58,888 nt of DNA, taken from Pelagibacteraceae bacterium. GTDB taxonomy: Bacteria > Pseudomonadota > Alphaproteobacteria > Pelagibacterales > Pelagibacteraceae. The stretch spans positions 1 through 58,888 of the forward strand of contig VTPO01000010.1 of NCBI GenBank assembly GCA_008638205.1, in the 5' to 3' direction. The position numbers and the translations under genes were made by a program. Numbering within the stretch: position 1 is the stretch's first letter; every line of letters starts with the position of its first letter. The notes beneath the pieces are model-generated. The model saw only the letters and a program-made list of their open reading frames with translations, had not been told where the DNA came from and searched no databases. Below, one piece after another: positions 1 to 58,888 of this stretch.

Positions 1-72
1 AAAGCTGTTAAGGTTAAGAAAGTTAAAGCTGTTAAGGTTAAGAAAGTTAAAGCTGTTAAGGTTAAGAAAGTT
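1..72 (+). repeat. 24-bp tandem repeat, three copies, inside the carD-like gene
   Basis: Three perfect copies of a 24-bp unit occupy 1-24, 25-48 and 49-72. A degenerate fourth unit follows at 73-96. The unit is a multiple of three and encodes the octapeptide KAVKVKKV. More copies may lie to the left of the window. Perfect in-frame repetition suggests recent expansion by slippage and possible length variation between strains. Confidence 0.9.
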
Positions 73-714
73 AAAGCTGACAAAGTTAATCCTGTTAAAA
101 AAGAAATTATAAATAAACCAGTTATTAAAACAGGTAGAGTATACACATCTCATTCTAGTCAAGATCCCTTAATAGAAATAAAAAAAATTAAAAAACAGGA
201 TAATGAAAAAAGAACTTATAAAATTAAAGATTACGTAATTTATCCAAAGCATGGAATTGGTCAAATCACAGCTGTTGAAAAAGACACTATAGCAGGAATT
301 GATATTAACTTTTATAAAATTGAAATTACAAAAGATAAGTTGGTCTTAACTATTCCAACTAATCAACAGGGTCATCTTAGATCTCTATCAAGTACAGGAC
401 AAGTTGCTAAAGCGATCTCTATCTTAAAAGGTAAAGCAAAAGTAAAAAGGACTATGTGGAGTAGACGAGCACAAGAGTATGAGCAAAAAATTAATTCCGG
501 AGAAATTTATCAAATTGCTGAAGTAGTAAGAGATTTAAATAAAAACACTGATATGCCAGTTGATCAATCTTACAGTGAAAGACAACTTTTTGAAAAAGCC
601 TTTGAAAGACTTTTGGGGGAAGTTACTGTAGTATTGGAAGCAACTGAAGAAGAGGCTAAAGAGAAACTAAATAAAGCCCTTGGTAAAAAACCCGAACAAG
701 CTCTTGTCACATAA
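1..714 (+). CDS. CarD/CdnL-family transcriptional regulator with Lys-rich N-terminal extension (5' end missing)
   Basis: The reading frame is open from base 1 to the TAA at 712-714, so the start lies left of the window; 237 residues are visible. The first 24 or so residues are three copies of the octapeptide KAVKVKKV, followed by a linker rich in Lys and Asn. From about residue 75 a CarD-type domain begins (motif DYVIYPKHGIGQI), which in this family binds the RNA polymerase beta subunit and stabilises open promoter complexes. The C-terminal helical part is also typical (motif WSRRAQEYEQKI). Alphaproteobacterial CdnL proteins usually consist of little more than these two domains, so the basic N-terminal tail is an addition and may contact DNA. 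The gene ends in a strong terminator and converges on a tiny lysine-rich protein gene. The family call is secure; the role of the tail is inference. Confidence 0.9.
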   Translation, partial: KAVKVKKVKAVKVKKVKAVKVKKVKADKVNPVKKEIINKPVIKTGRVYTSHSSQDPLIEIKKIKKQDNEKRTYKIKDYVIYPKHGIGQITAVEKDTIAGIDINFYKIEITKDKLVLTIPTNQQGHLRSLSSTGQVAKAISILKGKAKVKRTMWSRRAQEYEQKINSGEIYQIAEVVRDLNKNTDMPVDQSYSERQLFEKAFERLLGEVTVVLEATEEEAKEKLNKALGKKPEQALVT

Positions 715-748
715 AAAAAACGCCCCCTAAGTAGAGAGCGTTTTTTTT
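714..748 (+). terminator. Rho-independent terminator after the carD-like gene
   Basis: A hairpin with arms AAAAAACGC (715-723) and GCGTTTTTT (738-746) closes a 14-nt loop and runs into a T8 tract at 741-748. It starts directly at the carD-like stop codon. Because the stem is A-tract/T-tract symmetrical it could also work in the opposite direction, for the convergent small gene ending at 766. Confidence 0.85.
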
Positions 749-765
749 GAAAACTAGATTAAAAA

Positions 766-918
766 CTATCTTTTTCTTTTCTTAGCAGTTTTCTTTTTTG
801 CTGGTTTTCTTTTTTTTGCAGGTGCTTTTTTCTTAGCAGCTGGTTTTCTTTTCTTAGCTACTTTTTTTTTCTTAGCAGGTGCTTTTTTCTTTGCTGCTTT
901 TTTTCTTTTTTTAGCCAT
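766..918 (-). CDS. Small histone H1-like Lys/Ala/Pro-rich basic protein
   Basis: This 50-residue gene runs from ATG at 918 to TAG at 766. The product contains 26 Lys, 5 Arg, 12 Ala and 4 Pro and no acidic or aromatic residue. It is built from repeated blocks such as AAKKKAPAKK and KKRKPA. This composition matches bacterial H1-like DNA-binding tails (Hc1, AlgP and relatives), so it probably binds nucleic acid non-specifically. A clear Shine-Dalgarno (AGGAG) lies about 6 nt before the ATG, which supports real translation. It converges on the carD-like gene, whose own N-terminus is a similar Lys-rich repeat. The coding call is strong; the function is inferred from composition alone. Confidence 0.8.
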   Translation of the reverse strand: MAKKRKKAAKKKAPAKKKKVAKKRKPAAKKKAPAKKRKPAKKKTAKKRKR

Positions 919-945
919 CTTTGCTCTCCTTTTTAGTTTGGAGTT

Positions 946-969
946 TCACTTAAAATTTTTTTTAAGTGA
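946..969. promoter_or_regulatory. Perfect 9-bp inverted repeat upstream of the H1-like gene
   Basis: TCACTTAAA at 946-954 is repeated inverted as TTTAAGTGA at 961-969 with a 6-nt A/T spacer. It lies 28 bp upstream of the ATG at 918, in a 231-bp gap (919-1149) where I see no gene. It could be an operator overlapping the promoter or a hairpin in the leader. No U-run follows it on the minus strand, so it is not a good terminator. Confidence 0.4.
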
Positions 970-1149
970 TTCGTTATTAGAATCATATAAAAATAAATAA
1001 CTATCATTGTCAAACCTTAAATATTTTAAAAAATTCAAAAATAAAAAAATAAAAAATTCAATTTAGAGTTTAAAAAAAATAAAAAACAAAAAATAAAATT
1101 GAGTTGCAAATAACGTTGATTTTAAAGGACTAAATGAAGATTCTTAAAT

Positions 1150-2880
1150 CTATTTTTTTTTATAAAAACTATTTAAAAGTTTTTCGAAGTTTTTTTTAAT
1201 GATGTAGCGTTTCATTTTTAATGTTGGCGTAAGCATATTATTCTCTGCTGAAAAAGATTCTTCCAATATAGAAAAGTTTTTTATTTTTTCAATTGCTGTG
1301 AGATTTTCATTAGTTTTGTCGATAATTTCTTGAATTTTTTCTTTGGTGGGGTTTAATTCTTTATTTGCGACAATTAAAGATATTAAATAATTTTTGTTGT
1401 CTCCATAAACAAATGCTTGATCTATTTCTGGGTGATTGCATAACAAGTTTTCAATTTTAGCGGGAGAAACATTATCTCCGCCCAAAGTTACAATGATATC
1501 TTTTTTTCTATCAGTAATTTTTAAATAACCATCTGAATCAATTTCTCCAATATCTCCTGTGTATAGCCACTCATCAATAATGGCTTTTTTGGTTGCCTCC
1601 TCATTGTTCCAATATCCAAGCATAACGTTTTCACCTTTAACTAAAATTTCTCCATCTTCTGCGATTTTTACTTTACAATTTTTTAGCACCTTCCCTACCG
1701 TTTCTACTTTAATAGAATTGATAGGATTGCAACTGACCACTGGTGAGGTTTCCGTTAAGCCATATCCTTGCATGGTCTTTAATCCAAGTGCATTTAGAAA
1801 TAGTCCAATCTTTGGGTCTAAGGGCCCTCCTCCAGAAACAAATGTTTGAATATTTCCGCCTAGGCTTTGTTGGATTTTTTTTCTAACTAAAATAGTTAAG
1901 ACAAAATTTAATATTTTTTCCATAAAAGAAATTTTTTGTTTTAAAATTATCTTGGTTCCAATTTCAATAGTTTTGTTAAAAATGATTTTTTTTAGATAAC
2001 TTTCTTTATTTAATTTTATAAGAATCTTATTGTAAAAATTATTATAGAATCTTGGTACGGCTGTCATGATAGTTGGAGCCGATTCTTTTAAATTAATTAA
2101 CAATTTTTCTAAACTTTCTGCATAAAATACTTTCGCATTAAGAGCTATTTGTACAAATTGAATAGTATGCTCATAGGAATGGGACAGCGGTAGCCACGTT
2201 AAAAAAACGTGATTTTTTATTTTAATGTCGCTCAGCAATTCTACTGCTCCTTCGCAATTGCTCAAAATTCCTCCATGGCTTAAAACTACTCCTTTGGGAT
2301 TTCCTTCCGTTCCAGATGTATAAATAATGCAAGCAGGATCTTTTCTAGACAAAATATTTCTATCAAAAGAAAAACTATTTTCTTCAGAAAATGTTTGTAC
2401 TACTGATGAGTATGAGATCAACTTTTCTCCAGACAGATCAATTTCAAAAGGATCTAAATGAATAATAAAATTAAATCCATAATTTAAATTATTTTTTGCT
2501 TGTATAATTTTTTTTAGCAAAGCTTTACTAGAAACAACTAACCCAGCAGGCTTGCAGTCTTTGATAATATATTCGAAGTCTTTAACGGAATAGGTAGTGT
2601 AGTTAGGAACTGTCACCAGACCGTGACACATAATTGCAATATCTGAAATTAGCCACTCAGGTCTATTTTCAGATACGAGCATGACCCTATCTCCTTTTTT
2701 TATGTTTTGCTGAGAAAGAAAGTTTGCAAATGCAAAAACTTCTTTTTTTGTTTTTGCCCAGCTATAAATAAAATCGTTACCTGTTTCTTTGTTTTTTCTA
2801 ACTAGTTGTATTTTGTGACTATTCTCTTCGCTTTTTTCTAAAAAAAGCTCTGGTAAGCTTTTATAACAAGATATGTTCAT
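1150..2880 (-). CDS. fadD: AMP-binding long-chain fatty acid-CoA ligase (FadD-like)
   Basis: The 576-residue ANL-superfamily enzyme activates a fatty acid with ATP to an acyl-adenylate and then to acyl-CoA. The phosphate-binding motif YTSGTEGNPKG is at about 187-197. The later motifs YGLTETSP, YTGDIGEI and the hinge/C-domain motif DRKKDIIVTLGG follow in the expected order. Length is normal for bacterial long-chain ligases. I chose the ATG at 2880 because it precedes the conserved YKSLPELF start. An upstream in-frame start at 2922 would lie inside the tRNA gene. The ATG is only 8 nt beyond the tRNA CCA end and has no Shine-Dalgarno, so expression may depend on tRNA processing. Substrate chain length cannot be read from the sequence. 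Confidence 0.88.
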   Translation of the reverse strand: MNISCYKSLPELFLEKSEENSHKIQLVRKNKETGNDFIYSWAKTKKEVFAFANFLSQQNIKKGDRVMLVSENRPEWLISDIAIMCHGLVTVPNYTTYSVKDFEYIIKDCKPAGLVVSSKALLKKIIQAKNNLNYGFNFIIHLDPFEIDLSGEKLISYSSVVQTFSEENSFSFDRNILSRKDPACIIYTSGTEGNPKGVVLSHGGILSNCEGAVELLSDIKIKNHVFLTWLPLSHSYEHTIQFVQIALNAKVFYAESLEKLLINLKESAPTIMTAVPRFYNNFYNKILIKLNKESYLKKIIFNKTIEIGTKIILKQKISFMEKILNFVLTILVRKKIQQSLGGNIQTFVSGGGPLDPKIGLFLNALGLKTMQGYGLTETSPVVSCNPINSIKVETVGKVLKNCKVKIAEDGEILVKGENVMLGYWNNEEATKKAIIDEWLYTGDIGEIDSDGYLKITDRKKDIIVTLGGDNVSPAKIENLLCNHPEIDQAFVYGDNKNYLISLIVANKELNPTKEKIQEIIDKTNENLTAIEKIKNFSILEESFSAENNMLTPTLKMKRYIIKKNFEKLLNSFYKKK

Positions 2881-2888
2881 ATTTTTAA

Positions 2889-2974
2889 TGGTGCGGATGA
2901 ACGGACTTGAACCGTTACACACTTGCGCGCATCAGATTTTGAGTCTGACGTGTCTACCATTCCACCACATCCGC
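2889..2974 (-). tRNA. tRNA-Leu (anticodon CAA)
   Basis: This is an 86-nt class II tRNA including an encoded CCA. The acceptor stem is GCGGATG/CATCCGC with discriminator A. The anticodon stem is TCAGA/TCTGA around the loop CTCAAAA, giving anticodon CAA, which reads UUG. A long variable arm of about 15 nt fits tRNA-Leu. The T arm AACGG-TTCAAGT-CCGTT is perfect. It lies between a 59-codon gene (5 nt upstream) and fadD (8 nt downstream) on the same strand. Confidence 0.96.
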
Positions 2975-2979
2975 AATAA

Positions 2980-3159
2980 TTATTTGGGTAAGCAATTTTT
3001 AATCAAAATTGCCATCAAAAGCCAGATTATAAAAGTATCACCATGCTCCATGCTGTATGTTGCTCCAAAAGCCTTGGCAATACCTAAGATAATATAGATA
3101 ATAACAGGTGAAAGGATAAGACTTATCAAAAGATCTTTCATTGTTCTTAAATAATTCAT
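2980..3159 (-). CDS. 59-residue protein with two predicted membrane helices
   Basis: The gene runs from ATG at 3159 to TAA at 2980. The product has a hydrophobic stretch at about residues 10-28, a short polar loop containing ATYSMEHGDT, and a second hydrophobic stretch at about 42-54, ending in CLPK. I do not recognise the family. It stops 5 nt before the tRNA-Leu, and a consensus -10 (TATAAT) lies 7 nt before its ATG, so it appears to head the transcript ORF59-tRNA-fadD as a leaderless message. The reading frame and its promoter are visible; any link to lipid or fatty-acid metabolism is only suggested by position. Confidence 0.6.
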   Translation of the reverse strand: MNYLRTMKDLLISLILSPVIIYIILGIAKAFGATYSMEHGDTFIIWLLMAILIKNCLPK

Positions 3160-3166
3160 AGTGGTT

Positions 3167-3195
3167 ATTATAATAGTAAAGATATAAATAGTAAA
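3167..3195 (-). promoter_or_regulatory. Promoter for ORF59-tRNA-Leu-fadD (leaderless)
   Basis: On the minus strand TTTACT (3190-3195) and TATAAT (3167-3172) are spaced by 17 nt. The -10 ends 7 nt before the ATG at 3159, so the predicted transcript starts at or next to the start codon. No Shine-Dalgarno would fit. The divergent yqaA gene starts at 3202, so both promoters share a 42-bp gap. Confidence 0.55.
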
Positions 3196-3201
3196 ATTAC
3201 T

Positions 3202-3819
3202 ATGTTAAAAAATCTTTTAAAAAAAACAGTAGCCTTGGCTGCACACAGAAGTGCTAAAATTTATTTAGGAATTGTTTGTTTTTTTGAAAGTATTTTTTTT
3301 CCCATTCCACCAGATGTCATGATTGTTCCGATGACAATTGCCAAAAGCAAAGAATGGATCAAAATAGCATCAACAGCAACTATAACCTCTGTAATTGGTG
3401 GATGCGCGGGATATGCAATTGGTAGTTTTTTTTACAAGGAGATTGGAATTCCTATTTTTGAGTTTTATGGATTTGATGGATTTACAGCTTTTAAAGATCA
3501 AATATCTATTGGAAAAGGTTTTTGGGCTTGGGTAGCGCTACTGGCTATAGCTGGTTTTACTCCTGTTCCTTTCAAACTTTTAACAATTTCTAGTGGGTTT
3601 ATTCATTTTAATTTTTTTGTTTTTATTTTTGTTTCTGCACTAACTAGAGGGTGTAGATTTTTTATTTTAGCCGGTGTTATTAGATTTTTTGGAAAAAAAA
3701 TTGTTCCCTACATAGAAAAAAGATCTATAAAAATTTTAATTATAATGTCAATTTTGCTTTTAATTGGGTTTGGTATTGCTTATTTAATTTATCAAAACTA
3801 TGAGCACTTCCTAAAATAG
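3202..3819 (+). CDS. YqaA/DedA (VTT-domain) family membrane protein
   Basis: The product is a 205-residue integral membrane protein. It carries the DedA-family signatures: a proline-rich re-entrant segment (FFPIPPDVMIVP, about 32-43), the motif GFTPVPFK at about 118-125, and TRGCRFF at about 148-154. DedA proteins are implicated in lipid (undecaprenyl phosphate or phospholipid) transfer and proton-coupled transport; the YqaA branch is poorly characterised. It abuts dsbB with no gap (stop 3817-3819, ATG 3820) and dsbB overlaps coq7, so the three genes form one operon. A perfect inverted repeat, ATAGTAA-aa-TTACTAT, spans its start region. Confidence 0.82.
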   Translation: MLKNLLKKTVALAAHRSAKIYLGIVCFFESIFFPIPPDVMIVPMTIAKSKEWIKIASTATITSVIGGCAGYAIGSFFYKEIGIPIFEFYGFDGFTAFKDQISIGKGFWAWVALLAIAGFTPVPFKLLTISSGFIHFNFFVFIFVSALTRGCRFFILAGVIRFFGKKIVPYIEKRSIKILIIMSILLLIGFGIAYLIYQNYEHFLK

Positions 3820-4290
3820 ATGAAGGCTTCAAGAACCCAAGTAATACTTGCCTTATTATTTATTAATATTTCTATTCTTTTATCAGCATACTACATTCAA
3901 TATGTTTTAAAAGTTCCACCTTGTCCTATGTGTCAGTATCAAAGAATACCCTACTACTTAGCAGTAGTCGTGCTGGGAGTATTTTTTTTTAATATTATAG
4001 ATTTTAAAAAATTAATTTTATTTTTAATTTTTTTATCCTTCATAAATATTGCAATTAGTTTTTATCACATAGGTATAGAGCAAGGTTTTTTTACTGAACT
4101 AAGTAGTTGTAAAGACGATTTGGGTGCTAATAATACTCAAGAACTATTAAAAAAATTAAGTAATAAGGGTATAGTTTCTTGTAAAGAAGTAAGCTTTAGG
4201 ATTTTTGGCTTTTCCCTTGCGACATTAAATTTTCTTGTAAATATAGCTCTAATATTATTTTATTCTTTTATATTAAAATATGAAAAATAA
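3820..4290 (+). CDS. dsbB: Disulfide bond formation protein DsbB
   Basis: The 156-residue inner-membrane protein has four hydrophobic helices. It reoxidises periplasmic DsbA and passes electrons to ubiquinone. The first redox pair is C35-P-M-C38 after the first helix; the second periplasmic loop carries C97 and C121. The conserved sequence after the last cysteine (RIFGFSLATLN) is intact. It starts immediately after the yqaA-like stop codon and its last 11 bases overlap coq7. A neighbouring quinone-synthesis gene is consistent with its use of quinone. Confidence 0.93.
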   Translation: MKASRTQVILALLFINISILLSAYYIQYVLKVPPCPMCQYQRIPYYLAVVVLGVFFFNIIDFKKLILFLIFLSFINIAISFYHIGIEQGFFTELSSCKDDLGANNTQELLKKLSNKGIVSCKEVSFRIFGFSLATLNFLVNIALILFYSFILKYEK

Positions 4291-4810
4291 AATTGAAGAG
4301 ATGATAAGAGTAGATCACGCTGGGGAACGTGGTGCGATTAAAATTTATGATGGTCAGTTACTGGCCTTGCAGTTTCTTAAAGGTGATCCTGATTTGGAAA
4401 AAAAAGTTGCAGAAATGAAAGAGCACGAAAAAGAACATTTAAAATATTTTGAACAACAGTTAGCGGATAGAAAAATTAGACCCACTCTATTTCTCCCTCT
4501 GTGGGATTTCCTTGGAACTGCACTTGGGTTTGGTACGGCAGTGTTAGGTAAAAAAGCAGCTATGCTCTGTACTGCTTCAGTAGAAGAGGTGATCGACAAA
4601 CACTACTTAGAGCAAATTGATTATTTAAGTAAAAATGAAAAAAAGGAAAAAGATTTGTTGGCTAAAGTTAAAAAATTCAGACAAGATGAGCTAGATCATC
4701 GCGATATTGCTTATGAAGAAGGAGCAAGTAAAGAAGGTGCTTATGGGTTGTTGGATGTAATTATCAAAACAGGATCCAAAGTAGCGATAGAAATATCAAA
4801 AAAAATTTAA
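4280..4810 (+). CDS. coq7: Demethoxyubiquinone hydroxylase Coq7
   Basis: This 176-residue di-iron monooxygenase hydroxylates demethoxyubiquinol in the penultimate step of ubiquinone synthesis. Iron-binding motifs are visible in order: DHAGERGA (E16), HEKEHLKYF (E50-x-x-H53), SVEEVIDKHY, and DELDHRDIAYEEG near the C-terminus. It overlaps dsbB by 11 bp, implying translational coupling. Its stop lies 3 bp from that of the convergent HNH gene, with no terminator between. Ubiquinone is also the acceptor for the succinate dehydrogenase encoded at 40707-43983. Confidence 0.93.
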   Translation: MKNKIEEMIRVDHAGERGAIKIYDGQLLALQFLKGDPDLEKKVAEMKEHEKEHLKYFEQQLADRKIRPTLFLPLWDFLGTALGFGTAVLGKKAAMLCTASVEEVIDKHYLEQIDYLSKNEKKEKDLLAKVKKFRQDELDHRDIAYEEGASKEGAYGLLDVIIKTGSKVAIEISKKI

Positions 4811-4813
4811 ATC

Positions 4814-5383
4814 TTAAGGCTCCAAACCAACATCCCAATAGAGGTAGTCTATCCAGCTTTGATGTAAAAAATTAGGTGGAAAATTTCTTCCATTTTTATG
4901 TAATTGTTCGTCAGTAGGCCTATAAGGCTTAATTTTGGGATGCATTCCACATTCACCACAAAGCTTATTTCCTTTTTTAACATTACAGGTTGTGCAAGCT
5001 GTAACAACATTTTCCCATGAAGTAATACCACCTTTAGATTTTGGTATTAGGTGATCAAAAGTTAGGTTTTTTACATCACTACAATAAAGACATGAAAATT
5101 TATCTCTTAAAAAAACATTAAATCTTGTAAAATTTGGATGCTCGGATGGCTTGATAAAAGTTTTAAGAGAGATGACGCTTGGCAATTTCATAGAAAAGGA
5201 GGGGCTTCTGATTTCTCTATCGTATTCAGAAACTACATTGACTCTATCTAAAAAAACATCTCGGACTACATCTTGCCAACACCACAAAGACAAAGGATAA
5301 TAACTTAGGGGTCGGTAGTCTGCATTCAAGACTAACGCAGGACATTTTTCTAGTGGAAGCTCATTAGTATAACTAATAATCAT
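4814..5383 (-). CDS. HNH endonuclease family protein
   Basis: The protein has 189 residues. An N-terminal part of about 90 residues (ALVLNADYRPLSYYPL) is typical of the stand-alone HNH family common in alphaproteobacterial chromosomes. The nuclease core follows: zinc cysteines C98-x-x-C101, catalytic D110-H111, N125, and zinc pair C130-x-x-C133. A further CGECG pair lies near residue 144. The role is unknown; related proteins are thought to act in DNA repair or nicking. No restriction or toxin gene accompanies it, and it faces coq7 tail to tail. Confidence 0.85.
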   Translation of the reverse strand: MIISYTNELPLEKCPALVLNADYRPLSYYPLSLWCWQDVVRDVFLDRVNVVSEYDREIRSPSFSMKLPSVISLKTFIKPSEHPNFTRFNVFLRDKFSCLYCSDVKNLTFDHLIPKSKGGITSWENVVTACTTCNVKKGNKLCGECGMHPKIKPYRPTDEQLHKNGRNFPPNFLHQSWIDYLYWDVGLEP

Positions 5384-5429
5384 GAAATGAAAACTATCTA
5401 AGTTTTACAATATCTTCAAGAAAAACTTT

Positions 5430-6077
5430 TTATAAATCAACTTTTAATTTTAAAAAATTTAACCCTGCACTTAAACCTTCGGGTGTAATGGAGTGGCCAC
5501 AATTTTCAAAAATTTTATACTCAATATCTATAGATTTTTTTTTTAAAAGTTCATAACTCGCATACATTTCTTCCAATGGAATAACAGTATCTGTGGTTCC
5601 ATGTAATAAAAGAATAGGACATTGGGAATTTATATTTTTTTCTAAAAAATTAAAATCATATACTTTTCCTGAATAACCCAAGACTCCTGCAATTGGATCC
5701 TTATAGGACAGTGCAAGCTGCAATGACATCATGGTTCCTTGACTAAATCCCATGAGATATAAATCTTTTTTTTCTAATCCCTCTTCTTTTAGTTGTGTAT
5801 TAATAAATTGATCTAGTAATTTCAAAGAGGATTGAAATTCTTCAATTATTTTTTCTTGGGAGGTTTGCATTAAATCAAACCATTCAAAACCTGATGGACT
5901 AATTTGACAGGGCGTAGGAGCATTGGGCGCAACAAAACAAAAGTCGGGAAGAAATCTTTGCCAATATTCTCCTATGGATAATAAATCACTACAGTCTGCT
6001 CCATACCCGTGAGATAAAACTACCATTTTTTTTGCTTGAGCAGAATTAGAGTTTAGTTTTTTAAAGTGTAGAGACAT
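5430..6077 (-). CDS. Alpha/beta-hydrolase, phospholipase/carboxylesterase family
   Basis: This is a 215-residue cytoplasmic serine hydrolase of the acyl-protein thioesterase/YpfH type. It has an early SHGYGADCSDL motif, the nucleophile elbow GFSQG (S112), the acid in LHGTTDTVIP (about D163) and the base in NCGHSI (about H194). The triad and length fit the family. The substrate is probably a short-chain ester or lysophospholipid. It is transcribed towards the HNH gene with a 46-bp gap; upstream it is divergent from the HIG1-type gene. Confidence 0.85.
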   Translation of the reverse strand: MSLHFKKLNSNSAQAKKMVVLSHGYGADCSDLLSIGEYWQRFLPDFCFVAPNAPTPCQISPSGFEWFDLMQTSQEKIIEEFQSSLKLLDQFINTQLKEEGLEKKDLYLMGFSQGTMMSLQLALSYKDPIAGVLGYSGKVYDFNFLEKNINSQCPILLLHGTTDTVIPLEEMYASYELLKKKSIDIEYKIFENCGHSITPEGLSAGLNFLKLKVDL

Positions 6078-6122
6078 TAGATTTTATCTATCATTATAAA
6101 AATATTATGTTAATTACTACTT

Positions 6123-6326
6123 ATGAGTCAAAATACACTGAGCTTCATAGCTATACTTGTTATTCTAGCAGTATTAATTGTTTTAATACGTGGTTTAAAA
6201 TCTTTTTTTAAAGGTGGGGCTATTGAAGAAAAAAGAAAGAGTAACCAGCTAATGCAGCTAAGGGTCTTTCTGCAGTTTTGCGCCATAATAATATTAATGG
6301 CATTGGCATTTATATACGGTAAATAA
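6123..6326 (+). CDS. HIG1-domain twin-transmembrane protein
   Basis: A 67-residue protein with hydrophobic helices at about 7-24 and 46-64 joined by a basic loop. The segment SNQLMQLRVFLQFCAIIILM resembles the HIG1/Rcf1 signature (Q-x3-R-x3-Q) of small membrane proteins that associate with terminal oxidases in alphaproteobacteria and mitochondria. A role in respiratory complex assembly is family-based inference. Its stop codon (6324-6326) directly abuts that of the convergent thioredoxin gene (6327-6329). Confidence 0.75.
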   Translation: MSQNTLSFIAILVILAVLIVLIRGLKSFFKGGAIEEKRKSNQLMQLRVFLQFCAIIILMALAFIYGK

Positions 6327-6872
6327 TTAAAAATTTTTAATCCAGCTAATAAATTCTTTGTCTGCAAAATCTATAGACCCAACAATCCTAGCAAATTCCT
6401 TACCTTCCTTGTTTATCAGTAAAGTAGTGGGAACTCCCCTAAGTCTAAGTTTTTTAGTAACTTTTAAATCTTTGTCAAAATAGCTATCAAAATTTTTAAC
6501 TTTTAAATCATCTAGAAACTGTTTAGATTTTTTGTACTCAACGGTTTCTACATTTACTGCAATAATTTCTACATATTTCGGACCTAAAATATCTACCAAT
6601 CTATCTAGGGAGGGCATTTCTTCCTTGCAAGGAGCACACCAGGTAGCCCAAAAATTTATAACCGTGATTTGTTTATTAAAAGTAACGTCAATATCACTTG
6701 CTGTTTTTTTATCTTCTAGAGATATTTTTGGAAAATCTTTTGGTTTTTCGTGTAAAATTATATTTTTTGAAGGTACGGGGATATTTGGTTGAGATAAGCA
6801 ATAATTAGTAATAAGTAATAATAAAGCAATTAAAATACTTAACTTTTTTGAAAAAATTGTAAAAATACTCAT
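6327..6872 (-). CDS. TlpA-like membrane-anchored thioredoxin
   Basis: The protein has 181 residues: an N-terminal signal or anchor helix at about 10-24, then a TlpA/ResE-type thioredoxin fold with WCAPC (C79, C82) and the cis-proline loop GVPTT. Such proteins reduce disulfides outside the membrane, often in cytochrome c or oxidase maturation. I chose the ATG at 6872 because it directly precedes the signal sequence. A longer in-frame start at 7034 would overlap argH by over 130 bp and add an unrelated N-terminus. Only 24 bp separate this ATG from that of divergent argH. Confidence 0.87.
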   Translation of the reverse strand: MSIFTIFSKKLSILIALLLLITNYCLSQPNIPVPSKNIILHEKPKDFPKISLEDKKTASDIDVTFNKQITVINFWATWCAPCKEEMPSLDRLVDILGPKYVEIIAVNVETVEYKKSKQFLDDLKVKNFDSYFDKDLKVTKKLRLRGVPTTLLINKEGKEFARIVGSIDFADKEFISWIKNF

Positions 6873-6880
6873 AGACAATA

Positions 6881-6888
6881 AATATAGT
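6881..6888. promoter_or_regulatory. Back-to-back -10 elements in the 24-bp tlpA-like/argH gap
   Basis: The bases AATATAGT give TATAGT on the plus strand (6883-6888) and TATATT on the minus strand (6881-6886). Each ends exactly 8 nt before its own start codon (ATG at 6897 and at 6872). A minus-strand TTGTTT at 6904-6909, 17 nt upstream, is a plausible -35 inside argH. The plus-strand -35 is weak. Both mRNAs would be leaderless. Confidence 0.45.
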
Positions 6889-6896
6889 ATTTCGAA

Positions 6897-8285
6897 ATGA
6901 AAAAAACAAAAAAAAATTCTGTTTGGGGCACTAGAATGAAATCGGAAGTTTCTTCTGTTCTTCAGGCTGCCAATTCTTCTATCGAAATAGATAAAAGATT
7001 GTATCAAGAAGATATTCAAGGATCTATTGCACATTGCACCATGTTGGCAAAAAGAAAAATTATTGATGTAAAAAAATCTAAAAATATTATTGCAGGATTA
7101 AAAAAAATAGAACAGGAAATTAATAAGAAAAAATTTAAATTTGAAATAAAAAATGAAGATATTCATTTAAATATTGAAAAGAGACTGTTTGAAATCATAG
7201 GTTCGGATGCTGGCTTTCTACATACTGCCAGATCAAGAAATGATCAAGTTACTACCGATTTTAAATTATGGATTAAAAAATCCTCTTACGAAATAAAAAG
7301 TCTAATTCACTTGCTAATAAAAGATTTTGCAAATCTTGCTAATAAAAATATTGACGTTGTCATGCCAGGATTTACTCATTTAAAAAATGCTCAGCCTGTT
7401 CTGTTCTCTCATTATCTTCTAGCTTATGTTGAAATGTTTAAGAGAGATCATACTAAATTTCAAAATGTGATAGACAATTTAGATGAAAACCCATTAGGAT
7501 CCGGTGCTCTGGCTGGAACCTCATATAATATCGACAGAAACTTAACTACCAAGCTATTGGGATTTAAGTCTCCTACAAAAAATTCAATCGATTCCGTTTC
7601 TGATAGAGATTATGCTATAGAATTTTTATTTGTATCCAGCTTATGCGCCATGCATCTTTCTAGACTAGCTGAAGAAATTATTCTTTGGAATTCTGATTTA
7701 TTAAATTTTATCAAAATTAAAGATAGCTTACTGACAGGCTCTTCAATGATGCCTCAAAAAAAGAATCCAGATTCAGCAGAGTTAATCAGAGGGAAAACAG
7801 GCGGTATTTATGGAAACTTAAATGCTTTACTTATCACAATGAAGGGATTGCCGTTATCTTACTTCAAAGATATGCAAGAAGACAAGGTGGCTGTGTTTAA
7901 TACTTATGATAATTTAAAATTAAATCTCAAACTTGCGAGCCAATTGATAAAGGGCATCGTGCCCAACAAACAAAAGCTTTTTCATGCAGCACAAGATGGA
8001 TTCACTACCGCCACTGATTTTGCAGATTATTTAGTTAAAAAAGGAATTTCTTTTAGAGATGCATACAAAAAATCGGCTGAACTGGTTAATATAGCTGAAA
8101 AAAAAGGCCTTAGATTAGATCAATTAGATTTTAAAACTATAGCAAAAGTAGATAAATCAATTGAAAAAGATGTAATGAAAATTTTTGATATAAAAAATTC
8201 AATTGAAAAAAAAATTTCTTACGGTGGAACTGGAACTAAAAATGTTGTTAGTATGATAAAAAAAATTAAAAAAGAATTTAAATGA
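6897..8285 (+). CDS. argH: Argininosuccinate lyase ArgH
   Basis: The 462-residue cytoplasmic homotetramer cleaves argininosuccinate to arginine and fumarate, the last step of arginine synthesis. The N-terminal motif SVWGTRM, the region HTARSRNDQV (about 115) and the signature loop GSSMMPQKKNPD (about 281-292, with catalytic Ser) are all present. Its stop overlaps the start of a small lipoprotein gene (ATGA, 8282-8285), which precedes lysA, giving the conserved order argH-lptM-lysA. The fumarate released feeds the TCA cycle genes elsewhere in the window. Confidence 0.95.
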   Translation: MKKTKKNSVWGTRMKSEVSSVLQAANSSIEIDKRLYQEDIQGSIAHCTMLAKRKIIDVKKSKNIIAGLKKIEQEINKKKFKFEIKNEDIHLNIEKRLFEIIGSDAGFLHTARSRNDQVTTDFKLWIKKSSYEIKSLIHLLIKDFANLANKNIDVVMPGFTHLKNAQPVLFSHYLLAYVEMFKRDHTKFQNVIDNLDENPLGSGALAGTSYNIDRNLTTKLLGFKSPTKNSIDSVSDRDYAIEFLFVSSLCAMHLSRLAEEIILWNSDLLNFIKIKDSLLTGSSMMPQKKNPDSAELIRGKTGGIYGNLNALLITMKGLPLSYFKDMQEDKVAVFNTYDNLKLNLKLASQLIKGIVPNKQKLFHAAQDGFTTATDFADYLVKKGISFRDAYKKSAELVNIAEKKGLRLDQLDFKTIAKVDKSIEKDVMKIFDIKNSIEKKISYGGTGTKNVVSMIKKIKKEFK

Positions 8286-8407
8286 AAAAGTTATTGATCG
8301 TCATTATATCTAGTGTTGTTTTCTTTTCTTGTGGAAAAAAAGGACCTCCTGTATATGAGGAAAAAAAAACTACCTCTACTAATATAATTCAGAAATATTT
8401 TTCTTAA
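8282..8407 (+). CDS. lptM: LptM/YifL-type small lipoprotein
   Basis: This 41-residue gene runs from ATG at 8282 (overlapping the argH stop) to TAA at 8407. The product has a short signal peptide, a lipobox ending FFSC with Cys at residue 17, and the family hallmark CGKKGPP directly after it, then a short hydrophilic tail. This matches the small outer-membrane lipoprotein found between argH-type genes and lysA in many proteobacteria; the E. coli member (YifL, now LptM) assists LptD assembly. Position plus motif make the call firm despite the length; the function here is by family. Confidence 0.85.
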   Translation: MKKLLIVIISSVVFFSCGKKGPPVYEEKKTTSTNIIQKYFS

Positions 8408-8410
8408 ACA

Positions 8411-9646
8411 ATGAATTTAATAAAATACAGAGGCAATGATCTCTATTTTGAGAATGTCTCCGTCCAAAAAATTGCCAATAAAAATATAACACCCTTTTAC
8501 CTCTATTCTTTTGAGCAATTAGAATATAATTTTAATTTTTTTCACAAGTCTTTTAAGTCTATTAATCCACTTATCTGCTTTGCCGTTAAATCAAATACCA
8601 ATTTAGTTTTCTTGAAAAAACTAAAAAAACTTGGGTCTGGAGCGGATGTGGTATCTATTGGAGAGCTACAACTTGCTCTAAAAGCTGGAATCAATGCACG
8701 AAAAATAGTTTTTTCAGGAGTTGGAAAAACAACAGAAGAACTGTCCTACGCAGTATCTAAAAAAATTTTACTAATAAATACAGAATCTGAAAATGAGATT
8801 AATGAAATTATTAAAATTGCCAAATCAAAGAAAAAAATAGTTACAATTGGTATCAGATTAAATCCAAACATTTCAGCAAAAACTAATAAAAAAATATCTA
8901 CTGGTAAAAAAAGTGATAAATTTGGAATTAGCCTTGATAAGTGTTTTAAGATTCTTAAAAAAAATAGCAATAATAAGAATATTAAGATTGAAGGGTTAAG
9001 TGTTCACATTGGAAGCCAAATTAAAGAGTTAGTTCCTTTTAAAAAAACCTTAAATGTTATGCATAAATTTCTTTTGAAATTAAGAAATGAAGGAATTTTA
9101 ATTTCATATTTGGACTTAGGTGGTGGCATGGGAATACCTTATTCAACATCAGAAACAGAATTTGATCTAAAAAAATATGCTAATCTTGTTCATGCATTTA
9201 ACAAAAATCATAAATGTAAAATTATATTTGAACCAGGAAGATATATGTCTGCCAATACAGCTCTTTTAGTTTCTAAAGTAACCTATATTAAAGAAATTCA
9301 AGATAGAAATTTTGTAATACTAGATGCGGCAATGAATGATTTAATGAGACCGGCATTGTATGGTGCAAAACATGATATTTTGCCCATCCAAAAAGATAAG
9401 AAAAAATTCAATAGAAAAATAGAATTTGTGGGCCCTATATGTGAAAGCACTGATAAATTTATTACTTACAATAACTACCCCAGGCTAAAAGAAGGTGGAT
9501 ATGTTTGTTTCACAAATGTTGGAGCTTATGGAAGATCTCTTTCATCTAACTACAACGTAAGACCATTAGCAGCAGAGATAGCTATTAATAAAAAATCCTA
9601 CACTGTTATAAGACCTAGACAAAAGCTAAAAGATCTTATCAAATAA
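8411..9646 (+). CDS. lysA: Diaminopimelate decarboxylase LysA
   Basis: The 411-residue PLP-dependent fold-III enzyme converts meso-diaminopimelate to lysine. The PLP lysine lies in CFAVKSN (K60). The glycine loop (LDLGGGMGIPY, about 236-246), FEPGRY, and the substrate motif CESTDKF plus GAYGRSLSSNYN near the C-terminus are intact. The start 3 bp after lptM supports one transcript argH-lptM-lysA. The substrate is supplied through DapF, encoded at 51251-52063. Confidence 0.95.
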   Translation: MNLIKYRGNDLYFENVSVQKIANKNITPFYLYSFEQLEYNFNFFHKSFKSINPLICFAVKSNTNLVFLKKLKKLGSGADVVSIGELQLALKAGINARKIVFSGVGKTTEELSYAVSKKILLINTESENEINEIIKIAKSKKKIVTIGIRLNPNISAKTNKKISTGKKSDKFGISLDKCFKILKKNSNNKNIKIEGLSVHIGSQIKELVPFKKTLNVMHKFLLKLRNEGILISYLDLGGGMGIPYSTSETEFDLKKYANLVHAFNKNHKCKIIFEPGRYMSANTALLVSKVTYIKEIQDRNFVILDAAMNDLMRPALYGAKHDILPIQKDKKKFNRKIEFVGPICESTDKFITYNNYPRLKEGGYVCFTNVGAYGRSLSSNYNVRPLAAEIAINKKSYTVIRPRQKLKDLIK

Positions 9647-9653
9647 AGACATT

Positions 9654-10346
9654 GTGAATTTTTTACGCTCTTTAGTATTCAATTTTTTTACTTACGTGGG
9701 AATAGCCATTGCTTGTATTGTATCCCTTCCCACTCTTCTTCTTCCGAGAAAAAAATTTTTGAGTAAGATTTCTTATTTCTTAGGATATTACTTAATTTTT
9801 TTAACTAAATATATATTGGAAACCCAAATAGAATTTGTTGGAATGGAAAAAATACCGAAAGATAAAAAATTTTTTATAGCTTCGGCTCACCAATCGATGC
9901 TTGAAACTTTTTTATATAATTTCTTAGTGCCAGATTGTACTTTTGTAATTAAAAAAGAATTACTTTCGATACCTTTGTATGGGCTGTATTTAAAAAAATT
10001 AGAATATATCTCAATCGATCGAGGAAAAACCACTAAGGATAATGTTAGTTCTTTTGGTCAAATTTTTGATCGAATTCAAGAAAGTAACCGAACATTAATT
10101 ATTTTTCCACAAGGGACCAGAGTCCATCCAGAGGAGCAACCTATGTTAAAAAAGGGGGCTAGCCGCATTTATCAAGGTCTAAATATTAGCTGTATTCCCG
10201 TCAAATTAAATACAGGATCTGTTTGGCCTCGCAATAGTTTTTATAAATATCCTGGAAAAATTATATTTGAGTTTAAAGATTCTATAGAGCCAGGATTGGA
10301 TAGTGCTACTTTTACAAAAGAATTAGAAAGAAAAATTTACAACTAA
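9654..10346 (+). CDS. plsC: 1-acyl-sn-glycerol-3-phosphate acyltransferase (PlsC-like)
   Basis: The 230-residue protein has an N-terminal membrane segment at about 8-30 and a second hydrophobic segment at about 40-54. The acyltransferase box is HQSMLE (H79...E84, a variant of H-x4-D) and the glycerol-phosphate box is FPQGTR (151-156). It adds the second acyl chain to lysophosphatidic acid in phospholipid synthesis. The start codon is GTG at 9654, 7 bp after lysA. Its stop overlaps that of the convergent tyrA-like gene by 4 bp. Other acyl-acceptor specificities within the family cannot be excluded. Confidence 0.85.
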   Translation: MNFLRSLVFNFFTYVGIAIACIVSLPTLLLPRKKFLSKISYFLGYYLIFLTKYILETQIEFVGMEKIPKDKKFFIASAHQSMLETFLYNFLVPDCTFVIKKELLSIPLYGLYLKKLEYISIDRGKTTKDNVSSFGQIFDRIQESNRTLIIFPQGTRVHPEEQPMLKKGASRIYQGLNISCIPVKLNTGSVWPRNSFYKYPGKIIFEFKDSIEPGLDSATFTKELERKIYN

Positions 10347-11245
10347 TTTTTTCTTCCAAAATTAGAAGCTTTTGTATCCTGTCCTGCCTTAACTACTTTT
10401 GCTCTAATGCTTCTAGTTTTCTGAAAAAAATTAAATAATTTTTTTTTATTGTTATTTTGGATAGCTGTTTCCAAGTGCTTGAGATCTTTGCTAAATCTTT
10501 TCAGCATAAATAAAATTTGTTTTTTGTTCCCTATCATTATGTCTCTCCACATAGTTGGGTCTGAAGAAGCTATCCTGGTAAAATCTCTAAATCCACTTGC
10601 ACTAAATTTAATAACCTCGGACTTAATCTTGGCCTCTAACTTAGATGCGGTTCCTACAATATTGTAAGCAATTAGATGAGGGATATGACTAGTGATAGCC
10701 ATAATATTATCGTGACTTCGAGCATTCATTGAAGTTACTTTGCTGCCAAATTTGGTCCATAATTGTTCAATTTTTTTTTGATCTTTCTTTTTGCTGAACT
10801 TGCAAGGAGTAGTGATAAACCACCTGTTCTTAAATAAGTTTAAAAAACCTGATTTCGGACCACTCTCTTCAGTGCCGGCAATGGGGTGTCCTGGAATAAA
10901 GCTAGATTTTTTATTTAAAATTTTTTCTGATAATTTAATTATATTTGATTTTGAAGATCCCACATCTGTAATGATTGCACTGATAGGTGCGTGATCACGA
11001 ATAGTTTTAAAAATTGGCTCGTAGGCGCTAAGGGGCGTACAAATAAAAATAATATCCGTGTCTTTACAACATGCTTTTAAATTAGAGGATATTTCATTTG
11101 CTAATTTAAGGAACTTTATATCCCTAAGTGCTTTAGAAGAAACATCACAAACGCTAATATTTTTAGCTAATTTTTTTTTTTTAATTTCTCTTGCTATAGA
11201 GGATCCAATCAAGCCACACCCAACGATGGTTATTTTATTAAACAT
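10343..11245 (-). CDS. tyrA: Prephenate/arogenate dehydrogenase
   Basis: The protein has 300 residues. The NAD(P)-binding Rossmann motif is GCGLIGSS (residues 9-16), and the prephenate-dehydrogenase signatures GHPIAGTEESGP (about 119-130) and a SHIPHL motif follow. It oxidatively decarboxylates prephenate or arogenate on the way to tyrosine. It overlaps the upstream hisC by one base (TAATG), so the two are translationally coupled. Because HisC-type aminotransferases can also act on aromatic keto acids, the pair could together supply Tyr and Phe. Confidence 0.9.
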   Translation of the reverse strand: MFNKITIVGCGLIGSSIAREIKKKKLAKNISVCDVSSKALRDIKFLKLANEISSNLKACCKDTDIIFICTPLSAYEPIFKTIRDHAPISAIITDVGSSKSNIIKLSEKILNKKSSFIPGHPIAGTEESGPKSGFLNLFKNRWFITTPCKFSKKKDQKKIEQLWTKFGSKVTSMNARSHDNIMAITSHIPHLIAYNIVGTASKLEAKIKSEVIKFSASGFRDFTRIASSDPTMWRDIMIGNKKQILFMLKRFSKDLKHLETAIQNNNKKKLFNFFQKTRSIRAKVVKAGQDTKASNFGRKN

Positions 11246-12318
11246 TAAAAAATCCTATCCAACAGCTTAATAAACAGCCTGCACTCTTGCGCATTTCCAA
11301 CTGTTACTCTTAAGCTATTTTTAATTTTGTAGTTATTCATTTTTCTTAAAATAATTTTTGATTGAGCAAATTTTTTAAAAACATTATTAGCATCACAAGA
11401 TTTGTCAAATTGCATTAGAAAAAAATTAGCAGAAGGGAAATTACATTTTATTTTTTTTTCTTTTAATTTTTTATATATTTGTAAACTCCAAATATTGTTA
11501 TGTTTTATATTTTTTTTAATCCACTTGGTGTCTTTCAACGCAGCCACACCTGCTGCCTCAGCTCCTGCTGTTACGTTAAAGGGAGGCTTTACATTCATTA
11601 AAGAAGAAATAACATCTTTAGATGCGTACCCCCACCCTAAACGTAAGCTGGCTAATCCATAAATTTTTGAAAAAGTTCTCGTCACTAAAACATTTTTACT
11701 ATTTTTAAAAAGCTCTAGTCCTGATGTATAATCTTTAGTTTGCATATATTCACAGTAAGCATCATCTATTAACAACAAAACTCGAGAAGGGAGCTTGTTG
11801 CGAAGAGTTTTTAGTTCCGACTTGTTTAAATATGTTCCTGTTGGATTGTTAGGGTTGGCTAAAAAAACAATTTTCGTTTTTTTAGTAACACACTTTAAAA
11901 TTGCATATATGTCCGTTTTAAAATTTTTTTCCTTTGCAGCTACAACTTTGGCTCCATTGATTTGAGAATAAATTCTATACATTAGGAAACTAAATTGAGG
12001 AACAATTACTTCATCTTTTTTTTCTAGAAAAGCTTGGCATGCAAAACTTATAATCTCATCTGACCCACACCCCACAATTATTCTATCTTGGTTAAGTTTA
12101 AATTTGCTGGCAATTGTTTTTTTTAACAAACTGCTGTTTGAATCTGGGTACTTGGAAATTTTATTTTTTGTTTTGATAAAAGCTTGCAATGCTAAAGAAG
12201 AACAGCCCAGAGCAGACTCATTAGAAGATAGCTTGATTGACTTGGTCACTCCAGGTATTTTGGAAAGTCCACCTTCATATCTCTGAGTTGTTATTTTTTT
12301 TGCTTTAGGAAAGTTCAT
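11245..12318 (-). CDS. hisC: Histidinol-phosphate / aromatic aminotransferase HisC
   Basis: This 357-residue fold-type-I PLP aminotransferase converts imidazole-acetol phosphate to histidinol phosphate. Visible residues are the ANPNNPTGT motif (N155-N158), D185 for the pyridine nitrogen, and Schiff-base lysine K218 in TFSKIYGLASLRLGW. The class II substrate-binding C-terminal part is complete. It shares an operon with tyrA rather than with other his genes, so aromatic-amino-acid transamination is a likely second or main role. A TTGATA/TATGAA promoter lies upstream, divergent from metX. Confidence 0.87.
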   Translation of the reverse strand: MNFPKAKKITTQRYEGGLSKIPGVTKSIKLSSNESALGCSSLALQAFIKTKNKISKYPDSNSSLLKKTIASKFKLNQDRIIVGCGSDEIISFACQAFLEKKDEVIVPQFSFLMYRIYSQINGAKVVAAKEKNFKTDIYAILKCVTKKTKIVFLANPNNPTGTYLNKSELKTLRNKLPSRVLLLIDDAYCEYMQTKDYTSGLELFKNSKNVLVTRTFSKIYGLASLRLGWGYASKDVISSLMNVKPPFNVTAGAEAAGVAALKDTKWIKKNIKHNNIWSLQIYKKLKEKKIKCNFPSANFFLMQFDKSCDANNVFKKFAQSKIILRKMNNYKIKNSLRVTVGNAQECRLFIKLLDRIF

Positions 12319-12341
12319 TTCAAAATAATTAGTTAATTTTC

Positions 12342-12370
12342 TTCATACAATATGTATTACTGTTTATCAA
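12342..12370 (-). promoter_or_regulatory. Promoter of hisC-tyrA
   Basis: On the minus strand TTGATA (12365-12370) and TATGAA (12342-12347) are separated by 17 nt. The predicted start is about 16 nt upstream of the hisC ATG at 12318. Both boxes match consensus at 4-5 of 6 positions. The promoter lies back to back with that of metX. Confidence 0.5.
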
Positions 12371-12385
12371 AAAATCATTGATTGT

Positions 12386-12414
12386 TTGACAATAAATTTG
12401 CCTTTTAGTACAAC
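12386..12414 (+). promoter_or_regulatory. Sigma70-type promoter of metX-metW
   Basis: A perfect -35, TTGACA (12386-12391), is spaced by 17 nt from TACAAC (12409-12414). The predicted transcript start, about 12420, coincides with the first paired base of the riboswitch. The same TTG could be read as a start codon of a longer metX frame, but it is better explained as the -35. Confidence 0.65.
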
Positions 12415-12417
12415 TTC

Positions 12418-12460
12418 ATTCGCTGATTTAACCGAATTGCGAGCCAAACTGCTAAAGAGG
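12418..12460 (+). promoter_or_regulatory. SAM-II-type (SAM-II/SAM-V core) riboswitch controlling metX
   Basis: The block CTGATTTAACCG followed by ATTGC (12423-12440) and then GCTAAAGAGG (12451-12460) reproduces the conserved core of SAM-II riboswitches, which bind S-adenosylmethionine in an H-type pseudoknot. P1 can form from TT-GCT (12419-12424) and AGC-AA (12442-12447) with one C-C mismatch, closing a 17-nt loop. The 3' element contains AGAGG, a Shine-Dalgarno that ligand binding would hide. SAM-II elements sit before metX/metA in alphaproteobacteria, and this one lies 15 nt before the metX ATG. The segment between P1 and GCTAAA is only about 3 nt, shorter than in the Sargasso Sea sequence I remember, so a SAM-V or variant form is possible. 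Confidence 0.78.
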
Positions 12461-12475
12461 AAAGCCATTAATAAA

Positions 12476-13624
12476 ATGGTTTTATTTGAAATGAATTTAA
12501 ATTTTAACAATATTAAAAAAATTACCCTTGATAAAACCCTAGCATTAGACTGCGGTGTAGAATTGAATGGGTTCGATATTGCCTATGAAACTTACGGGAC
12601 TCTCAATGAAAACAAGAGTAATGCAATTCTTGTATTCCATGCTCTCTCGGGTGATCAATTTGCAACAGAAACAAATACTGTAACTGGCAAAGATGGTTGG
12701 TGGAGTTATGCAATTGGTAAAGGGAAAGCTGTAGATACTAATAAATATTTTGTGATATGTGCAAATGTTTTGGGCGGATGTATGGGAAGTACTGGTCCAA
12801 AAGAAATTGATCCCTCCACAGGCAAACCTTATGGATTAAATTTTCCAGTAGTTACCATTAAAGATATGGTTTCTGCTCAAGTTCATTTACTTGACTACTT
12901 GGGTATCAAGAAAACTTTATCTGTCATTGGCGGTTCCATGGGTGGAATGCAAGCATTGCAGTTTTGTACTCTTTTTCCAGAACGTACGTTCTCATCAATT
13001 CCTATTGCATGTGCAGCAAGTCATTCTGCTCAAAATATTGCATTTAATGAGCTAGCCAGACAAGCTATTATGGCTGACCAAGAGTGGGATGGTGGAAACT
13101 ACTTAACTTCAGGAAAAATACCCAGAAAAGGATTAGCGATTGCTAGAATGGCTGGACACATTAGCTATTTATCAGAGCAAGGATTGCAGAATAAATTTGG
13201 AAGAAAACTTCAAGAAAAAAGTGATCTCAAGTTTTCTTTTGATGCTGATTTTGAAGTAGAAAGTTATTTAAAATATCAAGGATATTCTTTTGTCGATAGG
13301 TTTGATGCAAATTCTTACATGTATATCACAAGAGCTATGGATTACTTTGATTTATATAAAGCAAATAATGGAAATCTATCCAGTGCATTTAAAAATTCAA
13401 AAATTAAATACTGTATTGTTTCATTTTCAACCGATTGGCTCTACCCTACTTCTGAGAGCAAAAAAATTGTCATTGCCTTAAATGCAATTGGAGCAGAAGT
13501 TAGTTTTGTAGAAATTGTTACCAATAATGGTCATGACTCTTTCTTAGTCAATGAACCAGCTTTCTTCAATACCTTAAGGGGTTTTGTAGATTCTGCATAT
13601 GAGGATTTTAAAAATGAAATTTGA
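12476..13624 (+). CDS. metX: Homoserine O-acetyltransferase MetX
   Basis: This 382-residue alpha/beta-hydrolase acylates homoserine with acetyl-CoA (or succinyl-CoA in some members), the first committed step of methionine synthesis. The nucleophile is in GGSMGG (S154), the acid is D320 in STDWLYP and the base H353 in NNGHDS. The conserved opening LDCGVEL...YETYG begins at about residue 24. I start at ATG 12476. An earlier TTG at 12386 would translate the promoter and riboswitch. The Shine-Dalgarno AGAGG ends 15 nt upstream, which is long; an in-frame ATT at 12467 would be better spaced but is a rare start. metW overlaps its 3' end. Confidence 0.92.
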   Translation: MVLFEMNLNFNNIKKITLDKTLALDCGVELNGFDIAYETYGTLNENKSNAILVFHALSGDQFATETNTVTGKDGWWSYAIGKGKAVDTNKYFVICANVLGGCMGSTGPKEIDPSTGKPYGLNFPVVTIKDMVSAQVHLLDYLGIKKTLSVIGGSMGGMQALQFCTLFPERTFSSIPIACAASHSAQNIAFNELARQAIMADQEWDGGNYLTSGKIPRKGLAIARMAGHISYLSEQGLQNKFGRKLQEKSDLKFSFDADFEVESYLKYQGYSFVDRFDANSYMYITRAMDYFDLYKANNGNLSSAFKNSKIKYCIVSFSTDWLYPTSESKKIVIALNAIGAEVSFVEIVTNNGHDSFLVNEPAFFNTLRGFVDSAYEDFKNEI

Positions 13625-14213
13625 AGATGATATTTTATCTGGATTAATAGATATTAACTCTAGAGTTCTTGATGTGGGATGTGGTGATGGAAGTTTATTG
13701 CTTCATCTTAAAAAAAATAAACGTGTAGATGGAAGAGGTTTGGAAATTGATCAAAAATTAGTTCAAGAAAGTGTAGCCAAAGGTCTTGCGGTTATAGAGG
13801 GTGATGCGGAAAAAGATTTAGTTGACTATCCTAGTAATTCATTTGATTTTGCAATCTTAAATCAATCTCTGCAGCAATTTTACGATCCCAGGAAAGTTGT
13901 TAATGAACTTTTGAGAATAGCAAAAAGTGCTATTATCACCATTCCTAATTTCGGATATTGGAAAGTTAGATTAAGCTTGCTATTGAAAGGAACTATGCCA
14001 GTTACTGAAAATCTTCCTAATTTTTGGTACAATACTCCAAACTTGCACATGTGTACTATCAAGGATTTTCACAATTTATGCGAATTGGACAATATCAATA
14101 TAATAAAATCCATTTCGGTCTCCTCTGGTAAAATTGGGAACATTCAAAAAAGCAATTTAGAAATAAAAAATTTAACTTCTGAAATTGGAATTTTTTTAGT
14201 AAGAAAGAGTTAA
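13614..14213 (+). CDS. metW: Methionine biosynthesis protein MetW
   Basis: A 199-residue SAM-methyltransferase-fold protein that is coupled to MetX in alpha- and betaproteobacteria and needed for full MetX activity in some of them. The SAM-binding motif VLDVGCGDGSLL is at 18-29, and AILNQSLQQFYDP and VPNFGYWKVR-type motifs (here IPNFGYWKVR) are typical of MetW. The ATG at 13614 overlaps the metX stop by 11 bp; a start at 13599 is possible but adds only five residues. Both genes would share control by the SAM-sensing leader. Its stop lies 1 bp from that of the convergent methyltransferase gene. Confidence 0.92.
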   Translation: MKFEDDILSGLIDINSRVLDVGCGDGSLLLHLKKNKRVDGRGLEIDQKLVQESVAKGLAVIEGDAEKDLVDYPSNSFDFAILNQSLQQFYDPRKVVNELLRIAKSAIITIPNFGYWKVRLSLLLKGTMPVTENLPNFWYNTPNLHMCTIKDFHNLCELDNINIIKSISVSSGKIGNIQKSNLEIKNLTSEIGIFLVRKS

Positions 14214-14214
14214 G

Positions 14215-14928
14215 CTAAACCTGTTCAGCACTGCTTCTTTTTTTAATAAATGAAAATTTTTTTGGCTCAGAGTTTGCATAAATTCTTTTTGTGGCAACGC
14301 ATAAATAGAATCCATTAAAAAATCTCCAAAAGTAAGAGCCTATTTTTTCTAAAAAAAATCTATTATTTAAAAGCAATTTGCTATTCCAGCTTGGAAAATA
14401 AACCAACCGATCGGCAGATTGCACTTCAAAAAAATTGTCTTCTAAAATACGAACAATTTGGTTTTTAGAAAAACCAAACCCTGATGAAAAAGGACTTTTA
14501 GATGAAAAGCTCCATGAAGATTTTTTATTGGGAAGTATAATGTAAATTTTTCCTTCTGGTGCAAGAACTCTCCACAATTCTCTTAAGGTTTTTTTTAAGT
14601 TTTCTGAATGTTCCAAGCAATGAATACAGATAATATGATTTAAAAAAAGATCTTCAATGGGTAGCTGTTCCTCATCTAATAACACATTAGACAGCCTTTC
14701 ATTTATAATATTTTTTTTAATTCCTATTCGTTGAGAAAAAAAATTAAATATAGATACTTTTTTTTTAGGCAAAAGAGATAGGTAGGGCTCTCCAAAACCA
14801 AAACATCCTAGCTTTTCTCCATCGTGCAAATAGATGTATTTTTTTAATTTGGAATAAATTCTATCTTGAACGGCCTTGCCTAATTCGGACTGATAAAATT
14901 TTTCTAGTTTAATAATATCTTGATACAT
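14215..14928 (-). CDS. SAM-dependent methyltransferase-like protein, substrate unknown
   Basis: The protein has 237 residues with a class I methyltransferase pattern. A glycine loop, LGCFGFGEPYL, is at about 40-50, and a central IICIHCLEHSENLKKTLRELWRVL-type helix follows (long run abbreviated by its ends, about 97-120). A PEGKIYIILPN strand is also visible. The first motif is degenerate compared with the usual D-x-G-x-G. Proteins of this type commonly lie divergent to gloB in alphaproteobacteria, as here (29-bp gap). No substrate can be assigned, and it converges on metW. Confidence 0.7.
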   Translation of the reverse strand: MYQDIIKLEKFYQSELGKAVQDRIYSKLKKYIYLHDGEKLGCFGFGEPYLSLLPKKKVSIFNFFSQRIGIKKNIINERLSNVLLDEEQLPIEDLFLNHIICIHCLEHSENLKKTLRELWRVLAPEGKIYIILPNKKSSWSFSSKSPFSSGFGFSKNQIVRILEDNFFEVQSADRLVYFPSWNSKLLLNNRFFLEKIGSYFWRFFNGFYLCVATKRIYANSEPKKFSFIKKRSSAEQV

Positions 14929-14937
14929 TGGGTCTTA

Positions 14938-14943
14938 TATAAT
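14938..14943 (+). promoter_or_regulatory. -10 element of gloB
   Basis: A perfect TATAAT ends 14 nt before the gloB ATG (14958), within a 29-bp divergent gap. No convincing -35 is visible at 16-18 nt, so strength is uncertain. The transcript would have a leader of roughly 8 nt without a Shine-Dalgarno. Confidence 0.4.
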
Positions 14944-14957
14944 ACAAAAAAAACTTA

Positions 14958-15719
14958 ATGAATGTAAATGTAATTCCATGCTTATCTGACAACTACTCTT
15001 ATTGTGTTGTAGATCCCGAGACTAAAAAAGTAGTAATCGTTGATCCGGCAGAATTTGATGCTGTAGATTCTTTTTTAGAAAAAAATAATTTATCTTTGGA
15101 TTTTATATTAAATACACATCATCATGGAGACCATGTAGATGGAAACCAATCTTTGAAAAAAAAATATAACTGTAAAATTGTAGGATTTGCACCTGACCAC
15201 AACAGAATACCAGGGATTGATATATTGCTTGATGATGGTCAAATTTGGGAATTTGCTAATACCGAAGTAGAAGTGCATCATGTACCAGGGCACACTTCTG
15301 GACATATTTTTTATTATTTCAAAAAAAATAATTTAGCTTTTGTTGGAGATGTCGTTTTTTCTTTAGGGTGTGGAAGAATTTTTGAAGGTACCTATGAAGA
15401 AATGTTTGCTTCTGTAGACCAAATACGAAAATTGCCTCCTCAAACAAAAGTGTTTTGTGGTCATGAATATACAAAATCAAACCTAGCATTTTGTATGTCT
15501 GTTGATCCAGATAATGATGATTTAAAAAAAAGAGCTACTGAGATAGAGGGCCTAAGAAGACAGAATAAGCCTACTATTCCAACTACTATTAGCATGGAGC
15601 TTAAAACTAATATTTTTTTCAGACTAGACGACCTTGCGGTTAGAAAGTCTCTTTCATTAAACAATGCTACAGACCTGGAAGTCTTTACAAAACTGAGGAA
15701 ATTAAAGGATAATTTCTAG
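14958..15719 (+). CDS. gloB: Hydroxyacylglutathione hydrolase (glyoxalase II)
   Basis: This 253-residue metallo-beta-lactamase-fold enzyme hydrolyses S-lactoylglutathione in methylglyoxal detoxification. The di-metal site motif THHHGDHVDG supplies H54, H56, D58 and H59. Further ligands are in HVPGHTSGH (about 110-118), FVGDVVFSLGCGR and FCGHEYT. The C-terminal helical glutathione-binding part is complete. It stands alone between the divergent methyltransferase and the rplU promoter. Confidence 0.93.
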   Translation: MNVNVIPCLSDNYSYCVVDPETKKVVIVDPAEFDAVDSFLEKNNLSLDFILNTHHHGDHVDGNQSLKKKYNCKIVGFAPDHNRIPGIDILLDDGQIWEFANTEVEVHHVPGHTSGHIFYYFKKNNLAFVGDVVFSLGCGRIFEGTYEEMFASVDQIRKLPPQTKVFCGHEYTKSNLAFCMSVDPDNDDLKKRATEIEGLRRQNKPTIPTTISMELKTNIFFRLDDLAVRKSLSLNNATDLEVFTKLRKLKDNF

Positions 15720-15738
15720 TATTTGCTGATCTAACGCC

Positions 15739-15766
15739 TTGACATGGTAAGCTTGCTGGATATATT
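15739..15766 (+). promoter_or_regulatory. Strong promoter of the rplU operon
   Basis: TTGACA (15739-15744) and TATATT (15761-15766) are spaced by 16 nt, giving a start near 15773 and a leader of about 17 nt before the rplU ATG. No Shine-Dalgarno is apparent in that leader. It probably drives the ten co-directional genes from rplU to rppH. Confidence 0.7.
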
Positions 15767-15789
15767 GCCTCTACTTTAAAAAACATACA

Positions 15790-16230
15790 ATGACTTTTGC
15801 AGTAATACATACAGGTGGAAAACAATACAAAGTATCAGCTAATGATACGTTGCGTTTAGAAAAAATTTCTGGCGAAGCTGGAAACGTAGTTAACTTTGAT
15901 CAAGTATTACTTACAAACAAAGATGATAATATTGAAATTGGAGCTCCACTTTTAGAAGGAGCAAAAGTTGAAGGCGTTGTTGTTAAACAAACCAAAAATA
16001 AAACAGTTATATCTTTTACAAAAAGAAGAAGACAGAATTCAAGAAGAAAAAAAGGGCATAGACAGCAAATTTCCGTAATCCAAATTATGAAGATATTTGG
16101 AAAAGATGGAAAAATTCTATCTGAAGCAGATAAGAAGGTTGAAGTTGACGTTATAGCTAAAACCAAAGCCTCTATTACTAAGGAAAAAGAAACAAAAACT
16201 AAAGATACGGTTGTATCTAAAAAAAAATAA
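15790..16230 (+). CDS. rplU: Large ribosomal subunit protein bL21 with C-terminal extension
   Basis: The protein has 146 residues, against about 103 in E. coli. The bL21 core is complete: FAVIHTGGKQYKV at the start, and the RNA-binding region TKRRRQNSRRKKGHRQ at about 77-92. From about residue 105 there is an extra low-complexity Lys/Thr/Val tail. It heads the operon with rpmA 17 bp downstream, as is usual. The tail may be flexible and RNA-contacting. Confidence 0.95.
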   Translation: MTFAVIHTGGKQYKVSANDTLRLEKISGEAGNVVNFDQVLLTNKDDNIEIGAPLLEGAKVEGVVVKQTKNKTVISFTKRRRQNSRRKKGHRQQISVIQIMKIFGKDGKILSEADKKVEVDVIAKTKASITKEKETKTKDTVVSKKK

Positions 16231-16247
16231 ACTAAAATTATAATATT

Positions 16248-16502
16248 ATGGCAACGAAAAAAGCAGGTGGTTCTACAAGAAACGGTCGAGATAGTGCTGG
16301 TAGAAGATTAGGAGTCAAAAAATATGGCGAACAATCAGTTATTCCTGGTAACATTATCTTACGACAAAGAGGCACTAAAATGCATCCTGGTCAAAATGTT
16401 GGAATGGGAAAAGATCACACAATTTTTGCAAAAGTAAGCGGTAGAGTCAAATTTCAAACTAAAAAGTTTGGAAAAAAATACATTTCTGTCATTCCTCACT
16501 AG
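16248..16502 (+). CDS. rpmA: Large ribosomal subunit protein bL27
   Basis: This is an 84-residue protein of normal length. The N-terminus [16 protein letters not shown] reaches the peptidyl-transferase centre without a cleavable leader. The conserved [20 protein letters not shown] segment follows at about 39-58. It is cotranscribed with rplU and followed after 49 bp by obg. In that gap a 7-bp inverted repeat (16509-16527) and a TATAAT (16536-16541) are visible. Confidence 0.96.
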
Positions 16503-16508
16503 ATAAAC

Positions 16509-16541
16509 ACTTCTTTTTTTAAGAAGTAATTCCCCTATAAT
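16509..16541 (+). promoter_or_regulatory. Hairpin and -10-like element between rpmA and obg
   Basis: ACTTCTT (16509-16515) and AAGAAGT (16521-16527) form a stem with a T5 loop. There is no U-run after it, so termination is doubtful and RNA processing or 3'-end protection is more likely. TATAAT at 16536-16541 ends 10 nt before the obg ATG, which could give a short-leader internal transcript. The -35 region is poor. Confidence 0.35.
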
Positions 16542-16551
16542 TCCCTAAATT

Positions 16552-17520
16552 ATGAAATTTTTAGATCAAGCTAAAATTTATGTAAAAGCTGGAAATGGTG
16601 GAAGCGGTCTTTCAAGTTTTAGAAGAGAAAAGTTTGTTGAATTTGGAGGTCCTAATGGGGGTGATGGAGGATCGGGAGGATCTATTATTTTAAAATCTGT
16701 GAATGGTCTTAATACTTTAATAGATTTTAGATATGCCCAACATTTTAAAGCAGGTAATGGAGAAAAGGGAGGGTCTAGTAATAAGACAGGTCATGGAGGA
16801 AAAGACCTAACGTTACGTGTTCCTCTTGGAACCCAAGTATATGCAGAAGATAAAAAAACTTTAATTTATGATTTTACTAAAGAAGATGAAGAATTTATTT
16901 TAGCCAAAGGAGGTGTGGGAGGAGTTGGAAATACAAGATTTAAAAGCTCTACCAATCGTGCACCTAGAAAATTTACTAAAGGTAAACTTGGTGAGGAAAT
17001 TTCAATATGGCTGGAATTAAAGATTATTGCAGACGTTGGGTTGATCGGATTTCCTAATGTAGGAAAATCTAGTTTTTTGAACATATCAACTAGAGCTAGA
17101 CCAAAAATAGCCAATTATCCATTCACTACAATAAATCCAAATTTAGGAGTAGTTCAAATTGATGATAAAGAAATTGTACTAGCAGATATCCCTGGGTTAA
17201 TTGAAGGTGCGCACAAAGGCATAGGACTAGGAGATAAATTTTTAAAACATATTGAAAGATGCAAAAGCTTATTACACATTATAGATATAAATGAGGATGA
17301 TTTGATTGGACAATACAAGGTAATCAGAGAAGAATTAAAACAATATAGTGAAAAGCTTACTAAAAAAAAAGAAATAGTAGTATTTAATAAAATTGATTTA
17401 CTAGAAGAAAAAGAAAAAAATGAAAAACTCAAAGAATTTAAGAAATTTTTTAAAAAGAAGTTTTATGAAATTTCTATTCTCAAAAAAGAAAATATTAATA
17501 CAATATTAAGAATTTTATAA
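16552..17520 (+). CDS. obg: Obg/CgtA ribosome-assembly GTPase
   Basis: The 322-residue protein has the glycine-rich Obg fold at 1-157 followed by a G domain. The P-loop is GFPNVGKSS (166-174), then the switch II motif ADIPGLIEGAHKG and NKIDL. It binds the 50S particle late in assembly. The variable C-terminal OCT domain of some Obg proteins is absent. Its stop overlaps the proB start by one base (TAATG). The place after rplU-rpmA is conserved across bacteria. Confidence 0.95.
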   Translation: MKFLDQAKIYVKAGNGGSGLSSFRREKFVEFGGPNGGDGGSGGSIILKSVNGLNTLIDFRYAQHFKAGNGEKGGSSNKTGHGGKDLTLRVPLGTQVYAEDKKTLIYDFTKEDEEFILAKGGVGGVGNTRFKSSTNRAPRKFTKGKLGEEISIWLELKIIADVGLIGFPNVGKSSFLNISTRARPKIANYPFTTINPNLGVVQIDDKEIVLADIPGLIEGAHKGIGLGDKFLKHIERCKSLLHIIDINEDDLIGQYKVIREELKQYSEKLTKKKEIVVFNKIDLLEEKEKNEKLKEFKKFFKKKFYEISILKKENINTILRIL

Positions 17521-18644
17521 TGAATATTTTAAATTCAAAACTATTGATAATTAAAATTGGCTCTTCTACGTTGATAGATAAGACAGAAAATTTTAAGAAA
17601 GATTGGATAAACAAGTTAATTGATGATGTCCATTTTTTGATCAAAAAAAAAATTAAAGTTATCATAGTTACTTCTGGGGCTATTGCCTTGGGTTGTAAGC
17701 TTTTAAAAAAAAATAAAAAAAAATTAAAGCTTAAAGAGCATCAGGCTATTGCTGCAGTTGGACAAATAGAATTAATGAATTTGTTTAAAAAATCATTTTT
17801 AAGAAAAAAAATCAAAATTGCACAGATTTTGCTTACCCTGGAAGATACAGAAAATAGAAGAAGGTCTTTAAATGCAAAAGATACCATTTCTAACCTATTT
17901 GAAATGAACATTGTCCCTATTGTAAATGAAAACGATACTACAGCGACCTCTGAAATCAGATATGGTGATAATGACAGACTTGCAGCAAGAGTTGCTCAAA
18001 TAATTAATGCAGACACGCTCATTATGCTTTCTGATATTGACGGACTGTATTCTAAAAACCCAAATCAATTTAAGGATTCTGTCTATATAAAAAAAGTTAC
18101 AGAAATTAATGAATCCATAAAAAAAATAGCAACCAAAAGTATTAGCGATTATGGGACGGGTGGAATGATAACTAAAATTGAAGCTGCAAAAATTTGTATG
18201 GACGCAGGCTGTAATATGCTTATTGGATCTGGGACGAAAAATAATCCTATTCAAAAAATGATTAAGAATAAAAAATTTACATGGTTCGTTCCAAAGATCA
18301 ATTCTCATAATGCAAAAAAAAGATGGATCATGGGAACTATTAAAACAAAAGGATCTATTTTTGTAGATCAAGGAGCTGCTCGAGCTATCATTAATGGAAA
18401 AAGTTTATTACCAGTAGGGATAATAGATACCAGTGGTACCTTTCAAAGAGGAGATACCGTATCTATTTTTGGTGATCATAAAAAAAAATTAGGAACAGGA
18501 GTAACCTCCTACTCTAATAATGATATTAAAAAAATTAAAGGTCTTAAAAGTGATCAGATAAATAAAATACTTGGATATTCTTCACGTGGAGAGGTAATTC
18601 ATATAGATAATTTAGTAAGAGAAAAAAAGAATGAAAACAAATAA
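17520..18644 (+). CDS. proB: Glutamate 5-kinase ProB
   Basis: The 374-residue enzyme phosphorylates glutamate to gamma-glutamyl phosphate, the first step of proline synthesis. The amino-acid-kinase domain (IKIGSSTL at about 11-18, VTSGAIALG at about 49-57, VNENDTTA at about 136-143) is followed by a C-terminal PUA domain from about 280. It overlaps obg by 1 bp and proA by 14 bp. Feedback by proline is usual in the family. Confidence 0.95.
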   Translation: MNILNSKLLIIKIGSSTLIDKTENFKKDWINKLIDDVHFLIKKKIKVIIVTSGAIALGCKLLKKNKKKLKLKEHQAIAAVGQIELMNLFKKSFLRKKIKIAQILLTLEDTENRRRSLNAKDTISNLFEMNIVPIVNENDTTATSEIRYGDNDRLAARVAQIINADTLIMLSDIDGLYSKNPNQFKDSVYIKKVTEINESIKKIATKSISDYGTGGMITKIEAAKICMDAGCNMLIGSGTKNNPIQKMIKNKKFTWFVPKINSHNAKKRWIMGTIKTKGSIFVDQGAARAIINGKSLLPVGIIDTSGTFQRGDTVSIFGDHKKKLGTGVTSYSNNDIKKIKGLKSDQINKILGYSSRGEVIHIDNLVREKKNENK

Positions 18645-19890
18645 TTACTTAGAACAACTAGGTAAAAAAGCTGTAATAGCATCTAATGCAATAGTACAGT
18701 TATCTGAAATCCGAAAAAATAAGGTGCTAAAAGATTATATTGGTGAAATAAAAAAAAAGAAAAAAGCAATCCTTAAAGCCAATGAGCTAGATATTAAAAA
18801 TGCTAAAATCAAAAAAATAAAAGCAAATATAATAGAACGGTCAATTTTAAATAATGATAGAATTGAAAGTATCATCCAGTCAATTAAGGAAGTTATAAAA
18901 CTTAAAGATCCTACAAATAAAATTATAAGTTCCACTAAAAGACCTAATGGTCTGGTTATCCAAAAAATAACAATGCCAATTGGGGTAATTGGTGTCATTT
19001 ATGAGGCAAGACCTAATGTGACTGCAGATGTTTCTATTCTTTGTTTTAAGTCTGGTAACTGCGCTATTCTTCGTGGCGGAACAGAAGCTTTTTATTCCAA
19101 TACCATTTTATGCAATTTATTTAGAAAGGTATTAAAAAAAAATAAAATCAATCCTGATTGCATTCAACTTATAAACAAAACTAATAGGGATTATGTGGAT
19201 TATTTATTATCCAATATGAGATCTTATATCGACGTAATAGTTCCAAGAGGTGGAAAAGGTCTTGTTAAAAAAGTATTAGATTTATCCAAAGTTCCTGTCA
19301 TTGGTCATTTAGAGGGGCTTTGTCATATATATGTTGATGCAAAAGCTAGCTCAGAAATGTCTAGGAAAGTTGTATTTAATGCAAAGCTTAGAAGAACTAG
19401 TATATGCGGAGCAGTCGAAACTTTATTGATTCATAAAAAAGTTGTAGGCACCCACTTACTACCTATTCTAAATTTACTACATAAAAGTGGTTGCAAAATT
19501 ATAGGTGATAAAATGGTCAAGAAGCATTTTGCTAAAGCTAGCCTTGCAAAAGAAATAGACTGGAAGACTGAATATTTAGACTCTATTATTTCAGTTAAAG
19601 TTGTAGATAATATAGATGAAGCCATCTCACATATTCACAAATATGGAACAAACCATACGGAATCTATTATTACTAGTAGCAAACAAAATGCACAAAAATT
19701 TTTAAATGAAGTTACCAGCTCAATAGTCATGCATAATACTTCTACTCAATTTGCAGACGGATATGAATTTGGTCTTGGAGCTGAAGTGGGAATTTCTACA
19801 AACAAACTTCATCCTAGAGGACCTGTTGGATTAGAACAGCTAACTTCATATAAATATGTTGTTAAAGGCAAAGGCCAAATCAGAACTTGA
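18631..19890 (+). CDS. proA: Gamma-glutamyl phosphate reductase ProA
   Basis: The 419-residue NADPH-dependent enzyme of the aldehyde-dehydrogenase superfamily reduces gamma-glutamyl phosphate to glutamate semialdehyde. The catalytic cysteine is C259 in RRTSICGAVETLL; the motifs YEARPNVT (124-131) and VPRGGKGLV (about 204-212) are intact. It overlaps proB upstream and nadD by 4 bp downstream, so the proBA pair is tightly coupled. Confidence 0.95.
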   Translation: MKTNNYLEQLGKKAVIASNAIVQLSEIRKNKVLKDYIGEIKKKKKAILKANELDIKNAKIKKIKANIIERSILNNDRIESIIQSIKEVIKLKDPTNKIISSTKRPNGLVIQKITMPIGVIGVIYEARPNVTADVSILCFKSGNCAILRGGTEAFYSNTILCNLFRKVLKKNKINPDCIQLINKTNRDYVDYLLSNMRSYIDVIVPRGGKGLVKKVLDLSKVPVIGHLEGLCHIYVDAKASSEMSRKVVFNAKLRRTSICGAVETLLIHKKVVGTHLLPILNLLHKSGCKIIGDKMVKKHFAKASLAKEIDWKTEYLDSIISVKVVDNIDEAISHIHKYGTNHTESIITSSKQNAQKFLNEVTSSIVMHNTSTQFADGYEFGLGAEVGISTNKLHPRGPVGLEQLTSYKYVVKGKGQIRT

Positions 19891-20474
19891 AACTAAGAAT
19901 CCAAAATAATTTAGGAATTTTGGGGGGAACTTTTGACCCACCACACAAAGGTCATTTGCATATATCCAAACTAGTTATTAAAAAATTGTATCTTAAGACT
20001 TTGTATTGGGCGATCACCAAACAAAACCCTCTTAAAAAAACAACCCCACATAATAATGAAAATAAAAGAAAAACATTATGTAGGCAGCTGACAAGGGGTG
20101 AAAAAAAAATAAAATTACTCAATACAAGTGATATTAAAAATTCTAACCTTACTATAAATATTCTACAAAAAATAAAAAAAAAAATTAACAAAAAAACAAA
20201 TTTATTTTTTATTATCGGAGCAGATAATTTAGTTCAGTTACATCAATGGAAAGAGTATAAAAAAATATTTTCTTTATGTACTGTGGTAGTCATGAATAGA
20301 ATTGGTTATAAAAAACCTGCACTAACTTCTCCTGCAGCTAAAAAATTTAGAAAAACAAAAATAAGCTTGGATACTTTGCTTAAAATGGGCCCCAAACAAA
20401 AGGAATGGGTATATATTAACAACAAAGGTATTAATGTATCTTCTTCAAGACTTAGAATTAGTTTATATAAATAG
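19887..20474 (+). CDS. nadD: Nicotinate-nucleotide adenylyltransferase NadD
   Basis: The protein has 195 residues. The nucleotidyltransferase signature GGTFDPPHKGH (13-23) and the C-terminal motif NVSSSRLR are present. It makes deamido-NAD from nicotinate mononucleotide and ATP. The start codon is TTG at 19887, overlapping the proA stop; no ATG occurs before the conserved motif. Gene order proA-nadD-rsfS-rlmH is the common alphaproteobacterial arrangement. Confidence 0.92.
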   Translation: MKLRIQNNLGILGGTFDPPHKGHLHISKLVIKKLYLKTLYWAITKQNPLKKTTPHNNENKRKTLCRQLTRGEKKIKLLNTSDIKNSNLTINILQKIKKKINKKTNLFFIIGADNLVQLHQWKEYKKIFSLCTVVVMNRIGYKKPALTSPAAKKFRKTKISLDTLLKMGPKQKEWVYINNKGINVSSSRLRISLYK

Positions 20475-20482
20475 TTATTAAA

Positions 20483-20839
20483 ATGGTAAGTGAAAAAAAA
20501 ACAAGTTTAGTATCAATAATTAAAAAAATACTAGATGACAACAAGGCAACAAATATTGTTACAATTGACTTGAAAGACAAAAGTTCAATTGCTGATTATA
20601 TGATTGTAGCAAGCGGAACTTCCTCTAGACACATACAATCAATCACAGAAATAACCGCGCAAGAGTTGAAAAATATTGGAATTAAAGGTTGTAATATTGA
20701 AGGACAAGAAAGCGATGACTGGAAGCTACTAGATGCAATAGAAGTGGTGGTTCATATATTTCATCCAGAAAAACGATCTTTGTATAATCTTGAAAAAATG
20801 TGGGAAGACATACTCCCTCAGCAAAATATTACCATTTAA
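20483..20839 (+). CDS. rsfS: Ribosomal silencing factor RsfS
   Basis: The 118-residue Iojap-family protein binds bL14 and blocks subunit joining when nutrients are scarce. Conserved motifs are ASGTSSRHIQSI at about 43-54 and W-K-L-L-D, followed by VVVHIFHPEKRSLYNLEKMW near the end. It is flanked by nadD (8 bp) and rlmH (no gap, TAA then ATG). Confidence 0.93.
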   Translation: MVSEKKTSLVSIIKKILDDNKATNIVTIDLKDKSSIADYMIVASGTSSRHIQSITEITAQELKNIGIKGCNIEGQESDDWKLLDAIEVVVHIFHPEKRSLYNLEKMWEDILPQQNITI

Positions 20840-21280
20840 ATGAAGGTCACAATTTTGTGCGAAGGACGAATTAACAAGGGTCCTGAGAAAGAATTGTGTA
20901 CGCTCTACCAACAAAGAATAAATTCTATAAAACAAAGTGGTTTTAGCAATTTTTTAATCAAACAGTCTACATCAAAAGAAATTATCAAAATAATTAACAA
21001 TAAAAATAGTAATACTAAAATATTAATTCTAAGTGAAATTGGAAAAATATATTCTAGTATAGAATTCTCAAAATACATTCAAAAAACATTAAACAATGGC
21101 ATTAAAGAGCTATATCTTCTCATAGGAAAACCAGAGGGAATTTCGGTCAGTACAGGAAAATGTGAAAAAATATCTTTAGGTAAAATGACTTTTCCACACT
21201 CCTTATCAAGAGTAATTTTATGTGAACAATTTTACAGATGTGCTACAATTATAACTAATCATCCGTATCATAAATATTAA
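20840..21280 (+). CDS. rlmH: 23S rRNA pseudouridine-1915 N3-methyltransferase RlmH
   Basis: The 146-residue SPOUT methyltransferase acts on pseudouridine 1915 in helix 69. The knot motifs LLIGKPEGIS (about 93-102) and SLGKMTFPHSLSRVILCEQFYRC, ending with the hallmark HPYHKY C-terminus, are complete. Its start directly follows the rsfS stop. It makes a ribosome-maturation pair with RsfS. Confidence 0.93.
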   Translation: MKVTILCEGRINKGPEKELCTLYQQRINSIKQSGFSNFLIKQSTSKEIIKIINNKNSNTKILILSEIGKIYSSIEFSKYIQKTLNNGIKELYLLIGKPEGISVSTGKCEKISLGKMTFPHSLSRVILCEQFYRCATIITNHPYHKY

Positions 21281-21285
21281 AACAT

Positions 21286-22419
21286 ATGAGATTCTTTATA
21301 AAGTTAATTTTATTATTTCTTGTTTTGCTTGTTCCTAGCGCAAGTTCTAAAAACACACATCCTCTTTATGAAAAGTTAGATTTATTTAGTGATGTCTTGG
21401 AAAAAATTAACAAGGAATACGTAACAGATATTGATCAAAGCAAGGTGATTGATGCTGCTATTAATGGAATGCTTCAATCGCTCGATCCTTATTCTGCATA
21501 TATGAATCCCGAAAGTTACAGGAATATGAATATTGAGACAAAAGGAGAGTTTGGTGGCTTAGGTATTGAGATTACTATGGAATCAGGATTTATAAAAGTA
21601 ATTACTCCTATTGAAGGATCTCCTGCAGATGAGGTTGGTGTAAAGCCAGGGGACTACATAATTAAAATTAATGAAACTCAAGTTAAGGGTCTAACTTTAC
21701 AAGAAGCTGTAAACCTAATGCGAGGAAAAATAGGGACTTCCATTGATATTACGATTAGACGCCTAGATGAAAATGAAGATTTAAAATTTACTATCACTAG
21801 AGACAACATAAAAGTGAGAGAAATTTCATCATCCATAATGGAAAATGTCGGCTACATAAGATTACGAGCATTTAATCAACAAAGTTCTAAGCAACTAAGA
21901 AAAAAAATTAAAGATCTATCCAAAAAAAATTTAGATGGTTATATTTTAGACCTACGTAACAATCCTGGCGGGCTGTTATCCCAAGCTATTAAAATAACAG
22001 ACGCTTTCTTAGATGGTGGAGAAATAGTTTCTACAAGAGGAAGAGATAAAAATGATATTAAAATTTACACGGCCAAAAAAGGCGACATATTAAAAAGAAA
22101 ACCCCTAATAGTATTGATTAATCGAGGCTCAGCCTCAGCATCAGAAATTGTATCTGGAGCTTTAAAAGATCACAAAAGAGCAATACTGCTTGGTGAAAAA
22201 ACTTTTGGAAAAGGTTCTGTTCAATCCATCATCCCCCTAAAAAAAAATGGAGCTTTGAGGCTTACTATAGCAAAATATTATTTACCTTCGGGACAATCTA
22301 TTTCTGAAATTGGAGTAGAACCAGATATCTTAATTAAAGAACAAAAAGAAAATTTTAAAATTAACGATGGCATAAATGACAATCAGCTTGTTTATGCTTT
22401 AAATCTTTTAAAAAAATAA
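21286..22419 (+). CDS. ctpA: Carboxy-terminal processing protease CtpA (S41 family)
   Basis: The protein has 377 residues: a signal peptide to about residue 21 (VPSASS), a PDZ domain at about 85-160, and the S41 protease core. The Ser/Lys dyad is S284 in RGSASASEI and K309 in EKTFGKGS. It acts in the periplasm on the C-termini of envelope proteins. It lies 5 bp after rlmH and 5 bp before rppH. The usual alphaproteobacterial neighbour, an EnvC-like peptidase gene between rlmH and ctpA, is missing here. Confidence 0.93.
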   Translation: MRFFIKLILLFLVLLVPSASSKNTHPLYEKLDLFSDVLEKINKEYVTDIDQSKVIDAAINGMLQSLDPYSAYMNPESYRNMNIETKGEFGGLGIEITMESGFIKVITPIEGSPADEVGVKPGDYIIKINETQVKGLTLQEAVNLMRGKIGTSIDITIRRLDENEDLKFTITRDNIKVREISSSIMENVGYIRLRAFNQQSSKQLRKKIKDLSKKNLDGYILDLRNNPGGLLSQAIKITDAFLDGGEIVSTRGRDKNDIKIYTAKKGDILKRKPLIVLINRGSASASEIVSGALKDHKRAILLGEKTFGKGSVQSIIPLKKNGALRLTIAKYYLPSGQSISEIGVEPDILIKEQKENFKINDGINDNQLVYALNLLKK

Positions 22420-22424
22420 GACGT

Positions 22425-22892
22425 ATGAAACCAATGAAAAATTTACCTTATAGAAAAGGAGTGGGCATTATGCTCTTCAACAAAGAAAAAAAAATTTTTG
22501 TTGGTAAAAGATTAGATAATCAATCTGCATGGCAAATGCCTCAAGGTGGTGTTGATGGAGATGAGAACGTATTAGAAACTGCAAAAAGAGAATTGCAAGA
22601 AGAAACAGGCATAACTTCTATTCAAATAATCAAACAATCAAAAAAACAATATACATATGACCTTCCTGAATCTGTAAGGGATAGGATTTGGAAAGGAAAA
22701 TTTAAAGGTCAAGAACAAACTTGGTTTTTAGTAAAATTTTTAGGTGAAGATAAAGAAATTAACTTACAGCAAAAATATCCCGAATTTAAAGACTGGAAGT
22801 GGGTATTAATTGAAGAGCTAGAAAATTTGATAGTCCCTTTTAAAAAAGATCTTTACCAGGAAATAACAAAAGAATTTAAGCCTTTTATTTAG
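22425..22892 (+). CDS. rppH: RNA pyrophosphohydrolase RppH (Nudix)
   Basis: The 155-residue enzyme removes pyrophosphate from mRNA 5' ends or cleaves dinucleoside polyphosphates. The Nudix box runs from G41 to I63 with REL-x-EE-x-G intact. The RppH-type motifs YRKGVGIM at the start and LPYRKG-like context, WQMPQGG, and WFLVKF are visible. A start at 22434 (second Met) is equally possible. It ends the rplU operon and overlaps convergent atpC by 8 bp. Confidence 0.92.
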   Translation: MKPMKNLPYRKGVGIMLFNKEKKIFVGKRLDNQSAWQMPQGGVDGDENVLETAKRELQEETGITSIQIIKQSKKQYTYDLPESVRDRIWKGKFKGQEQTWFLVKFLGEDKEINLQQKYPEFKDWKWVLIEELENLIVPFKKDLYQEITKEFKPFI

Positions 22893-23286
22893 AGGAGGTC
22901 AATCTATTAACCTCTTCTTCAAATCTGCCAGATAAGTACGCTTCGTTATCAGTCTGATTTTGTCTTTGAGATTTTTCTTTAGACTTATTTCTCAAGTAAT
23001 CAAGAGTTGTGCTATCTATTGCCGTAGTATCGAATATCTCAGAAACCAAAATAGTTAACACGTTGCTATTAAATTCTAAGACTCCATCAGAAATGAAAAA
23101 AGATTTTTTGGATCCTTCTGCTTCAATATTTATTCTTCCAGGTTTTAAAAAAGTAATAATAGGAATGTGATTGCTTAATATTTCTAAATCACCTTCAATT
23201 CCTGGAACATTAACAGACAAAACATTATTTTCTGAAAAAATTTTTTTTTCAGGTGTTACAATATCAACTTGGATTGTCTCGCTCAT
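22885..23286 (-). CDS. atpC: F1 ATP synthase epsilon subunit
   Basis: The 133-residue subunit has an N-terminal beta-sandwich (VDIVTPEKKIFSENN; GIEGDLEILSNHIPIITFLKPG) and a C-terminal helical hairpin from about 90. It couples the central stalk to the c-ring and inhibits hydrolysis. It is the last gene of atpHAGDC and sits 6 bp after atpD. Confidence 0.93.
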   Translation of the reverse strand: MSETIQVDIVTPEKKIFSENNVLSVNVPGIEGDLEILSNHIPIITFLKPGRINIEAEGSKKSFFISDGVLEFNSNVLTILVSEIFDTTAIDSTTLDYLRNKSKEKSQRQNQTDNEAYLSGRFEEEVNRLTSSK

Positions 23287-23292
23287 TTATAA

Positions 23293-24726
<1,434 letters not shown>

Positions 24727-24734
24727 TTAATTGT

Positions 24735-25616
24735 CTACAAAGATTCAGCGCCTGAAATGATCTCAATCAACTCTTTCGTGATCACTGCTTGTCTGCTTCT
24801 ATTGTAGTTTATAGTTAACTTGTTAATTAAATCTCCTGCATTTCTTGTCGCGTTGTCCATTGCAGACATTCTTGAACCCTGTTCGCTAGCATCATTTTCT
24901 AAGAAACCCTTAAATATTTGAGTAGAAATATTTTTTGGTAACAAATTCTCTAAAATCTCTTCCTCTTCTGGTTCATAGTCATACTGGGTTTGAGTGCTTA
25001 CCTCGTCTTCTGAAGTATCTTCTGATGGAATAGGAATAATTTGTTGAGCCTGAGGATCCTGAGAAATAACACTTTTAAACTTACTATAAAAAATAGTACA
25101 TACGTCAAACTCCTCTTCTTTAAACATGTCTATAATTTTTGTGGTGATCTCATCTGATTCATTGATTGTAATTTTTTTTAGATCTTTAAAACTAATTTTT
25201 TCAACGATATATTTTCCATACATTCTTTTTAATTGATCATTGCCTTTACTGCCCACAGTAATAATTTTTAATTCTTTTCCGGAGTTTATAATGTCATTAA
25301 AAAATATTCGAGCTCTTCTGCATATGTTAGTATTAAACCCACCACATAAACCTCTATCTGCAGTCATTACCACGCATAAATGTTTATGGCTTTTTGCATT
25401 ACCCACCAAAAGCTTGGGTGCGGAAGATGGATTTATTATTGATGCTTTCAAATTAGTAATGATACTATTCATTTTATCTGAATAAGGTCTTCCTTTTTCG
25501 GCTCTATCTTGAGCTTTTCTTAATTTAGCAGCAGCGACCATTTTCATTGCCTTGGTAATTTTCTGTGTAGATTTTACGCTTTTAATTCTATTACGTAAGT
25601 CTTTTAGAGTTGCCAT
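24735..25616 (-). CDS. atpG: F1 ATP synthase gamma subunit
   Basis: The 293-residue central-stalk subunit has an N-terminal helix beginning MATLKDLRNRIKSVKSTQKITKA-type sequence (positions 1-23), the DRGLCGGFN motif, and a C-terminal helix with MDNATRNAGDLI and YNRSRQA-x-IT-x-EL. An acidic stretch of about 20 residues near 200-220 precedes the motif of the C-terminal helix; alphaproteobacterial gammas often carry this. Confidence 0.96.
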   Translation of the reverse strand: MATLKDLRNRIKSVKSTQKITKAMKMVAAAKLRKAQDRAEKGRPYSDKMNSIITNLKASIINPSSAPKLLVGNAKSHKHLCVVMTADRGLCGGFNTNICRRARIFFNDIINSGKELKIITVGSKGNDQLKRMYGKYIVEKISFKDLKKITINESDEITTKIIDMFKEEEFDVCTIFYSKFKSVISQDPQAQQIIPIPSEDTSEDEVSTQTQYDYEPEEEEILENLLPKNISTQIFKGFLENDASEQGSRMSAMDNATRNAGDLINKLTINYNRSRQAVITKELIEIISGAESL

Positions 25617-25622
25617 TAATTT

Positions 25623-27158
25623 TTAGCTTTCGAATTTATTTTTGAAATTTTCTATAAAAGATTTTAATTTAGTTTCATTAGATTCATCTAATTTTCCTGT
25701 TTTATTTATATTTTCTAATATATCAGGAGAATCAGATTTTATTTGACTTAGCAAACCACTTTCAAAATCTTTAATTTTTGAAGTCTCGATATTATCCAAA
25801 TACCCTCTAACACCACAGAAAATAGAAATAACCTGCTCTTCAACTTTTAGTGGTGAGTATTGTCCTTGTTTTAAAAGTTCAGTTAACTTAGCTCCTCTGT
25901 TTAATAGCTGTTGAGTAGAGGCATCTAAATCAGAACCAAACTGTGCAAATGCTGCCATTTCTCTATATTGAGCTAGCTCTAATTTGATAGACCCTGCAAC
26001 TTGCTTCATTGCTTTAATTTGTGCTGAAGATCCAACCCGGGATACAGAAATTCCAACATTTACTGCTGGTCTAACACCTTTAAAAAATAACTCGGTTTCT
26101 AAAAATATTTGTCCATCAGTAATTGAAATAACATTTGTAGGAATATAAGCCGAAACGTCACTTGCTTGCGTTTCAATGATCGGCAAGGCTGTAAGAGATC
26201 CACCACCCTGATCCTCACTTAGTTTTGCTGCTCTTTCCAATAGTCTACTATGTAAATAAAATACATCCCCTGGAAAAGCTTCACGTCCCGGAGGTCTTCT
26301 TAATAACAAAGACATTTGTCTATAAGCTACAGCTTGTTTTGAAAGGTCATCATACACAATCAGCCCATGCATCCCATTATCTCGAAAATATTCTCCCATT
26401 GTACAACCTATGTATGGTGCCAAAAATTGAAGTGGTGCAGGATCTGAGGCAGTTGCAGCTACAACGATGGTGTATTCCAAAGCTCCTGTTTCTTCCAAAG
26501 TTTTTACTATTTGAGCTACTGTTGATCTTTTTTGCCCAATAGCAACGTAAATACAATAAAGTTTTTTAGACTCATCGTCGGATTTGTTTATTTCTTTTTG
26601 GTTTATAATTGTATCAATTGCAATAGCAGTTTTTCCTGTTTGTCTGTCTCCAATAATCAGCTCTCTTTGTCCTCTTCCAATTGGAATTAAACTATCAATT
26701 GCCTTAAGACCAGTCTGCATAGGCTCATGAACTGATTTTCTTGCAATAATTCCTGGAGCCTTAACATCTACCCTTCTTCTTTCAGACTTGGGATCAATTG
26801 GACCTTTTCCATCTATAGGATTTCCTAATCCATCTACAACTCTTCCTAAAAGTGATTTTCCAACTGCAACATCAACAATCTTTCCGGTTCTTTTAACAAT
26901 ATCTCCTTCTTTAATTTTAGAATCATCTCCAAAAATAACCACCCCAACATTGTCATTTTCTAAATTTAAGGCCATACCTTTAGTGCCTTCAGAGAATTCT
27001 ACCATTTCTCCAGCTTCCACATTATCTAACCCAAAAATTCTTGCAATTCCGTCTCCAACTGAAAGAACTTGTCCTACCTCAGAAACTTCCGTTTCTGATC
27101 CAAAGTTTTCAATTTGCTCTTTAATTACTTTTGTTACTTCTGAAGGGTTTATGTCCAT
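25623..27158 (-). CDS. atpA: F1 ATP synthase alpha subunit
   Basis: The 511-residue non-catalytic nucleotide-binding subunit has the P-loop GDRQTGKT (170-177), the [13 protein letters not shown] motif, and the signature [17 protein letters not shown] near 370. It starts 9 bp after atpH with a TAGGAG ribosome-binding site. Only F1 genes are here; Fo genes must lie elsewhere, as is normal for alphaproteobacteria. Confidence 0.98.
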
Positions 27159-27167
27159 TATTTTCTC

Positions 27168-27716
27168 CTAAATATTGTTTAAAATTCTGTTAAATTTGCT
27201 TTTTGCTGAACTGTCTATCATTTTACTACCCACTTTTAATATTGACCCTGAAATTAGGCTTGGATCAATTATAAAATTCAATTTCATATCTTTTTTATAT
27301 ATTAAGGAAAGATCTCTTTTGATATCATTTTTCCTATCTTCAGAAATTTCATTAGCCACAATTAACTCCGCGGATATCTCTCCCTTGCTAATAGATAGGA
27401 TTGAAAAAAAATCTTTTACTATTCTCTCTAAATAAAAGAAACGACCTTTTTCATTTATTAGCTTAAGAAAATTAGTAAAATAACTGTTAAAATTTAATTT
27501 ACTTGATAGGTTTTCAATGATTTTAAGCCTAGTATTTTTTTGAATAGTAGGATTGGTAACAAATTTTACAAAATCTTTAGAATCGCTAAATAAAGAATAA
27601 ATCTGTAAAAAATTTTTTTCAACCTCATTCATTATTTTTTTCTCATTAGCCAATTGAAATATAGATTTTGCATATCTACCTGTTACGTTTGAAAATGAGT
27701 TAGCTTGATTTTCCAA
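27168..27716 (-). CDS. atpH: F1 ATP synthase delta subunit
   Basis: The 182-residue peripheral-stalk subunit begins with the N-terminal motif TGRYAKSIFQLA and ends with the C-terminal IDPSLISGSILKVGSKMIDSS-type segment. The start codon is TTG at 27716, supported by AAGGA about 7 nt upstream and by the absence of an ATG before the conserved N-terminus. It heads atpHAGDC. A 79-bp gap to priA contains an inverted repeat. Confidence 0.93.
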   Translation of the reverse strand: MENQANSFSNVTGRYAKSIFQLANEKKIMNEVEKNFLQIYSLFSDSKDFVKFVTNPTIQKNTRLKIIENLSSKLNFNSYFTNFLKLINEKGRFFYLERIVKDFFSILSISKGEISAELIVANEISEDRKNDIKRDLSLIYKKDMKLNFIIDPSLISGSILKVGSKMIDSSAKSKFNRILNNI

Positions 27717-27754
27717 GATTATCCTTAATTAATGCTGCGTTCGTAACACAATGA

Positions 27755-27780
27755 AAAATATCGATCAAGTGTGATATTTT
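27755..27780 (-). terminator. Possible weak terminator or operator between priA and atpH
   Basis: AAAATATC and GATATTTT (27755-27762 and 27773-27780 on either strand) form a perfect 8-bp stem with a 10-nt loop, followed on the minus strand by further T residues. It is downstream of priA and upstream of atpH on the same strand. The stem is A/T-rich, so a regulatory inverted repeat is as likely as a terminator. Confidence 0.35.
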
Positions 27781-27795
27781 GGCTAATTATGCAAC

Positions 27796-29769
27796 TTAAA
27801 GGAAGCTGACAGGATCTACATCAACTTCAAGTTTTATATTTTTGCTGATAATGTTCATATCAAGCCAATTTTTAATAAATTTCTGAGGAAACAGCGAAAC
27901 ATCGTATTTAAGCAATAATCGCATTCTATATTTGCCACGAATTTTAAATATTGGGGCTGTTACTGGCCCGTAAATTTTTATTTTTTCTTGCAATAAAAAA
28001 GATTGCTTTAGTTTCTTAGATATCTTTTCTACCTCAAACTGATTGGCTCCGGATACAATTATAGAGACAAGTTTTGAAAATGGAGGCAAGTAAGCCCGTT
28101 CTCTAAATAGGAGCTCTTCTTCGTAAAACACTTTGGTATCACTGTTAGACAGGGAGTGGAGAATTTTATTACTAGGATCGTTAGTTTGTAGAAAAACTTT
28201 AGCTTTATTTTCTTCTCTACCTGCCCTTCCAGACAACTGTTGTAATAACTGAAAATTTTTTTCAGAAGCTCTTATATCACTACCTAAGAAATTGGTATCA
28301 GAATTAATAACAACTATATAATTCAAGCTCGGAAAGTGAAATCCTTTAGAAATTAGTTGAGTACCTACCAAAATTGGAATCTTATTTTTTTCTATATCAT
28401 TAATAATCTGTTCTGAATTTTTGTTATTATTTATAGAGTCAGAGGAAAAAATTTGTATTTTTATTTCAGGGAAAATTAACTGAACTTCCTCAAATACTTT
28501 TTCAATTCCAAGACCATAAAAAGTAAATTCACAATCTTTATTATTAGTGCACTTCTGGTTTAAACTTGTTTTGTAATCACAGTAATGACATATCGCTTTT
28601 TTAGAAGTTTGATGAAAAACTAGTCCTATTGAACAATTCGGGCAAACTAATCTTTTTTTACACTCATAACACATGATATATGTAGAATGCCCTCTTCTAT
28701 TTAAAAAAAATAACACTTGTTGTTTTTCTTTAATAATTTTTTTTAATTTTGGAATAAGTTGATTGGAAATAAATTTTCCTTTATCAGCAGGAGTATGTAC
28801 CAAATCAACTATTTCAATATTAGGTAATGAAATATTTTTATATCGCTCTGTTAAACTTACGTAGAAATATTTTTTATTTTTGCTATTATAATAACTTTCA
28901 ATAGAGGGGGTAGCTGAAACAAGCAAGATAGGAAATTTTTCAATTGAAGCTCTTAAGATTGACATGTCTCTAGCATTATATGAAACTCCTTCCTCCTGCT
29001 TGTAGGAAGAATCATGTTCCTCATCAATCACAATTAATTTTAAATTTTGAAAAGGTAAAAAAATAGATGATCTGGCTCCCAATACTAATTTAATTTTATT
29101 TTCAGATACACCTTTCCAAATATTTTTTTTCTTTTTTTCACTTATGCTTGAGTGCCAAAGTGCGGGCTCTGCTGCAAAATAGTCCTTAAACCGATCGGCT
29201 ATTTGCTTCGTTAGTGCAATTTCTGGCAATAATACTAAGACTTGCTTGTTTTTCTTAAGCGCCTCCTTAATAATCTCAAAGTAAATTAAGGTTTTTCCGG
29301 ACCCTGTAACACCATGAATAAGGGTAGTTGAATAGCTTGAAAAGTTTATATTTTGAGAGACTTCCTGATATGATTTTGTTTGAAGAGCACTTAAATTATT
29401 TTTTTTAAATCTTTGAATTTTATATTCATTATAATCGCCACTAACTTTATTTTTTAATATCGCATCTAAACCTTTTTCATATAAAAAAAGCTTAAGGGTC
29501 ATTCCCAGGCTAGAAATATTGTACTGGGAAAACTTATTAATAAAATTAATATTGTTTTTAGTTAATTTGGGAAAGTTAATTTTTTTGATAATTTTTTTAA
29601 GCTTTATTTTTTTAGGGGCAGGAACATTCTTTTCCCAGACAATCCCTACAATTTCTTTATTCCGAAAAGGGACCAAAACATAATCCCCCTGTTCAAGATT
29701 TAATGAAATATCACATAAGTAAGTAAATGCTTGATCAAACTTAATTGGTAATAAAATGTTAATATTCAT
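27796..29769 (-). CDS. priA: Primosomal protein N' / replication-restart helicase PriA
   Basis: The 657-residue superfamily 2 helicase loads DnaB at stalled forks. The 3'-DNA-binding domain is at about 1-100, the Walker A motif GVTGSGKT at about 154, the DEEH box at about 249, and zinc cysteines occur in MCYECKKRLVCPNCSIGL and ICHYCDYKT. The QLSGRAGRE motif VI is near 500. It is about 70 residues shorter than the E. coli protein but complete in domain order. It lies between the divergent transaldolase and atpH. Confidence 0.95.
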   Translation of the reverse strand: MNINILLPIKFDQAFTYLCDISLNLEQGDYVLVPFRNKEIVGIVWEKNVPAPKKIKLKKIIKKINFPKLTKNNINFINKFSQYNISSLGMTLKLFLYEKGLDAILKNKVSGDYNEYKIQRFKKNNLSALQTKSYQEVSQNINFSSYSTTLIHGVTGSGKTLIYFEIIKEALKKNKQVLVLLPEIALTKQIADRFKDYFAAEPALWHSSISEKKKKNIWKGVSENKIKLVLGARSSIFLPFQNLKLIVIDEEHDSSYKQEEGVSYNARDMSILRASIEKFPILLVSATPSIESYYNSKNKKYFYVSLTERYKNISLPNIEIVDLVHTPADKGKFISNQLIPKLKKIIKEKQQVLFFLNRRGHSTYIMCYECKKRLVCPNCSIGLVFHQTSKKAICHYCDYKTSLNQKCTNNKDCEFTFYGLGIEKVFEEVQLIFPEIKIQIFSSDSINNNKNSEQIINDIEKNKIPILVGTQLISKGFHFPSLNYIVVINSDTNFLGSDIRASEKNFQLLQQLSGRAGREENKAKVFLQTNDPSNKILHSLSNSDTKVFYEEELLFRERAYLPPFSKLVSIIVSGANQFEVEKISKKLKQSFLLQEKIKIYGPVTAPIFKIRGKYRMRLLLKYDVSLFPQKFIKNWLDMNIISKNIKLEVDVDPVSFL

Positions 29770-29813
29770 ATAAAAATTGATTTATATCTTTTTAGATAAT
29801 AAGTTACAGTATT

Positions 29814-30467
29814 ATGAAAATTTTTTTAGATTCGTCTGATATAAGTGAAATAAAGCTTATAAATAAAAGTGGCCTCATAGACGGTATTACCACCAACCCT
29901 TCTTTACTTGCCAAACAAGAAGGAAATTTCAAAAAAATTTTAAAGACTATAGCTACCGAAGTTAAGGGACCAATTAGTGCGGAGGTAACTGCCACACACT
30001 CCAACAAAATGATTGAGGAGGCTAAAATACTTCAAAAGATTGCAAAGAATATTGTTATTAAAATTCCTTTGACTTTAGATGGATTGATCGCGTGCAAATA
30101 TTTAACTAGTAAAAAATTTAAAGTAAATGTCACTCTTTGCTTTTCACCATCTCAAGCATTACTTGCAGCAAAAGCAGGTGCAACTTTTATCTCTCCTTTT
30201 ATTGGAAGGTTAGATGATGTCGGAGAAAACGGAGTGCAACTGATCCAGGACATAAAAACTATTTACAAAAATTATAATTTAAAAACAGAAATTTTAGCAG
30301 CTTCTATTCGATCATTAGACCACGTACGACAAGTAATGCAAATTGGAGCTGATGTAATAACGATACCTCCCAAAATATTTGGGGATCTATACCGTCACGA
30401 ACTAACAGATAAAGGTTTAGAATCTTTTTTATCTGACTGGAAAAAAAGCGGAAAACAAATTAGTTAA
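29814..30467 (+). CDS. tal: Transaldolase / fructose-6-phosphate aldolase-type (short form)
   Basis: This is a 217-residue TIM barrel of the short transaldolase (TalC/FSA) family. The Schiff-base lysine is K83 in VIKIPLT; GITTNPSLL (24-32), NVTLCFSPSQALLAAKAGA and SPFIGRLDD are conserved. It transfers a dihydroxyacetone unit in the non-oxidative pentose phosphate pathway, or acts as an aldolase; sequence alone does not separate the two. Its position next to priA, with lpd convergent (4-bp overlap), is compact but not functionally telling. Confidence 0.88.
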   Translation: MKIFLDSSDISEIKLINKSGLIDGITTNPSLLAKQEGNFKKILKTIATEVKGPISAEVTATHSNKMIEEAKILQKIAKNIVIKIPLTLDGLIACKYLTSKKFKVNVTLCFSPSQALLAAKAGATFISPFIGRLDDVGENGVQLIQDIKTIYKNYNLKTEILAASIRSLDHVRQVMQIGADVITIPPKIFGDLYRHELTDKGLESFLSDWKKSGKQIS

Positions 30468-31861
30468 AAGTGTATAGCTCTTTTATCTACTGCTAGAGCC
30501 GCTTCTCTTACGGCCTCTGAAAGGGTTGGGTGGGCGTGGCACGTTCTAGCTATATCTTCTGCACTTGCTCCAAATTCCATTGCTAAAACTACTTCTGCAA
30601 TCATCGTACCAACATCTGGCCCTATCATGTGAACACCCAAAATTTTATCTGTGTTTTTATCAGCTAAAATTTTAATAAATCCATCTGCATCATTATTAAT
30701 TTTTGCTCGGGAATTTGCCATAAAAGGAAATTTTCCAACATTATATTCTATCCCGGATTCTTTTAGCTGTTCTTCTGTCTTTCCCACAGCTGCAACTTCT
30801 GGAGAGGTATAGACAACTCCGGGTATTGCATCATAGTTTACATGTCCATATTTACCTGAAATGAACTCAGCTACAGCCATACCCTCGTCTTCAGCTTTAT
30901 GCGCCAACATAGGACCTTCTATAACATCACCTATTGCAAACACATTGTCTACATTCGTTTTAAGATTTTTTTCTACTAAAATTCTATTTTTTTGATCTTT
31001 TTTAATTCCTACAGCTTCCAAATTTAAACCATCCGTATTCGGTTTTCTACCGACAGACATTAAGACAACATCGCTTGTCATTTCTAATGCTTCTCCGTTA
31101 TGCTCAACTGAAACTGTCACTCCACTTGAATTTTTTTTCACATCCAATACTTTGGTTGATAAGTGAAATTTCATTCCTTGTTTTTTTAAAATTTTTAAAA
31201 AATTATCGCTGACCTCTCTATCCATACCTGCTGCAATGTGATCCATGTACTCAATAACTTCTACTTCCGAACCTAATCTTAACCATACTGAACCCATTTC
31301 TAGACCAATATAACCTCCTCCAATAATAATTAGTTTTTTGGGAACTTGCTTTAAAGACAAGGCACCTGTCGAGGATACAATTGAACTTTCATCAATTTCT
31401 ATATTAGGCAAAGAAAGTACTGAGGAGCCTGTGGCAATCACAATATTCTTTGCTTTAATTTCTTGCGTTGAACCAGATGCGTCTTTGACGGTTAAAGTGT
31501 TTTTGTCTTTAAAGCTTCCATGTCCTTTTAAGTAAGTAACTTTGTTTTTTTTAAATAAAAATTCTACTCCCTTGGTTAGGCCATTAACTGATTTTGACTT
31601 GTGTCCCATCATTGTATCAAGATCCAAAGAGAGATCTCCAGTATTAATACCTATAGTTTTAAATTCATTTTTAGCTTTGTGATACATTTCGGAAGCATGT
31701 AACAATGACTTTGAAGGAATACATCCAACATTCAAACAGGTACCTCCCAAAGCTCCACGCGATTCTATACAAGCTGTTTTATTTCCAAGTTGTGCAGATC
31801 TTATAGCGCAAACATACCCTCCGGGACCTCCACCAATAACTACAACATCAAATTCTTCCAT
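30464..31861 (-). CDS. lpd: Dihydrolipoamide dehydrogenase (E3)
   Basis: The 465-residue flavoprotein reoxidises lipoamide on the E2 subunit with NAD. The FAD motif VIGGGPGGY (8-16), redox disulfide C42-x4-C47 in GGTCLNVGCIPSK, NAD-binding GGGYIGLE near 180, and catalytic H444/E449 in the C-terminal interface domain are present. It follows sucB after 6 bp, so it most likely serves 2-oxoglutarate dehydrogenase and may also serve other complexes. Confidence 0.97.
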   Translation of the reverse strand: MEEFDVVVIGGGPGGYVCAIRSAQLGNKTACIESRGALGGTCLNVGCIPSKSLLHASEMYHKAKNEFKTIGINTGDLSLDLDTMMGHKSKSVNGLTKGVEFLFKKNKVTYLKGHGSFKDKNTLTVKDASGSTQEIKAKNIVIATGSSVLSLPNIEIDESSIVSSTGALSLKQVPKKLIIIGGGYIGLEMGSVWLRLGSEVEVIEYMDHIAAGMDREVSDNFLKILKKQGMKFHLSTKVLDVKKNSSGVTVSVEHNGEALEMTSDVVLMSVGRKPNTDGLNLEAVGIKKDQKNRILVEKNLKTNVDNVFAIGDVIEGPMLAHKAEDEGMAVAEFISGKYGHVNYDAIPGVVYTSPEVAAVGKTEEQLKESGIEYNVGKFPFMANSRAKINNDADGFIKILADKNTDKILGVHMIGPDVGTMIAEVVLAMEFGASAEDIARTCHAHPTLSEAVREAALAVDKRAIHF

Positions 31862-31867
31862 ATCAAT

Positions 31868-33073
31868 TTATAAGTTTAAAAATAATCTTCTAGGATCTTC
31901 TAATATTTCTTTTACTCTTACTAAAAAAGATACCGCCTCTTTACCATCGATAATTCTATGGTCATATGAAAGAGCAAGATACATAATGGGTCTAATTTCA
32001 ATTTTTCCATTTATTACTACTGCCCTTTGTACGATATTGTGCATACCCAAAACTCCAGATTGGGGAGGATTAATTATTGGAGTAGAAAGCATAGATCCAT
32101 ATATGCCTCCATTGGTGATGGTAAATGTTCCGCCTTGTAATTCCTCAATCGACAATTGGTTGTTTTTAGCCCTTGTACCAAGGGTAATAATTTCTTTTTC
32201 AATTTCAGCAAATGAAAGTTCATCTGCATTACCTAAAACAGGCACGACCAGACCCTTATCTGTACCTACTGCAACTCCAATGTTATAATAGTTTTTATAA
32301 ACAATTTCTTCTCCCTGAACCTCGGCATTTACCGAAGGATACGTTTGCAAAGCATTAACGCATGCTTTTACAAAAAAAGACATAAAACCAAGTTTGGTTC
32401 CATATCTTTTTTCAAACTCTTCTTTGTTATCTTTTCTGATTTGAATAATCATGGACATGTCAATTTCATTAAAGGTAGTTAAAATTGCTGCATTATTCTG
32501 GGCTTCCTTCAATCTTTTTGCAATTGTCGATCTAAGACGAGTCATCTTAACTCTTTCCTCTTCTCCGATTTCAATCTTTTTTGTGTTTGGTGCAGGACTA
32601 AATCCCATAAGACCTACCAAATCACCTTTTAAAATTCTTCCATCTTTTCCTGTTCCATCAACGCTTTCTACATTAATGTTTTTTTCATTAATTATACGTT
32701 TTACAGATGGGGATAATTCTTTCTTTTTATTTTGATTGTTTATTTTTTTTTCAGAAATATTTTCTTCTTTTTTAATTTCGACTACTTTCGTTTCTTGTTT
32801 ATCTTGCTTCTCTTCTTTCTTTTTGGAGGGTGAGGATGAAGTATCTATGGAACCAAGATGTGCACCTACCTCAACTGTAGCTCCATCATTAGCAATAATT
32901 TCTGATAAAATTCCAGATTTTGGAGCTGTAACATCAATGCTTACTTTGTCCGTTTCTAAAGAGACAATCTCCTCGTCTTCTTGAATACTGTCGCCTACTT
33001 TTTTCAACCACTTTGCAACAGTTGCTTCGGTTAAAGATTCTCCTAATGTGGGTACGGTAATTTTATCAGCCAT
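31868..33073 (-). CDS. sucB: 2-oxoglutarate dehydrogenase E2, dihydrolipoyl succinyltransferase
   Basis: The protein has 401 residues. One lipoyl domain carries K43 in [11 protein letters not shown] charged Lys/Glu linker at about 85-120, a peripheral-subunit-binding domain ([13 protein letters not shown]) and the catalytic core with HRIIDG (H372, D376) follow. The single lipoyl domain and core motif favour the succinyl- over the acetyl-transferase. It overlaps sucA by 8 bp. Confidence 0.96.
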
Positions 33074-36017
33074 TTATAGTTAACGCTTTTGTAACAATTT
33101 CCTGTTGTTGGGCAACATGTTTTTTTAAATACCCGGTTGCTGTTGAGGCCATTGGACTTCTACCAATATACTTTATGTTTTTTGCTTTTGATTTAATGTG
33201 ATTTAATGTCCAATTTATATATCTTTCAACTGTATTCCAACACCCCATATTTTGTGGCTCTTCCTGACACCAAATATATTCCTCTGCATTTACAAACCTT
33301 TTTATAAGCTTAGCTAAAGTTTTTGCAGGAAAAGGATATATTTGTTCAATCCTAACAAGTTGCACTCTTTTTTCTTTAATTTCTTGTCTTTTTTCCAAAA
33401 GATCAAAATAAACTTTACCGGAACAAATTACAATTCTCTTAATTTCTTTGTCTGGAGCTAGTTTAATTAACTTATACTGAGGATCCTCTGCATGATCTGG
33501 CAATACCCTATGAAAAGAATTGTTGTTTGAAAAATCTTCTATTTCTGAAACACATTTTTTATGTCTTAATAAAGACTTTGGAGTAAAAACAATCAGTGGT
33601 TTTCTAAATGATCTATGAATTTGTCTTCTCAAAACATGAAAATAATTTGCTGGTGTTGTACAATTAACCACTTGTAAATTTTCTTGAGCGCAAGCTTGAA
33701 GGTATCTTTCAATTCTTGCTGAGGAATGTTCTGGGCCTTGACCTTCATAACCGTGGGGCAACAACATAATTAGCCCACTTGCCCGTGTCCATTTTTTCTC
33801 TCCAGAACTTATAAATTGATCAAATATAATTTGAGCTCCATTTGCAAAGTCTCCAAATTGAGCTTCCCATGCTACTAAAGTATTAGGTTCCACTAATGAA
33901 TACCCATATTCGAATCCCAAAACTCCCATTTCAGAAAGTAAACTATCCACGATTTCTACATTGGCTTGCTTTTTACTTAGGCTTTTTAATGGAAAGTATT
34001 TTTCACCTGTTTTTTGATCCGTAAGCCCGGCATGTCTTTGGCTAAAAGTGCCTCGCACAGAATCTTGTCCGACTAATCTTATGGGATAACCCTCTTCTGC
34101 CAATGTTGCAAAGGCTAAGCTTTCGGCTGTGCTCCAGTCAAAACCTTTTCCACTTTCAAACATTTTTTTCTTTGCTTCAAAAATTCTACTGATAGTAGGA
34201 TGGGCATTAAAATTATTAGGAAGTGAAGTAAGCTTTGTTCCAATTTTTTTAATTATCTTTTTGTCTACTGCTGTCGTCCCTCTTCTGTCTGATCCTTTTT
34301 CAGTAGAAAATTTAGACCAACTTCCAGTGAACCAATCCTGTTCATTGGAAATATATTTTTTAGAATCTTCAAACTCTTTATCTAATTTTTTTTTGTAATC
34401 AGATTTTTGTTTTTCAATTTCTTCTTTGGTAAACAATCCTTCTTCAACTAGTTGTTTTGAGTAAACAGTCAAAATAGAAGGGTGATTTTTAATTTTTTGG
34501 TACATTAAAGGCTGTGTAAATGAAGGCTCATCTCCCTCATTGTGACCAAACCTTCGGTAACAAAAAATATCTATTACAACATCTCTTTTAAACTTTTGCC
34601 TATACTCGGTCGCAACCTTTGTTGCATAAACAACTGCTTCTACATCGTCTCCATTTACGTGAAAGATAGGAGCTTGAACCATCTTTGCTACCTCAGACGG
34701 GTAGGGTGAAGATCTCGCAAAAGAAGGTATGGTGGTAAATCCTATCTGATTATTAACAATAATATGTATAGTTCCACCTATATTATGACCAGGAACACCT
34801 GACATGGCAAAACATTCCGCAACTACTCCCTGCCCAGCAAAAGCTGCATCTCCATGGAGTAATATTGGAATCACTTTATCTCTTTTTGTGTCTTTGTGAA
34901 AAAATTGCTTAGCTCTAGTTTGTCCTAACACAACAGGATTAACTGCTTCTAAGTGGGAAGGGTTAGCAGTCAAACTAACGTGCACTGAGTTACCATCAAA
35001 TTCTCTGTCTGCAGATGCTCCTAGGTGATATTTTACATCTCCAGAAACTCCGCCCTCGGCAGGTCCTGGCTCTCCTGCAAATTCTTTAAATATTTTTTTT
35101 AAAGGTTTTTGTATTACGTTGGTTAAAATATTAAGTCTTCCTCTATGGGGCATTCCAATCTTAACCTCTTTTGCTCCTAGTGAACCACCTAATTTAATAA
35201 TCTGTTCCATTGCTGGTATTAAAGATTCACATCCATCTAATCCAAATCTTTTTGTACCTACATACTTTGTGTGTAAATATTTTTCGAAACCTTCTGCTTC
35301 TAATACTCGATTTAACATGGCTTTTTTTCCTTCTGTAGTAAAAGAAATTTCTTTTTCTTTTCCTTCAATTCTTTCTTGGACCCAGCTCTTTTCTTCTGGA
35401 TCTTCCATGTGCATAAATTCTATACCTACTTTAGAACAATAAGTTCTTTTTAAGATCTCTAAAATTTCATCTACCGTTGCATATTTAAGTCCAAGAACAT
35501 TATCTAAAAATATTTTTTTATTTCTATCTTTTTTTGTAAATCCATATGTTTCTGGGTTTAATTCTGGATGATCTTTGTTTTCAAACAATTTAAGAGGATC
35601 TAAATCTGCAATCAAATGACCTCTAATTCTAAAGGCTCTAATCATCATAATTGCTCTTACCGAGTCTTTAGTTGCTGTTTCTACATCTTCGGCAGATTCT
35701 TTTTTGATAGCTTTTGGGGATTCTTTAACAATTTCATTCTGCATGTCCAAAACATTATTTTTTGGTAAAAGTTTTTCATAAGAATCCAAATCTTCATTGT
35801 GCTTATTTTTTAATTTTTGAGGTGACCAAGAAGCACCCTCTGTTTCTTTTTGAATTAATTCTTTATTTTCTGCCAAACCAGAAAAAAAATCTCTCCAACT
35901 TTCCTGAATAGATTGTGGATCTTTTGCATATTTTTCATATAGCTCATCTATATAAGACGAATTCATGCCAGATAAGAAAGATGTGGTTTGGAATATTTTG
36001 TTTTTAGAAGATGACAT
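33066..36017 (-). CDS. sucA: 2-oxoglutarate dehydrogenase E1 component
   Basis: The 983-residue thiamine-diphosphate enzyme decarboxylates 2-oxoglutarate in the TCA cycle. The N-terminal E1-type motif [14 protein letters not shown], the [10 protein letters not shown] motif near 290, [10 protein letters not shown] (cofactor region), the central VRLVGQDS...FSQRH region, and the C-terminal [13 protein letters not shown] are all seen. Length is normal. It lies 19 bp after sucD in sucCDAB-lpd. Confidence 0.97.
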
Positions 36018-36036
36018 TTTGCATTCTAAATATATC

Positions 36037-36912
36037 TTAACCTTGCAATTTAGTCTTTAATGTTTTTCCAATATCGGCTGGTGAATCAGTAACAATAATT
36101 CCACAAGATTTCATTTTTTCTATTTTATCTTGTGCTCCACCTTTTCCGCCGGCAATAATAGCTCCTGCATGACCCATTCTTCTTCCTGGGGGTGCAGTTA
36201 ATCCTGCAATAAAACCAACTGTTGGCTTTTTAATCTTGGAATCTTTAATAAATTGAGCTGCTTGCTCTTCATCGTCTCCACCTATTTCACCAATCATGAT
36301 AATAGATTCTGTTTTTTCATCATTTAAAAATAGCTCCAAACAGTCTATAAAATTCGTTCCATTTACTGGATCTCCGCCTATGCCAATACATGTTGATTGT
36401 CCCAAACCAATTGCTGTCGTCTGGGCAACAGCTTCATATGTGAGAGTTCCAGATCGAGAAACAATTCCTACCGAACCTTTTTTATGTATGTGACCTGGCA
36501 TAATACCTATTTTACATTCTCCAGGAGTAATGATTCCTGGACAATTTGGACCTATTAATCTTGATTTTGATCCTTTTAGTTTTTCCTTAACTTTAATCAT
36601 GTCTAAGATTGGAATTCCTTCAGTAATACAAGCAATCAAAGGCATCTCACATTCAATGGCTTCTATGATGGCTGCAGCAGCAAATTTGGCTGGCACATAA
36701 ATCATTGTTGCATCAGCTTTGGTCTGGTTAACTGCCTCTTCTACTGTATTAAAAACTGGTTTTCCTAAATGGGTTTGTCCACCCTTATTAGGGGTAACAC
36801 CACCTACTAGATTAGTTCCGTATTCAATAGCCTGTTCTGAATGGAACGTACCGTGAGTACCTGTGAAACCTTGGCAGATAACTTTTGTATCTTTATTAAT
36901 TAGAACAGACAT
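36037..36912 (-). CDS. sucD: Succinyl-CoA ligase alpha subunit
   Basis: The 291-residue subunit has the CoA-binding Rossmann part ([12 protein letters not shown], about 13-24) and the active-site histidine H248 in [10 protein letters not shown], which is phosphorylated during catalysis. It pairs with sucC 2 bp upstream to make ATP or GTP from succinyl-CoA. Confidence 0.97.
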
Positions 36913-36914
36913 AT

Positions 36915-38075
36915 TTATTTAATTGCCTCAACTATTTTTTGAGCAGCCTCTGACAAGTCGTTTGCAGGAATAATTTTCAATCCTGACTGTTCTAATATTT
37001 TTTTTCCTTCTTCAAATTTAGTTCCAGCAAGTCTAACAACTAAAGGTACAGAAAGGTTTGTTTCTTTTGCAGCCGCAATAACACCTTCAGCAATTACATC
37101 GCACCTCATTATTCCTCCAAAAATATTGATCAAAATACCTTTAACATTTTTATCAGATAAAATAATATTAAAAGCTGCTGATACTTTTTCTTTAGTCGCC
37201 CCTCCTCCTACATCTAAAAAGTTTGCAGGCTCTGAACCATAAAGCTTGATAATATCCATAGTAGCCATGGCAAGTCCTGCACCATTTACCATACAACCAA
37301 TTTCTCCATCTAATTTGATGTATGCCAAATCGTGTTTACTTGCTTCTATTTCTGCAGGATCTTCTTCATCAAAATCTCTTAATTCTAAAATGTCTGGGTG
37401 ACGATATAATGCATTTGCATCAAAATTAATTTTTGCATCAAGACACAGTACTTGATTTTCTTTTGTTAAAATTAAAGGATTTACTTCAATTAAGTTTGCA
37501 TCTGTATTTAGCAAAGCCTTAAAAATAGATTGAATAAGTTTCTCGGCTTGCTCGATAGATTCTGAAGGAAGCTGATATGGTTTTAATACTTGTGTTATGT
37601 CTTCTTTTGTTAATCCTTTAGAAAGACTAACACGAGTCGTGGTAATTTTTTCTGGGGTTTTGTTAGCAACTTCTTCTATATCCATTCCTCCCTCAGCGCT
37701 TGAAATAAAAGCAATTTTAGAACTTGCACGATCTACAAGACAAGAAAGGTAGAATTCTTTTGAAATATCTGAAGCCTCTTCAATATACAATCTTTTTACT
37801 TCTCTACCCTGCGGCCCTGTTTGATGAGTGACAAGAACTTTCCCTAGTAAATTTTTAGCCTCTTCCTTTAATTGTTCAAGATTATCAACAATTTTAACCC
37901 CACCTGCTTTACCTCTTCCTCCAGCATGGATTTGGGCTTTTAGGACAACTTTATCTGTTTTTATTTTTTTAAACTTTTCATCTATTTCGTCTAGTGAAAA
38001 AATGGGCTCTCCATTGGGAACTTCTGCTCCAAATTTTTTTAAAATGTCCTTGGCTTGATGCTCGTGAATGTTCAT
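36915..38075 (-). CDS. sucC: Succinyl-CoA ligase beta subunit
   Basis: The 386-residue ATP-grasp subunit has [16 protein letters not shown] at the start, [12 protein letters not shown] near 46-57 and the C-terminal [13 protein letters not shown] motif. It heads sucCDAB-lpd. No Shine-Dalgarno is present; a -10-like element ends 12 nt upstream, in a 48-bp block shared with mmsA. Confidence 0.97.
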
Positions 38076-38087
38076 AAGAAATCTGAA

Positions 38088-38114
38088 ACTACAACTTGGT
38101 TTCTAAGCTGTCAA
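38088..38114 (-). promoter_or_regulatory. Promoter of sucCDAB-lpd
   Basis: On the minus strand TTGACA (38109-38114) is spaced by 15 nt from TGTAGT (38088-38093), which ends 12 nt before the sucC ATG. The 48 bp next to the ATG match those upstream of mmsA at 37 of 48 positions without gaps. The leader would be only a few bases long. Confidence 0.6.
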
Positions 38115-38164
38115 TTTGAATAGTGTTAGTTAATTTTTTTTTACCAATAATAAACATTCTTTAT

Positions 38165-40623
<2,459 letters not shown>

Positions 40624-40635
40624 AAGAAAAAGGAA

Positions 40636-40662
40636 AGTATAGCTTGGTTTTTAAACTGTCAA
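40636..40662 (-). promoter_or_regulatory. Promoter of mmsA-mdh
   Basis: On the minus strand TTGACA (40657-40662) is spaced by 15 nt from TATACT (40636-40641), which ends 12 nt before the mmsA ATG at 40623. There is no Shine-Dalgarno. The element is a near copy, at identical distance, of that before sucC. Confidence 0.65.
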
Positions 40663-40706
40663 TTTAATAAGGAAACTCAAGATTTATTGATTTTTGATAG
40701 TTATCA

Positions 40707-41480
40707 CTATGCAGAAACTAACATTTTTTTAATGGAACCAATGGCTTTTGCTGGGTTTAGTCCTTTTGGACATGCATTGGTGCAATTCATAATAGTATGG
40801 CATCTAAATAATTTTAATTCATCTGCTACTTTTTTTAATCTTTTTTTTCTTTCATCATCTCTACTATCAATTATCCACCTATAGGCTTGCAAAAGAACTG
40901 CAGGTCCTAAGTATTTATCTCCATTCCACCAATAGCTAGGGCAAGATGTTGAGCAACAAGCACATAGTATGCATTCATACAAACCGTCTATTTTGGATCT
41001 GTCTTCAACAGATTGTAATTTTTCAGCTTCTTTTCCAGTAGTCTCTGACTGCATCCATGGCTCAATGGATTCATACTGTTTATATAATTGCTTTAAATTA
41101 GGAACTAAATCTTTAATAACTGGCATGTGTGGTAATGGATAAATATTAATGTCACCACTTATTTCCTTTGCAGACTTAGTGCATGCCAAAGTATTAGCTC
41201 CATCAATATTCATGGCACAACTTCCACAAATTCCTTCTCTACAAGACCTTCTAAAAGTTACTGTAGAATCGATTTCATTCTTAATTTTTATTAAAACATC
41301 CAAAACCATTGGACCACATTGATCCATATCTAACTCATAAGAATCTACTCTAGGATTTTTAGTATCTTCTGGATTCCATCGATATACGTTGATTGTTTTT
41401 AAATTTTTTGATTTAGAATCTGAGGGAAAATGTTTTCCTTTTTCTATCGTTGAATTTTTTGGTAAAGCAAATTGTACCAT
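40707..41480 (-). CDS. sdhB: Succinate dehydrogenase iron-sulfur subunit
   Basis: The protein has 257 residues. The [2Fe-2S] cysteines are C80, C85, C88 and C100. The [4Fe-4S] and [3Fe-4S] ligands are C170, C173, C176, C180, C227, C233 and C237. It carries electrons from the flavin of SdhA to quinone. It is the last gene of the ffh-to-sdhB block, 3 bp after sdhA. Confidence 0.97.
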
Positions 41481-41483
41481 AAG

Positions 41484-43268
41484 TTAATAAACTCTTTTTT
41501 TAGGTGGAAAATACTGAACATCTGTACTTAATGTGTAAGCATGAACATCTCTATAATCAATTTCAACTTTTCCATCTGATTTTTGCCAAGCTAGCGTATG
41601 TTTCATCCATTCTTGGTCATCTCTATCTTTAAAATCTTCCCTTGAATGCGCTCCTCTACTTTCTTTTCTATTCTCTGCAGAAGAAACCGTAACCATTGAT
41701 TGTCTGATTAAATTATCGAATTCTAAAGCTTCTACTAAGTCTGTATTAAATATTAAAGATTTATCTTGAACTCGAATATCTTTCATTCCATCCCATGGCT
41801 GCTGTATATCATGAAGACCTTCTTTTAAGGTCTTATCTGTTCTAAAAACTGCGCATTTACTTTGCATAGTTCTTTGCATTTTATCTCTCAAAACTGCTGT
41901 GGGAGTATCACCGTTAGCATTTCTTAATTTATCAAATCGGTCTAGGGATTTTTGTGTCTCTGATTCTGGAATAGTTTCATGTTTAGAGTTAGGTTTAACA
42001 ACTTGGGCCGCACGAACTGAGGCAGCTTTTCCAAAAACCACCAAATCAATTAATGAATTAGAGCCTAGTCTATTTGCTCCATGAACTGAAACACATGCTG
42101 CTTCACCAATGGCCATCAAACCATCTACTATTTTTTCAGATCCATCTGAATCTTTTGTTAAAACTTCTCCATGGTAGTTAGTTGGAATTCCTCCCATATT
42201 ATAATGAACCGTTGGCATGACAGGTATTGGCTCCTTAGTAACATCCACTCCAGCAAACACTTTTGCTGATTCGGAAATTCCTGGAAGTCTTTCATGTAAG
42301 GTTTTTGGATCTATATGATTTAAATGAAGATAAATATGATCTTTATCTTTTCCAACTCCTCTACCTTCATTAATTTCTACAGTCATTGATCTTGAAACAA
42401 CATCTCGTGAAGCAAGATCTTTTGCAGAAGGGGCATATCTTTCCATAAATCTTTCCCCCTCAGAGTTAACTAAAAAACCTCCCTCACCTCTACTTCCTTC
42501 GGTAATTAAACAGCCTGCCCCGTAAATTCCTGTGGGATGAAATTGTATAAACTCCATATCTTGAAGTGGTAACCCTGCTCTTAAAACCATTCCTCCACCA
42601 TCTCCTGTACAAGTATGAGCTGAGGTTGCTGAAAAATAAGCTCGACCATACCCTCCTGTAGCAAGAATAGTCATGTTTGATTTAAATCTGTGGATTTTAC
42701 CATCTTGTAATGACCATGCCAAAACACCCTGGCATTTACCATTGTGCATTAATAAATCTAAAGCAAAATATTCGATAAAAAATTCTGTATTCTTTTTTAA
42801 AGCCTGTCCATAAAGAGTATGTAATATCGCATGACCCGTTCTATCTGCAGCTGCACATGTTCTTTGAATAACACCATTTCCGTAGTTTTTAGTCATACCA
42901 CCAAAAGGTCTTTGATAAATCTTTCCTTCTTCTGTTCTGCTAAAAGGCACTCCATACTTTTCTAATTCCACAACAGCTTGGGGTGCTTCTTTACACAAAA
43001 ACTCAATAGCATCCTGATCGCCTAACCAATCTGCACCTTTAACTGTATCGTACATGTGCCAGCGCCAATCATCTTCACCCATATTTCCTAATGCAGCAGA
43101 TATTCCTCCTTGAGCTGCAGCGGTATGACTTCTAGTTGGAAAAACTTTTGATATGCATGCGGTTTTTAATCCTGCCTCGGACAATCCAACAGCTGCTCTT
43201 AAGCCTGAGCCACCTGCGCCGACTACAATAGCATCATATTCGTGATCAATAATTTCGTATTTACTCAT
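41484..43268 (-). CDS. sdhA: Succinate dehydrogenase flavoprotein subunit
   Basis: The 594-residue subunit oxidises succinate to fumarate. It has the dinucleotide motif GAGGSG (17-22), the covalent-FAD histidine H48 in [10 protein letters not shown], and the active-site motifs FHPTGIYG and [10 protein letters not shown]. The C-terminal helical domain with [10 protein letters not shown] is complete. Confidence 0.97.
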
Positions 43269-43270
43269 AA

Positions 43271-43618
43271 TTAGTTAAATTTAATTAAGATTAAAGATAC
43301 AATAGTTATTAAAGGAAGAACAGTCGCGAAGATAGAAATTATTAAATTTGCGACACTTTTGTATCGGCTATCTTGTATATAATCTTCAAATATTTCCCCC
43401 ATTCCAATCTTCATGTGAGAAAATACTAAAACTAAAAAAATAACGGAAAAAGAAAAGTTAATATTATTTTCAAAAAAAATTATAACCGTTGCAAAATCTT
43501 TTTGGACTAAACCAATAAAAACCGATAAAAACCAAATAAGCAGAGGCAAAAGAATGACTGCTGTAACTCTTTGTAAAATCCACTTAGTAACTGCAACATT
43601 TCTCATGATATTACCCAT
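43271..43618 (-). CDS. sdhD: Succinate dehydrogenase membrane anchor subunit SdhD
   Basis: The product is a 115-residue protein with three hydrophobic helices. The N-terminal motif [16 protein letters not shown] and the segment [16 protein letters not shown] provide the usual heme/quinone environment. A second ATG at 43606 gives a neat ATGA overlap with the sdhC stop and may be the true start, shortening the protein by four residues. Confidence 0.9.
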
Positions 43619-43983
43619 AGTATTATAGTTAATAAGAAAGAACTTGTTAAAACTAAAATTCCGGAAAAATTAGCAGTCTTAATTTCATATCCATAGCCCA
43701 TATCCCAAAATAAATGTCTCAAACCATTCAACAAATGGTAGCAAAATGACCAGGTAAAACCGACTAAAATAAATTTCCCTACAATGCTTGAAGAAAACAT
43801 TGCAAAATATTTATAACAATCCTCACCCATGGATAACGACAGTATCCAAAAACAAATAAGAGTTACACCAGCTGTGTTTATGATTGATGTTAGACGATGA
43901 GTAATAGAAAGAAGAGAAGATAATTGCCACTTATAAACCTGCAGATGAGGCGATAGTGGTCTATTTTTGTTTAAATCATCCAT
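43603..43983 (-). CDS. sdhC: Succinate dehydrogenase cytochrome b556 subunit SdhC
   Basis: The 126-residue membrane anchor has RPLSPHLQVYKW at the start, SITHRLTS at about 26-33 and the heme-ligand region CYHLLNGLRHLFWD. It starts directly after the asd stop (43984-43986) with no gap, so sdhCDAB appears to lack a separate promoter and to be read through from asd. Confidence 0.95.
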   Translation of the reverse strand: MDDLNKNRPLSPHLQVYKWQLSSLLSITHRLTSIINTAGVTLICFWILSLSMGEDCYKYFAMFSSSIVGKFILVGFTWSFCYHLLNGLRHLFWDMGYGYEIKTANFSGILVLTSSFLLTIILWVIS

Positions 43984-44994
43984 TTAGATTAATTGTTTAT
44001 CTACTAATGTTTCTGCAATTTGAACTGCGTTTAATGCCGCTCCTTTTAATAAATTATCTGACACAACCCACATATTCAAACAATTTTTTTGGGTTGAATC
44101 TATTCTAATTCTAGAGATATAAGTATCAAACTGATCTTGGGCTTCAATGGGAGTAATATACCCTCCGTTTTTTCTTTCATCTATAACTTTACAACCTTTG
44201 GCAGATGATAGGGCTGAATAAATTTGATCTAAAGTAAATGATCTTTCGAATTGAATATTTACAGATTCGCAGTGAGAGACTAAAACAGGAACGCGAACGC
44301 AGGTAGCTGTTAATTTAATTTTATCGCTTAGAATTTTTTGAGTTTCATTTGCCATTTTCAATTCTTCTTTTGTATAGCCCTCATCTGCAAATTCATCTAT
44401 GTGGGGAATGACATTAAATGCTATTTGTTTTGTAAAATTTTCTGAAATAATTTTTTCCTTATTTAAAAATTGTTTAGTCTGGTTTGTTAATTCGTTCATA
44501 GGGTCTTTGCCAGCTCCAGATACAGACTGATAAGTAGAGACAACCACTCTTTCAATGCTTAGCAAATCATGCAGTGGCTTCAGCGCAACTACCAATTGGG
44601 CTGTAGAACAATTTGGGTTCGCAATTATATTTTTATTTTTACACTGCACAATATCATCAGCATTCACCTCTGGAACTATCAGGGGTATCTCCTGATCCAT
44701 TCTAAATAAGCTAGAATTATCAATGACTATAGATTTTTTTGCAGCTATAGGAACCCACTCTTTGCTCATTTCCGATCCACAACAAAAAAAAGTTATAGCA
44801 GCTTTGGAAAAATCAAAATTAGTTAAATCTTCTACTGCAATTTCTTTATTAAAAAATTTGACTTTTTTACCTTCACTATTTTTGGATGCTAATAGATAAA
44901 GATTATCAACGGGGAAATTTCTTTTTTCTAAAACTTCTATTATTTTCCTACCAACGTTTCCCGTTGCTCCGGCAATTGCTATATTTAATTTCAT
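43984..44994 (-). CDS. asd: Aspartate-semialdehyde dehydrogenase
   Basis: The 336-residue NADPH enzyme reduces aspartyl phosphate towards Lys, Met and Thr. It has GATGNVGR (9-16), catalytic C129 in NPNCSTAQ and the motif QSVSGAG. It overlaps leuB by 4 bp. The product feeds both the metX and the dapF/lysA branches seen in this window. Confidence 0.96.
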
Positions 44995-46103
44995 TTTTGA
45001 AGTTCTAATTTTGCAACTATCGCATCACCCATATCTGAAGTTGATACATTTTTTTTTCCGTCTTCCATAATATCAGCTGTTCTTAAACCATCTTTTAATA
45101 CAAGTTTAATAGCAGATTCTAATAATTCAGATTCTTTATCAAAATTTAATGAATATTTTAAAGCCATGGCAAAACTTAATATCATTGCGATTGGATTGGC
45201 TATTCCTTTTCCAGCAATATCAGGTGCTGATCCATGACAAGGTTCATACATTGATCGAATTCTTCCATTTTTGTCTTTTTCACTAAGAGATGCAGATGGC
45301 AACATACCCAGAGATCCTGTTAACATTGCGGCTTCATCTGATAGCATATCTCCAAACAAATTATCTGTTACGATAACATCAAACTGTTTCGGATTTCTTA
45401 CTAGTTGCATAGCACAATTATCTGCCAGCATATGACTTAACTCTATCTCTTTGTAGGCTTTATTTTCATCATAAAGAGCTTGGACTTCCTCTTTCCACAA
45501 CTGTCCCGCTTCCATTACATTAGATTTATCAGCTGAAGTAACTTTTTTATTTCGCTTTAGGGCCAAATCAAAAGCAACTTTGGCAACTCTTTTGATTTCT
45601 TTAGTAGTGTATGTGTGGGTATTTACACCTTTTCTTTCTCCATTTTCAATTGGCTCAATTCCCCTTGGTTCTCCAAAATAAATTCCTCCTGTAAGCTCTC
45701 TGACTATCAGAATGTCTAGATCAGATATAATTTCTGCCTTTAAGCTAGATGCGCTTACGAGTTCAGAAAAACAAATAGCGGGTCTTAAATTTGCAAATAG
45801 TCTCATTTCTTTTCTCAATCTAAGAAGTGCTCTTTCTGGTTTTTTTGAAAATTCAAGATTATCCCATTTAGGGCCACCTACAGCTCCCAAAAGAACTGCA
45901 TCGCTGTCCATGGCTTTATACAAAACTTGATCTGTTAGAGGAGTCCCATTCTCATCATAAGAAATTCCTCCAGCCAATTCTTCTGATATTTCGATTTCTA
46001 GTTTCTTATTTTTACTGAACCAGCTAATTATTTTTTTAGCTTCTTCCATTATTTCAGGTCCAATGCCATCACCGGCTAGTAATAAAATATTTTTTTTAGC
46101 CAT
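44991..46103 (-). CDS. leuB: 3-isopropylmalate dehydrogenase
   Basis: The 370-residue NAD enzyme of leucine synthesis carries [12 protein letters not shown] at the start, the substrate motif [11 protein letters not shown], the conserved [15 protein letters not shown] and the C-terminal [14 protein letters not shown]. It follows leuD with no gap. Confidence 0.97.
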
Positions 46104-46709
46104 TTAAAAATGCCAAGGTGTTTTGGATTTTTGTTTTTCTATGAAACTATCTATGTGAGTTTGTTTTTTTAAAGTTAAAGCAATATCATCATAGCCATTG
46201 ATTAGGCACTCTTTTCTAAATGGCTCTACTTCAAACTCAATAGGTTGGTTATCACCTTTTGTAATTTTTTGCTCTTCTAAATTAACTTCTATTTCTTTTT
46301 TTTCTAATGAAAATTTTGACAATTCCTTTATCTTCTCTTCTGGCAAAACAATTGGTAGAATTCCATTTTTAAAACAATTGTTATAAAAAATATCTGCAAA
46401 ACTTGGAGCTATAATTACCTTAATCCCAAAATCTAACAAAGCCCAGGGAGCATGCTCCCTTGAAGACCCACATCCAAAATTATTTTCTCCAATAAGAATT
46501 TTTGAACTGGTGTATGGATCAACATTTAAAACAAAATCTTTAATCGGTTTGTGTGTTTGTTTGTCATATCTCATTTCAAAAAACAGACTTACGCCAAGTC
46601 CTGTTCTTTTAATTGTTTTGAGAAATTGTTTTGGAATAATCATGTCTGTATCCACATTAACAATAGGTAGGTAGGCTGGTATACTTTTTATATTTTGAAA
46701 CTTGTCCAT
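46104..46709 (-). CDS. leuD: 3-isopropylmalate dehydratase small subunit
   Basis: The 201-residue swivel domain of isopropylmalate isomerase has DTDMIIPKQFLK near 20-31 and the hallmark GCGSSREHAPWAL at about 78-90. It shares one base with the leuC stop (46709), so the two subunits are translationally coupled. Confidence 0.97.
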   Translation of the reverse strand: MDKFQNIKSIPAYLPIVNVDTDMIIPKQFLKTIKRTGLGVSLFFEMRYDKQTHKPIKDFVLNVDPYTSSKILIGENNFGCGSSREHAPWALLDFGIKVIIAPSFADIFYNNCFKNGILPIVLPEEKIKELSKFSLEKKEIEVNLEEQKITKGDNQPIEFEVEPFRKECLINGYDDIALTLKKQTHIDSFIEKQKSKTPWHF

Positions 46710-48109
46710 TATAAAAACTTTCTAACGTCTGTAAGTTTTCCTTCAATTGCAGCTGCAGCTGCCATAGCAGGACTCATTAAATGGGTTCTTCCATCCATTC
46801 CTTGCCTTCCTTCAAAATTTCTATTTGAAGTAGATGCACATCTTTCTTTTGGTTTAAGCTGGTCCGGATTCATTCCTAAACACATAGAACATCCTGCCTC
46901 TCTCCACTCTAAACCTGCATCAATAAATATTTTATCTAGACCCTCTTCTTCAGCCTGCTTTTTTACTAATCCTGATCCTGGAACAACATAACCAGTAACA
47001 TTTTTTGAAACTTTATTGCCTTTTAGTATGCTTGCTGCTGCTCTTAAATCTTCAATTCTTCCATTGGTGCAAGATCCAATAAATACTTTATCAATAGAAA
47101 TATCTTCTAATTTATCCTTGGGATTGAGACCCATATATTCTAAAGATCTTATTACAGCTTGTTTTTTATCTTTATCATGAATTTCATCAAGACTGGGGAT
47201 GCTTGCATTAATTGGCAAAACATCTTCGGGACTTGTACCCCATGTAACTGAAGGAATAATTTCTTCACCTTTTAATGTAATAGTTTTGTCATATTTTGCA
47301 TCTGGGTCTGATTTTAGAGTAGCCCAATGTTCCATTGCTTTGTCCCATTGTTCACCTTTTGGAGCCATGGGTTTTCCTTTTAAAAATTCAAATGTTTTTT
47401 CATCGGGTTCTATAATCCCAACTCTTGAACCAGCCTCAATTGCCATATTACAAACCGTCATTCTTTCTTCCATGGTAAGATTTTTTATAACCTCTCCACT
47501 AAACTCAAGGGCATATCCTCCCCCACCAGCTGTTCCTAAAATTCCAATGACTGTCAAAATAATATCTTTAGCGGTTACTCCGGTAGATAGTTTTCCGTTA
47601 ACCTCAATTTTCATATTTTTAAGCTTACTTTGTAATAGCGTTTGAGTAGCCAAAACATGTTCAACTTCTGAAGTACCTATGCCAGCTGCTAAGGCTCCGA
47701 AAGCTCCATGAGTGGCTGTATGACTATCACCACATACAATAGTCATTCCAGGTTGTGTGAATCCCTGCTCAGGACCAATAACATGAACAATGCCTTGTCT
47801 AATATCATTAAGAGCAAAAAAATTAAGACCAAAATCTTTACAATTTTTTTCTAACGTTTCATATTGTAATTTAGAATCTATATTCTCAATTGGTTTTGAA
47901 CGGTCTGTAGTAGGAACGTTGTGATCCGCAACTGCCAATGTTGATTCTGGAGAAAAAACTTTTCTGTTGTTCATTCTCAGTCCCTCGAAAGCTTGAGGGC
48001 TTGTGACTTCATGCACAAGATGTCTATCTATATAAATTAAACAAGTACCGTCATCTTGTTTGTGGACTAGATGACTTTCAAAAATTTTATCGTATAGGGT
48101 TTGGGGCAT
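46709..48109 (-). CDS. leuC: 3-isopropylmalate dehydratase large subunit
   Basis: The 466-residue aconitase-family protein binds its [4Fe-4S] cluster through C347 in GSCTNGR and C407 and C410 in [21 protein letters not shown] near 128 is the usual substrate loop. The gene lies 6 bp after rplS, an unusual join of a ribosomal cluster to leucine genes. Confidence 0.97.
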
Positions 48110-48115
48110 TAGACC

Positions 48116-48586
48116 TTATTTTTTTAAGTCTTCTTTTTTGTCTTGAGACTTTTCGGTTGTACTTGCTTCTATTTTTACGGAATCTTCCTTCTTAGTAAGA
48201 TCTAAACCGATCTTTTTTTTAATCTTCTCATTAATTCTAGCAGATTTACCTTTTCTATCCCTTAAGTAGTAAAGCTTTGCTCTTCTGACTTTTCCAGAAC
48301 GAATTAATTCAATAGATTCTAAGTTTGGACTGTAAAGCTGAAATACTCTTTCCACACCCTCTCCAAATGAAATTTTTCTAACTGTGAAAGCGGAATTTAT
48401 TCCTCTGTTTTTTTTTGCTATACAAACACCTTCGTAGGCCTGAATTCTTTGTTTTTTACCTTCAATTATTCTTACATTTACTTTTACGGTATCTCCAGGA
48501 TTGAAGTCTGTAATTGATTTATTGGCTAATAATTTTTTAATCTCTTCTTTATTTATGTCTTCAATATTTTTCATGTCTAAACTCAT
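48116..48586 (-). CDS. rplS: Large ribosomal subunit protein bL19 with C-terminal extension
   Basis: The protein has 156 residues, against about 115 in E. coli. The core includes [20 protein letters not shown] at about 31-50, [13 protein letters not shown] and the signature [18 protein letters not shown]. Beyond about residue 120 an extra Lys/Glu/Ser-rich tail follows. It is 1 bp from trmD. Confidence 0.96.
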
Positions 48587-48587
48587 T

Positions 48588-49271
48588 TTAATTCTTGTTA
48601 TACTTCTGCCATAAATCTGGCCTTAGGCGCTGTGTTATACCCCTGGACTGTTCTAAACGCCAGTGCTTTATTTCCGCATGGTTTCCCGATAATAGAACGT
48701 CTGGAACTTTTTGACCCTCCCATTCTCTAGGTTGAGTATACTGAGGATATTCTAATAAATGTCCATTAAAACTCTCTTCTTTTAAGGAAGATTCCCCACC
48801 TAAAACACCTGGCAATAATCTTAAAATACTATCTAGCAAAACAACTGATGCAGTTTCGCCTCCTGACAGGATATAGTCTCCAATGCTTATTTCTTCTATA
48901 TTATTTTTATCAATTACTCTCTGATCCACACCTTCAAAATGACCACATAAAATATTTAATCCTTTTTCTAAAGAAAAATTTTTTGCCATTTGTTGTGTTA
49001 GTTTTTTACCTTTGGGAGATAGATAAATAGTTGAGTTGGTATTTAGATTTTTTTCCAAACAGTTATTAATAACATCTGCTCGCATTATCATACCACTACC
49101 ACCGCCAAAAGGTTTATCATCGACAGACCCATGCTTATCTATGGCGTAGTCTCTTATATTTACAGTTTCTAAATTCCAAATATTTTTTTCCCTAGCTCTC
49201 TTGTACATGCCCACATCAAGCAAGCCTGGGAAAAAATCTGGATAAAGCGTAAATATTTTAGCTGACCACAT
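48588..49271 (-). CDS. trmD: tRNA (guanine-37-N1)-methyltransferase TrmD
   Basis: The 227-residue knotted SPOUT methyltransferase prevents +1 frameshifting. It shows GGGSGMIM near 58, [11 protein letters not shown] near 111-121 and [11 protein letters not shown] at about 131-141. Conserved order rpsP-trmD-rplS; rimM, often between rpsP and trmD, is absent here. Confidence 0.96.
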
Positions 49272-49278
49272 TATATCT

Positions 49279-49707
49279 TTATTTTTTTTCCTCCTCAGCT
49301 GCTTCTGCTGCTGGAGTCTCTGCTGGTGCTGCTTCTGCTACTGGAGTCTCTGCTGGTGCTGCTTCTGCTGCTTTTTTTGCTTCAGCTGCTGCTTTTAATT
49401 TTTCTTGAGCTTTCTTTTTTGGCTTAGCTTTAATCGGGTTATTTCTTTGAGCCGGCATAGGTATTACTTCTGCTTGACCTAAAAATCTCGCTATTCTTTC
49501 CGATGGTTGTGCACCTTGTGCTAACCAATACTTTATTCTATCGATATCAAGATTTAGTCTTTCCTTTTTGTCCTTGGGAAGTAATGGATTAAAAAATCCA
49601 ACTTTCTCGATAAATTTACCATCTCTTGGTCTTCGAGAATCGGCTACTACAATTTTATAGAAGGGTCTTTTTTTAGCTCCTCCTCTAGACATTCTTATTT
49701 TTAACAT
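49279..49707 (-). CDS. rpsP: Small ribosomal subunit protein bS16 with Ala/Pro/Glu-rich tail
   Basis: The protein has 142 residues, compared with about 82 in E. coli. The core ([22 protein letters not shown]-type N-terminus, then GFFNPL and [13 protein letters not shown]) is complete by about residue 85. The rest is a Lys/Ala then Ala/Pro/Glu tail with repeats AAPAETP. Alphaproteobacterial bS16 proteins often have Ala/Lys tails. A good Shine-Dalgarno (AAGGAAG) precedes the ATG. Confidence 0.96.
49298..49372 (-). repeat. 30-bp tandem repeat in the rpsP 3' end
   Basis: A 30-bp unit occurs at 49298-49327 and 49328-49357 with one base difference, followed by a half unit at 49358-49372. It encodes the decapeptide repeat around [11 protein letters not shown]. 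Length is in frame, so copy number could vary without frameshift. Confidence 0.85.
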
Positions 49708-49718
49708 ACGCTTCCTTT

Positions 49719-51080
49719 CTATTTTAGATTATTGAATAACTCAGGAGGAACATTATCCATTCCCTCAAGAGCACCTCTTCCGCCTTTTGACATTTTTTTC
49801 ATCATAGTTGTCATCATTTTATGTTGCTTAAGAAGCTTATTTACCATTGAAATGTCTGTACCAGATCCATTTGCAATTCTTTTTTTTCTTGAACCATCTA
49901 TAACTCTTGGGTTATCTCTTTCCTTTTCTGTCATGGATAAAATAATAGCCTCTTGTTTTCCAAGCAAACTTTCGTCCAGATCAGAGTCTTCCATTTGTTT
50001 TTTAATTTTAGAAACACCGGGCAACATACTCAATACCCCACTCATACCCCCTGCTTTTTTCATTTGTTGAATTTGTTTTAGGTAGTCACTAAAAGTAAAT
50101 GATCCTTTTTTAAAATTTTCCTCAAGTTCTTCAATTTTTTCTTTTTCCAATCCCTCTGAAACTTTTTCTACAAGGGAAACAACATCCCCCATACCCAAAA
50201 TTCGATTGGCTATTCTATCTGGATGAAACACTTCCATTTCATCAATACCCTCTCCAGTTCCTAGAAATTTTATTGGACATCCAGTTATTGATTTCATGCT
50301 TAATGCAGCACCACCTTTTCCATCGCCATCAATTCGGGTTAATATAATTGAACTTAGGGAGACAGTTTTTTTAAACTCCGAAGCAATATTGACAGCATCT
50401 TGACCTGTTAAAGAGTCGGCCACTAATATAATTTCACTTGGCTGAATATCGTTTTCTAATTGTTTTAACTCCATCATCATTTGTTGATCAATTTGAGTTC
50501 TACCTGCAGTATCAAAAATGATTACATCTTCTCCGGATAGGGAGGCTGCATTAATAGCTCTTTTAGATATTTCTAGAGGAAACTGTCCGTCCATTATTGG
50601 AAGTGTTTTAATAGAATTGCTATTTCCGAGTACCTCTAGCTGTCTTTGTGCTGCTGGTCGGTAAACATCCAAACTTACTAACATACTTTTTTTTGAATAC
50701 TGTTTTTCTAAATATTTAGCCAACTTTGCAGATGTCGTGGTTTTTCCAGACCCCTGCAAACCAACTACTAGAATTTTAATTGGGGGCACTGCTTTTAAAT
50801 TAATTTCTTTTTTTTCGTCTCCAAGAACTTTTACCAATTCATCAAAAACTATTTTGACGATCATTTGTCCAGGCGTTACAGATTTTAAAACTTCTTGCCC
50901 GACAATTTTAGGCTTAATATTATTAATAAATTCTTTAGCTACAGAAAGAGAAACATCCGACTCCAGTAAAGCCTGTCTAATCTTACGCAATCCTTCATCA
51001 GCCTGCTTTTCGTCTAATCGTGTTATTCGGTTAAAAAACGAAAAAGCACTTTCAATCTTATCTGTTAAACTCTCAAACAT
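49719..51080 (-). CDS. ffh: Signal recognition particle protein Ffh
   Basis: The 453-residue SRP GTPase targets nascent membrane proteins with SRP RNA and FtsY. It has the N domain at 1-95, the G domain with P-loop GLQGSGKTT (107-115), DTAGRTQID and [12 protein letters not shown], and a Met-rich M domain from about 300 with [13 protein letters not shown] start at ATG 51080, giving the usual MFESL. An upstream GTG at 51113 would add 11 residues and run into the terminator of the upstream RNA. It heads the ffh-to-sdhB block; FtsY is encoded 1 kb away on the other strand. Confidence 0.96.
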
Positions 51081-51102
51081 AATTTTCTTTCTTTCTCCCA
51101 AC

Positions 51103-51196
51103 AAAAAAGGCACTAGTGGGCGAATCCTCGCTGACTAATGTTGATCTCCTCCAAAGAGGACACCACAAAATTGTAATAATTTGTGGAAGTGATCAG
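51103..51196 (-). ncRNA. Candidate structured small RNA or attenuator leader upstream of ffh (unrecognised)
   Basis: Read on the minus strand, the 93-nt segment folds into a three-way junction. P1 is TGATC/GATCA (51191-51195 with 51142-51146). P2 is CCACAAA/TTTGTGG (51180-51186 with 51163-51169). P3 is TCCTC-TTTG-GAGGA (51147-51160). It then forms a 3' hairpin, CATTAGT/ACTAGTG (51134-51140 with 51111-51117) enclosing GCGA-GGAT-TCGC, followed by CC and six T residues (51103-51108), a convincing intrinsic terminator. A TTGACA/TATAGC promoter precedes it. The SRP RNA tetraloop region (GGAA with AGCAG) is not present. It may be an independent sRNA or a leader that attenuates ffh and the genes behind it. 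I know no family that fits. Confidence 0.55.
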
Positions 51197-51198
51197 AA

Positions 51199-51225
51199 GC
51201 TATATAGTAACAATTTAAATGTCAA
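51199..51225 (-). promoter_or_regulatory. Promoter for the small RNA / ffh block
   Basis: On the minus strand TTGACA (51220-51225) and TATAGC (51199-51204) are spaced by 15 nt, the same spacing as before sucC and mmsA. The predicted start is at about 51192-51195, where P1 of the RNA begins. The core TATATA (51201-51206) is palindromic and may also serve the dapF promoter on the other strand (TTGTGG 51181-51186, TATAGT 51203-51208). Confidence 0.55.
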
Positions 51226-51250
51226 GAAAACTGGAGTAATACTTAAAGTT

Positions 51251-52063
51251 ATGGATTTTAAAGGTTATACAATGAATGGCTTGGGCAATGATTTCCTAAT
51301 TTTAGATAATAGAACCAAACCTACTATTTTATCTAATGAGCAGATTAGACATTTGGCCAATAGAGATAATATTGGCTTTGATCAACTAATTATAATTGAA
51401 TCTGGAAATGATTCTGCTCATAATATTTTATTTTACAATTCCGACGGTGAAGAGGCTGAGGCCTGCGGAAATGGAAGTAGGTGTGTATCGCACTTACTAA
51501 TGGAAGAAAAAAAAATAAAAAAAATTTCTATCAATACCAAAAGTGGTATTTTAAATTCTATTGATAATGGAAACAAAAATATAACTATAGATATGGGTGA
51601 GCCAATATTTGATTGGGAAAAAATTCCGTTATCTGAAGAGATGGATCCTTCCAACGTTTGTATAACACTTAAAGACAATTCTAGTTTTATTGGTTATGCT
51701 CTGAGTGTGGGAAATCCACACATAATTTTCTTTAATGACATTGAGATAGATAAATTAAAAATAATTGGTCCTGAAATTGAAAATCATAAAACTTTTCCCA
51801 AAAAGTGTAATGTTACATTTGCTAAAATCATAGATCAAAATAATATTAAAGTGAATGTATGGGAACGTGGCGCAGGACTAACAAAAGCATGTGGAACTGG
51901 CGCATGTGCTACTGCTGTGGCCTCTGCTAAAAAAAATCTTACTGAAAGACATGTTAATATACATTTTCAAACTGGAAAGTTATCTATTGATTGGAAAGAA
52001 AACAATCACATACACATGTCTGGGCCCGTTTCTGATATCCAAGAAATTAATATTAGTATCTAA
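51251..52063 (+). CDS. dapF: Diaminopimelate epimerase DapF
   Basis: The 270-residue cofactor-free epimerase makes meso-diaminopimelate for lysine and peptidoglycan. The two catalytic cysteines are C72 in ACGNGSRC and C214 in KACGTGACA; MNGLGNDF is at 8-15. I start at ATG 51251, which gives the normal N-terminus. An upstream start at 51116 would read through the small-RNA locus. It is followed 2 bp later by ftsY. Confidence 0.95.
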   Translation: MDFKGYTMNGLGNDFLILDNRTKPTILSNEQIRHLANRDNIGFDQLIIIESGNDSAHNILFYNSDGEEAEACGNGSRCVSHLLMEEKKIKKISINTKSGILNSIDNGNKNITIDMGEPIFDWEKIPLSEEMDPSNVCITLKDNSSFIGYALSVGNPHIIFFNDIEIDKLKIIGPEIENHKTFPKKCNVTFAKIIDQNNIKVNVWERGAGLTKACGTGACATAVASAKKNLTERHVNIHFQTGKLSIDWKENNHIHMSGPVSDIQEINISI

Positions 52064-52065
52064 AA

Positions 52066-52974
52066 ATGGGATTCTTAAAAAATTTAAAAGAAGGGTTGTT
52101 TAAATCTTCATCAAACATATCTGAGAGTGTCTCTAATATCTTTCTAAAGTCTAAGCCTAATGAAAAAATATTAGAAGAGATTGAAGATTTCATGATTCAA
52201 TGTGATTTTGGAATTGATGTTGCAAGTAAGTTTAAATTAATTTTAGCAAATAAAAAGTTTTCTGAAGAAGAGCTAAAAAAAGAAAATTTTTATAATATTT
52301 TTTCAGAGGAGGTGACAAAAATTTTACAACCTCTAGAAAAAAAAATTGTAAATACCGGACCGGACTTTAAGACAATTATTGTATGTGGCGTTAATGGTAC
52401 TGGAAAAACAACCACCATTGGAAAGTTATCTAAATTATTTAAAAATCATAATAAAAAAGTTGTTATTGGTGCTGCAGATACTTTTAGAGCTGCTGCAATA
52501 GACCAGCTAAAGGTGTGGTGTGATAAAAATAATACAGAGATGATTCAGTCGGAAGTTGGTGCAGATCCTGCCTCCGTTGCATTTAAAACTCTTGAATACG
52601 CAAAAAATAATAATAAAGATTTGTGCATTATTGATACTGCCGGACGCCTTCAAAATAAAAAGAATTTGATGGAAGAATTTGCAAAGATTGTAAGGGTTCT
52701 AAAAAAAATTGATCCTGATGCTCCACAAGAAACATGGATTGTTTTGGATGCGACCACAGGACAAAATGCTATTGCGCAAATTGAAGAATTTCAAAAGATT
52801 ACTCCTTTAACTGGAATTGTTATGACCAAGCTAGACGGTACTGCCAAAGGTGGTATTTTGGTTGCCCTAGCAGATCGCTTTAAAATTCCAATTGTTGCTA
52901 TTGGTGTTGGAGAAAAAGAAGAAGATTTGAATCAATTTATTGCCTCAGAATATAGCCAGGCACTGATAAAATAA
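52066..52974 (+). CDS. ftsY: SRP receptor GTPase FtsY
   Basis: The 302-residue protein has a short N-terminal helix followed directly by the NG domain: P-loop GVNGTGKTT (108-116), DTAGRLQNK, and TKLDGTAKGG. The long acidic A domain of E. coli FtsY is missing, as in many alphaproteobacteria. It docks Ffh-ribosome complexes at the membrane. Its stop is 2 bp from that of a convergent hydrolase gene. Confidence 0.96.
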   Translation: MGFLKNLKEGLFKSSSNISESVSNIFLKSKPNEKILEEIEDFMIQCDFGIDVASKFKLILANKKFSEEELKKENFYNIFSEEVTKILQPLEKKIVNTGPDFKTIIVCGVNGTGKTTTIGKLSKLFKNHNKKVVIGAADTFRAAAIDQLKVWCDKNNTEMIQSEVGADPASVAFKTLEYAKNNNKDLCIIDTAGRLQNKKNLMEEFAKIVRVLKKIDPDAPQETWIVLDATTGQNAIAQIEEFQKITPLTGIVMTKLDGTAKGGILVALADRFKIPIVAIGVGEKEEDLNQFIASEYSQALIK

Positions 52975-52976
52975 AC

Positions 52977-53774
52977 CTAAAGAGCACTGATAAAATCTCT
53001 CAATACGGATACTAATTTTATATCGTATTTCATCATATGATCATCGGAACTTGGAAAATAAGAATACTTTGGGTTGTTCGCTTCTTGAAATAATGTTTTT
53101 CCCATATGAGCTGGAACAAGCGTGTCCATTTCTCCATGCATGATTAGAATAGGAGACACATTTTTTTTAATTTTTGAAAGAGATTCAAACCTATCTTTTA
53201 CAAGAATAGAGACTGGAAGAAATGGGTAAATCTTTTTCGCCATTGCTACCATGGAAGTGTAGGGAGATTCCAATATTATTCCAGCATATTTATAATCTTT
53301 AGCAAGTTCTAAAGCTACACCTGTTCCCAAAGACTCTCCATAAAGAATAATATTTGTTTTTATTATACCCTTCTGTTCTAACCAGCGTATTGAACTTTTA
53401 GCATCTTGATATAATCCATCTTCTGTTGGTTTTCCTTGGTTACCGCTAAATCCCCTCCAAGAAATAATTAAAAAATTTAAGTTTAATTGATTAATTTTGT
53501 TAAGTTTATAAATTCTATTATTAAGATTTCCAGCATTGCCGTGAAAAAAAACTAATGTCTTGTAGTTTGAATTTTTAAAAGAATACCAAGAATTTAGAAC
53601 AATATTTTCGGTTGAAGGGATTTCAACTTTTTTAAACTCAAACTGAATACCTGTTTCATCATAGCTATTAATATCTGGATAGTACATAAAAGTTCTCTGA
53701 AACAAAAACATAAATAGACAGATAGCAAAATAAGAAATGAGTAGTAAAATTATAATTTTTTTATAAAAAATCAT
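52977..53774 (-). CDS. Membrane-anchored alpha/beta-hydrolase (YfhR/ABHD13-like)
   Basis: The protein has 265 residues with an N-terminal hydrophobic anchor at about 6-25, then FFHGNAGN (76-83), SWRGFSGNQGKP, nucleophile GESLG (S148), acid in GEMDTLVP (about D217) and base in DDHMMK (about H247). The FHGN-x-GN motif defines the BEM46/YfhR group, of unknown substrate. It overlaps the EamA gene by 4 bp (ATGA) and ends the co-directional run from the TRAP genes. Confidence 0.85.
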   Translation of the reverse strand: MIFYKKIIILLLISYFAICLFMFLFQRTFMYYPDINSYDETGIQFEFKKVEIPSTENIVLNSWYSFKNSNYKTLVFFHGNAGNLNNRIYKLNKINQLNLNFLIISWRGFSGNQGKPTEDGLYQDAKSSIRWLEQKGIIKTNIILYGESLGTGVALELAKDYKYAGIILESPYTSMVAMAKKIYPFLPVSILVKDRFESLSKIKKNVSPILIMHGEMDTLVPAHMGKTLFQEANNPKYSYFPSSDDHMMKYDIKLVSVLRDFISAL

Positions 53775-54670
53775 TTAGAGTATTTTTTATTTGCGAGATA
53801 AATTCCCACTAACACCAACATAGCTCCATAAAAATGATAAACTTCTAGCTTTTCCCCAAATAAAATCATGCCATATATTGATCCATAAATTGGCATTAAA
53901 TATACCGTTAGTCCCGCAAGAGAAGCTCCAATTAATTGTTGTAATTTAGTGTACATAGTAAATGCTATTACGCCTGGAAATACTGCTGCTAGTAATACAA
54001 AAAAAAGAAATCCTAGATCGTAAGTTGTAGGAATAAAATAAATATTTTCTATTATAAGAAAAGGCAAAAGAAATGCAGCTCCCATAAAGCTCATTAAAGT
54101 AAACCTTGCAAGAATAGAAAATTGACTCTTGCGATGAATTAAACTGATAGAGAAAACTGCCCAACTGGTGGCAGATATAAGCATCCACAAATCTCCATAG
54201 GTAAAGACTAAACTTAATAAATTTTCAATATCTGCCTTAAATATCACAAAGGCTACTCCTCCAAAACTAATCCATATACCGAAATGCTGAATTAATTTTA
54301 ATCTTTCCTTAAAATAGACCGAAGACAAAAGGACAATTATAATTGGAGCTAATGCATAAATAATACTCATATTGGTTACGGTAGTTGTGAATCCTGAAAT
54401 GTATGGAAATGCACCACAAATTGAAAAGCCTGTGAACCCAAGAATTGCCAGATTGGAAAGTTCGCTTTTTATGCAATCCCTTTTCTGTTTTATTTCCTTA
54501 AGTACAAATGGAAGCATAAACAAAAAAACTACAAACCAGCGCCAAAATGCCAATGAGATTGGAGGAATAAAACCAAGAGCCCCTTTGCCAATAGCAATAT
54601 TGCTGGTCATAAAGATCGGCTGAATAAATAATAAAGAGAAATGTAAAAAATTGTTTTTAAGATTAGACAC
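53771..54670 (-). CDS. EamA-family (DMT superfamily) transporter
   Basis: This is a 299-residue membrane protein with ten hydrophobic helices in two EamA repeats (motif YALAPIIIVLLSSVYFKERLK-type end of repeat one; YLMPIYGSIYGMILFGEKLE-type end of repeat two). Relatives export amino acids or other metabolites. The start codon is GTG at 54670, 17 bp after the small ORF stop. Substrate is unknown; placement after an amidase fits export of a small amine or amino acid, but that is speculation. Confidence 0.85.
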   Translation of the reverse strand: MSNLKNNFLHFSLLFIQPIFMTSNIAIGKGALGFIPPISLAFWRWFVVFLFMLPFVLKEIKQKRDCIKSELSNLAILGFTGFSICGAFPYISGFTTTVTNMSIIYALAPIIIVLLSSVYFKERLKLIQHFGIWISFGGVAFVIFKADIENLLSLVFTYGDLWMLISATSWAVFSISLIHRKSQFSILARFTLMSFMGAAFLLPFLIIENIYFIPTTYDLGFLFFVLLAAVFPGVIAFTMYTKLQQLIGASLAGLTVYLMPIYGSIYGMILFGEKLEVYHFYGAMLVLVGIYLANKKYSK

Positions 54671-54687
54671 AACGATAAAGAAAATGA

Positions 54688-54867
54688 TTATTTTTTATCG
54701 AAGAAAGCCTCATAGACCATCATGCCAATAGCGATAGCCATTAAAATAAAAACAGGTAAGACATCAAAAAAACCAATCATGGGAGATCTCTGCAATGTAG
54801 TAGCCAAGCCAACTAGAAAAGCGATGGCCAGACTTACTCCTAAAATTGTTGTTATTTTATTAATCAT
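54688..54867 (-). CDS. 59-residue two-helix membrane protein between amidase and EamA genes
   Basis: The gene runs from ATG at 54867 to TAA at 54688, overlapping the amidase stop by 8 bp. The product has hydrophobic helices at about 8-24 and 36-54, a short charged loop with LQRSPMIGFFDVLP between them, and a basic C-terminus. The tight overlap with the amidase and the 17-bp gap to the EamA gene support it as real and translated. I do not recognise the family. It might be an accessory of either transporter. Confidence 0.6.
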   Translation of the reverse strand: MINKITTILGVSLAIAFLVGLATTLQRSPMIGFFDVLPVFILMAIAIGMMVYEAFFDKK

Positions 54868-56194
54868 TTTGTTTGCAATTTTTTTCTACCCAACTAGCAA
54901 CACCCAAAAACCTCAAATCATCATGCTTGTCGCCGATCAATTGAATGCCTAATGGTAGATCATTTTTTCCGGTAAGTAAAGGTAGTGAAATTGATGGAAG
55001 ACCCAAATAAGTCCACACTGTACTAAATTCTGGACTACCAGTATTTCCCAATCCCTTAGGAGCGACCCCAGAAGAGGCTGGTGTTAAAACTCCATGGTAA
55101 TCTTCAAATACCTCTTTGTAAGAATCATAACTTCTCTTCATAAAATCAATTGCCTCTGCATATTCTGTTGCAGAATTTTTAAAACCTCGCTCAATTGCAC
55201 TTACCATTTCTTTAGAAAGTTTTTTTTTATATTTTTTGTAATATAGTTGAAAATTATTGGCCATATCCGTCTCATGAATTATTTTATGATATTTTGGAAT
55301 GTCATCAAAATAAGAAGGGGTATCAAATACTTCAATATTTTTTTTAAAGGTCTTTATAAAAATTTCAAAAGATTCTTGGGATTCTTTATCAAGATTTTTC
55401 CAGTTCTTAGTTTTGTAAAAAATAAATTTGGGATCAAAGAGTGGACCTTTTCTACACACATCTATCATATCCTCTGTGGAATAATGAATTGTTGATGGAT
55501 CAAATAAATCTTTTTTAATTAACACCTTCGCTAGTAGCGCCACATCTTCTACAGATTTTCCAAAAATACCCACTTGGTCTAGCTTATCTGATTGTTTTAA
55601 AATTCCGTATCTAGAGATAAGGCCATATGATGGTTTGTATCCAACAACACCACAGTAAGATGCAGGTCTAATAGTTGAGCCATTAGTTTGCGAACCAATA
55701 GACAGGGGTGCCATATAGGCTGCCACTGCTGCTGCAGATCCACTTGAAGAACCTCCGGGGGTCCTTTTGTAATCATGAGGATTGGTAGTTTTTCCTGGAT
55801 GAAAATAGGCAAGTTCTGTTGTCTCTGTTTTTCCCATAATAATAGCACCCGCTACTTTAAGAAGATTAACAACCTCCGAATCTTGGGAGGTATTCATTTT
55901 TTTTCTTATGGTAGTCCCACATTCTGTCGGCATATCCAAAGTTCCAATTATGTCTTTAACAGCTACAGGCAATCCATGTAATAATCCCAATGGTTTTCCT
56001 GAAATTCTATGCTCATCTGCTTCTGCAGCTTTTTCTAAAAGTAATTTTTTATTAAAGTGTGACCAAGCTTTCACATCTTTTTCAAACTTACCTATTCTTT
56101 CAATATACTGTGAGCAAACTTCGACAGAAGAAATTTCGCCTTCTCTTAGTTGTGCAGCTAATTCACTGGCCGAAAGAGAAAAAATATCTGACAT
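54860..56194 (-). CDS. Amidase-signature family hydrolase
   Basis: The 444-residue protein carries the Ser-cisSer-Lys triad of amidase-signature enzymes: K80 in VAVKDIIG, the cis-serine S150 in GGSSSGSAAA, and nucleophile S173 in GSQTNGS. The C-terminus has LPSISLPL and GIQLIGD as usual. It lacks the Gln/tRNA features that would mark GatA, and gatC and gatB are not adjacent, so a catabolic amidase is more likely. It sits 9 bp after dctM, so it probably acts on the compound brought in by the TRAP transporter. Confidence 0.87.
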   Translation of the reverse strand: MSDIFSLSASELAAQLREGEISSVEVCSQYIERIGKFEKDVKAWSHFNKKLLLEKAAEADEHRISGKPLGLLHGLPVAVKDIIGTLDMPTECGTTIRKKMNTSQDSEVVNLLKVAGAIIMGKTETTELAYFHPGKTTNPHDYKRTPGGSSSGSAAAVAAYMAPLSIGSQTNGSTIRPASYCGVVGYKPSYGLISRYGILKQSDKLDQVGIFGKSVEDVALLAKVLIKKDLFDPSTIHYSTEDMIDVCRKGPLFDPKFIFYKTKNWKNLDKESQESFEIFIKTFKKNIEVFDTPSYFDDIPKYHKIIHETDMANNFQLYYKKYKKKLSKEMVSAIERGFKNSATEYAEAIDFMKRSYDSYKEVFEDYHGVLTPASSGVAPKGLGNTGSPEFSTVWTYLGLPSISLPLLTGKNDLPLGIQLIGDKHDDLRFLGVASWVEKNCKQND

Positions 56195-56203
56195 AAAAAT
56201 TAT

Positions 56204-57565
56204 TTAATTTGGAAATAATGTTTCTGGTAACCACAGAGCTATGCCAGGGAACATATACATCAGCACCATTGCAAAAATAACAATTCCAAGGAATGGCATA
56301 ATGCCCGCAAAAATTTCCATTAACTCTACATTTCTTTTTTGAACACCTTTTAAGTAATAGGCAGACATGGCCATAGGCGGTGTTAAAAAAGATGTTTGTA
56401 AGTTTAAAGCAATTAGCATTGCAAAAAAGTAAGGATCCACTCCAAACACTTCTAGTAGTGGTAAAAAAATTGGAACAAAAATAATTAAAATTTCCGTCCA
56501 TTCTAATGGCCAACCTAAAAGAAAAATAATTATTTGTGTAATAACCAAGAACTGCCAAGGAGCTATGTCTATGGATTTAAAGAAATGCTCAAATATTTCA
56601 TGTCCTCCAAGATAAGAAAACACTGAAGAAAACGTCCATGAACCAATAAATAACCACATAATCATTGCAGTTGTTTTGGCAGTTAAAAAAACAGATTCTT
56701 TAAAACTTTTCCACTTTAGTGTTTTATAAAAATAAGACAAAACAAGCGCACCAAACGCCCCAGCTGCAGCAGCCTCTGCAGGAGTTGCAATACCTGCCAA
56801 TATTGTTCCAAGAACCAACATAATTAAACCAAAAAGAGGTAAAAAAGAAACTAGCACTTCTTTTAAAATTTCAGATTGTGGGGGTATATCCTCAGCTTTA
56901 GGCTTAGGAGCAATAGAGGGATCTAACCAAGCTCTAGTAACAGCATAAGTCACGTATAGTCCGGCAAGTAGTAGTCCTGGAAAAATTGCAGCTGCAAATA
57001 ATCTTAGTGGAGATAACTGAGCAATAACAGAGTAAACAATTAACATAATACTTGGTGGTATTAAAATTCCCAAACATCCACCCGCACAAATTATTCCTGA
57101 AGCAAATTTTTTATCGTATCCAGCTTTTATCATTGCTGGCCAAGCTAAAAGTCCCATTAGAGTTACAACAGCACCAATAATTCCTGTTGCTGTAGAAAAC
57201 AAAGTACAAGTTATTAATGCGGCTACTGCCATTGAGGCTGGTAATTTGTGAGCAGCGAGTCTAATTGCAAAAAATAATTTAGCTACAATTCCAGCTCTTT
57301 CAACAAGATATCCCATAAATAAAAAAAGCGGAACGGCTGTCAAAACATTATTATCCATAACAGTGTAAGTATTTTGAACAAATAATGAAAAAATTCTGTT
57401 ATCAAATAAATGTTCCATCAAACCTGGATCGTAATAAGCATAGTAACCAAACCCAATTCCCATCGCCATTAGAGTGAATGCAATTGGAAAGCCAAGAAGA
57501 ACTGCAAATAAAAAGAGTCCCATCATTAAGATCGCTATTTCTGGATTAGTCAAACTAAATAACAT
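56204..57565 (-). CDS. dctM: TRAP transporter large permease DctM
   Basis: The 453-residue inner-membrane protein has about twelve hydrophobic helices. Typical motifs are VLLGFPIAFTLM near 25, AVPLFLFMGYLVERAG, CAGGCLGILIPPSI and TPAEAAAAGAFGAL. It moves substrate with Na+ symport. I prefer ATG 57565, which has GGAG 9 nt upstream and overlaps dctQ by 11 bp. An earlier ATG at 57580 would add five residues. It sits between dctQ and the amidase. Confidence 0.93.
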   Translation of the reverse strand: MLFSLTNPEIAILMMGLFLFAVLLGFPIAFTLMAMGIGFGYYAYYDPGLMEHLFDNRIFSLFVQNTYTVMDNNVLTAVPLFLFMGYLVERAGIVAKLFFAIRLAAHKLPASMAVAALITCTLFSTATGIIGAVVTLMGLLAWPAMIKAGYDKKFASGIICAGGCLGILIPPSIMLIVYSVIAQLSPLRLFAAAIFPGLLLAGLYVTYAVTRAWLDPSIAPKPKAEDIPPQSEILKEVLVSFLPLFGLIMLVLGTILAGIATPAEAAAAGAFGALVLSYFYKTLKWKSFKESVFLTAKTTAMIMWLFIGSWTFSSVFSYLGGHEIFEHFFKSIDIAPWQFLVITQIIIFLLGWPLEWTEILIIFVPIFLPLLEVFGVDPYFFAMLIALNLQTSFLTPPMAMSAYYLKGVQKRNVELMEIFAGIMPFLGIVIFAMVLMYMFPGIALWLPETLFPN

Positions 57566-58139
57566 CTTTTTGATCTCCATCTTGGGCTGCTCTCATTAAA
57601 ATCTTTTCTGTTTCTTCTGCAACAACCATTCTTGCAGGCCATTGCCCTGTTCGAATACAAATTATACACCGGAACAGCTCACTAATACCCTGGATAGTTA
57701 ACAATGTACCAGCGCATGGTATCATTGCTTTCACCATATAAATTTGAATTTGTGCAGGGCTACTCCAGCTTGTCTCTTTAATCTTCCACGCTAATTTTGC
57801 ATACTCAAAACCATAAAACGCAAGGGCTATAACCCCTGGAAAAAAGAAAATAAAATATAAAACAAAATCTATTTTTGCCTGTGTTTTTTGAGTAAATAAT
57901 CTGTAAATAACATCTCCTCTAACATGAGCTTCTGTAGCTAAGGTATATGCTCCTGACATCATAAGAATGGCACCATACATTTGCATACTAAAATCAAAGT
58001 TCCATAAAGTTGGTGCATTAAATACATATGCCATAATTACTTCATAAACTGTTCCTCCCATTAAAATCACAATACACCATGAAAATGCTTTGCCCATGGA
58101 GGTGCTAAGCGAATCTGCAAATTTAATAAAAGATCTCAT
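57555..58139 (-). CDS. dctQ: TRAP transporter small permease DctQ
   Basis: The 194-residue protein has four hydrophobic helices; motifs LMGGTVYEVIMAYVFNAPTLWN-type region (about 27-48) and the second-helix LATEAHVRGDV are characteristic of DctQ, in the subgroup paired with larger DctM proteins. It starts 76 bp after dctP, with a terminator in the gap, and overlaps dctM. Confidence 0.9.
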   Translation of the reverse strand: MRSFIKFADSLSTSMGKAFSWCIVILMGGTVYEVIMAYVFNAPTLWNFDFSMQMYGAILMMSGAYTLATEAHVRGDVIYRLFTQKTQAKIDFVLYFIFFFPGVIALAFYGFEYAKLAWKIKETSWSSPAQIQIYMVKAMIPCAGTLLTIQGISELFRCIICIRTGQWPARMVVAEETEKILMRAAQDGDQKDVI

Positions 58140-58168
58140 AAGATTTAAAAAATTTCTTAAATATTATT

Positions 58169-58199
58169 AAAAAAAGGGGGCCCTAATACCCCCTTTTTT
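58169..58199 (-). terminator. Terminator or attenuator between dctP and dctQ
   Basis: AAAAAAAGGGGG and CCCCCTTTTTT form a strong stem around the 8-nt loop CCCTAATA (58181-58188), with the T run on either strand. It lies after the dctP stop and 30 bp before the dctQ ATG. It would end most transcripts after dctP and let a minority continue, giving excess binding protein over permease. Confidence 0.8.
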
Positions 58200-58215
58200 A
58201 GTTTTGTAAAGTTAA

Positions 58216-58888
58216 TTAAATTTTAACTTGTGCGATTGGTCCAAACTCATTTTCATATGCCAACTTGTAGTTCGGCTGGTTCATCAGCAAATACTTCATA
58301 GTTCTTTTAGCATAATCTTTTTGAGATTTTACCACTTTTGCAAAGAATGCATCTTTCTTAACAAAGTCACCGATTACTTTATCCCAGCCTTTTAGTTGTG
58401 CAGCTAAGATTTCATCAGATGTTTGATATACATTGACCTTGTGCTTGTTCATCAACTCAGACAAAGAAGCAGAATATCTGCTTAATGCTTTAAAGTAGTT
58501 ATCTGAGTTCGCAGCATATGCAGCGTTCTTTAAGATAGCTTGATGAGCAGGTGAAAGGCTTTTGAGTCTTTTCGTATTACAAGGAATTTCAAACATCTCT
58601 TGAGATTGATGAAAACTTCCTAAGTGATAGTGTTTAGACACATCTTGCATTCCAAACTGTGAGTCAGATGTAGGATTGTTAAATTCAGCAGCATCGATCA
58701 AACCTGTTTTCATTGCTGGTTGAATTTCACCACCTGGTAATTGTCTTACGACCATTCCCATAGCAGTCAAAACGTTAGTCGCTAGACCAACTGTTCTGTA
58801 TTTCATTCCTTTAACATCAGAAACTTTAGTTACGTTCTTTTTGAACCAACCAAAAGGTTGTGCTGGCATAGGCATATGAAAGAATCCA
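58216..58888 (-). CDS. dctP: TRAP transporter substrate-binding protein DctP, TakP-like (5' end missing)
   Basis: The frame is open to the right edge, so the N-terminal part including the signal peptide is outside; about 223 residues are visible. Motifs MPMPAQPFGWFKK, KYRTVGLA, LPGGEIQPAMKTGLIDAAEFNNP, and FHQSQEMFEI match the TakP group of periplasmic proteins that bind 2-oxoacids with a metal ion. The glutamate and asparagine in AEFNNP are at the expected ligand site. The substrate is probably a monocarboxylate or 2-oxo acid, by family only. The gene is the first of dctPQM-amidase-ORF59-eamA-hydrolase. Confidence 0.9.
   Translation of the reverse strand, partial: GFFHMPMPAQPFGWFKKNVTKVSDVKGMKYRTVGLATNVLTAMGMVVRQLPGGEIQPAMKTGLIDAAEFNNPTSDSQFGMQDVSKHYHLGSFHQSQEMFEIPCNTKRLKSLSPAHQAILKNAAYAANSDNYFKALSRYSASLSELMNKHKVNVYQTSDEILAAQLKGWDKVIGDFVKKDAFFAKVVKSQKDYAKRTMKYLLMNQPNYKLAYENEFGPIAQVKI

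Follow-up and report, generated by a model that had tools for sequence, protein, structure and literature searches.

Genes and features of the locus

The window, that is the whole stretch of 58,888 nucleotides of Pelagibacteraceae DNA analysed here, carries on its minus strand the operon ffh-rpsP-trmD-rplS-leuC, whose genes lie at most 11 nt apart (Table 1). The rimM gene is missing from this operon, where trmD comes directly after rpsP (49272-49278), and is present at L143, a locus of the MED-G09-like family described below. The RNA under study lies 5′ of ffh, and its last hairpin, P4, ends ~30 nt before the ATG of ffh. The initial annotation had placed it between ffh and ftsY; the position 5′ of ffh stands, while the immediate neighbour on the other side is dapF (plus strand, start about 51251), ftsY coming after dapF. 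The −35 element of the RNA gene is separated from the divergent dapF start codon by 25 nt (51226-51250), which leaves no place for a dapF promoter other than one overlapping the gene of the leader RNA.

Table 1. Features of the ffh locus in the window (all on the minus strand)
Feature	Position	Strand	Details and evidence
ffh (SRP54), first operon gene	49719..51080	-	ATG at 51080; PF00448 match, ORF
rpsP (ribosomal protein S16)	49279..49707	-	ORF, gene order
trmD	48588..49271	-	ORF, gene order
rplS (ribosomal protein L19)	48116..48586	-	ORF, gene order
−35 element TTGACA	51220..51225	-	TTGAC 60-125 nt upstream of P4 in 90/93 class-wide loci
−10 element TAGCTT	51197..51202	-	17-bp spacer; TA exactly 17 nt after TTGACN in 64/90 loci
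P2 hairpin CCACAAA/TTTGTGG	51163..51186	-	51186-51180 / 51169-51163; outside Rfam model; covariation
P3 hairpin TCCTC/GAGGA	51147..51160	-	51160-51156 / 51151-51147; 5′ strand outside Rfam model; covariation
P4 hairpin	51111..51140	-	CATTAGT 51140-51134 / ACTAGTG 51117-51111 and GCGA 51131-51128 / TCGC 51123-51120; RF01793 match
P4 internal positions	C51133.C51118 mismatch and A51132.C51119	-	Class comparison
Conserved tail CCTTTTTTGTTGGG	51097..51110	-	Holds U6 (51108-51103) and TTGG box (51101-51098); class profile

A covariance-model search matched positions 51155-51103 of the minus strand to Rfam RF01793 ("ffh sRNA") with 55 bits against a cut-off of 35, over model positions 1-52 of 52; the remaining Rfam matches in the window are weak and far under their own cut-offs. 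The ffh motif of Meyer et al. 2009 (PMC2704228) comes from the region between ffh and dapF in Candidatus Pelagibacter ubique. Its authors described one bulged hairpin that covaries and holds two conserved cytosines, saw no likeness to the Ffh-binding part of 4.5S RNA, and reported the motif missing from several orders. The same authors noted that its transcript was detected in metatranscriptomic small-RNA studies, suggested a cis-regulatory role and considered self-regulation by Ffh. An ffh leader RNA is also among the sRNAs listed from Bartonella RNA-seq (PMC7717549). The structured RNA 5′ of ffh is therefore already catalogued: the initial annotation had called it unrecognised and had proposed a covariance-model search of Rfam as a check, and this search returned a known class at the locus of the published motif. 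The annotation was right in setting the RNA apart from the SRP RNA despite its position. The SRP RNA model (RF00169) gave no match at the ffh/dapF locus and the genome's sole match lies on another contig (C21), which rules out this identity; the leader RNA also has no SRP helix-8 loop or GGAA tetraloop.

Upstream of the RNA, the −35 element TTGACA is conserved. The −10 element first proposed, TATAGC with a 15-bp spacer, is not; the −10 that aligns between relatives is TAGCTT. From this promoter, transcription would start at about 51190. A generic promoter and terminator scan listed neither element and did no better than on shuffles, and the case is thus carried by comparative data.

Conservation of the hairpins

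The sequence, strand and coordinates of the minus-strand element had been read correctly, and the 93-nt segment takes the fold as drawn, with an energy of −28.9 kcal/mol (z = −4.1 against dinucleotide shuffles). This fold was a three-way junction with a helix P1 (TGATC 51195-51191 / GATCA 51146-51142). Among 33 SAR11 sequences, 97.8% of the cells of P2 and 100% of those of P3 and P4 are paired, against 54.5% for P1. Since the transcript is inferred to start at ~51190, P1 would have its 5′ strand at about −5 to −1, outside the transcript. P1 and the three-way junction were dropped on these pair counts and on this place relative to the promoter. Without P1, the RNA still folds, as three successive hairpins (88 nt, z = −3.9); the 5′ domain alone has a mean z of −1.9 against shuffles over 92 alignment rows. 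Of the four helices initially drawn, P2, P3 and P4 are conserved and covary, and the comparison with relatives proposed as a check on P1-P3 bears out P2 and P3 and not P1; in the SAR11 set, all five pairs of P3 have changed on both sides. The Shine-Dalgarno-like GGAGGAG pointed out in P3 is incidental, since relatives read CAAAG or GGGG there with compensating partners.

The Rfam model has 52 positions and one hairpin, essentially P4. We found that the 45 nt 5′ of it are also structured (100 relatives, of which 89 matched; 386 class genomes, of which 113 matched). An extended model (R1), built from SAR11 sequences, aligns loci across the class, with ~88% of P2, 90.3% of P3 and ~99.8% of P4 paired. 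In the class-wide alignment, which is fitted to the structure and hence leans towards it, both partners differ in 21 of the 23 pairs (7/7 in P2), a result that none of the 500 shuffles or of the slid controls matched. This alignment bias weighs less on two checks. Firstly, permuting the strands of P2 and P3 between species destroyed the pairing, none of 200 permutations being as good. Secondly, 25 loci found with a further extended model (R2), and absent from its training, display the same covariation, these loci being model-aligned as well. Comparison thus establishes, at the level of sequence, the structure, promoter, position and conservation of the predicted leader; what it adds to the published motif is a second and a third hairpin, P2 and P3, both conserved and covarying, and a conserved promoter 5′ of P4.

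At the same E-value, the extended model matched 225 of the 386 class genomes against 113 for RF01793, some of these 113 having supplied its training sequences and E-values of home-made models being rough. In a phylum-wide draw, 99/99 matches fell within the same class. One genome (G106, 7% contamination) gave two extended-model matches, on contigs C63 and C595; as the copy on C595 is followed by ffh and rpsP (L195), G106 is probably a mixed assembly.

The P4 hairpin and the sequence that follows it

P4 contains a 2x2 internal loop made of a near-invariant C.C mismatch (5′ C in 91 and 3′ C in 93 of 93 sequences) and a second position that varies: A.C in 55 of these sequences, C-G in 15, G.U in 8, U-A in 6, A.A in 6 and others in 3. 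This covariation indicates pair-like behaviour at the second position. Common to the class is a tail 3′ of P4 close to CRWUUU...GUUUGG, where position 10 is T in 90% and position 11 in 92% of sequences; its conserved part, TTTGG or TTGG at +10 to +14, lies 3′ of the would-be terminator. The stretch directly after P4 is U-rich (4.95 T in the best 8 nt against a background of 2.39) and is interrupted class-wide. Of the intrinsic terminator initially proposed, the P4 hairpin is conserved, while the run of six U, present in the window, is rare in relatives: among the SAR11 loci read, it occurs only in the window and at two others (L009 and L011). P4 may act as a weak terminator, and the conservation of the tail beyond it and of the mismatch suggests a putative role in recognition as well.

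In several SAR11 species (L055, L132 and L005), the 5′-terminal part of the leader (CUUCC, UAUUCC and CUGUUUUCC) could pair over 6-10 nt with the Shine-Dalgarno region of ffh. The match between CUUCC at the 5′ end and the ffh Shine-Dalgarno/UUGG tail stands out in some SAR11 species (for example L055 and L132) and exceeds permutation in SAR11, with relatedness as a confounder. Class-wide it is weak, being reached by 15/300 permutations, or by 44/200 when scored by duplex energy. As a general feature of the leader, it has no class-wide support and is left unproven.

Retention of the RNA in genomes apparently lacking SRP

The ffh gene is found directly 3′ of the RNA in 132 of 135 loci, at 18-293 nt from P4 (median 25 nt in SAR11, 54 nt elsewhere). 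The start of ffh (or of rpsP) usually follows P4 by 18-60 nt, and the short SAR11 median leaves little room for another promoter. In turn, rpsP follows ffh in 16/16 genomes checked and in 20/20 further loci found with the extended model, so that control of SRP and control of the ribosomal protein operon are confounded in all these genomes.

Two exceptions to the rule that ffh comes next led to a MED-G09-like family (f48) of 18 small-genome marine alphaproteobacteria (L143 in G145, L142 in G351, L144 in G262, L145 in G424, and L162-L175). Firstly, we searched these genomes for the SRP pathway. No SRP54 GTPase domain (Ffh/FtsY) exceeded the cut-off in any of the 18, a single partial match of 20.5 bits being sub-threshold; the Ffh M domain was found in none of the 18 and the SRP RNA in none of the four tested, while both protein domains were found in 14/14 control genomes. 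On these 18 genomes, which are partly MAGs and 55-97% complete, six of them at least 90%, the family appears to be without an SRP pathway. Secondly, we looked at the RNA, which is kept in 14 of the 18. The next gene is rpsP at all 14 loci, with promoter, P4 and tail intact, and compensatory changes are seen in P2, P3 and P4. On the fitted A5 alignment, 65.9% of P3 is paired in this family; visual inspection shows a P3-like hairpin in every sequence, in a shifted register. In the MAG alpha proteobacterium MED-G09, one of the 18 genomes, the order leuC-rplS-trmD-rimM-rpsP-[RNA]-dapF is the usual one minus ffh. The RNA is therefore kept before rpsP in genomes without SRP, indicating that it tracks the rpsP operon and not SRP, and that SRP autoregulation cannot be its sole function.

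Discussion

The most probable reading, which we hold with some confidence, is that the (ffh-)rpsP-trmD-rplS operon has this RNA as its 5′ leader, and that the leader probably serves in attenuation or translational control by responding to a protein of the ribosome or of the operon. The hallmark of ribosomal protein leaders, a conserved structured leader directly before an r-protein operon, was found at 14/14 SRP-less loci, and before ffh-rpsP elsewhere. The element would be the structured leader of the (ffh-)rpsP-(rimM)-trmD-rplS operon in Alphaproteobacteria, and a longer form of RF01793. Starting from the conserved promoter at about 51190, the transcript would fold into P2, P3 and P4 in succession, P4 presenting its near-invariant C.C mismatch, and would continue through the conserved U-rich/UUGG tail into the ribosome-binding site of the first gene. 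P4 would be recognised by an operon protein, with S16 or L19 as first candidates, or by another translation-linked factor, and this binding would set the passage of the polymerase or the ribosome into the first gene, by attenuation or translational repression. We infer the cis action, the ligand and the direction of control. S16 and L19 are natural candidates by analogy: in other r-protein leaders the ligand is encoded in the operon, and one such leader, for S16, is proposed for Flavobacteria (Eckert et al. 2020, PMC7247131). RimM is an unlikely ligand, since rimM is absent from the operon in the window. A crude scan of P4 against the E. coli 16S and 23S binding sites, used because the window genome gave no 16S match, returned no convincing likeness; in the leader itself, no antiterminator or alternative pairing was found.

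A more specific version of this reading is tentative, and we would put it somewhat short of an even chance: RF01793 would be misnamed and would be a class-wide r-protein operon leader with three hairpins and a C.C recognition element. It would probably respond to S16 or L19, its control of ffh would follow solely from the membership of ffh in the operon, and SRP-less genomes would keep it for rpsP.

The initial annotation had left the choice between a free sRNA and an attenuator. An attenuator is possible, while the free sRNA, a trans-acting RNA ending at P4 with ffh expressed by read-through, is weakened by the lack of conservation of the U-tract and by the short gap to ffh or rpsP, and we regard it as rather unlikely. 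It would account for the RNA having its own promoter, for the U-rich stretch after P4 and a tail resembling a weak terminator, and for the classification of the family as Gene/sRNA in Rfam; moreover, an sRNA gene left behind after the loss of ffh would look similar to the SRP-less loci. The transcripts seen in metatranscriptomic small-RNA studies (Meyer 2009, PMC2704228) and the listing of the ffh leader RNA among Bartonella sRNAs (PMC7717549) also fit it, but a processed or attenuated leader would show up as a small RNA too. The conserved TTTGG/TTGG also lies downstream of the would-be terminator, and the RNA never occurs other than in cis to ffh or rpsP, usually close by.

Regulation by Ffh of its own gene through this leader, considered by Meyer 2009 (PMC2704228), agrees with the position of the RNA directly 5′ of ffh at 132/135 loci. 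However, a family in which Ffh, FtsY and detectable SRP RNA are missing keeps the RNA, compensatory changes included, and the RNA carries neither the SRP helix-8 loop nor the GGAA tetraloop. SRP-specific autoregulation is thus improbable, and as the sole function it is largely refuted by the SRP-less family. A new, unrecognised three-way-junction RNA, into which the single sequence does fold, is hardly credible given the Rfam match, the published motif and the poor conservation of P1.

The RNA had been catalogued already; what is proposed here is a function for it. Control of SRP and control of the r-protein operon cannot be told apart in the other genomes checked, whereas the SRP-less lineage separates them and points to rpsP. 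If the leader reading is true, SRP, S16/L19 and TrmD would be coupled by one leader throughout a large class of bacteria, SAR11 included, and the Rfam model should be extended by about 45 nt upstream.

Compared with known systems, the RNA shares with RF01793 and the ffh motif (PMC2704228) the ffh/dapF locus, a P4 hairpin with two conserved cytosines and a score above the gathering cut-off; it differs by two upstream hairpins, a promoter and a conserved tail, and by its occurrence 5′ of rpsP in a lineage without SRP. With the bacterial small SRP RNA (RF00169) it has in common the neighbourhood of an SRP gene and nothing more. Like the bS16 leader of Flavobacteria (PMC7247131), it is a structured leader directly upstream of rpsP-rimM, but in another lineage, the two being likened by gene position and not by sequence or structure.
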